Positions 1-64,000 of a stretch of DNA of 64,000 nucleotides are shown here, one piece after another. The notes beneath the pieces were generated by a model. It was not told where the DNA came from, made no database searches, and was given only the letters and a program-made list of their open reading frames with translations. How positions within the stretch are numbered: the first letter of the stretch is position 1; each line of letters begins with the position of its first letter. This stretch comes from Arbacia lixula (lineage: Eukaryota > Echinodermata > Echinoidea > Arbacioida > Arbaciidae): NCBI GenBank assembly GCA_963669155.1, contig OZ022583.1, forward strand, positions 1,828,025 to 1,892,024. Direction: 5' to 3'. The position numbers were made by a program, and so were the translations under genes.

Positions 1-1010
1 ACCTTTTTGACATCGGGCTGGACAATGTTGACTATCAACAGTTCAATCTTCCTCTTATTGTTTACATTATGTCATGGTTCATTACCTGATCTACACATTC
101 TTGTAGGTCAGCTGATAAGAACAACAATATTTTGAGGAAAAATAAACAGTTATTTGTTGATAAGTCTAGTCAACTTTTCACAAACTTGAAGAAGAAGCAT
201 ATCTTTGCTTGTGGTACTCAGTGGATGAGGAGAGTTGATCGGCCAAATCAGCTGATACGGAACTACAATATTTTGAGGAAAACAAATCATTTATTTGTTG
301 ATAATTTCTACAGTTCTAGTCAACTTTTTACAAGCTTGAACAAGAAGCATATCTCTGCTGGTGGTACTGTGAGCCGCAATAGAAAGGGCTTTCTAAAGGA
401 GTTCTAAGAAACCAGCAAGAAATGGGAGAGAGAATCAGAAATTGGAGCAAATCAGATCAGCTGATCGGGAACGACAATATTTTGAGGAAAACAAATCATT
501 TATTTGTTGATAATTTCTACAGTTCTAGTCAACTTTTCACAAGCTTGAACAAGAAGCATCTCTGCTGGTGGTACTGTGAGCCGCAATAGAAAGGGCTTTC
601 TAAAGGAGTTCTAAGAAACCAGCAAGAAATGGGAGAGAGAATCAGAAATTGGAGCAAATCAGATCAGATCAGCTGATTTTGAGGAAAACAAACCATTTAT
701 TTGTTGATAATTTCTACAGTTCTAGTCAACTTTTCACAAGCTTGAACAAGCAGCATATCTCTGCTGGTGGTACTGTGAGCCGCAATAGAAAGCGCTTTCT
801 AAAGGAGTTCAAAGAAACCAGCAAGAAATGGGAGAGAGAATCAGAAATTGGAGCAAATCAGATCAGCTGATAGGGAACTACAATATTTTGAGGAAAACAA
901 ATCATTTATTTGTTGATAATTTCTACAGTTCTAGTCAACTTTTCACAAGCTTGAACAAGCAGCATATCTCTGCTGGTGGTACTGTGAGCCGCAATAGAAA
1001 GGGCTTGTCG
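1..1010 (+). repeat. Tandem array A built from piggyBac transposase fragments
   Basis: About five head-to-tail units start near 110, 247, 457, 668 and 864, each at a CAGCTGAT-like site. Long units are about 205 bp and short ones about 140 bp. Each unit translates on the plus strand to pieces such as FVDNFYSSSQLFTSLN, GGTVSRNRKGFLKEF and VDRxxQLIxNYNILRKT. These resemble two separate blocks of piggyBac-family transposases: the one around the second catalytic Asp (DNFYxS...GTxRxNRKG) and the one around the third (GVDxxDQL). In the array the order is permuted, with RKTN running straight into HLFVDNFYS. No unit is an intact gene. The array looks like a local satellite grown from a rearranged transposase fragment. 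Family assignment is by motif recognition. Confidence 0.8.
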
Positions 1011-1663
1011 GTTGCTGGATGAGATGGAGGCACAGGGCCTCCCGAAAGGAAGAACGTGGAGGGACATGCAAACCACCTGGAACAGCTGGGCCAGTAAGGC
1101 AAAAAAATATCACCAGCAGAGGATGGCAACTGGTAAAATACTTTAATGTACTTTTGGCTAAATGTGGTATGTGTAAAGTTCATCCTAACAAAAGTATATG
1201 TGATGAAATAGATTCAAATTATAAACACAGAAAAAATGCAGAAAATTAGATGCAGAAAAAAACAACATTCTTCACCTTCAAGTGTTTTTTAACTGTGAAC
1301 AACATTGATTTTATGGAATATATGATATGCAATTCCTTGCAGATTTGACAAAAAGAAAGCTTTTCATTGAATGACAATTCGTTGCAGCAAGCACACCTCC
1401 ATATGTGTTCAGAAATGACAAAAATTTGTTGCACTGAGGGAATTAGCAAGATACTACACAATAATAATAAGTGATAAATAATAAATACATAATAAGATGC
1501 AAATAATTTATCGTAAATGGTATAAAGATAGACATAGAACACAATTGTTAACATTTTTTTATGTGTCACAGATTTATAAAAAAAAAAGTCACGCCCTCCC
1601 TGGTAATGTTAGGGTTAAATTAACATTGACTCTCAATCTTTATTCATTTTGTTATCTACACAG
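1011..1663. other. No recognisable gene
   Basis: AT-rich sequence follows array A. I see no coding similarity. A pyrimidine-rich stretch ending in CTACACAG at 1656-1663 reads as a 3' splice acceptor for the fragment that follows. Confidence 0.4.
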
Positions 1664-1854
1664 GAGCAGCAGGAGGAGTTCAAGAGGATTTTGAGTATGG
1701 AAGAGAACAAGAACTCTCAGGGGCTAGTCACTCTCGCAGCACACCTCAAGCACATTTCCAAGAGCGATTTCTACAACTTGAAGAAGAGAAAGTGGCAGCC
1801 ATCAAGGGCATTCTTGAGGTCCTGATGGATATCAGGGATAAATTTTATGTTTAA
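1664..1854 (+). pseudogene. 3' exon fragment of a Myb/SANT-like (Harbinger-associated type) protein
   Basis: After an acceptor-like CTACACAG, one frame stays open to TAA at 1852-1854. It encodes an acidic segment ending QLEEEKVAAIKGILEVLMDI and a few more residues. A charged helix of this type closes many Myb/SANT-like DNA-binding proteins carried by Harbinger-type DNA transposons. The DNA-binding half of such a protein occurs at 11955-12270 and 13880-14170. No 5' exon is visible nearby, so this is read as an isolated terminal exon. It could instead be part of an unrelated charged protein. Confidence 0.45.
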
Positions 1855-1865
1855 TTTAAAATTTA

Positions 1866-2145
1866 ACACGCCTAGTAATGTCCAATTTGAAAAGATACTG
1901 GATTGATCATTTGTGCCTTTTGATATCACAACATTCAAACCTTGGACACGCCTAGTAATGTCCAATTTGAAAAGATACTGGATTGATAGTTTGTGCCTTT
2001 TGATATCACAATATTCAACCCTTGGACACGCCTAATAATGTTCAATTTGTAAAGATACTGGATTGATAGTTTGTGCCTTTTGATATCACAATATTCAACC
2101 CTTGGACACGCCTAATAATGTCCAATTTGTAAAGATACTGGATTG
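1866..2145. repeat. 80-bp tandem repeat, about 3.5 copies
   Basis: The motif ACACGCCTA starts at 1866, 1946, 2026 and 2106, giving an exact 80-bp period. Each unit ends in TTTTGATATCACA and then a CCTTGG. Units differ by a few substitutions. No coding signal was seen. Confidence 0.9.
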
Positions 2146-3133
2146 GTGGATTCGATAGACTAACCAGCTGTAAAGCATGACAAATGCATTAAATCGGTTA
2201 CTATTTGTCCCCTTTAAATTTCATTGGTTGTGTAGTAGCGAGTGTCTGTCGGGGTGGTTCGGGGGTTCCCGGCAATGGTCGGGAACCTTCGTCTTACGTC
2301 AGCTGCCCCCGGAGGTCGGGAAACCCCGCAACCTTTGACGGATGACAGATGATTGCTCGATGACTTAAGACGTGGATTCAACTTTCTACCTGGGTCCAAA
2401 AAGTCATCTCTCCGGCGATCAGAACCAAGCGGCGGCCTGTACTTGCAGGTAAGTGGTGGTCATCTGTCAAGTGCAAACTCTGCGCTGCTTTATTGGCGTC
2501 ACGGGCCGGACCTGTGATAATTTGGGGCAACTTTGCTTAAGAAAAGCAAACGAGGTCGGGTCGACTAGGCAAGCCGGGAACAGGGAGCAGTGGGATCTGC
2601 AACCGAGGGCATCCGGGCCTTGTGTCGACTCTTATCTTTTTCACTTTTCTTTTCTCGGCTCCCCGATTTTGTCACTGTTTGTTATATGTGTATTCTTTGT
2701 CTTTCTTTTGTAAACTATTGTTTCTATCGTCTTTTCTGTGGGTCAGACTCTTTTGTCGGCCGTATTTGTCATTTTTCCGAGGTATAGTGAGTCACTGTGA
2801 TTGTGCATTCTCGGGTCACGCTGTACAATAGACAGCACGTGCGGTGAACTGTTCGTGAACCCGAGCACCGTGCATTTGTATACTGCCATTTTCGGTGGGC
2901 GATCCGGGGCGGGAACTCCCGGCTGCCTCGTCACTCGGCGTAGTTGCCCGTATCGTAGAGCGTCCCGTGTATTGAAAATTGTTTTGAGTGTCGTATTTTC
3001 GACAATTCAGCGTGTGTGTTGCTGTTTTGCAGAGTGTGAGGAGCGTTTGCGCTGGCGTTTGACCGGCGCACGGAGGTCGGTTTGCGGCCATACCGTCACA
3101 CAGTGTACTGCTGAGGCAGCCTGTGGGGCTGTT
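2146..3133. other. GC-rich stretch, possibly the LINE 5' UTR
   Basis: This segment is more GC-rich than its neighbours and contains small hairpins, such as GGTTCCCG at 2264 facing CGGGAACC at 2279. Several short overlapping ORFs have no recognised domain. Its position just before the 40-bp array and the LINE ORF makes a 5' UTR plausible, but the element's true left end is not visible. Confidence 0.35.
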
Positions 3134-3455
3134 GTTGTATAATTCAGACCCCTGGCTGGTGAAGCAAACGCTCAGTCTGTGGTTCAGATTTTTAATAGTT
3201 AATGATTTCAATTATCAGTCTGAATACCGGACCTTGTTAAATGAAACCAAGCATTAGTCTGAATGCGAGACTCTAGTCGGATGCCATTTATCCTTAGTCT
3301 GTATTTCAGACTCTTGTTTAACAAATTCAATTATAGGTCTGTATTTCGGGCTCTGGGTTGTTGAAATATATTATTAGTCTGCACTTCAGACTCCTGTTTA
3401 TGCAGTTAACCATTAGTCTGCATATCAGACTCTGGTTTGACAAACTACGGTTTTA
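3134..3455 (+). repeat. 40-bp tandem array upstream of the LINE ORF
   Basis: AGTCTG or GGTCTG begins units near 3174, 3217, 3256, 3296, 3336, 3376 and 3415, a 39-40 bp period. Most units contain a small inverted repeat, AGTCTG followed by CAGACT. The same repeat reappears just after the LINE tail at 6895-7092. It could be a repeated promoter module of the LINE or a pre-existing array into which the LINE inserted. Confidence 0.85.
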
Positions 3456-3539
3456 TCTCCTGTAAACTCCCCTTCAGTTAACGAATATGATATATGTTCA
3501 TCCAAACTTCTAAGAAACAAAGGGCTAAAAATTGGTCAC

Positions 3540-6305
3540 TTGAATGTACGCAGTTTAATAGATAAGATTGATGATATACGTTTCTTGCTGAATAAAGTGC
3601 CTTTTGATATTTTATGCCTATCAGAAACATGGTTGCATGAAATGATCGATAATAACAATGTATGTATAGATAATTATGTGTTAGTACGTAATGATAGACC
3701 AGGAGTCAAACGTGGAGGTGGAGTTTGTATGTATATTCATAACTCGGTTTCATTTCATTTACGTAAAGATTTTCAATTGAATTCTGTTGAAGCCATTTGG
3801 ATCGAGATTTTACCATCCAAACCTGATAATTATTTAGTTGGATGTGTTTATCGACCCCCTAATGCCGATAAAGATTATTTAAATTGTTTGATAGATGTGC
3901 TCGAAAAGATAAAAGGAGGAGATAACGACTTAGTTTTATTAGGTGATTTGAATTATGATTATAAGTCTGGTGTTAACGTTCAAAATCCTATTCATCTGAT
4001 TGAAAACTTATTCTCATTAACACAAATAGTTTCCCAACCAACCAGGGTTACTGCTAATTCAACAAAATGCTTGGATCATATTTTAACTTCACTTCCAGAA
4101 AAGCATTCTTTATGTGATGTTGCTAAAATATCTATTAGTGATCATTATCTAATTTATACTTGTATACACTGTAAAACTATGGGTAAGAATAAACATAAAG
4201 TTGTAACTTTTCGTGATTTCAAACGATTCAATGAAAAAGATTTTTTGCAAAACTTGCATGCCGCCTTTTCTAATATTTGTAATGATCTTGAATTATGTGA
4301 TACTTTAGATGAGAAATGGACAATATGGAAATCGACTTTTTTAACTGTATGTAATAAGCATGCTCCATTGACTTCTCGGAGATTAAAACAGAGATGTTGT
4401 CCCTGGATCACTACTGACATTGTGAAGTTAATTTATGAAAGAGATTATTTAAAGGATAAAAGTAAAAATCGTCCAGATTTGCTTAAAGATTACAGAAAAG
4501 TTAAAAATTTGATTACTAAACTTAGACGTACGAAAAAAAGGGACTACATGAAAAATGTTTTAAATGTATGCAAAGATAACAGTAAGAAGGTATGGCGTGA
4601 ATTAAATAAAATTTCCGGACGAGTACGACGTGACGATAACGTTCCTGTAGATATGAGTGGTGACATGTTAAATGACTTTTTTGTCAACGTTGGTAGAAAT
4701 GTTCCTATTAATATTCAAAGTACCTCTTATAATTGGAAGTATCCGGACTGTATATATACTTTTAAGTTTGAAGATATATCCCAAAGTAAAGTTTCTGATT
4801 TTTTATTACAGTTCGATTATACTGAAAGTAATATAGATATTTTAGGGATTGATTCAAAACTCTTACGAATTGGGGCTCCAGTACTATCTATTTCACTTTG
4901 CTATTTATACAATGAAAGTTTAATTAATGGTATAGTTCCTGTAGATTGGAAATTAGCGAAGACAACACCCATATATAAAGGCAAAGGTAATAAGAGTGAC
5001 CCTACAAATTATAGACCTATTTCTGTTATGTGTCATATTTCTAAGTTGCTTGAAAAGGAATTAAAAAAACAATTGTTAAATTATCTTCTTAAGAATGACC
5101 TTATTAATATTGATCAATCAGCATTTTTACCAAACCATTCTACTACTACATGTCTACATCGTGCAGTCGATGATTGGTTAGAAGCTTTTAACGAACATGA
5201 ACTTGTAGCTACCTGTTTTCTCGATATATCCAAATGTTTTGATTCAATTGATCACAAATTATTACTTATGAAATTGCAAGGATATGGAATTAGAGAGTCA
5301 GAATTGCTTTGGTTTTCTAATTACTTATCACAAAGATCCCAGAAGGTTTTTTGTCATGGTGAATTATCTAGATCAAGGAATATTATGACAGGGGTGCCCC
5401 AAGGAAGTGTTCTGGGACCAATATTGTTTTTGCTATTTATAAATGATATTTCTGATTCTCTGAAATCATGTTCTTGTAATATATTCGCTGATGATGTTGT
5501 TATCTATTACGCACACAAGGACATAAATATTGTTAAAACCGTACTTCAAAATGATTTAGATTTATTAGCTAATTGGTATACAAATAACAAGTTACGTATC
5601 AATATTGACAAAACAAAGGTAATGTTACTTAGTGCTACTTCAACTCATCATCTAAATATATCTATAGGCAAGGATGAAATTGAACAAGTTGACCATGTTC
5701 GATATTTAGGAATTGACATTGATAATCATCTTAATTGGAATGTTTATGTTCAGAATCTTACCAAATCTATTGCTAAAAAGATTTTCTCACTACGCAAAAT
5801 GAGTCAATACCTTGATTTCAACTCCTTAAACCTTATGTATAAAACTATTATTCAGCCTTGTTTTGATTATTCTTGTTCCGTATGGGGGAATTGTTCTTCA
5901 AAAAACAAAGAAATCTTAATGCGTCTACAAAAGAGAGCAGCACGTATCGTTACTTGTAATTATGACTATGAAAATTCAAATGGTTTAGATATTTTTCGAT
6001 CTTTAAAATGGAAAACAGTTGAAGAACGAAGGGATTATTTTCTTGCAACAATTATGTTTAAATGTATACATGGTCTGGCACCTATTCGTCTGTGCAATAG
6101 TATTGACATGCTTTTTGAAAGACATAGATTTAATACCAGAGCAGCTGATACCTTAAATGTTGTAATACCGAAACCAAATTTAGAATCCTATAAGAACAGT
6201 TTCAGATATGCAGGAGGTAAAAGGTGGAATGCGTTACCAGATGCAATGAAAAACTCAAGTTCTCTTCAATCTTTCAAAAGCATGTATAAGAAAATGTTCT
6301 TTTAA
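3540..6305 (+). CDS. LINE ORF2: AP-like endonuclease plus reverse transcriptase
   Basis: A 921-codon uninterrupted frame. Residues 1-240 form an exonuclease-endonuclease-phosphatase fold: LNVRSL at the start, SETWL, YRPPNAD, GDLNYD near 135 and SDH near 201 are its usual metal-binding and catalytic blocks. Residues about 480-750 are reverse transcriptase: YRPISV, LDISKCFDSIDH, GVPQGSVLGP near 620 and the catalytic FADD near 648. The C-terminal 170 residues include a region typical of this LINE group. The first codon given is TTG. The frame is open about 85 bases further upstream with no ATG, so the true start is unknown. The protein would nick DNA and prime reverse transcription of its own RNA. 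All key residues I looked for are present. Confidence 0.9.
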   Translation: MNVRSLIDKIDDIRFLLNKVPFDILCLSETWLHEMIDNNNVCIDNYVLVRNDRPGVKRGGGVCMYIHNSVSFHLRKDFQLNSVEAIWIEILPSKPDNYLVGCVYRPPNADKDYLNCLIDVLEKIKGGDNDLVLLGDLNYDYKSGVNVQNPIHLIENLFSLTQIVSQPTRVTANSTKCLDHILTSLPEKHSLCDVAKISISDHYLIYTCIHCKTMGKNKHKVVTFRDFKRFNEKDFLQNLHAAFSNICNDLELCDTLDEKWTIWKSTFLTVCNKHAPLTSRRLKQRCCPWITTDIVKLIYERDYLKDKSKNRPDLLKDYRKVKNLITKLRRTKKRDYMKNVLNVCKDNSKKVWRELNKISGRVRRDDNVPVDMSGDMLNDFFVNVGRNVPINIQSTSYNWKYPDCIYTFKFEDISQSKVSDFLLQFDYTESNIDILGIDSKLLRIGAPVLSISLCYLYNESLINGIVPVDWKLAKTTPIYKGKGNKSDPTNYRPISVMCHISKLLEKELKKQLLNYLLKNDLINIDQSAFLPNHSTTTCLHRAVDDWLEAFNEHELVATCFLDISKCFDSIDHKLLLMKLQGYGIRESELLWFSNYLSQRSQKVFCHGELSRSRNIMTGVPQGSVLGPILFLLFINDISDSLKSCSCNIFADDVVIYYAHKDINIVKTVLQNDLDLLANWYTNNKLRINIDKTKVMLLSATSTHHLNISIGKDEIEQVDHVRYLGIDIDNHLNWNVYVQNLTKSIAKKIFSLRKMSQYLDFNSLNLMYKTIIQPCFDYSCSVWGNCSSKNKEILMRLQKRAARIVTCNYDYENSNGLDIFRSLKWKTVEERRDYFLATIMFKCIHGLAPIRLCNSIDMLFERHRFNTRAADTLNVVIPKPNLESYKNSFRYAGGKRWNALPDAMKNSSSLQSFKSMYKKMFF

Positions 6306-6894
6306 TTCAATTTCATGTAAATGTACAACCAGAAAGCAACCAATAATGTGTCTCCTAGCAACGACTCTTTTTTTTCGTCGCTCCTATCATTGTTTTTTTT
6401 TTTTTTTTTTAAATTTCAAAATCGCTTTGCAGGCTTAGCAATAGAATGGCTGACAGGTGTGTTACATTTGTGCTAATATGTTGTGTTGAGTGCATCTTTA
6501 CTGTTAGTTTTCTCTTCCCTTTGTTCTTGGGTGATTGCACTTTCTGTATGATTTGACTGAATGTTTATAGTTGTTATACACTTTTGATTGTATGGTTTAG
6601 CTTGTGTGTTGTTTTTTGCTGAGCTTGCAAGTGGTATATTGTCTTTCATATATATCTTCTTTTTTTTTTAATTTGTAAATATCAATAATACATTTTTAAT
6701 AACGATAAATAAACTTTACTGGTAAAGCGTTTTAAAATTATTGGTTGTTTTTACTGGTTATCCCGACTGTTGTATGTATGTTTGTTATATTGATATGTTA
6801 CACAGGACCTTGATGTAACACAGCTTATGCTGATCTTGTCATCCTGTTTAAATATGTTTGAATAAAATAAATAAAATAAAATAAAATAAAATTA
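6306..6894 (+). other. LINE 3' UTR and tandem tail
   Basis: Non-coding, T-rich sequence with a T run at about 6390-6410. It ends in repeated ATAAA units from about 6862. AATAAA hexamers occur in the tail. No other gene was seen. Confidence 0.7.
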
Positions 6895-7092
6895 TTAATT
6901 ATTAGTCTGCACTTCAGACCCTTGTCTAACACACTCAATTATTAGTCTGCATATCAGACTCGTGTTGACAAATTCAAAATTTTATTAATTATTAATTATT
7001 AATTATTAATTATTAGTCTGCACTTCAGACTCCGGTTTATCCAAGATAATTATTAGTCGGCATATCACCAGACTCGTGTTGACAAATTCACT
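6895..7092 (+). repeat. 40-bp array units downstream of the LINE
   Basis: AGTCTG or AGTCGG units at 6903, 6943, 7015 and 7055 match the upstream array, including ATTAGTCTGCATATCAGACT. An (AATT)-rich stretch of about 32 bp separates the second and third units. The end TTGACAAATTCA is shared with the upstream side (TTGACAAACT). Confidence 0.8.
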
Positions 7093-7329
7093 CGTTTTGC
7101 TGTGCAGTGATCGTGTTGGGATTGTTGTGCAGAGAGAGCAAATGGCTGCTGTCCGCTTGAAAGATGTGTTCAAGAGTGATGATGTTATATGTTATTATTC
7201 AACTTTTTTAGGGCAGTGCACAAGAGTGCAGAGAGTGCGCAAAAGAACTGACATTTCACGCTTGTGATATCTCGCGTCGCGACGCCATACAGGAGTACAA
7301 AATTTTGTTCCCCGAAAGGGTTTTTGTGA

Positions 7330-7674
7330 CTAAAAATGGTGAATAGTAAGTCCCCACGGACAAGGAACTCGCTGATCTCGTGGGCAAGATGGATAGTAAT
7401 AACACCAAGAAGTCCTTAAAAATTCGCACAAGAAAAATTATTTGGATTTGCAAAGTATTCGAAGACAAATTTGGAGAGCCTTAAAGACCTGTCTGATCTT
7501 GACGCATTTTTGAGCAAATTTTATGCCGGGATCCGAAAGGAAGATGGGACAGATTACAAGAAAAGAAATAAGCAGACTTTAAAATATGGTGTCGTGTCGC
7601 TATTTTATAAAACAAATAACGCACTTGCTCTGTTGTACGACCATCTAGGTGCAGTTTATGCTTGGTTTCTTTAG
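7330..7674 (+). pseudogene. Crypton-like tyrosine recombinase N-terminal fragment
   Basis: Two overlapping frames carry NNTKKSLKIRTRKIIWICKV (about 7395-7450), then LDAFLSKFYAGIRKEDGTDY (about 7500-7560). Motifs of the form NTKxxxxxxxxxF followed by LxxFLxxFYxGxRKxDGxxY are typical of the N-terminal core-binding region of Crypton-derived recombinase-like proteins in animals. The two halves are in different frames, with a shift near 7470, and the frame ends before any catalytic domain. It is therefore a broken remnant. Confidence 0.5.
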
Positions 7675-7763
7675 ATGGTGCACACTGCACACTCGCCTGC
7701 AGCTCGTGCTCAGAGGCAGCACCAATCTAAAGAAACCTCGCGTGCACTGCACTTACACGATAG

Positions 7764-7799
7764 CACTCAACATCAGGGCTGCAGGCCTGATGTTGAGTG
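7764..7799. repeat. Perfect short hairpin
   Basis: CACTCAACATCAGG and its exact complement CCTGATGTTGAGTG flank an 8-base centre. A looser inverted pair surrounds it, TTTCTTTAGATGGTG at 7667 facing CACCAATCTAAAGAAA at 7720. It may be the end of a small foldback element. Confidence 0.7.
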
Positions 7800-7859
7800 C
7801 GTTGACCTTCATTCTTGTGGCCTTAAGCCCTTCAGTGGCTTAGCTCCTAGACCAACCAC

Positions 7860-8540
7860 AGTACACACTACTATGGCAATCCAGCTGGATTTGTTTCTCT
7901 CATTTTCTCTTTGGCTCTCATCCAGCTCTTGGTTCATGAAACCTATGGGTAGGCTTGCCAACCCATATCTCCCTCATTGGACTTGCGTGACTGTCAATGA
8001 GTTGAAGAAATATTTGGGGGATTCATGTTTTTATGAGCAAAGTTGATCTTCCTACTTTGTGCACTTACTGGAGTACAAACCATGCCGGAAGGATCATGGA
8101 AAGGAAAAGTTTTGAGGAAATTAGCATGAATTTTCATGCTAATGATCGAGCCCAGCACCTACCAAAAGAACACCCAAATCACGACATGCTGCACCTAATC
8201 AGACCAGTGCTGGATGATATTATGTCCAACTGTTTGCAGCAATAAAATCCACATCAAAATTCTTCCATAGATGAGGCCATGGTTGCTTTCCGTGGTCGAA
8301 TCGGGCTCCGCCAGTACATGCCAAAGAAGCCGACCAAATACGGTGTAAAAGTGTGGCTGAGAGCAGACCCGGGGAATGGATATTGTAACGAGTTCCAGGT
8401 GTATACTGGAAGAGTGAACCGTGATGTGCTAGAGAGAGGGTTTGGTGCATGTGTGGTGACCGAGTTGTCTGGAAGGCATGGGAGAAACAACAAGGGAGCT
8501 TGGGTCAGAAGTAGGTGCTTTTCTGGTAGCGCCTGATTTC
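7860..8540 (+). pseudogene. piggyBac-like transposase, N-terminal and central part, frameshifted
   Basis: Conserved piggyBac blocks occur in order but in different frames. NPAGFVSLIFSLALIQLLVH is near 7880-7940. HWTCVTVNELKKYLG is near 7976-8020. A block with KSFEEI and LIRPVLDDIM runs at 8033-8245. SSIDEAMVAFRGRIGLRQYM and PKKPTKYGVKVW run at 8264-8350, followed by GYCNEFQVYTGRV. The DEAM block contains the first catalytic Asp of the family's DDD triad. Frame breaks near 7945, 8035 and 8243 make it non-functional. The protein stops just before the DNFYS block, and that missing next block is the one amplified in the arrays at 1-1010 and 9111-10600. Confidence 0.85.
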
Positions 8541-9110
8541 CCTCAAAGCTACAATGCCGCACCTAGAGCGATGGCGCTTCTTCACTCAACAAGGACAAAA
8601 CAACATGAATAAAACAACATGGATAAAACAATATGGAGAAAACAAGATGGATAAAATAATATGGATAATCATCTCACTTCTGTTTGAGTTGTTTCAGGAT
8701 TTGTTGCAGTAAGGATTCCAGGCACGAGGGACTATTTGAGCAAACCGAGGGAATGTGGCCTCACAACGTCCCAGCGCCATCTTTCATAAAGGTAAAAGAT
8801 CAGATAAGATGGACAGATAAGCATAAGCTTGGACAATCTATAGATGGCATATTGTCCAACAGTGCAGATAAATGTAGAACAGATGCAACTCAATAGAAAG
8901 AAGGTGTATTGCCCTGTAGCCATCTAGCCGAACAGTACATACATGATATCTTTTAAGAAAGTCCCTTGAAATATTTCCTTGTGTGCTTCACCTATCTAGT
9001 GCTTCACAGCGACGGAGTCCTTTGGTCTAAGGTTCCAAAACCTGACTGTTCTTGTGCCTGATCCCACTCATCACCACGTCACACTTAACCCTGGGATGTA
9101 TCTTCAGAGG
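8541..9110. other. Unassigned spacer with a short repeat
   Basis: Near 8605-8672 an 18-bp-like unit built on ATGGATAAAACAA recurs about four times. The remainder shows no recognised domain. Short ORFs here have no motif I can name. Confidence 0.4.
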
Positions 9111-10600
9111 AGACTGCTGATAGGGAACTACAATATTTTGAGGAAAACAAATGTGATTTGTTGATAATTTTCTACAGTTCCAGTCAACTTTTCACAAACT
9201 TGAAGAAGCATATCTTTGCTTGTGGTACTCAGTGGATGAGGAGTGTTGATCGTTCAGATCAGCTGATAGGGAACTACAATATTTTGAGGAAAACAAATCA
9301 TTTATTTGTTGATAATTTCTACAGTTCTAGTCAACTTTTCACAAGCTTGAACAAGCAGCATATCTCTGCTGGTGGTACTGTGAGCCGCAATAGAAAGGGC
9401 TTTCTAAAGGAGTTCTAAGAAACCAGCAAGAAATGGGAGAGAGAATCCGAAATTGGAGCAAATCAGATCAGCTGATAGGGAACTACAATATTTTGAGGAA
9501 AACATCATTTATTTGTTGATAATTTCTACAGTTCTAGTCAACTTTTCACAAGCTTGAACAATCTGCTGGTGGTACTGTGAGCCGCAAGAGAAAGGGCTTT
9601 CTAAAGTAGTTCTAAGAAACCAGCAAGAAATGAGAGAGAGAGAATCAGAAATTGGAGCAAATCAGATCAGCTGATAGGGAACTACAATATTTTGAGGAAA
9701 ACAAATCATTTATTTGTTGATAATTTCTACAGTTCTAGTCAACTTTTCACAAGCTTGAATAAGCAGCATATATCTAAAGGAGTTCTAAGAAACCAGCAAG
9801 AAATGGGAGAGAGAATCAGAAATTGGAGCAAATCAGATCAGCTGATAGGGAACTACAATATTTTGAGGAAAACAAATCATTTATTTGTTGATAATTTCTA
9901 CAGTTCTAGTCAACTTTTCACAAGCTTGAACAAGCAGCATATCTCTGATGGTGGTACTGTGAGGTACTCAGTGAATGAGGAGTGTTGATCGGTCAGATCA
10001 GCTGATAGGGAACTACAATATTTTGAGGAAAACAAATCATATGTTGATAATTTCTACAGTTCTAGTCAACTTTTCACAAGCTTGAACAAGCAGTATATCT
10101 TTGCTGGTGGTACTGTGAGCCGCAATAGAAAGGGCTTTCTAAAGGAGTTCAAAGAAACCAGCAAGAAATGGGAGAGAGAATCAGAAATAGGAGCAAATCA
10201 GATCAGCTGATAGGGAACTACAATATTTTGAGGAAAACATCATTTATTTGTTGATAATTTCTTCAGTTCTAGTCAACTTTTCACAAGCTTGAACAAGAAG
10301 CATATATCTGCTGGTGGTACTGTGAGCCGCAACAGAAAGGGCTTTCTAAAGGAGTTCAAAGAAACCAGCAAGAAATGGGAGAGAGAATCAGAAATTGGAG
10401 CAAATCAGATCAGCTGATAAGGAACTACAATATTTTGAGGAAAACAAATCATTTATTTGTTGATAATTTCTACAGTTCTAGTCAACTTTTCACAAGCTTG
10501 AAGAAGAAGCATATCTTTGCTTGTGGTACTCGGTCGATGAGGAGAGTTGATTGGGCAGATCAGCTGATAGGGAACTACAATATTTTGAGGAAAACAAATT
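9111..10600 (+). repeat. Tandem array B built from piggyBac transposase fragments
   Basis: About nine units start near 9117, 9259, 9469, 9668, 9838, 9999, 10204, 10410 and 10559, in the same orientation as array A. They have the same two size classes. Long units carry NRKGFLKEF and then a tail reading ETSKKWERESEIGANQI. Short units jump to a VDRSDQL block. Copies differ by point changes and small deletions, for example a loss after AACAAG at about 9560. The array begins about 570 bp after the truncated piggyBac transposase body and runs into the hAT-like gene fragment. Confidence 0.8.
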
Positions 10601-10643
10601 TGATAGTTTTGATCGTTGAGCCAGTTAGCTGAGATGGCTGGAG

Positions 10644-11800
10644 TTGTTCTACAACCTGAAGATATTTTGTCTTGTCACCGCCTTGGCAATGCCTAGCAAG
10701 GTGTGGAAAGTGTTTCACAAGTCATCGGACACATCGGCAACATGTACTATTTGCGATCGTGTCTTTGCATACAAAGGAGGCTCAACAAGCAGTCTACTTG
10801 GACATATCAAGAACTTCCACTCTGCCAGTTTAGAGGAGCCCGATGCTGCAAAGCAAATGAGTTTGACCTTCTCTCGGAAGTGCGCTCCGAGACGGAGTGC
10901 TGCCATTTCAGAATGAGTGGCAAAAATGATTGCAGAAGATGGCCTCCCAATCAATTTAGTTGAAGGGAAAGGCTTCATGGCCCTCATTACCTTCTTGGAG
11001 CCCGACTACAAACTGCCCACTCGGAAAACTGTCATCAGTATTTTTGGAAAAATGTTGACCAAAAAAAAAAGAAAAAGCGAAAGAAGATCTTTGCAAGAGT
11101 GCAGCAATTGCGCTAACCACAGACTGCTGGACAAGCCATGCACAGGTGGGATACATGACTGTTACGGCTGATAGCCTAATAGACTGGAGAAAAACAAGTT
11201 TTATTCTAGAAACCACTCCAGTTGAACATCTGGTAGATGAGGAGGAGGGTGAACTAGCAGCCAGACTCCCACAACGCCATACAGCACTGGCCCTCCAGGT
11301 TCAGTTGAACCAGATGGCCAATGATTGGGACGTCGAGGGCAAGGTCAGTGCCGTCATCCATGACAACGCGGCAAACGTGAGAGCGATCGGACAAGCAGTG
11401 TAAGCGGTGGATATTAGATGCACGGCCCACACACTCCTGTTGCGCGTAAATGCTGGTCTGGATTCCACCCAAACCATGAAGACCTGCATTGGGGCGGTTT
11501 CAAGGCTTGTTGGCCATTTCAGACACTCTGTAGTAGCGAGTCAGGCCTTGAGTGCAAAGCAAGAGCAACACAATCTCCCAAAACATAAACTTATGCAGAG
11601 TGTCAAGACACGGTGGAACTCCGTGTATGATATGATTAGACGCGTTAGCGAACAGAGATGGCCAATTACTAGCGTCCTTGGAGACGAACGGGTGATGCCC
11701 AGAAGAGATGCAGGAGCATTTGAGCTGCGGGATGATCACTGGACTATCATTGATAGAATGGTCTGGGACTTAGGGTCTTCGAACTTTCCAGGTAAATATT
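10644..11800 (+). pseudogene. hAT transposase (ZBED-like), copy 1
   Basis: A BED-type zinc finger comes first (VWKVFHKSSDTSATCTICDR, then HIKNFH; the C-x2-C and H-x4-H ligands lie at about 10740-10840). A helical region follows (NLVEGKGFMALITFLEPDYK). The RNase-H-like core then has DCWTSHAQVGYMTVTA, IHDNAANVRAIG, CTAHTLLLRVN and TRWNSVYDMIRR. These match ZBED1/4-type hAT transposases. Defects are an in-frame TGA at 10914, a frameshift in the A-run at about 11051-11061, and a TAA at 11401-11403. The hAT C-terminal dimerisation domain is absent. The last block is followed by an intron-like GGTAAATA at about 11791. Confidence 0.85.
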
Positions 11801-11954
11801 TCAATTTCCAAGACCATTCTAGCAATATTTCAATTTATTATTTATTATTTATTATTTATTGCGTTTTAGCGCTATATTTTTATATTGCATTGGCTTTTTT
11901 GCTTGTGTTAATGTTGTGTGCATGTCATGCGAGAGAATAAAAAAAAAATCACAA
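11801..11954 (+). other. Intron-like spacer between hAT and Myb/SANT frames
   Basis: Starts at a GTAAAT donor-like site and ends at a TTTGCTGAAG acceptor-like site. A TTTATTATTTATT run is present. The counterpart in the second copy (13660-13880) differs by an indel. Confidence 0.4.
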
Positions 11955-12270
11955 TTTGCTGAAGATAGTCATAGCAAAGGTTCGAAGAGGTGTGAATTTT
12001 CTTGCAGAAGAGGTTGAGCGATTAGTTGTTGAAGTTGTAGCGAGAGAAGAGCTCATCAAAAATCCACTGTCATCCCACTTAACGTATAAGATGAAGCAGC
12101 GGGCATGGGAGATGGTGACCGACAACATGAACGCGGTGTATGGGAGGCAATAAAGCATGGATGACATGAAGGCCAAGTTGCGCCAAGAAAAGTGCAAGGT
12201 AAAAAAAAAAGCAACACAGAGGAAGAGGTACAAGGCAGAGACGGGAGGAGGGCCGGCACCCCCCGCGTTG
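11955..12270 (+). pseudogene. Myb/SANT-like DNA-binding domain protein, copy 1
   Basis: The frame reads RRGVNFLAEEVERLVVEVVA, then REELIKNPLSSHLTYKMKQR, AWEMVTDNMNAVYG, a stop at about 12151, and then SMDDMKAKLRQEKCKVKKKA followed by a Lys/Arg-rich tail and ETGGGPAPP. This tri-helical pattern with the TGGGPAPP signature is the Myb/SANT-like domain found with Harbinger-type transposons and their domesticated relatives. A single TAA interrupts it. It follows the hAT remnant directly, so the two have been mobilised or duplicated together. Confidence 0.75.
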
Positions 12271-12274
12271 GTAG

Positions 12275-12935
12275 ATTGGGAGTGACAGAAAAGGTTCCAC
12301 CTGAGGTATCAGGATTTGACTCCCATTTCCATCCTGACAGGCTAAATGAACTATCTTCAGGTGTCCAGGATGTGAGCAAATCGATGTTCCCAGGCCGTGA
12401 ACCGGACCACTATCTTCCCATAACTGGCGGGGTTCTTAATTAATGTGACCCTTTGAACTTCTCCCATCCAGAATTTGAAGAACAGGTTCTGGGCCGAATA
12501 GTTGATTCTAATTGGAAATTGGCCATCGAAATCCATCCGAAACAGGCGGTGGATTACATGCAAAGCCAATGGGAGTGCTTCCTAAAGCTCCTGTCCAATC
12601 CCCGGGTGTCGGCCATCAGTGAAGTTGGTTTCAATTTCACGGTAAAAAAACACCTTTGGCGACACCAAGAGGAGCTCATGGACTGGATCCTATCTCTAGG
12701 GACCCTAGGGAGCATCTTAGTGATGCACTCGCGAGGGGCTGATGACGACAAGTACAGTAAGGTCGTAAACCGACTGGCATTGCGACGTCTAAAGAGGAAG
12801 TGCCTCCCCCACCAACGGGTGCACTTGCACTGCTTTAGCAGTGACGTCGGTATGGTCCATGCCTGGCACGAAGCTTTTCCTCACTGCTACTTTGGTATCA
12901 CGGGTAAGGTCCGTTCGTTCAACGAGGAAAAATAA
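12275..12935 (+). pseudogene. TatD-family metal-dependent hydrolase, one in-frame stop
   Basis: One frame, broken only by TAA at 12441-12443, carries the TatD signatures in order. GFDSHFHPDR is the first metal-binding HxH. LAIEIHPKQA corresponds to the GxHP strand. SAISEVGFNF has the usual metal-binding Glu. VMHSRG is followed by VHLHCFSSD (the HCFSG block) and YFGITGKV. The final Asp-containing block (usually ET/TD-SPY) is missing because the frame ends in a junction with the next hAT copy. TatD proteins are 3'-5' exonucleases acting on DNA or RNA. This copy is truncated and stopped. Its N-terminal part is in a different frame from the preceding Myb/SANT block. Confidence 0.8.
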
Positions 12936-13660
12936 GAAAAAGTGAAAGAAGATCTTTGCAAGTGTGCAGCAATCGCGTTAACCATAGACTGCTGGACAAG
13001 CCATGCACAGGAGGGATACATGACTGTTACGGCTCATGGCCTAATAGACTGGAGAAAAACAAGTTTTATTCTAGAAACCACTCCAGTTGAACATCTGATA
13101 GATGAGGAGGAGGATGAACTAGCAGCCAGACTCCCACAACGCCATACAGCACTGGCCCTGCAAGCTCAGTTGAACTGGGTGGCCAATGATTGGGACGACG
13201 AGGGCAAGGTCAGTGCCGTCATCCATGACAACGCGGCAAACGTGAGAGCGATCGGACAAGCAGTGCAAGCGGTGGATATTAGATGCACGGCCCACACAAT
13301 CCTGTTGCGCGTAAATGCTGGTCTGGATTCCACCCAAACCATGAAGACTTGCATTGGGGCGGTTTCAAGGCTTGTTGGCCATTTCAGACACTCTGTAGTA
13401 GCGAGTCAGGCCTTGAGTGTAAAGCAAGAGCAACACAATCTCCCAAAACATAAACTTATGCAGAGTGTCAAGACACAGTGGAACTCCGTGTATGATATGT
13501 TCAGACGCGTTAGCGAACAGAGATAGGCAATTACTAGCGTCCTTGGAGACGAACGGGTGATGCCCAGAGAGGATGCAGGAGCATTTGAGCTGCGGGATGA
13601 TCACTGGACTATCATTGATAGAATGGTCTGAGATTCAGGGTCCTCGAACCTTTCCAGGTA
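12930..13660 (+). pseudogene. hAT transposase, copy 2 (core only)
   Basis: A near-identical duplicate of 11070-11790. It starts at KEDLCKCAAIALTIDCWTSH and runs through IHDNAANVRAIGQAVQAVDI and CTAHTILLRVN to TQWNSVYDMFRRVSEQR. The stop seen in copy 1 is a CAA codon here. New defects are a TAG after SEQR at about 13525 and a TGA at about 13631. The BED finger and the first helical region are absent. The copy is spliced directly onto the TatD frame, with the junction near 12930. Confidence 0.85.
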
Positions 13661-13879
13661 AATATTTCAATTTCCAAGATCATTCTAGTTATTTGAATTT
13701 CCTGTTACTTAATGGAAATTCAGGCAAAAGGTTATGTTTGTATGGCTAGGAGTCAAGACTTGCTATAACATGCACGTTTTAGCGCTATATTTTGTGCTTA
13801 ATATATTGCATTGGCTTTTTTGCTTGTGTTAATGTTGTGTGCATGTCATGCGAGAGAATAAAAAAAAAATCACAATTTA

Positions 13880-14170
13880 CTGAAGATAGTCATAGCAAAG
13901 GTTCGAAGAGGTGTGAATTTTCTCGCAGAAGAGGTTGAGCGATTAGTTGTTGAAGTTGTAGCGAGGAAGAGCTCATCAAAAATCCACTGTCATCCCACTT
14001 AGCGTACAAGCTGAAGCAGCGGGCATGGGAGATGGTGACCGACAACGTGAACGTGGTGTATGGGAGGCAACGAAGCATGGACGACATGAAGGCCAAGTTG
14101 CGCCAAGAAAAGTGCAAGGTAAAAAAAAAAGCAACACAGAGGAAGAGGTACAAGGCAGAGACGAATGGGA
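13880..14170 (+). pseudogene. Myb/SANT-like protein, copy 2
   Basis: Duplicate of 11955-12240. In place of the copy-1 stop the codon is CGA (GRQRSMDDMKAKLRQEKCK). A 2-base loss at about 13965 shifts the frame. The TGGGPAPP segment has been deleted. Confidence 0.75.
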
Positions 14171-14177
14171 GCGACAG

Positions 14178-14335
14178 AAAAGGTTCCACCTGAGGTATCA
14201 GGATTTGACTCCCATTTCCATCCCGACAGACGAAATGAACTATCTTCAGGTGTCCAAGATGTGAGCAAATCGATGTTCCCAGGCCGTGAACCGGACCACC
14301 ATCTTCCCACAACTGGCGGAGTTCTTAATTACTGC
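14178..14335 (+). pseudogene. TatD N-terminal fragment, copy 2
   Basis: Encodes SGFDSHFHPDRRNELSSGVQ and FPGREPDHHLPTTGGVLN, matching 12300-12440. It then breaks off into a duplicated GCGGAGTTCTTAATTACT and a piece of the piggyBac array. Only the first metal site is left. Confidence 0.75.
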
Positions 14336-14344
14336 GGAGTTCTT

Positions 14345-14587
14345 AATTACTAAAGGGCAAACAAATCATTTATTTGTTGATAATTTCTACAGTTCTACAG
14401 TTCTACAGAAAGAAGATCTTTGCAAAAGTGCAGCAATCATTCGAAGAGGTTCGAAGAGGTGTGAATTTTCTCGCAGAAGAGGTTGAGCGATTAGTTGTTG
14501 AAGTTGTAGCGAGAGAAGAGCTAATCAAAAATCCACTGTAATCCCACTTAGCGTACAAGATGAAGCAGCGGGCATGGGAGATGGTGT
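14345..14587 (+). repeat. Scrambled third copy: piggyBac array piece, hAT piece, Myb/SANT piece
   Basis: 14352-14400 repeats the piggyBac array motif TTTGTTGATAATTTCTACAG. 14405-14436 repeats the hAT start (GAAGATCTTTGCAAAAGTGC), but 14437-14587 continues directly as the Myb/SANT-like block (GTGTGAATTTTCTCGCAGAA). The 850 bp that normally separate them are missing. The piece ends where the next LTR begins. Confidence 0.75.
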
Positions 14588-14769
14588 CTGTAGTATCCAT
14601 TCAAAGATACCATATATTCATAAAGTGTAAAGTGTGTAGCTAAGTCGGTACACAACACGTCATCGTAGCATGAGCAGCAACGACTGCAGTTATGGAAGTG
14701 AATAAAAGATGTTGAATCTAAAGCCTAACCTCGTGGACTGAGTTTGTCATGTCTGTCTGGTATATTACA
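14585..14769 (+). mobile_element. LTR of a Gypsy-type retrotransposon
   Basis: A 185-bp segment starts TGTCTGTAG and ends TATTACA. It is followed at once by ATGGCGACGAGGAT, a primer-binding-site-like motif of Mag-type Gypsy elements, and then by a gag frame. AATAAA occurs at 14700-14707. No second copy of this LTR was seen in the window, so the element is truncated or rearranged. The ends are inferred from TG...CA and the primer site. Confidence 0.65.
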
Positions 14770-14845
14770 ATGGCGACGAGGATAAAAATGGCGTGATTTT
14801 CGGTGACCTCTGCTTGCTAAACAGATCGCCACGGCCTCGCAAGGG

Positions 14846-15215
14846 ATGCCTACCCTGCTATGTTTCGATCCCACGACGGATCCAACGTCACTTCTCGTAC
14901 GCTGGGAGCGGTGGCTGCGCCGGTTCGAAGGGGCTATGGTCGGCTTCGGAATCACGGATTTCATGCGTAAGAAAGCACTCTTATTGCATTTTGGGGGAGA
15001 AGAGTTACGAGACATATTCAATACCCTCGATACAACCCAGCAATCGGCAGAGATTCAAGCAATTACAAATCTGTCTGAACGTGAGTACCAAGCGGCGAAA
15101 CAAGCCCTCACAAACTATTTCACACCGAAAAAAAACATTTTGTATGAAAGCATTGTATTCAGACGCACAACACAAACAGCTGATGAGTCCATTGATCAAT
15201 ATTGAACACGCCTGA
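14846..15215 (+). pseudogene. Gypsy gag fragment
   Basis: A frame with LLVRWERWLRRFEGAM, RKKALLLHFGGEELRDIFNT, NYFTPKKN and ESIDQY is the core capsid pattern of Mag-clade Gypsy Gag proteins. TGA follows ESIDQY at 15203-15205, and only a few more gag-like residues (TRLRRD) remain before the frame is replaced by a zinc-finger reading frame. No protease or reverse transcriptase follows. Confidence 0.8.
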
Positions 15216-15216
15216 G

Positions 15217-15900
15217 GCGAGATTTACTGCCATGTCAGCCCTGAACAGGCATGCAGAGAGTGAGCATCGGGTGCCGCTGACGGTGAAATGTGAGCACTGT
15301 TCATTCGAGAACACTTCGATGGGAGAACTAAAATGACATTACAGGAAGAAGCATAAGCTGACGGCCGCAGACGTGAAGGCAACCGCATATACGCCCGCAT
15401 CGCCGGCATATATGGAAAAGAGGAAGCAGCGCGAAGAGAAGGCTGCAGAAAGGATTGCAGTTTCTCACCGAGAGCAAGAAAGGAAGCGCAAACTACAGCA
15501 GCAGAAGAAGAAGCCTCTGACTCTGAAGATTGCAGCTCTAAAAAGCCTTGAAGACGAACTATCACTCAGCACAGACAACGAATTTGGGGATAACCCGAAG
15601 ACTGATGAGAGCCCCGTGGTGCCCCCCGCAGTTTTCCCTTCCCCTTCCCCCACCCCTTCCCCCACCCCTCCACGAGCCTCTTCTCCGCCTCATCCCCCTG
15701 CTTCTTCCCCGACCCCGGCCACACCCAAAACTGAGGAATCGGTTGACGACGTCATGATCACGCTGAATAACAATGGATTTGGGAGAAGCCGAATAGTATC
15801 TGTGACTGTAGTTACGGAGACTTATTATTACGTGCACGAACAGTCGCGGCGAGCGCAGGTTCAAACCAAAACTGCCTACTTCAATGACATGGAGGAGTGA
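15217..15900 (+). pseudogene. C2H2 zinc-finger ORF joined to the gag remnant
   Basis: The frame begins inside a zinc finger (RFTAMSALNRHAESEH, the second half with its two His) and continues with a full finger, CEHCSFENTSMGELK then HYRKKH. One TGA at 15334-15336 interrupts that finger. The longest clean frame is 15373-15900. Next are a Lys/Glu-rich helix (EKRKQREEKAAERIA), a Pro/Ser-rich linker (PSPSPTPSPTPP) and a C-terminal block ending YFNDMEE. There are no introns. I do not recognise the gene. Being intronless and sitting between a gag and a polypurine tract, it may be host sequence captured by a retroelement. Confidence 0.6.
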
Positions 15901-16051
15901 AAATAAAGAACACTAATAATGTGCCTTTTCTTGTTGTTGTTTTTTTTTTAAATGTATATAGCGTAGTAATGTGATATATATATATATATATATTTAAGTT
16001 GGCTTTTACTTCAATTCTATTTACAAATGTATTATTTGCTGGGACAGCAAT
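15901..16051. other. Non-coding 3' flank of the zinc-finger ORF
   Basis: Contains AATAAAG at 15902, a T run and a (TA)n stretch at about 15975-15992. Confidence 0.5.
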
Positions 16052-16430
16052 AAAAGAAGGAGGGAGTAGTGTGGCGAAAATGCCCTTCTATTTTTTTTTA
16101 TTGCAGTATTCGAGTGCTTCCATACACGAAAATATATATATGGGAGCGCCCATTATGACGTAGTTTGTATGAATATTCATGTCCCTATACGCTTATGTTA
16201 AATCCAATGATTGACGTGCCGGTAGGCGTAACTCTTTTTGTGCGCATGTGCAAGAGTATATAAAGGCTGCGCAGGGGTTTACATATTTACCCGACAGAGC
16301 ATAGAACACATTTTTTTGTTGCTTCTCGTCATTCCTGAATTGACTGACTACTAGATACTCATCACTGATCGTAATCCAGGTGAATATTCATTAGTTACGA
16401 TGGACAATTGTTTTCTGGATAGAAGTTTTT
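16052..16430 (+). mobile_element. Polypurine tract and LTR-like region
   Basis: AAAAGAAGGAGGGAG at 16052-16066 is a polypurine tract of the kind that primes plus-strand synthesis. TGTGGCGAAAATGCCC at 16070 is a plausible LTR start. The region does not match the LTR at 14585-14769, so it belongs to a different element. The right end is not visible. A TATA box at 16257 supports an LTR promoter. Confidence 0.55.
16257..16264 (+). promoter_or_regulatory. TATA box, putative LTR promoter
   Basis: TATATAAAGGCTGC lies about 190 bp into the LTR-like region, in the usual U3 position. It is followed by GC-rich sequence where transcription could start. Confidence 0.5.
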
Positions 16431-16769
16431 GACATCGTTATTCAGACAGTTCTTTTGTGGTTCTTTGAACCTGGATTTTTCTTCTATTTTTGTGGACTCT
16501 TTCCGACATTTTTCCAGATTGAAAAAAGATTTATGTCCTTATTTTGGACACTCAAAATTTCAACCTTTAGTAAGCTCCAGGAAAGGGGGGGGGGGGGGGA
16601 GCCAAACAGCTGTTGTTTGTCAACAAACCAAATTTGTCGATTCACATTGCAGAATTTACAGGAGTACAGTACAGATATGTTGTGGCGTTATTGTTTATGC
16701 TGAAGTACTTTATGCCAGATTCTTGTAACTTAAACTTCTGTTCAGAATTCAATTTGCTTTCTGTATCAA
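16431..16769. other. Unassigned sequence with a G run
   Basis: No recognised coding region. A run of G at about 16587-16599 follows CTCCAGGAAA. Short ORFs here lack known motifs. Confidence 0.35.
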
Positions 16770-17049
16770 CTTATATTTCGTCCGGATTTTTGTATTCATG
16801 TATGATTCCATCCGGATTTTGACAATGTATTTCATGTCCCGAATATCAGAATATTTATTTAGTCTGGATTTTCATATCATATCCGTATACAGATTTTCGT
16901 AATATTTGTTTGTCCAGATTTTTGGAATATTCATTTGTCTGGATTTTCGTAATATTTATTCGTCCGGATTTTCGTAATATTTATTCGTCCGGATTTTCGT
17001 AATATTTATTCGTCCGGATTTTCGTAATATTTATTCGTCCGGATTTTCC
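16770..17049 (+). repeat. 25-bp minisatellite
   Basis: The unit CGTCCGGATTTTCGTAATAT plus TTATT repeats exactly at 16956-17049 and more loosely back to about 16770, roughly seven or more copies. Left units drift (GTCTGGATTTTC, GTCCAGATTTTT), which suggests growth from the right. It ends at the start of the integrase frame. Confidence 0.85.
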
Positions 17050-17057
17050 GTGAGGTC

Positions 17058-18660
17058 ATGTTGTGGATACGGCCTGGCCGTTTTCCGTTCAAATCCTCCA
17101 TTTTGCAATATGACATTTCAGTACGGAAGTTTGACAATATGAAGGACAGCTTGGTTGTGCGTGACGGTCTTCTCTGCGGGGTGAAGAAATTTGCACAAGA
17201 TTCTAGTATCGAACAGGTTATCGTTCCCCAGTGCCTGGTCCCAGAGGTTCTGTCATTGTTGCATGGCTCTCCATTCGCGAGCCATTTTGGAGCGAAAAAG
17301 ACGATACAGAAAGCAGAGAAGCTCTGCTACTGGCATGGAATGCACAGGGATATCAAAGATTTCTGTCTCAGGTGAGCCATGCCAGGCTCGGCGAAAACCT
17401 GTCCCCGCCCTCTGCGCCCCCTCCAAACCCTTCACTGCATTTGGCCCTTTTGAGCGAATCGTGGCTGACATCACTACACTCCCTCTCACGCCTGACGGCT
17501 ATCGTTATGTTCTTGTAGTGATGGACTATTTCTCGAAATATGTTAATTTGTACCCCCTCAAAGACCAGACAGCCCTCTCAGTCGCTGACTGCCTTTTTGA
17601 CAAGTTTGTCAGGCAGCACGGCATCCCGGAATCGATCCACTCTGACCAGGGCCGCCAATTTGAATCCCAAGTTTTCGAGGATCTGTGTGAGAAGCTCGGA
17701 ATCAAAGAGACTCGCACTACACCCTATCATCCTCAGTTGGATTGCATGGTTGAACGCTATAATCGAACACTAAAACAAGAGTTAGGTAAACGCCTCCATG
17801 ATGCGGGACCTCAATGGGACCGGATTTTGGGCCAGGTAGAATTGGCGTACAACGCTACTCCTCACTCATCCACTGGCTACACGCCATTCTTTCTCATCCA
17901 TGGCCGTGATGCCCGTCTCCCCTTGTCTGTGCTCTGTGATGCAAACGTCTCCCTATCCCCATCCCCACCCAGCTACGATGATTACGCCGCTGACCTACTT
18001 GCCCGCGTCGACTACGCGTTCGAGCGAGCATCCGAACACGCTGTATCGGCCCGTGCTTCACAAAAGCGCAACTTTGGTGCCCATTCACGCTTTACGCCGC
18101 ACAAGGTGGACTATTTAGTCTACGTCACAGACCCCGCGCATTCCCATAGCAAACTGTCAACGCACTGGATCGGACCTGAAGTATAAATGGTATTCGAATA
18201 TGTAGCGTCGCCTGGAAATACCCGGTGGGCAATAAAACACCACCAAATACAAACAGATAGCTCCCCGTTCACCTCAATCAAATGGGCATTACGCACGGCG
18301 CGCGTGCGCCACCTCCCCCCAAATTACCCTCATGATCGATGCCGAGTAAAACCAGTTGGAGTTCAAGTGCCAGACAAGCAAGGTCATTTTCTACGACAGG
18401 TCTCCGGACGGACTGCTGCACTGCTATACAGGACGGCAAATAAGTAAGTGCCTGCCATTTGCACTTAATAACTACATTAATGGCGCTGCAATACATTAGA
18501 CCGTACCGGGTGGCAGAGGTTGACACAAAGGGTATTGTGTACCACCTTGTTGACCCTGCTAAACCAAATGCGCCGCGGAAAGTCATCCACTACAACCGCT
18601 TGAAGCCCTACATTTCACCTCCTCTACCCATGCCCACCCCTTCTCCCATATATATATGTT
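17058..18660 (+). pseudogene. Gypsy-type integrase, frameshifted and interrupted
   Basis: The HHCC zinc-binding region is at about 17240-17400: LHGSPFASHFG, then CYWHGMHRDIKDFC and CEPCQARR. There is one frame change near 17370. The catalytic core is at about 17440-17800: ERIVADITTLP (first Asp), SDQGRQFES (second Asp) and VERYNRTLKQELG (Glu region). A C-terminal DNA-binding region carries VDYLVYVTDP and WIGP. Its last part (YRVAEVDTKGIVYHL through VIHYNRLKPY) appears only after 18500 because of an inserted element. It is a pol remnant without the upstream reverse transcriptase. Confidence 0.85.
18177..18498. mobile_element. 322-bp insertion inside the integrase
   Basis: The integrase frame is interrupted after WIGP and resumes at YRVAEV. 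The interrupting segment is flanked by the 4-bp direct repeat GACC (18173-18176 and 18499-18502), as expected for a target-site duplication. It starts TGAAGTATAAATGG, ends AATACATTA and contains AATAAAA. It could be a solo LTR or a small DNA element. I cannot name the family. Confidence 0.6.
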
Positions 18661-18863
18661 TTTCTACCTTCTAAGTAATACAGTCCTTTCTTAATTTATT
18701 TATTTCTGATATACCGCCTTTATATAAATGTTTAGTATACAAAGCCATTCAATGCCTTTATTCAATGGTTCATTAATCCATGCGTAAATTCATTCAAATA
18801 TCAATTCATCCATCCTTTAACTTGACGATTACTTTACCCCCTCCTCCCCCTTCTCTTCTTTAA

Positions 18864-19087
18864 AGTACCAGAAAGGTCTTCACCCGACTCGGCAAAGGCA
18901 CGCCATCCCCAAGCCAGAAAATGAAGAAGAGGAGGAAGAGTGATGAGGGGTTCATGGAGACATGGCAGCAGTGGCTGCAGAAGGAAGACGAGCGGCTCGC
19001 CATTGAAAGGGAGAGACTGGCAATGGAACGGGAGAGACTGGAATTGGAGCGATACAGGGTCCTGACTACCTCGTTATATCGAGAGTA
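18864..19087 (+). pseudogene. Charged 3' exon, Myb/SANT-like protein type
   Basis: After an acceptor-like TCTTCTTTAAAG the frame reads RKVFTRLGKGTPSPSQKMKK, then a Trp-Gln segment and the charged helix ERLAIERERLAMERERLELE, ending SLYRE and TAA. This composition is typical of the C-terminal exon of Myb/SANT-like or MADF-type transposon-associated proteins. No matching 5' exon is nearby. Confidence 0.45.
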
Positions 19088-19689
19088 AGCTGTATATGGA
19101 TGGCCACCCTGTGGACCAGCATCGCACCGCTGAGCACACTAATTCTTGTCAGTGTTCCTGGATCAATGGGGATTGGAGAAGATCACATACGTGCAATGAA
19201 AGGAGTGTATGTGCACATCATGCAGGCAATCTGTCTGCTTCGAAGAAATGTCAGATTGTGGACAAGATGGATGCTCCAACTGTGGAAAGATAACGGGGAG
19301 AGAGCTTAAGAAGCATCAGGGGTCTTGGTCCCCTCCCCCCCCCCCCCCCCCCTTACAATCAACAGTTTGCACATCATGCACAAACTAGAGTAAAAGTCAT
19401 CTGATGAACTTTTTGACTTCAGACCGAGATATAATTTAAATGGAACTGCACCACCTCTTTTGATCTTATTCTTGGAACTCAATAAATAGAAAAACAGTGT
19501 TCTCTTCTTTTTTCAGAATGCTGGAAAGACAAAACCTAGTATACGATCTTGCCATGTTGATTATGGTGTTTGGCACAAAGGTTTGTTGGTCACACAAACA
19601 GTGGAAACACTTGTATGTAATCACAAATATGTTTTAAATGGGGTTTATGAACCCAGTGCATGAGACTATGTCAACCAAACTGAAAAATT
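19088..19689. other. Unassigned sequence
   Basis: Short ORFs at 19096-19309 have no motif I recognise. A C run at about 19333-19352 is present. No gene was assigned. Confidence 0.35.
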
Positions 19690-19890
19690 TTGAGAGCCGG
19701 TTGTTCCGAGATATTTGTGAAGTTTTGATGATACACAACATGTCAAGGCTTGGGTCACCCCCTACCGCCTTTCTGCCAACGGTCAGGATGAGCGATATAA
19801 CCGTACACTTATGAACGCCATCATGTGCTACATAGGGAAAGCCCAGAATGAATGGGAGGTCGCCATCTTACCCGCACACCAATCATGGCA
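19690..19890 (+). pseudogene. Second LTR-retrotransposon integrase fragment
   Basis: NFESRLFRDICEVL, then in another frame TPYRLSANGQDERYNRTLMN and QNEWEVAILPAHQ. This is the Glu-containing end of an integrase catalytic core (NGxxERxNRTL). It differs in sequence from the integrase at 17058. A frameshift separates the two halves. Confidence 0.75.
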
Positions 19891-20183
19891 AATAGGTCTC
19901 AGAGAGAAAGAAGGGATGGCCTTGTTCGCCTTTATTTTGAGCTAGGGTTTTTTCAAAAAGAATTCTGTACTTCCTGTGAGCAAAACATTGTATTATCATT
20001 TCTTGTAGGCATTTACATCGGATTTTGAAGAAACTCAAGTTGATTAAACTTTCTAATATTCTAATATTCTAGACGTAGCCATTTTCATTTTGGACAAGTT
20101 AGTCATCTGCCCAGTTGCATGGATATTGATGGAAAACACATGCATTTGATAACACCTTTTATTTTCTTCAGACATTTATGTTA

Positions 20184-20610
20184 TAAATGGCACGTTTGCC
20201 TAGACTATTATTAACATGGTGACATGTAGCTCGCATGCCGGACGAACGTCTTCCAAAGAAACTACTGTTTGGCGCTCTCATGGAGGCCCAAAGAAGCGCT
20301 TCAAAGACACACTAAAGGCAACACTTACGTCTATTAACATCAACCATGACACATGGGAACAGAAAGCCCAAGACAGAGGAGCATGGCGAACATCTGTACA
20401 TAAGGGTGCTGAAGCATGTGAGGCCAATAGGACCATAGTGGCAGTAGCCCGCAGGCAGGCCAGAAAGGCAAGGACGGCCAACCCTGTAGCAACAGCCAAT
20501 CTTCCCTGTCCACACTGCCAGAGACTATTTAGGGCATAGATTGGTCTGACTAGCCATCTGCAGACCCATCAAGCTAATGAGTAAACCCCAGGATGATTAG
20601 ATGGTCCTTG
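20184..20610 (+). pseudogene. C-terminal end of a non-LTR retrotransposon polyprotein
   Basis: Pieces read DERLPKKLLFGALMEAQRS, then in another frame GGPKKRFKDTLKATL, HDTWEQKAQDRGAWR and a terminal finger CPHCQRLFRA followed after a TAG by IGLTSHLQTHQ. This GGxKKRxKDxLK...WE..A.DR..WR...C-x2-C...H-x3-H order is the conserved tail of one group of animal LINE endonuclease-reverse transcriptases. A frameshift near 20285 and the stop at about 20537 make it dead. Confidence 0.75.
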
Positions 20611-20731
20611 TCGCATCGACGGACAAACAAGAAGATTAACATGGTATCTTTCAACACGAATATGACAAAAATGGAAACCATGGAAGAAAATCAATGAATT
20701 GATTAACACAAGAAAATGAGAGATTGATATC

Positions 20732-21033
20732 ACAGCAATCTTGATGAAAATGATGTGTTACACATCAAGCCATGGAAAAATCAACTTTTTAAACAATCCT
20801 TCGCCCCATATTTTAAAAAAAATTTCATTATTTCAACCTGATATTTTATCAATTATTACAGAGTTTCGTGAGAAAGGCTATCAATTTGTCTGAAAATTCC
20901 AGTCCGGCGTCGATACACGAGATGACACTGATATCTGACTTAGCATTCAATTCGAGAAAGGGTTAAGCATCATTAATACTAACATGAGTTCTAAGTGAGA
21001 TGTCACTGGCATTCTAATGCAGAAACAGGCTCC
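20732..21033 (+). repeat. Left copy of an inverted repeat pair flanking ABHD11
   Basis: This segment is the reverse complement, with mismatches, of 27363-27667. Shared anchors are TGATGAAAATGATG at the left, GAAAGGCTATCAATTTGTCT in the middle and GCATTCTAATGCAGAAACAG at the right. Similarity stops at both ends, so these look like two copies of one dispersed element in opposite orientation. Confidence 0.85.
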
Positions 21034-21683
21034 TATTTGCAATGACTGATTAACTTGCAGCCGTGGCTGTGGCGCGACACTTCATACGTAATACTGACAT
21101 TACTTACGTACGTAATAAATACTGTGAACATAATAATACTGCTCATGTACATAAGTTCAAGTTTCAAGTTGAAGTTCAAGTTATTCAAATGTGTTGATAA
21201 TTTGTTCCACTTCTATTAGTTCAAAGTGATGCATTCAATCAGAGGTGTTCCAACAGATATTTTGTTTCTATTTCACTCTTGGAAAGACAAAATTATTAGG
21301 GTGTAGCCAAATAAACATTCACAATTTCAACTTTCTTCAAATACTACGAATAAATATCAGTGAAAATTGACTCCAATCTTCACCAGCAGTACAATAGAAT
21401 TGCATTTTGCACGGCTCACGAAATACATAACCAGTAATATCACAACCAACCTAATCACAACACAACAATTTTCAATTATTCATTTCTGTAGTACCATGTA
21501 ACGCAGCACTTACTAATAGATATGTTAGCAGTGCATTTACTTGAAAGATGATCAGCTCAGCTGCTAATCAAACAAATAAATACTCTGCAGTTTGGCATAA
21601 AAATCTATGAATATAAATATATATCTTTGAAGAACTTTGTGCAATACAGAAGAAACACACACTTGGTACAGTATACACTAACA
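21034..21683. other. Downstream flank of ABHD11
   Basis: AT-rich and without recognised coding sequence. It would hold the ABHD11 3' UTR on the minus strand. A TTTATT (AATAAA on the minus strand) candidate lies near 21578-21583, but I cannot choose among several weak poly(A) signals. Confidence 0.4.
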
Positions 21684-24600
21684 TTACGAGCCCTCTTGCA
21701 GAAAGGGTAGGACGACCCCAAGAAAGTCTGCCGGCTTCTCGGAATGAACCCAGTGACCGGCACCCTCTATGAACGAGAAGGCAGCATTCGGGAAGAGTTG
21801 GCTGAGCTCAGGAATGTCCTCGTCACTGGAGATGGAGAGGAAGTGAAAGAAGAGTCTATTGAAAGGTTGGGATTGAGCCCCATCCTTCTCTTTCTATACA
21901 ACCCCCTTGCTCCATCTCACATTCCTCACCTCATCCTTCTCTTTCTATACAACCCCCTTGCTCCATCTAACAGTCCTCACCCCATCCTTCTCTTTCTATA
22001 CAACCCCCTTGCTCCATCTAACAGTCCTCATCCCATCCTTCTCTTTCTATACAACCCCCTTGCTCCATCTAACAGTCCTCACCCCATCCTCCTCTTTCTA
22101 TACAACCCCCTTGATCCATCTATCAGTCCTCATCCCATCCTCCTCTTTCTATACAACCCCCTTGCTCCATCTCACAGTCATCACCCCATCCTTCTCTTTC
22201 TATACAACCCCCTTGCTCCATCTAACAGTCTTCACCCCATCCTCCTCTTTCTATACAACCCCCTTGCTCCATCAAACAGTCCTCACCCCATCCTTCTCTT
22301 TCTATACAACCCCCTTGCTCCATCTAACAGTCCTCATCCCATCCTCCTCTTTCTATACAACCCCCTTGCTCCATCTAACAGTCCTCATCCCATCCTTCTC
22401 TTTCTATACAACCCCCTTGCTCCATCTAACAGTCCTCACCCCATCCTCCTCTTTCTATACAACCCCCTTGCTCCATCTAACAGTCTTCACCCCATCCTTC
22501 TCTTTCTATACAACCCCCTTCACTCCATCTCACAGTCCTCACCCCTTCCTTCTCTTTCTATACAACCCCCTTGATCCATCTATCAGTCCTCACCCCATCC
22601 TCCTCTTTCTATACAACCCCCTTGCTCCATCAAACAGTCCTCACCCCTTCCTTCTCTTTCTATACAACCCCCTTGATCCATCTAACAGTCCTCACCCCAT
22701 CCTCCTCTTTCTATACAACCCCCTTGCTCCATCTAACAGTCCTCACCCCTTCCTTCTCTTTCTATACAACCCCCTTGATCCATCTAACAGTCCTCACCCC
22801 ATCCTTCTCTTTCTATACAACTCCCTTGCTCCATCTAACAGTCCTCACCCCATCCTCCTCTTTCTATACAACCCCTTCACTCCATCTAACAGTCCTTACC
22901 CCATCCTCCTCTTTCTATACAACTCCCTTGCTCCATCTCACAGTCATCACCCCATCCTTCTCTTTCTATACAACCCCCTTGCTCCATCAAACAGTCCTCA
23001 CCCCTTCCTTCTCTTTCTATACAACCCCCTTGATCAATCTAACAGTCCTCACCCCATCCTCCTCTTTCTATACAACCCCTTCACTCCATCTAACAGTCCT
23101 TACCCCATCCTCCTCTTTCTATACAACCCCCTTGCTCCATCTCACAGTCATCACCCCATCCTTCTCTTTCTATACAACCCCCTTGCTCCATCTATCAGTC
23201 CTCACCCCATCCTTCTCTTTCTATACAACCCCCTTGCTCCATCTAACAGTCCTCATCCCATCCTCCTCTTTCTATACAACCCCCTTGCTCCATCTAACAG
23301 TCTTCACCCCATCCTCCTCTTTCTATACAACCCCCTTGATCCATCTATCAGTCCTCACCCCATCCTCCTCTTTCTATACAACCCCCTTGCTCCATCTAAC
23401 AGTCCTCATCCCATCCTCCTCTTTCTATACAACCCCCTTGCTCCATCTAACAGTCTTCACCCCATCCTCCTCTTTCTATACAACCCCCTTGCTCCATCTA
23501 ACAGTCCTCATCCCATCCTCCTCTTTCTATACAACCCCCTTGCTCCATCTCACAGTCATCACCCCATCCTTCTCTTTCTATACAACCCCCTTGCTCCATC
23601 TAACAGTCTTCACCCCATCCTTCTCTTTCTATACAACCCCCTTGCTCCATCTAACAGTCTTCACCCCATCCTCCTCTTTCTATACAACCCCCTTGCTCCA
23701 TCTAACAGTCTTCACCCCATCCTCCTCTTTCTATACAACCCCCTTGCTCCATCAAACAGTCCTCACCCCATCCATCTCTTTCTATACAACCCCCTTGCTC
23801 CATCAAACAGTCCTCACCCCATCCATCTCTTTCTATACAACCCCCTTGCTCCATCTCACAGTCCTCAACCAATATAAGGGTGATCCCCCAACAAACATCA
23901 TCTCTCTGTCATACTGAGCTGTCTGGTACATAGAGCTATCTGAGATTTGATGGATTGGCTTCCAGAGTGTCGGGGTTCAGCCTCTAACCTACCCCCCCCC
24001 CCCTCTTTCCCCTCTCACTCGTTCTCTCTACCCCCTTTCCATCCTTCCTACCCCACCACCTCTTTCCTACCACACCTCTCACAGTCCTCATTTTCCCTCT
24101 ACCCCCTCTCCCCAGTGAACCCCATTCCCCTCCCCTCTTCCTATCCTCCTATCCCTAGAAGACCCCCTGCCATTCACTAACAACAGTCCTCACCGAATAT
24201 AAGGAGAGAGTGATCCCCCAACAAACAGAGTCTGTCCGTCGTACTGAGCTCCAGCTGGTATATGGAGCCGTGTAAGATTTGGGGCATTGGCCTCCAGGGC
24301 GTCTAGGTTTAATCTCCACTTCAGACGGTCTCCTTCCTTGGTCAGGTTGGTCAGCAGAAATAATCGCACCCCCACATCCTGGGAACAATAACAAAATAAT
24401 CATTTGTCACTCGTGAAAATTACCTAAATATTACAAGAACATTTGTTATAGCCCCATGCACAATTTGCAATACCTGTTTCTTCATATATATTGAGAAAAA
24501 GATCAATTCGGGCAAAATTCATTGACATTCGACCTTGGTCCAATGTGACCCTTAGTTTTGAAACACATCTGTTGAATAGTTCTCAGGATATTGCACAAAT

Positions 24601-26752
24601 GGTTCAAGGACGCACAGATGGACAATCCAAAAATATAATGCCTTCAGCCAATTTTGAGTGCATTTTGAGGTGCAATATTAGACTAGTATGTGCCCTACGC
24701 ATTACTTCTGGTGACAAAAAACCCAAGACTTTCTAAAGCATACAATACATTGACAACAAAATGCAGAAATGAAAATAAATTAGGCTTACCGGGACTGACT
24801 CCTCTATTTGGCGGCCAACATCACGTTTGGCTTGAGGTAGAGACAGGGCGTGGTTCAACTTGACCCTCTTCATGACCTGTATGTAGTCTAGTGTTTTTCT
24901 GCTGCCCTCAAGGGTCTTGTGAGTCACGTCCACCACAACCAGCCTGTTGACAGTTTCTGGCTATGGAGAGGAACGGTGAAGAAAATCTACTCAATATATG
25001 ACTGAAGTACTTTATGTTTACCTTTACACCGCTATTCCAGTCCCGTTGTTGTTTGTAATTGATGCATAGAATTCCGAGAAGCAGAGCAAAACAATTTTGA
25101 GGAAAAGCAGTGACAACTATTACGAAATATATAAAGGTTTTAATGATACAGATAGCAGGAAAGTGTCTTCACAGCCCCATGAACACTCGCTAATTTACCT
25201 CCCCCAAAAGTAAATTTTCCATTATTACAACATTCATTACTGTAAGACAGGGGTTACATTTGTTGGTTTGTAATGTAACAGGACCCTGTGAGCTTCTGCT
25301 CTCTCAATCATTGTCCATTCACTCACCTGTGTGAAGGCAAGCGCCATGCCGGTCCGCCCACCCATGCTGTGACCGATCAGATCGCAGCGGTCAGTCATGA
25401 GGTCCAGCTCCAGCAAGGCCTGGACATCGCTGGCCATGGCCTGGTAGGTCATGACGGGGGTGTGGGCACTCTCGCCATGGTTACGTGCATCCACCGTCAC
25501 AACCTGCAGAGCATTGATTATTTCATATCAGTCATGCATGATATTGCCTTTTTTAACGATTACCGCCACTCAAATATATCCATTTTCAATAGTTAATGTG
25601 GTGAATAAATAAACCAGTTTAAAGTGTCTGGTATGAAATCACGATTAACATTTAGAGAACAATACATGCATTTTCCGACACTGAAGAAAATGTTGCAGAA
25701 CAATTAATGCTTGTAAATCCTTTTGGAGATTTTGTAACACATTGTGCATTAGTATGACACGTGTCACTTCAACATTACCAGTTGTAATTGGGTTTCATGA
25801 GCCTGAGCCCATGTGTATGTTCACTAGTTGTGAAATGGGTAACCCTACAGATAGACTATACTCACTGTCCGGGAGAGTGCTTGGGTCATCCTCTTGGCCA
25901 GAGACTCCCAGTTCCTCTTTGACCCATACACACCATGAAGGATGACCACTGGGTAGGGCCGGTCTCCACTGGCACCACTCTGTGGCTCAAACACCTTGTA
26001 GGAGAGTCTGACCGATCTGTGGAAGACATTTTGCATATTCTTACAATGTACTTGATGAGGAATTGTAGTTCATGAAGAGACAAGAACAATGTAATATCTC
26101 TATAGTACAGTATACACCATATATTTCATGTTTTTCTTAATTTTTTCGCGAATTTCGCAAGTCTGGACTATTCGTGAAGTTAACAACATGCGAAATTACG
26201 AATACGACATGTTCAAGCCCATGCACTACTAGTAGTGGTACTAGTACTCCATGATCACAAAATTGTCACAAAGTCCTGATTCACGAAAAATTAAACTCGG
26301 GAAATATATGGCGTATACAGTACTTTATCAATATTGTGGACCAATGAACTTGCCCATGGCGAGTCATAAATAATAAGTCAATAACTCAAACTCGGAACTG
26401 AACACTACTAATGTTTGTAATAAGTGTTGATTTTAGTTGTTGTACGTTCTTTCCCAGCAAAAACAACTTTAATTTTCTTGCATGTTTTTTATAAATATGC
26501 AATTTTTATTTGTTCTTGACCACACACAATGCAATCCAACATACTGTACCTATCATCTGAATATCTTCTTGTGGAAGTTGGGTTCCATGAATGGCGTTGA
26601 TTGCACATGTTGCAGCAGCTTGGTCGGTTTCTTGTTTTGCTGAGGAATGCAACCACTTTGAGTTGCTTGATACATCGGATGAGTGTAGACTGCATTGTAC
26701 AACGCTGCATATTTCTGCTTTTCCTCAGAAAGTTGTAACCGCCTGCTTTCAC
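21684..26752 (-). CDS. ABHD11: ABHD11, mitochondrial alpha/beta hydrolase
   Basis: Six exons on the minus strand, joined in frame over GT-AG sites: 26752-26550, 26016-25866, 25503-25327, 24960-24790, 24378-24194 and 21825-21684 (TAA). The predicted protein is 342 residues, or 328 from a second Met at 26710. The vertebrate protein is about 315. The N-terminus is Arg/Lys-rich without acidic residues, as in a mitochondrial presequence. HGVYGS (95-100) forms the oxyanion region. VDARNHGES leads to the nucleophile Ser164 in GHSMGG. Asp188 in VVVDV and His320 in GAGHWVH complete the triad. In mammals ABHD11 is a matrix serine hydrolase that supports lipoylated 2-oxoglutarate dehydrogenase. The last intron carries a 2-kb minisatellite and an exon-5 relic. 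The start codon choice is the least certain part. Confidence 0.92.
21880..23866. repeat. 51-bp minisatellite, about 39 copies, in the last ABHD11 intron
   Basis: The unit starts CAGTCCTCACCCCATCCTTC and continues TCTTTCTATACAACCCCCTT, then GCTCCATCTAA. The period is 51 bp and length changes are multiples of 3, so plus-strand frames stay open for up to 656 codons. On the minus strand each unit has GTGAGGACTG or a variant (GTGAAG, GTGATG, ATGAGG). That is the same sequence that begins the intron after exon 5 (GTGAGGACTGTTG at 24193). Confidence 0.97.
23862..23990 (-). pseudogene. Decayed duplicate of ABHD11 exon 5
   Basis: The plus-strand sequence closely follows exon 5 and its donor. Shared stretches include GTGATCCCCCAACAAACA, TACTGAGCT and GATTTG...GGATTGGCTTCCAGAG. 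The relic contains a small deletion after ATATAAGG and frame-breaking changes, so it encodes a stop soon after LNPDTLEAN. It lies between the true exon and the minisatellite. Confidence 0.85.
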
Positions 26753-29023
26753 CCAAAGCTGATGATTGCTGAAAATTTAATTAACATGTTTATTTTACTG
26801 AGATGAAAGCTACAGTCAGTACAGAGACTAAAAGTATAAGAACATGTGGACTACATAGTCAACATTATTTACTTTTAGTTTGACATGGAATGAGAAAAAG
26901 AAGAATAAATGCAAAGATTTTCCAAAGGCAAGATGTATTTCAGAATACCAAAGATAAAACAATTACGGTAACTCAACTTCTCAAGACATCTCCTCTCGAC
27001 TTAGCGTTATAAGCCTTGTTTGGTGCCTGACCCTCAATTTGGACCCTGGATTTTCAGAATACTACAACTTAAGTGATCAACAGTGAACTGAACAGTGTTG
27101 TCAACACAACCGTCCATGACAGCAGACGAGATCATATTTCACAGAGGAATTAATAATTCATCCAAGACGCATCAAAAAATAACTGGCATGTGATATATAT
27201 TTGAAAATTGAGCCTCAGTTTCAAGTCATGCATGAGGCATGAAACTTGACTTAACAACTCTTGAAATATTTGCTTGGACTAGTTCGTATGTCATACTACG
27301 TTCATCCAAATAAGTGTACACGTATGATGTAACGGGTTCTGCGCCTCGTGGAGTGAGCTCAAGGGCCTGTTTCTGCATTAGAATGCCAGCGACATCTCAT
27401 TTAGAACTCACGTTCGCGCTAATGATGCTAAACTGATTCTCGAATAGAATGCTAAGTCGGATATCAGTGATATCTCGTATATTGATACCGGATCAGGATT
27501 TTCAGACAAATTGATAGCCTTTCTCACGAAACTCCACTATAATTGATTCAATATCAGGTTGAAATAATCATGATTTTGTTAAATATGGGGCGAAGTATTG
27601 TTTAAAACGTTGATTAGTCTATGGCTTGATATACAACGCATCATTTTCATGAAGATTGGTGTGCTCTCAATAAATGATAGTCCACGCAAACATGCCATTC
27701 TCACACGCCTGTGTTGATCACAACTGCTGCAAAAATCTTAATCACGTGTAAACTTAATCATTCAGATATAAATAAGCGAACTCAAGTGAATTTTCAACAT
27801 TAAACAGTGTTAAAAATGTTGGATTGCTTTGACCAGCCCTTTGATCTACGGAATGCTCGAATGATCCTCAACATTTTGAAATATTTATTAACCTTTTTCA
27901 CGAATCTCGCCTTTAATGGAGTGATGTTAAACAAGCAAGCCCCTTTCCCCGCCACAGCTGATTTAATGTTTAGCGAATTCTGACAAAATGCAGCAGTTAA
28001 ATGTTATCATAGAACGCATGATGCAAATTTATTCACTTGTCACAGTCCTAATTATGCAACTCAGCTTTCCATAAGTCACTGTCGTTCTCAAAGATTGTCC
28101 GATCGAGAACAGTAGACCATTTCGTAATTACACCATGGTCGGACAATTGCACTGAATAAATACTGCTCACTGGGATTGTTTTTCATTGACATGATTGAAC
28201 AACAATAGAAGCAGATGCACATGATGGAATGTTCTTTCACTACCTTCTCAGAGCTGAATAGCTGTTGCCATATTTGCATGATAATACTTGTCGACTACCT
28301 AATGAATTTCCATTTTACTCTGTGAGTTTGGAAATTGACCTGAGGTCATTTACTAAGCAATAATCTGCTCATGCGCAAATATTTTACGAAATGGTTTATA
28401 GATATGACAGGGTCCGAGCAGTTCCAGCATTTAGAGCTGAGGTTATAGTTGTAATAGCTTCCAGAATCACCTCAGTGCTAACTATTGGAGATAGAGCTGA
28501 GGTTAGAGTTGTCATCGTGTCGAGAACCCGGGTCGAGAAACGCGTCCCAAACCTCGCACAAGCACTGCATGCATGCTGCAGCCAGTGTGACACATGAGCC
28601 TGCGCTGGCAGCCGGGGAGATCTGTGTGCGATCAGGCTCGAGCACCGGGTAAAACTGAACAACTTTTGCCTGTCTTTGCCTTTAGAACATAGCTAGCTCC
28701 AGCTCCAAAATTACACATCAAATGATTTCACAAGCTAAACAGTCTATCACACAGAATGCAGAAGATGAATGCATACATCGATGCATAATGTAAAACACCC
28801 GAAAAATAACTTACAGTTCGACACAATACGCAATTTAGCAGCCGCTGCCTGAAGAAATGCGTTCGAGTTGAATGACGTCATCACTTTAGGAGGGGCGATT
28901 TTACTTGCATTTTGTGTGTGAATTGTTTCCGGAGTGAACGAAGAAGACTGTGCTCTGAGACGCAGACCGGTCAAAATAACTCATATTTTGCACTTTTAAG
29001 GAATATACACCATACTTCGCACA
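26753..29023. other. Intergenic region between divergent ABHD11 and Rab35
   Basis: Contains the right copy of the inverted repeat (27363-27667) and, near 28430-28520, a short direct repeat (GAGCTGAGGTTATAGTTG and GAGCTGAGGTTAGAGTTG). The 5' UTR of Rab35 must lie just before 29024. I see no TATA box in a convincing position and no additional gene. Confidence 0.5.
27363..27667 (-). repeat. Right copy of the inverted repeat pair flanking ABHD11
   Basis: Reverse-complement partner of 20732-21033, about 300 bp, with scattered substitutions. It starts at CTGTTTCTGCATTAGAATGC and ends at CATCATTTTCATGAAGATTG. Confidence 0.85.
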
Positions 29024-46262
<17,239 letters not shown>

Positions 46263-47628
46263 GGGCGCCCTCCATCAAACTCAAAAACATAGTCTCGCCC
46301 CTTTGACCGATTTTACGTTACTATCCGCCTGTTTGTCGTGACTGTCAAAACACTGTACGGACATGAGACTGTTGGATATCGCAGCAGCGTTCACGGTATT
46401 GCAACGCTTCAAGACCGACTGTGGCAGTTTGTTGACCGTGCAAACCAAATGGAGAAAAAAAAAAATGTTGCAAGTCCGGATATCTTTGCGTCCTTGATTT
46501 CATTGATTTAAAAAGAAATATACAGTTACATTACGTTTGTGTTCCTGAGCTATAAATGTGATGGATTAAGTACCCAATTATGGAAAAATATAAAGAAATG
46601 AAGCATTTTGAAGCCATCAGGAGAAGGGGAGTGACCAGTATATGGAGCTGCTTGTGATATGAAACCTGCGACTGATATCTCGGTTGCCATGGACGACGCG
46701 AGCACCCCACCCCTCTCTGAGATGAATGTGTCGCAGCATGGAACAAGCAGCTAGCATTGCATGTTGCCGGGGAAAGTGCTGAAAGCGCTGAAATGCATCG
46801 TGGGACCAAGCGGGGCTGATTATCGTTGGTCACCACAGGCCTGTCAAAGAATAATGATTTTCTCCTTGGTCAATCACCCCTCTCCCTCTTTGTCTGAATT
46901 CTTTTCAATTGGTGCAGGGCAATTACGTTGAGAACGTGTAATAAGTCGAGCTTCTAGTATCTCTCTATGCTGATTCAAGCATGGTTCTTTGCATGTTACT
47001 ATTGATTCATTTCATATATAACATCTGACAAAAGGAAATGCCTCTACATGGTTAGCATGACCATGGCTTGGCTGTAATATCATAGTATTATAGATGAACA
47101 TTCCCTCCATCAAAAGCTTCATGTGGGACTAACACATGGCTTGACGTGCATCTAACAGTGCATTAAAACCAGCTTCATGTACGTAGATTTCTATTTGCTG
47201 GTGAAAGGGTAGAAAACTGTCAGATTGATTCTTTGCAAAATGAATGGCTTGCCAACATGGAAGGAATGGAAATATTTCATTTTCTCATGAATTGTGTGAA
47301 CTGTAATATTGTGTAGTTCTACTATAGTTGGCTATATGGTCAAGCTGCTTTGGTCCTGAGCATGGTTTCTTTTGTGTGTCTTGTATAGAGAGAGAGAGTA
47401 TACTTGTTAACTTCACTGCACCCATACATACATGTAACATCACATTGGTATCACATTGCTCATTGCTCCTGCTTTATTTCCCATTCGAGCCTATTGGTCA
47501 TACATTGTACATATGGTACACACTCAGTTTAACCCATGTTGTAGTACTGCTTTAACAATCAGTGCAATAGGTCTTCCCAATATGTTTGTCATTGCACCAT
47601 TTCATCCTGAAAGCATTTAGTGGGTTTA

Positions 47629-47634
47629 AATAAA
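47629..47634 (+). terminator. Candidate poly(A) signal for the first Rab35 last exon
   Basis: AATAAA lies 1.37 kb after the TGA of exon 6a and about 400 bp before the acceptor of the alternative exon 6b. Using it would give a transcript ending in exon 6a. Other hexamers exist, so this is a candidate only. Confidence 0.4.
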
Positions 47635-48029
47635 CAGACACTCAGATTAATGGAATATTCACATGAGTATATGGAGAGTCAATGCAGTGCAAGTGAGAAG
47701 TCCCACGCCAACTTAGGAATATTCTCATTACCCACAAGAAGAGTCAAACTTTGGGCATTTAGATTGCCATACACTTTCGTTGCTTGATGAACTCCAGATT
47801 CTGGTGTAGTGTGATTCCACAACTCCAGGAGAAGGAATATTATAATATGTCCTTAATCTGACACATTTCTTAGTAGAGTATACATATATCATTTCAATAT
47901 GGTTTCAAACTTTTCCACTGTTACATGAGTGGTATGCTATGTGCAATGCATGTCAATGTACATGTATGGTATCAGATGTTAATGAAGAAATAGGAATCGA
48001 GTTACGACTTCTCTAATAACCTCTGGCAG

Positions 48030-48161
48030 ATGTTCAACGCAATCACAACCCTGGTCCTCGAGCTGAAGAAATCCAACGAATTGGCGCGCACCAACTCACA
48101 GAAAGAGGGCGACACCATCAAGATTAAAGACGGCAAGACGAAAAAGAGCGGCTGTTGCTAA
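48030..48161 (+). CDS. RAB35: Rab35 alternative last exon (6b)
   Basis: After CCTCTGGCAG the frame reads MFNAITTLVLELKKSNELAR, continues with a polar tail and ends KTKKSGCC, TAA. It is in the same phase (0) as exon 6a and starts with the same MFNxIT block, so exon 5 (ending NINVEE at 43168) can join either. The spliced protein would be 202 residues with a -CC prenylation motif, closer to the vertebrate Rab35 end than the -CCGK of exon 6a. Both exons are intact, and most of their divergence is in the hypervariable tail. This points to an old exon duplication kept as mutually exclusive terminal exons. Nothing suggests decay. Confidence 0.9.
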   Translation: MFNAITTLVLELKKSNELARTNSQKEGDTIKIKDGKTKKSGCC

Positions 48162-48680
48162 TCGTGGTTGTTTCCCAGCGATGTAGACATAAACCGTGAA
48201 GTGTGTGTGTGTGCATCGATGTCGATCAGCCTTTGAGGGTTTCTTTTTTGTGGAAGCCAGTCTGATAACCTTTTGATTATTTTGATTTCTAGTTAACTCT
48301 TCTTCATTTGCTTCCATTGTTAAGTGATTAACAATTTAGAAATTATCACAAGATGAAATCATTCTGCCAATTAAACTCTCTCTGTTGGTCTCATAAAAAA
48401 GGTGTTTTGTTAGAAATTTCCCAACATATTCCAAAATTAAAATGTCCATGTCTAGTGTGTAGTACATATATGCACACATTTGTCACTGGCATGTTTCTAA
48501 GTTTAGGAAGACAGAGGTGTATACACTGTGTATCTGTTGTTGCTATATCAGGAAAGCTTCAGGCATGCTGTACAGTGCGCATATGCAACATATTCAAATG
48601 CAAGCACGCTTGCACATGCGTACTGTACAGCATGCCTGTATTTTAATATGTTGGCTAACTTGTCTATTGCTTTGCTTCCT

Positions 48681-48810
48681 GGGGCGTATTCCTGAAACCT
48701 TACTAACTTAGATACTTACTTGTAGTGAGCTCCTAAAGCACATTCATCAACATATGCATTATCAGTAACTACCAGTAACTAGGCTAGTAAGGTTTCATGA
48801 ACATGGCTCC
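48681..48810. mobile_element. MITE with ATTCCTGAAACCTTACTA ends, copy 3
   Basis: GGGGCGTATTCCTGAAACCT and AGGTTTCATGAACATGGCTC are terminal inverted repeats around 130 bp of non-coding DNA. This is the best preserved of the three family members seen. Confidence 0.75.
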
Positions 48811-48989
48811 TGGTGACTTAATTTAGAAGGGAACAAAGGTTATTGTTTATGTAAAACACATTTGATACTGCAGCATACCCAAGAGAGATTATTTTCTTTA
48901 AAAAATGGAAGACATGGTACAAGAGTCATGATGGCAAAATCAGCCGTCAGGTCGATGTGTGCATGTTAAATCTTGACAGTCTTGAACTT

Positions 48990-49197
48990 AGTCTTGCCTT
49001 CAGGCTGTTAGGCATTTCTGAACCAAACTATTCAATAAAGGAGTCTGGCTACATTAGACTAATCATTCTCAAGTTCTTATCCAGGTGTCCCCTGAGAAAA
49101 TGGGAGAATGATGCAGTGACTAAAAGTAGTCTTAAAGTACTAGACTCTATTTATCTGTTGGGATCAGAAATGTCCTAAAGCCCGGAGACCAGCCTAT
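48990..49197. mobile_element. MITE-like element, copy 2
   Basis: Relative of 33591-33830. It starts near TGCCTTCAGGCTGTTAGGC and ends AGACCAGCCTATG. Confidence 0.5.
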
Positions 49198-50468
49198 GTT
49201 GAACCTCCGTCAATTAAGTTGTCAAAGGTGGTCTACCCCTTTTGCAGGTCTAAAATAAACAGTTTGGTAACTATGGAAAATAAATGATGTAGAAGAAAAA
49301 ACAGATTCAGAACCTCTCCCAGAATCATAGAACTGAACAGAGACCTGTAATGGGTTTATCTTGACATCTACATTTCAGATAGAGTTATGGCCAGGTCATC
49401 TTCAACTTTTGTCTAGTCTTTACAAACCAGTATACTGACAGAATTATTTTGAACTTAGCAACCTGAGCAGCTCAATAAGAATGCATTTGAAAAGGGTAAA
49501 ACTATCATTTTTTGTGCTGTTTTTTAATTCTATGTCACTTTTAAGTTTCACATGTCACAAATTAGACCCATATGTTCTAGTTGTGGTATAGCAATGCTTT
49601 ACAAAATGTTATTTTCTCTGCAAAAGTGATACATTACTTTAAACTGTTGAAAGATCTCATTACCGGCAATTGTTATGAAACTCTATTAAAATAGAGACTA
49701 GATTCATGCCAAATTTAGAACCTTTTTCTGAATGATTTCATCTGAACACACAGTGGGAGTGTCTATGTTTTCATTGTATAATCAATGTTTTTCAACTTAT
49801 TTCCTAATCAAAACAATAACTGGTCCTCACAGAGAAGCTAATGTGGAAGAAAGTCTTAAGTTTGTGTTTCAAGTTAATGGAATATCCCGGTCATTGTTTT
49901 TGTTTTTGTTCTGTCGAAAACAAATGCTGCATTGTAAGAATGGTGTTTAATCATTGAAAGTTCTTAAAAGATTATTTTTTTTTCTCTCTGTGTTCAGTTT
50001 CTCATTAAAGTGATTATTCTCGAGTGTGCATGATCATAATGGATTTTTATTCTGTAGAAATGTATAACCCAATAAATAGGGAAAAGAAGAAAATGAAGGG
50101 AGAGGAAAATGTATAGAAGTCAGGACATTAACGTTTTGAAAAATTTGTAAGAATTTGGACCAATCAAAATATTTTTCCTGTTTTGGCTTTTGGCATTCCT
50201 TCTGATGTAATGTTGATAACTTCATCTCCCTTCCTCCTTGCATTATTTGACTCCCTGTTTTAGACCTCTCCTTGAAAGTATGCATTAAATCTTTTCCAGT
50301 TCCCTCATCATCACAAATCCAAGCTGCTGTTACAACACCAATAAAATGGAAATCCAATAAAAAATTCCCCATAAAAGGCATTTTTTCACAAAATGAATGA
50401 GAAGAGTTATAATGATGTTCGGATACATGTATAGAGTATTTAAATGAACCTTTAAATCATTTCAATTA

Positions 50469-50646
50469 CAGTAAAAACTGTCTTAGTGGTCAATTGTATA
50501 TAGCAGCCAACCTGTCCATAGTGGCCACTAAAATGATTCCCCCAGAGAGAGACCATGTGTTAAAGAATCTGTCGACAGCAGCCACCTGTCTATAAAGGCC
50601 ACAATTTGTGTTTCCCTTGGGTGGCTACTATATACAGGTTTTACTG
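50469..50646. mobile_element. mariner-like MITE with TA duplications
   Basis: CAGTAAAAACTGT at the left and ACAGGTTTTACTG at the right are terminal inverted repeats, each flanked by TA. CAGT...ACTG ends with TA target sites are typical of Tc1/mariner elements. 178 bp, no ORF. A single related end (CAGTGAAACCTGTTTACAAC) lies at 57145. Confidence 0.75.
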
Positions 50647-51299
50647 TATATACAAGTTTTTCTGAAAGGGTTAAAATTGAGTGGTCAGGCAGGGGGTATT
50701 GATGGACAATGGTGTTTGTAGACCAGTTTGACTTCTTATAAGCCCATGCTCAAACACCTTATGGGGGTATGGGTATTATTCTACAGTTAGATTAAGATCT
50801 TCATGCACCTTCACTGCATGTATACTGTAGCCACCATAGCAATTGTATTTATTTGTTTAAAATGTGTTGGTCCATGTTAGTGTACAACACTTTCAAATGA
50901 TTTCCTTTGGGTGTTGTAATGAAGACATTTGTACCTCTTGACTGGAGTAATGACAGGCTAATGATATATTTTAATGTGGTATTGAGTTGAGAAACTATAT
51001 CATACCTTATGTAGTATGCTCATGTCAATAAGGAAGACTTCGCTATACAAATTATACAATTTCTTGGCTTTATAACCCAAACGCATCTGTATCCCTTGGT
51101 TGGTTATGAATTCATGCTCAATTTGATTCTGTTTGTATATATATATGTCGATTCAGTAATCTATTTATTCCCCTCCCTCCCCATGTTGAAACCTTTGTTA
51201 ATGTGGAAATGATCGGAGCAAAAAGAACATCGCAGAAATTAGTTCCCTTTGAAGAACTAAACACGGATTTTATTCTGAAAATCCACTGAGACAAAAATG

Positions 51300-51765
51300 T
51301 TATCTCCTCTCAGATAAAATGTCCCTAAAATATTTTATCTTTGGTATTCTGAAGCACATCTTTGGAAAATTTTAACCAATATTAATGAGCGCATGACATG
51401 CGCTCCTATCCCCGAGAAAGCCAATAATAAACATCCGTCAAGCTGATGGTATGACGTCATGACATTGACAATGACATTGCTCATCCATGAACAACAGTGC
51501 GCCTTATAGCATTTGGTATGCTCACATGCAAACAGTTGAAAGCTCAAATTGATTTTGCACGTAATGCAATGGAAAGGTATGGGTCTAGGCGTCTGCGTCT
51601 AGAGATAAAATTGCGCAGGAGCGATTTCATCTTTTATCCCAACTTTTTTTCCATAGTGCATTTCAGACTAAGGATTTAGCTCATGGAATCCCAAAAGATG
51701 AGATTTTTCCTAACTCCTTGAGATACAAAAACATTTTTCCACAGACAGTTTTCGGGATACCCCCC
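51300..51765. mobile_element. Element with homopolymeric G/C termini, copy 2
   Basis: Reverse-oriented relative of 34284-34825. The end GTTTTCGGGATACCCCCC corresponds to the GGGGGG...CCGAAAAC end of copy 1. The left limit is approximate. Confidence 0.65.
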
Positions 51766-53764
51766 AGGTCAGTATGTGTATCTTTGATATTCATATAAAG
51801 CTGCTGTGAGTAGTCATAGAATCTGCCTCCTCCAGATAATCCATGTAAGCAAGTGGTTAAAGCTCAGGCTTGAAAGAGAACGGTGTTTGAAAATATGGCT
51901 AGAACATGAGCGATATCCTGTCAGCACATCAACATCATGCTATACGCAAACTTGCAGATAATCTTCTTCGTTTTTATTATGGGCAGTGTGTAAAACAAAG
52001 GGTCATGCCTTTTTCCACACAATACAAAAGTTGAAATCCTACACAGCAGATGATTTTTGGATATTGCTTGTGCACATTAGCCTGTATTCACAAGAGTGGT
52101 TTAATTTTGACTGCATATTTAACCTAGACTAAGTTTACAAAACATCTGATGCTGTCACAAAATCATTGATTTTCATCACAGAATCACAACAGTGGGTGAG
52201 CACAATCACCTGCTGTAATCATTATGTGGAAAAACTCAATATGCCATAGTAATTCAGAGGACAAAATGAAGTGTATTGAATCAATTATAATGTTTCATAT
52301 TGTTTTATTTGGCGCTCATAAAGTTAGTCCAGGTTTAGTTCACTGTTTGCATTAAACCTCCATTTAGATTACTATTCAGTCTGTCAATGTACTGACACTA
52401 TATCCCATCCACTCACGCACACATCTTTGTACTTGGATTGTGGCTCTCACTTCTTGAATCGCACTCTGCAATCATTTTCTTTTTGCTTCAGTTCTTTCAT
52501 TCTTTCTTTCAATTTGTCTATGCAACTTCTCTCCTCTCTGTTTCTCCTTTCAAACCACCAAATCCATGCAGCGCACAGCTGACTGATTTGACGGTTCGTA
52601 AAAACGCTGATGAACTGGCAAGTGGTTTCCAGTAGTCTTGTATCACTTAGGCCTATCCTGCACATAGCTCTAACAGCAACCATAACTTTGCATGGCAACG
52701 GGACCCATCATAACTTTTGTTTGCATTCTTCAAGGAATTAGAGGGAAGTCATTCAATCTTGCACACTTCTGTACATGATGGTTGATTTCGCTCTAGTACT
52801 CTGTCTTCCTAATTGCATCGACCTTTTCTCAGTTTTGTTTTCAAACTTAAGGATAGTTCACTCTGAAAGTCTCAAAAAGAAACAATGATTGACTCGAGTG
52901 AATATGCAAGGTGTTTCTTTGACACAATTAGCTCGCACAAACTTGAATCCTCGATTCTGAATCATTAGTATGGCAAGGGGTGAGGGGGGAGGAGGAAAAT
53001 AACACCTCATCTTTTGCAATGCTCTTTGCAGCAACAACCGTAACATGTACTTAGCAAACATGTGAACAAAAATGGAAAAAAATGATTGATATTGAATTGA
53101 TTTCCCTTTGAAAAATAGATCGCCCATTTTAATTAGACACTGTACCCTTGTAGAGTAAGTCTTATTTAAGCAGACTTCAAAATTGTGAAAAATGTTCGTT
53201 TGTCAAATCTATTTTTTCTTATGTCGCATGCATCACTTAAATACTTCCCACTGTGTGTTATATATATTTCTTGTGTGTTTAATAAGTCTGTATATTATAT
53301 ATCTGTACAATGTATTATTGAGAAATATTGTATTATCCTTCAAGTGTAAAATGTACCATTGAAATTATTGGTTATCAATATGATCATGTGTAGAGAAGAA
53401 AATAATGGCAAGCGTTTGAGGAGAACGGAGAGAAGTATTTTGCAAGTAATTTTGAAGATATGTATAATGCATTATAGATGCCATTTGATACTCTTTAAGT
53501 GTTTATATATAGATATGAGTGTAAGATAATTACCTGTGGTTGAGAAAGCATTTTTATACTGAATAGTATGTATGTAGTAGCTAGTGTTAATGTTATTCTT
53601 GTCTGTTAGATTTGAAAACAATGAACTTAAAGAACAGATTTATAAGTCGTGTATTATACCTCTTCAAGATACATATCTCTTCCTGCCAAAATACAAAATC
53701 CCCTTATATTGATAATGATTATACTGATAATAATATGATTCAATTTGTGCATCATATAAGAATG

Positions 53765-53970
53765 AAGGAGAAAAGAGAGAGAGAACAAGAGGGGATGGAA
53801 CAGGGAGGAGAGGGAGGTGGAGGATAGGGTTAGAGAGGGCGGGGAGGGAGAGAGATGATAGGAAGGAAGAAGAGAGAGTTGAGGGGGAGGGAGGAGAGGG
53901 AATGATAGAGGGAGAACGAGAGATAGAGGGGAGGGAGGGGATTGAAGCAGAAGTAGATACAGGGCATGAG
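53765..53970. repeat. GA-rich purine tract
   Basis: About 200 bp of irregular GAGAGGGAGG repeats. The long minus-strand ORFs here are Ser/Pro/Leu-rich artefacts of this composition. Confidence 0.92.
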
Positions 53971-54742
53971 GGAGAGGGACGCAGAGAAGACAAAAGGGCA
54001 GGTAATTAGTAAATTTTGAATGCAAATGTTTATTTTGTGAAGAAACAACTGCAAATGCATCCAAAAATGATTGGAGGGGTATAATACACTTCTTATATGC
54101 ACATAAAATAAAATGGTTATTCTCTGAACTACACAATCGGCAGTATTCATAAAATGTGTTACGTCAATGTAAGTGAGTTGCACAATGAATCGCAGTAGCT
54201 GTCTGTACATGAAAGGAAAGAGCATGGAATATCTTTGTTCAGCAGTTGAGAAGATATTGCAAAGAACTCCTGAAACTAACATGTCATTAAAAATTGTGAT
54301 GTACAAATTTCTATTCTTACAATAAATTTCGTATTGTCCAATAGTTCTGTACATGTACCCGTCATGCAGTGCTTTGATATAGCTGTGATTGACAAACTTC
54401 AGGCTGTTTGTGTCTGATTACAGAAAACATTCTAAGAATTGTATTGCGAAAATAAAGTGACTTAAAGACAGTTTACAACTAAGTTGTGATAACTGTTTGA
54501 GTGGTGCATACAGATGGCCTATATCAAGAACTAGTAAAGAATGGTTTAAGGCATTGGCCCTACTTAACATACAGTTTGTTGTAACTGTTATCCCACAATG
54601 TTTTGGGGGTCGTATTATGTTTTGGGCCATCCGTTTGTCTGTTGGCTACATAGCAATACGCCCATAGACAGCATTGATATGGACAAACTTTGTACAAAAC
54701 AAAAATGTGGAGTTGTTTTCTCCTTGATTCTTTGGTTACAGT

Positions 54743-54916
54743 TCGATATTCTGAAGGTTCGTTTATTCCATAGGTTCGTTATCCGGAAAGGTTCGTAAGT
54801 CCAAAACACATAAATTGCCTATACCTCAATGCTCGTGAGTCCTAAAACGAATAAGGGTTTGTTAATCCGGGCATTTGTCGTGTAACGTTCGGAATAACGA
54901 ACCTTCAGAATAACGA
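54743..54916. mobile_element. MITE with TTCTGAAGGTTCGTT ends
   Basis: TCGATATTCTGAAGGTTCGT and ACGAACCTTCAGAATAACGA form terminal inverted repeats. GGTTCGTTATCC and GGTTCGTAAGTCC are further internal repeats of the same word. 174 bp, non-coding. Confidence 0.8.
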
Positions 54917-56748
54917 GTGCTTCCTGATTCTTTCCCTCTTGCAATACAAATGGTTGTTTATTCTGTTAAACTCATTGACCCAAATTGACTAAGGCAGGTC
55001 AAACAGGCAAATCTGTCATGATGCAGTATGTCCTATAAAGCCCCACTTTTCTATTACGAGGTTTGTACAGTGAATTACATACATTTATTGTGATATTCTA
55101 AATTTGCCACTTAAACTTAAGGAACAAAAAGATTTTCTGATGTTTTTGCCTAATTTTTTATTGATGGCAAATTTCCTCAACCTTCAAAAATCTGTTTCAC
55201 TATTGTTTCTTTTTTTTTTTTTTATTGTGAGCAACATATTTCTATGCTGGAGTAGCCCTTTCACTTAAGGTAGTATTTGGGGTATACATGTAGTACCTGA
55301 TTGTGGCATATTACCAGATTGGGCCATTGCATTAATGTCTTTCTGGCGCATTGTTCGACCCACTGTGGTCACTGATTGAGCAAACCCACAGGTGAATACC
55401 AGCAAATTACAGCTGCATAAATTCTGGGAACATTAGTGCATGTATGGTCTTTAACTGTCCTGTTTATCCACTGTATTGCAATGCCAATACTGTTGAGATT
55501 AATCTTCATGTGAAAAAAAAAGAAGTTTTAATTTGAGTGATGGATTTTCACAAAAATAAATCTTCAAGAAAAAAATTGCCCATTTTCCAGTGAATTTTGG
55601 TAGTTGAATGCATTTTTTCTCTTCCTTGTGTTTTCTGCGTGTAAAAATGAAGAAACAATTCACATGTACATTATCTTTGGGGAGGGAAAACTTATTTTTA
55701 TGCTGTATAGTTGTACTGTATTGGCGAGATGTACATGTGCGTGAATTTATAAAAAAAAAAAAAGTTACCATTTATGAAGGTGTATTGTAAACATGCAGAT
55801 TTGCTTTTCTGGGAGAGTTTATTAGCAAAATGTAGATGACAGTTATTCACTTTAATACTTGACGTAGAGTGTAATGTAGGATTTATGGAGAGCTACGTTG
55901 CTTTATTTTTTTTCCAAGACATATTTTGGAAGGATGAAAAATGCAGGCTCTTGTGGTTTTCCATGTATGATTGACTTCTCTTTCACAGTATGTAGTTAAT
56001 TTCAAATGTGCTTGCCTCAACCAATAAATAAAGATGAGAAACGTGGCTTGTCTTGTGCTGGCCATCATTATTTCCATTGAAATTTTTGACAGTTTGTATG
56101 AGGTTTGTTAGGAGTGTGTTTCTTTTTGATTGAGAAGCATGGCATAGCAGAATGAGAGAATGAGAGAGAAATTACAAACTTTTCACAAAGACAAAGTAAA
56201 GAAACAGACACAGACAGAAAGACCCAGTATGTATGTATGTGTATATTTGTGTATGTATCTGTGTACGGTATGTATGAGAGTGAATGCCATTGAAAAATTA
56301 GGAAAACTGGCAATATGTTTTGTTACTGTATTTATACATGTATAAATAAAATTGACATACACTGTGCTGTACACCTATGAAGAAAAAAAGTTCACTCACT
56401 AAGAATGGAATGCAGCACACTTATTTCCTTTTTATTTGTTTGCTTACATACACGATGTATACTATTTATTTACAGAGACCATAATATATACATGACAAAA
56501 ATGTACCAAAATGACAACATTTGCACAAACATCTTTTTTCTATTTACATTGGCTTGTCTTCATATGGATAATACTATGTTCTGCTAGTTACATTGCAATA
56601 GCTACACACAAATTTTCTTCATTATTGCCACACAATGTTGTTACAAAGTCAATGACAGTACTTACAAATTATTTCTCCAACAAGAAAGTACTGAAAAAAT
56701 GACTGTACATAGCGTAAATATACTAAGAAATTGGTATGTACACAAGAT

Positions 56749-56754
56749 TTTATT
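56749..56754 (-). terminator. Candidate poly(A) signal for TCHP
   Basis: AATAAA on the minus strand, about 680 bp after the TCHP stop codon. Further candidates lie at about 56431 and 56467. Confidence 0.35.
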
Positions 56755-57435
56755 AAAATACATCAAAACATTACATAGAATACCAACACCCATATGTGCA
56801 CATTATTGTTTTCCCTCCAATGTTTGGTACAATACACTGGGAGCCATCTGAGCTCAGCTCAACTGAGATGAATATATAAACCCTGAATGAGCATGAGAAT
56901 ACCATCAACTTTACAATGTTTTACTGAAGAATTCAGGTTCTTCTACGGCTTATTATTGCAGTATCTTATCAATATCAAAGAAGTTTAAAATCAAGCTTCA
57001 ATTAAAATACATGTATACTAAAACCATGTCAGGAAAAGCAATGTGTTTCTAGTGTTTTCTCGCCCAATAATCCCCTACTGAACAGAGCCTACAAAAAAGA
57101 ACCTTTATGAAAAATAAAAAAAGAAGAAAAAATAATAAATTACAGTGAAACCTGTTTACAACGACCACTGAACAGAGACATTCACTTTTTATGTTCAGGT
57201 TACTTTAGTACACGTCTCAACTAGAAACATTGTTGAGGAAATAGGAAAACGGTGCTGTGTATAGACAAGTGGTCACTTAAAAGCATGCTTCTCTTTAGTA
57301 CTTTCCACATACTGGTACATTTACTTTTTTATCATCCATTTTTGTATAATTCAAGGTGAAATGAAATATAAAAATACAGTTATACACGTTCTATCGAGCT
57401 TGAGTTATCGGCACACTGGTTAGCTTTTAAACTGG

Positions 57436-60400
57436 TCACTCCCAAGCGGGTATAGGACCTGGTCTACGCCAGCCACTAGGTGGCGCTCCAGGGCCTGGAC
57501 TGGGACCGGGCCTGGAACCAGGTCTAGCCCCAGGTCTGGTAGACCCTGGTCTAGACCCAGGGAGTGTGGATCCTGGCCTAGAGGACATGGGAGGGAGGGT
57601 CGAGTCTGGTCGGTTGCTAAGGCGGGACGTGGTCCGCGGATATGACTGCAGGGAGAAGGAAAGAAAGGCATGAATACATCAGCAACTTCTACATTTAATC
57701 ATCGTTTCTAAACTCAAAACTTCCTTACAAAAATTAGTTTCTCTCAATAAAATTGGATAAAACTTAGAAGCAAAGCAAATATTGTTTGAGGATAATCAAA
57801 CAAATAATAGGAAAATTAACTATGTTTTAATGATTTAAATATTGACAATTGGCAACAACAAGAAAGTTAATAACAATGTTTTTATCATTTAAAGATTGAC
57901 AATTGGCAACACGGTCATGAGGCTCTTAATGCCAATGTCACTCTTTTTTTATTGAACTTGACACACTGGAGGTGAGCAGATGTACATCTCATCCTCTAAA
58001 CTGTAGAGTGTAATTGTCAGCACCTAGCTATGATAATCCCATGTGAATTATGACACAATTTACTGCCTGTGGGACTATGGGGGTTAAGGATTAAGCAGAG
58101 TGACTGACCTTGGGTTCGTAGTCCTCGAGGGCCAGGCGAGACGCCTCTTCTCTCAGCATCTCCTCGTAGTCCTCCTCGGCCTGCCTCTCAGCGTCGAGCT
58201 CCTCCTGGAATCGCAGCCTCGCCTTGGTCGCTCGCTCTCGCCTCTCAGTCATCTGGACAGGATGATTATAAAGGTCAGTATAGGAAGTGATGAACCTATC
58301 TGTATCTAAACTATCTGTATCTAAACTAGGGCACTGGATACCAAAATCTCAAAATTCCAACTCAAACACCCACTCCTTATGTGTCTTTGCTCGTTTCCTC
58401 TTCAAAGTTCTAGACTCACACACTTTCCCTCGTACACTCATGGTCTAAATCTTCTCCTCCTCCTTGCTTACCCACTAACCATCCTACTCTGTTACTCCTT
58501 TATCTCTACCATCCTTTTATCTCACCAGTCCATGAAACACTCTCCATTTTCTTCTCCTCTTTTTCCTCTCCTAGCCGACCCTCCTTCTCCTCTCCCAGCT
58601 GACCATTCTTCTCTCTTACTCATCTATCTCTAAAATCCATCCATCAAACCTATCCTTGAAATGTTCTCTCTGTCTCGTCTTTCCTCTCCACTTCCTCCTT
58701 TTCTCTCACCCACTAACCATCCTTCTCACCCACTAACCATCCTTCTCACCCACTAACCATCCTTCTCACCCACTCACCATCCTTCTCACCCACTCACCAT
58801 CCTTCTCACTATCATTCTCCATCTTACCTGTCCTTGAAACACCCTCTTGGTTTCCATCTTCCTCTCCTCCTCCTCCTCCTTCTCCCTCTGTGTCATCTGC
58901 TGAGCAATCTCCATCTCCCTAAGAAGTTCTTCCCGTCGCTGTAGCGATTCTTCTTGCTGCCTTCGGTTCTCCTCCATTTGCTCCTGAAGCTGGTTCTGCC
59001 GTCCTTGTAGAACCTTCAGGTTAAAGACACATTACAAATGTATCATCTCGGATTCAATGTATTTGAATCTATTAAAAGAAATTCAAGTGATAAATTCCTC
59101 AATCAATAAGCACTTTTGCCTAACTTACTACCAATCAAACGACAAATCAAAATCTTCAGTGCCCAGTAATAGTAAATGGTTGTACCTCTGACATGAGTCT
59201 CTCTCTTGCCACTCTCTCCTTCTCCCAGTCGGCTTCCCTCTTAGACCACTGCCTCGCTGCTTCCTCTCTGGAAGGAAAAATATCAACCCAATGACATCAA
59301 ATGAGCACATATGCCAGGATAGGGCTTAAAAATCAGGTAAAATCAATAACAACAATATCATTTTCCAGTGTTTTGAATTTACACATTTTCCCTGTGACTT
59401 GGCATATAAATGTGTTATTGGTTCCTTCACTGTGATCATTACAACAGACACAGTGATTGAGGCTTACTGATTCTTTGCCTTACTTCATTTGCATATGACA
59501 CAACAAAAAATATTATTACAGTATTAATGAAGGATATAAAACAAAAATGAAATCTTTTACACAGGATATTTGTGGACATAATAGGTCCCCTCTGATATTT
59601 GGGGGTGGTACGGAGCTATGTCATGTTGCATCAGTGTTGTTAAACTTGTCAATACTATGCACACATTTTATTTTAAACACTGATATGCATTGATTTGCAT
59701 AGAGATCAGTTTATCCAGTATAGAGGTAAAATAGTACCGAACACCCTCCAAGTCCCCTCAGGGGTCAATAGATTTTGCAAGATCCCTCATGATCATGAAA
59801 TAATTCTCTGCTAGACTCACTTGAAAAGCATGTCTAGTTCTGCCTCCCTGGCCTTCTCTAGCTTGAGTTGGTCCTCGATGACTTGCTTCATCCAGGCTGC
59901 ATCTGCTGCGGCCTTCTCCTTCCTCTTAACATCCAGACTCTGCTCCTCCGCCTCCTTCTTGGCCAGAGACTCAAGAATCTTCCGATCCAGCTCCTTTAAA
60001 GACATGCCAAGACATCAAACCAATTAGACAGTTTGCATAGGGCACAATTGGCATCACTATGTCTTGCGTTGTATATACGTCTGTGGATTCCTTTAATTAC
60101 TTGTAAACTTTAGAAGTTAATATAGTGTCCTCTTGTTTGATTAGCTTGACAATGCAAATTACCTTCACCATCCCCACCATCACCACCACCATCATCACAA
60201 CCACCATTATCACTATCACAACCACCATCACCACCACCATTATACAACCACCACCATCATCATCACCACAACGAAAATCATCATTACATTCCAAATACTA
60301 CAACAATCATCATCATCACCATCACCACAACCACCATCATCATTATCACCACCATCATAACCACCACCATTATCATAACCACCACCATTGTCACAACCAC

Positions 60401-62831
60401 CCCTTTCCTTAACATCACTTCCATCACCACCACCACTACCATCACCATCACCACTATCATCATCACCACTACTACCATCACCATCACCACCACCATCATC
60501 ACCATCACCACAATCACCACCACCAACCATTCTCCTCCGGCTTACCAGTGCATCCTGGACCTGCCTGGCACGGCGCCTGAGCTTAGCCTTGTACTGGCTG
60601 ACGAGGGCGCGGCCAAACTCGGCCTTCTTCCTCTGCTCCTCCAGCTCCTGCCTCTCCCCCTCCAGCTTGTCTAGCTCCCACTGCTCCCTGGCCAGAGAGT
60701 CCTGCTCAGCCTTCAGGTTCTCCGCCTGCACAACAGACATGGAGAAAGGGGTCAAGTTCAAGGTCCACTAGGGCTTAACCCTATATAGCCCGGGCTATTT
60801 TGAAATCGCATAGCCCGGGGGGGGGGCAAAAACAGCCCCCCCCCTAAGATCTCGACCGTTGATCGCGCGATCGCGACGAAAATTGGCACGTACGTCACCG
60901 ATGACGCAATCTCCACAATTCAATTGTCAATTGCACTAAAATTATTCAAATTTATTTTTAATTAATTAATTATGCTAATTAAATGCATAAAAATCATAAC
61001 TTGGTTGTAAATCTTTAAATAGAACACCAAAACTGCTAGATTTCAGTGCAGACACTCTTCTTAAGATTATTATCAAATTACGATTTAAAAAAATTGCAAT
61101 ATCAAAGTTTTTCTTATGTATTTTATTGTTTTTTTGAATTTCTTATGTATTTCTTTGTTTTTTCAACTTAATGTTTCTCATTTTTTTTTCGATGGAAATC
61201 ATTGGCAACACTATTTCAGTAATAAATGACATGAAATTTATTGTTTTTCATCAGTAAAACTAAAAATAATGATACATTTATGAATTTTGGCTAGATACAG
61301 AATTTGCATTGGATTTGTACATGAAATCACGTTTTTGAGCAATTTTTGGTCTGACATGCACGTACAAAATGTTACGTAACTTCGGAACCGCGTACCCCCG
61401 CGACGCAAATTTGGTCTTAAAAGTTGCGTGACATTTGAAGGAAAGAACTCATGAAACGTCGCAGCAGCATCTTTTCGCGTTACAAATTTATTGCGAAAAA
61501 TGTCGAGGGGGGGGGCTGTTTTTGCCCCCCCCCCCCCCCCCCGGGCTAGATAGGGTTAAACATCAAATTGGAGGTTTATTCTTCAAAATGCCTTTGCTTT
61601 TGCACAATATCCTCCGATCATACTCTGCCTTTCCTTAACTCTTCATTCTTATCCTTCCTTCTTCCATCTCCTGCTCCCCTTCCTTCACACATGCATATTT
61701 ATCCTTCCTCCTCTTTCTCCTTCTCACATTTTCCAACTCTGCTTTCCTCATCTCTTTCTTGTCAACTGACATGTACCTTCTTCTTCCTCTCATTCAGATG
61801 CACAAATTGGTCTGTAAACTGCATGGCGAACATCTCTTCCTCCCCTTTCCTTCTCCTTCACTTTTAACCCCCTTTTCTAATCTCTCCATTTCTATCCTTC
61901 CTACCTCCATCTCCCTCTCCTTCAGCTCCTGGACTTGATCCTTCAGCTGCTTGGCAACCATCTTCTCCTCCTCCAGCCTGGACTCGGCTCGCTGTCGGTC
62001 TAGTTCCAGGGCAGCTTGGCGCTCCCTCTCCATGGCCTCTTCTAGGGCTCGCTCCTTCTCCCTCGCTGTAGCCTGCTGCTGCTCCCGCTCAGAAACCTGC
62101 CCTTCCCAGGCACCAGTCACATGACGCTTGTGCATCTCAGACTCAATCTGTAGAATAGATTGAATGGAATGGAATGGAATAAGTTCTTGTCCATTCATGG
62201 AAAGTCACTATGCTCACAAAAAGTAATATATGTACATGTGTACTTCAATAAGCCAGTACTTAGTAACACCATGGTGGGACATTCCACTGACTCAAGGAAA
62301 AAAAGCAGTGAAGATAAACAGGACCTGTAATCATGGCAACACCCTTGTGACATCGTCATAGATCAGGATTTCACTTGAATTTAAGGACTTTATTGTTTTG
62401 AGAAGATTCAATCCAGTAATCCCTTAATGAAGCCAGAATGGGACCTGTGTTCAGTGCAAAACGACTCTTTCATGTTTAGAGCACCCATAGATTTGCCACT
62501 TCTCTTCCTTACCTTCACAGGAGAATTAAAACATTATGACCAAGTTAATTCAAACAAGGCTAAACTGTCAGAGGAGCCGTTTGCAGAATTAGAAATGAGG
62601 AATCAGAAATATCGTTGCAGTGGCACCTTTGTACTACATACGCATTTCACAAAAAGAATAATTTTGTCTGCCATGGAATGGATTAAAGAAGAAAGAATCG
62701 AGCACATTCCATATGAAGCACTTAAAACTATGACTACGGCTGACATTGATTCTAGTGCAGGTATTGTATATTACCTTTCTTAAATCTGGATTGTTCTGCC
62801 GCCAGTGGTTGTACAGACGTTCATCAGCAAT
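57436..62831 (-). CDS. TCHP: TCHP (trichoplein), last eight exons; N-terminus outside window
   Basis: Minus-strand exons 62831-62775, 62147-61905, 60725-60546, 59993-59821, 59267-59186, 59013-58828, 58252-58109 and 57645-57436 join in frame over GT-AG sites to 424 residues and TGA. Almost all is charged coiled coil. Blocks matching trichoplein in order are [104 protein letters not shown] and a final Trp near PIPAWE. The vertebrate protein is about 500 residues, so roughly 130 N-terminal residues are missing, probably in exons beyond 64000. The last exon adds a Pro/Gly/Ser/Arg repeat (RPGS units). Trichoplein binds keratin filaments, sits at centrioles and helps Aurora A restrain cilium formation. 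Other TPH-domain proteins are less likely, given the block order. Confidence 0.88.
58704..58809. repeat. 20-bp tandem repeat beside a TCHP splice donor
   Basis: TCTCACCCACTAACCATCCT repeats about five times. The last two units read CTCACC where the earlier ones read CTAACC. On the minus strand these units contain GGTGAGTGG, a consensus 5' splice site, only 18 bases and more into the intron after the exon ending at 58828. Confidence 0.93.
60150..60535. repeat. (CAC/CAT)n trinucleotide tract in a TCHP intron
   Basis: Nearly 400 bp of CAC, CAT and AAC triplets up to about 10 bases from the donor of the exon ending at 60546. It opens His/Thr-rich frames on the plus strand and Val/Met/Gly/Asp-rich frames on the minus strand, none of which is credible as protein. 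Confidence 0.95.
60779..61555. mobile_element. Non-autonomous piggyBac-like element with TTAA duplications
   Basis: CCCTATATAGCCCGGG at the left and the complement of CCCTATCTAGCCCGGG at the right are 16-bp terminal inverted repeats with one mismatch. Both are flanked by TTAA (60775-60778 and 61556-61559), the obligate piggyBac target. A second inverted pair, GGGGGGGCAAAAACAGCCCC-like, sits inside each end. The 777-bp interior is AT-rich and has no transposase. It lies in a TCHP intron. Confidence 0.88.
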
Positions 62832-64000
62832 CTGAAAAGAGATGGAGGTGAAATCTTCATATTTAAATCAAAAGTGTTCCTATGGTCTTAAAGTAGAAAT
62901 AAAAAACTTTTGAATTCTGTTGTCATTGGGTAAGGTTCTTGGCTTTGTCTGACAAATGACGATAAAACCCAATTTTTATCTCCTGTTACAAATGTGTATA
63001 AGTTATACATATATAGCCATACATGTAGCTCTTGAATTAGCTGCACTCTGGGTGCTTGTGACATTCCTCACTGGTGAAATAAACATTTAGCAATGTGTAC
63101 TGCCCAGAAGAGTCTAGAATGTTATTTACATGAAAGAATGTTGCAGCTAGCTGAGACTCATTGGCATAATAAAGGAGCTCAGATGGGCTAGTGATGACTC
63201 ATCAGTGTAATCTAGGTCAGGTCAATATTGTTTGTCATGTGTACAAGCATAGGTATATGTACAATATAGAGCTTACTGGATATATTGAGAAATTTCTGGA
63301 AGTAGAGTTAATGGAACCTTCTAGAATGTATAGATTGTAGTATATATATGAGTTGTTCGAGATAGGAGCTCTGTTTCATATCATCTTGCTCCAGTCACCT
63401 GTGGTAAAAGTAACCTGCATCTAAGATATTGTTGCGACCCTGGCTCAATACTTACCTGTGGATTTATACGAGGATTTTCCCTACGTGGATAACTACCTGC
63501 CTGTTAAATAGCGCTTATGAGATCCTGCCTGTGAAAGCGTGAAAGCTCTGTGGATTAACATTTGACCATCTAGGATCATCTATTTGGACTTGACTATCTG
63601 GAATACCTGCTCTTCAGCGTACAACATTGGGATCAACATTGCGATCATAATTTGGGAATACTGGATCAGATTATCAACTGGACCATCAGCGAGAGCCGTG
63701 GATCCATTGGACTTCAGTATCCTCCAGCACTGTAAGCTAACCTGTATCCATACATTGTAAAGTAATCTATATTGATGTATTGATGTATTGATGTACTGCA
63801 AGTGAACGCTTGTCTTGGTTTTTTAAAAGGGGAAAATACCCCATATGATAAAGAACACATGAACTTAATATTGGTATCATTTTGTGCGATCCTTTCTGGC
63901 GTGAACTGATCGTAACACTCCACAGAAGGAATAGGTAATTAAATGAAAGTTTTCATTACAAGGGTTTAAAATAAATTTTAAATATCTATACACTAATATT
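62832..64000. other. TCHP upstream intron sequence, no exon recognised
   Basis: I looked on the minus strand for the missing TCHP N-terminal coiled coil and did not find it, so this is read as intron. A tandem TATTGATGT word at about 63771-63797 and no other clear structure are present. Confidence 0.5.

Follow-up and report, generated by a model that had tools for sequence, protein, structure and literature searches.

Does the Rab35 gene of the sea urchin Arbacia lixula end in two alternative last exons, each supplying a different membrane-targeting tail to the same GTPase core? The question arises from a window of 64,000 nucleotides (the whole stretch of DNA analysed here), in which a sequence-only reading had placed two intact, phase-matched last exons at 46125-46262 and 48030-48161. 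The spliced readings confirmed the coordinates, phase and stop codons of both exons, which are termed A and B in the following list:

29024 to 29075, plus strand: Rab35 coding exon 1, ending in phase 1
36499 to 36549, plus strand: Rab35 exon 2
38216 to 38339, plus strand: Rab35 exon 3
40101 to 40225, plus strand: Rab35 exon 4
43044 to 43168, plus strand: Rab35 exon 5, the last shared exon, with donor GAG/gtgggt in phase 0
46125 to 46262, plus strand: alternative last exon A, with a CIM-like VNL and an XCCXX-type cysteine motif
48030 to 48161, plus strand: alternative last exon B, reading MFNAITTLVLELKKSNELARTNSQKEGDTIKIKDGKTKKSGCC followed by a stop, with a CIM-like IKI and an XXXCC motif

All five shared exons carry a GT donor, exons 2 to 5 are preceded by an AG acceptor, and exons A and B each start with ATG and join exon 5 in phase 0. 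Spliced to A the gene reads as 204 residues and spliced to B as 202, each reading being open with a single terminal stop and covered by the Pfam Ras profile over positions 1-160 of 162. In a search of solved structures, the best matches were three distinct Rab35 sequences (329 to 335 bits, E 7e-98 or better), with Rab1 next after Rab35 at 231 to 232 bits for both isoforms. With Rab35 structures as top matches and Rab1 well below, the gene is Rab35 by sequence similarity, as had been called before.

The shared part of the protein was also compared with the genome (607 Mb in 590 contigs), which returned 55 matches at E <= 0.001 from 131 scored candidates. Among these 55, identities of 87 to 95% occur only in three exons of this Rab35 gene, and the next-best match reaches 81% over 26 residues. 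A duplicate Rab35 gene or a processed copy was considered as the source of exon B and rejected, as high identity (87% or more) is confined to the three exons of this gene and the genome search found no further copy of a tail. A 94-bp sequence lies about twice in a row (1.9 copies, 87% match) at 42863-43036 of the window, directly 5' of exon 5, and ends at the acceptor region of that exon.

The best explanation of the arrangement is a single Rab35 gene whose two last exons exclude each other and which probably encodes two prenylated proteins with different tails. The donor at 43168 would join exon A, in which case the message would end at the stop of A and be polyadenylated upstream of B; alternatively, A would be skipped and the same donor would join exon B. 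The two proteins would be identical in the GTPase domain as far as the close of helix alpha-5, and each tail would retain the elements required by REP and Rab geranylgeranyl transferase, a CIM and two cysteines. Beyond this, the hypervariable tails would diverge, A being more basic with KCCGK and B less basic with SGCC. Both isoforms are presumably spliced in vivo.

Comparison of the two tails offers a greater level of detail. The sequence MFNxITxLVL, the end of helix alpha-5, is kept in both, and the C-terminal ends (KCCGK in A, SGCC in B) each present a Rab-type double cysteine. The common MFNxIT start and the different tails with different cysteine motifs, both reported earlier, recur in the assembled readings. 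A hydrophobic-x-hydrophobic motif precedes the cysteines in each tail, VNL 10 residues upstream in A and IKI 9 residues upstream in B; the pattern is loose, and further upstream it also fits LVL in A and, in B, both LVL and LEL. The CIM is described as a hydrophobic-x-hydrophobic element of the tail, and both XCCXX and XXXCC are among the cysteine contexts listed for Rab GGTase II (PMC3504004, available portion). As each tail holds a CIM-like element together with a listed cysteine context, neither looks broken for REP/GGTase handling, and both isoforms would be expected to be doubly geranylgeranylated.

Apart from these common elements, more than half of the residues differ between the two tails, which are about 40% identical. 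Both are basic, with a net charge over the last 12 residues of + 6 for A and + 3 for B. In mouse macrophage-like cells, changing two basic tail residues of Rab35 to glutamate is reported to shift the protein to internal membranes, replacing four sends it mainly to the Golgi, and exchange of tails between Rab35 and Rab10 also exchanges their localisation (PMC7450177, available portion). According to the same source, the count of basic tail residues decides between plasma-membrane and internal localisation of Rab35. Because this count sets the address in that system, different membrane targeting of A and B is plausible by analogy, with B being less basic yet not acidic. By the same analogy, isoform A would favour the plasma membrane more than isoform B.

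The origin of the two exons can be approached from their resemblance to each other. When exon A or B was searched against the 607-Mb genome at E <= 10, the sole match besides the query itself was the other tail, 1.9 kb away. The E values of this cross-match are 0.374 and 0.886 (with two first-look candidates per search), which by our own arithmetic corresponds to about 1.5e-6 when rescaled to 5 kb on one strand. Aligned globally, A and B share 18 identical residues, and none of 5000 shuffles of B attained their score. A resemblance by chance is very unlikely, because the only other genome match of each tail is its partner 1.9 kb off. That a terminal exon was duplicated and both copies retained, as proposed initially, is strongly supported by sequence. 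No third tail exon was found by a motif scan of both strands of the window.

Exon B might alternatively belong to another transcription unit, or reflect an assembly artefact such as a retained haplotype or a misjoined duplicate. Nothing was found in favour of this. Neither the motif scans nor the genome search for the shared part revealed another GTPase-type exon between A and B. A further copy of A or B turned up on none of the other contigs, and an identity of only about 40% means that A and B are not alleles. We regard both versions of this alternative as extremely improbable.

Several observations bear on the age of the duplication. Identical codons are used at 7 of the 17 shared degenerate residues, where 6.7 would be expected with random codon choice, so that silent sites look saturated, with the proviso that 17 codons measure divergence roughly. 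The surroundings of A and B, outside the stretch common to both regions, match only in scraps of 11 to 42 bases with E 0.36 or worse, and a comparison of the flanks of A and B found no alignment. We also simulated neutral drift from an A-like ancestor, without insertions or deletions, and scored a copy as passing if it kept an open frame, the CC in place and at least 38% identity. Out of 4000 copies, 2 passed at 0.8 changes per site, 1 at 1.0 and none at 1.5; at lower divergence the passing fraction rose to 1.6% (0.5 changes per site) and 8.4% (0.3 changes per site). The simulation tells less if the true divergence is lower, and it is compatible with a recent loss of use. Saturated codons, non-aligning flanks and the rare survival of a frame under drift together make the duplication look old. 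With a divergence of the size indicated by the codons, selection would have acted on A and B during much of their separate history; codon change in a frame that stays open would also lend indirect support to conservation of both exons between species. Across their first 16 residues, each exon matches the Rab35 chain 3tw8 at 11 positions, and the two match each other at 10, which allows a very old split, although 16 residues are far too short to date it.

How the choice between the two exons might be made is suggested by their acceptors, which differ strikingly. The feature concerned is the following:

46075 to 46124, plus strand: acceptor of exon A with its long pyrimidine tract, pyrimidines occupying 51 of the final 60 bases

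At positions -20 to -5, the acceptor of exon A has 16 pyrimidines out of 16, which is matched by 0.2% of the 1699 YAG sites of the window, and its tract score is attained by 2 of 1698 such sites, A itself counted. Exon B has 11 of 16 pyrimidines at these positions, equal to shared exon 4 and matched by 15.6% of the 1699 sites. Over the last 60 nucleotides, B has the fewest pyrimidines of the six acceptors (27 of 60, vs 37 to 45 for shared exons 2 to 5), and its tract score is the lowest possible. The initial description of both acceptors as good needs correction in that they are not equally so: the tract is exceptional in A and poor in B at 27 of 60, with 11 of 16 close in. The exceptional tract of A and the poor one of B indicate that A is probably the default last exon, and that use of B would require A to be repressed or slow. 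As its acceptor is poor, B may be a minor or rarely used exon. PTBP1 and PTBP2 are reported to direct the last-exon choice of CDC42 (PMC6411841, available portion), and a pyrimidine-binding protein acting on Rab35 exon A would be our guess by analogy. The motif TGCATG at 47947, upstream of B, occurs 34 times in the window and is hence uninformative.

The poor pyrimidine tract also raises the prospect of a relic. Exon B (A being the less likely candidate) would then be an old copy, once in use, that is today spliced in rarely if at all and whose frame has stayed open by chance over the short time since its disuse. Exon B, however, retains its open frame, the CIM-like motif and the two terminal cysteines, together with an AG acceptor whose proximal pyrimidines equal those of exon 4 and a downstream AATAAA. 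Its GC3 is still high, at 0.75 compared with 0.52 in the shared exons. Judging by the simulation, these features would probably have been lost under prolonged neutral drift. Taken together, we consider a relic distinctly unlikely, and two functional last exons remain the preferred reading.

If each exon ends its own message, the two isoforms would also differ in their 3'UTRs, for which the relevant features are:

46263 to 47660, plus strand: putative 3'UTR of isoform A, with AATAAA at 47629 (presumed extent)
48162 to 49060, plus strand: putative 3'UTR of isoform B, with AATAAA at 49034 (presumed extent)
48992 to 48998, plus strand: TCTTGCC, a 7-base match to the miR-31 seed in the putative 3'UTR of B, about 35 bases before AATAAA

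Exactly one AATAAA lies between A and B, at 47629, in agreement with what had been noted at the outset, and three lie 3' of B in the region scanned to 49600 (49034, 49254 and 49279). The signal at 47629 and those after B make a separate 3' end possible for each exon. Alternative polyadenylation control, as suggested previously, is possible; splice choice alone would suffice, because any upstream terminal exon needs an AATAAA like the one at 47629. A marked GU-rich downstream element was found at the poly(A) sites of neither A nor B.

Rab35 is a reported validated target of miR-31 in sea urchin, and TCTTGCC is the seed match used in that study (PMC10312921, preprint, available portion). The site at 48992 is the only 7-base match in either putative Rab35 3'UTR; that of A has no 7-base match and one 6-base match (CTTGCC at 47248). 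The genome encodes miR-31, with a precursor at C5:14621198 (locus L037) that matches the mature sequence exactly and scores 60.4 bits to Rfam RF00661, a match that is absent from L038, the locus with a two-mismatch miR-31. The genome also contains an exact match to miR-2011, a microRNA of echinoderms and hemichordates. An Rfam scan of the window itself returned nothing at gathering score. By chance, TCTTGCC would be expected about 0.05 times in about 0.9 kb. Across the window, the 7-base sites number 7 against 7.35 expected, without enrichment, and given the low local expectation but no excess over the window we treat the site at 48992 as a lead, not a finding. Use of an earlier poly(A) signal, for example ATTAAA at 48370, would leave the site out of the message.

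These differences hint at another way in which the locus might work, namely that both isoforms are made, that their tails are equivalent, and that the real difference lies in the 3'UTRs, through mRNA stability, localisation or microRNA control, as is general for alternative last exons. The putative 3'UTRs of A and B are wholly different, the sole 7-base miR-31 match falls in that of B in a genome that holds miR-31, miR-31 reportedly has Rab35 among its validated targets in sea urchin (PMC10312921, preprint, available portion), and mRNA localisation is reported to differ between the last exons of CDC42 (PMC6411841, available portion). The tails themselves speak against equivalence, since they differ in charge and at over half of their positions, and the weight of the microRNA site is reduced by the lack of enrichment in the window (7 vs 7.35) and by the 6-base match in the 3'UTR of A. 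We find equivalence of the tails rather unlikely. This explanation shares its splicing with two last exons encoding different tails, and the chances assigned to the two are not exclusive.

A bolder version of the two-tail reading would make the locus a regulated address switch. Isoform A, with its strong and perhaps PTB-controlled acceptor, would go to the plasma membrane, and isoform B would be more internal and encoded by the sole mRNA with a 7-base miR-31 site, so that control by miR-31 would act mainly there. The split might then be as old as the deuterostomes, given that, over 16 residues, A and B match each other at 10 positions and 3tw8 at 11 each. In its entirety, this switch strikes us as improbable.

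Well-studied small GTPases offer a frame for the two-tail arrangement. As proposed here for Rab35, KRAS is one small GTPase gene with tandem, mutually exclusive last exons (4A and 4B), each comprising the end of the G domain and a full membrane-targeting tail (PMC9882654, available portion). In CDC42, the choice of last exon similarly gives two tails and different 3'UTRs (Cdc42-prenyl and Cdc42-palm), and the isoforms have a different lipid fate and distinct localisation (PMC9868626, PMC6411841, available portions). The Rab35 locus likewise presents one donor and two same-phase last exons, each supplying a complete tail and a stop codon, and as in KRAS these exons are of related sequence (0 of 5000 shuffles, 18 identical residues). 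There are also clear differences. KRAS belongs to the Ras family and uses CaaX motifs, whereas here a Rab carries REP-dependent CC motifs; its exon 4A dates from the jawed vertebrates, with NRAS exon 4 as a possible source, and thus has an origin separate from that of the Rab35 exons. CDC42 is a Rho-family gene whose tails are prenylated or palmitoylated, whereas in Rab35 geranylgeranylation seems likely for both tails, which are set apart by their charge and by where the CC sits.

A survey of all 167 members of the RAS superfamily is reported to single out CDC42 as the only one that, as KRAS does, produces distinct membrane-targeting tails (PMC9882654, preprint, available portion). The same source describes C-terminal alternative splicing also for HRAS, Arl6, TRIM23, Arl8B, Rab8A, Rab15, Rab28 and Rab35. 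As far as that portion goes, splicing alters the C terminus of Rab8A, Rab15, Rab28 and Rab35 without giving two distinct membrane-targeting tails. Since Rab35 stands outside its two-tail genes, a double tail would not be a general feature of Rab35. Splice variants of RAB37 and RAB40C are likewise reported to alter the C terminus, and the available portion of that source does not name RAB35 (PMC9714508). Within the open-licence literature searched, we found neither a Rab gene with two complete tails nor a Rab35 with an alternative last exon. A 1996 paper by Brauers et al. concerns Rab28, going by its title. Automatic genome annotation may already list both isoforms. The arrangement perhaps joins the KRAS/CDC42 kind as the first Rab in it.

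If this is true, a Rab with two tails would represent an independent origin of the KRAS/CDC42 solution. One G domain with two tails at a single locus would, moreover, provide a natural test of the role of the hypervariable tail in membrane identity. Sea urchin embryos are open to injection and imaging, and Rab35 has been tied in them to actin, vesicle traffic and cell division (PMC10312921, preprint, available portion).

As a control, we considered other small GTPase genes of the genome, taking from 149 Pfam Ras matches, which fall on contigs C1 to C22 with few on small contigs, the 45 other loci whose match extends to profile position 144 or beyond. For 20 of the 45, a region of about 10 kb that included the locus and the sequence after it was scanned, and of the other 25 just two short pieces. 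Clear CC-type tails were seen at about 4 of the 20 loci (L016, L017, L021 and L023), and a second raw CC or CXC match at three (L017, L018 and L021). By eye, we take these second matches as noise or repeats, because they are unlike the first tail. Stretches of N interrupt five of the 20 (L022, L026, L027, L033 and L034), and the control has low power and gives no frequency of double tails. A second candidate, on C22, was rejected: L035 (8045600-8046900) and L036 (8022800-8024100) are near-identical Ras-type exons 23 kb apart with no recognisable tail, and each directly follows proline-coding short repeats.

The window holds several further elements away from the Rab35 exons. A 51-bp tandem repeat (39 copies, 93% match) occupies 21878-23867 and contains long open frames with no evidence of coding; this stretch is strongly skewed to C over G, with a skew of -0.48 for 20001-24000. 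An open frame of 921 residues at 3540-6305 is endonuclease- and reverse-transcriptase-like, and by eye we take it to belong to a LINE. At 12453-12935, an open frame resembling a TatD-type DNase by eye lies beside BED/hAT-like transposase fragments (10.6-13.5 kb), and was possibly captured by a transposon. Finally, an integrase-like open frame at 17191-18186 appears, by eye, to be part of a Ty3-type element.
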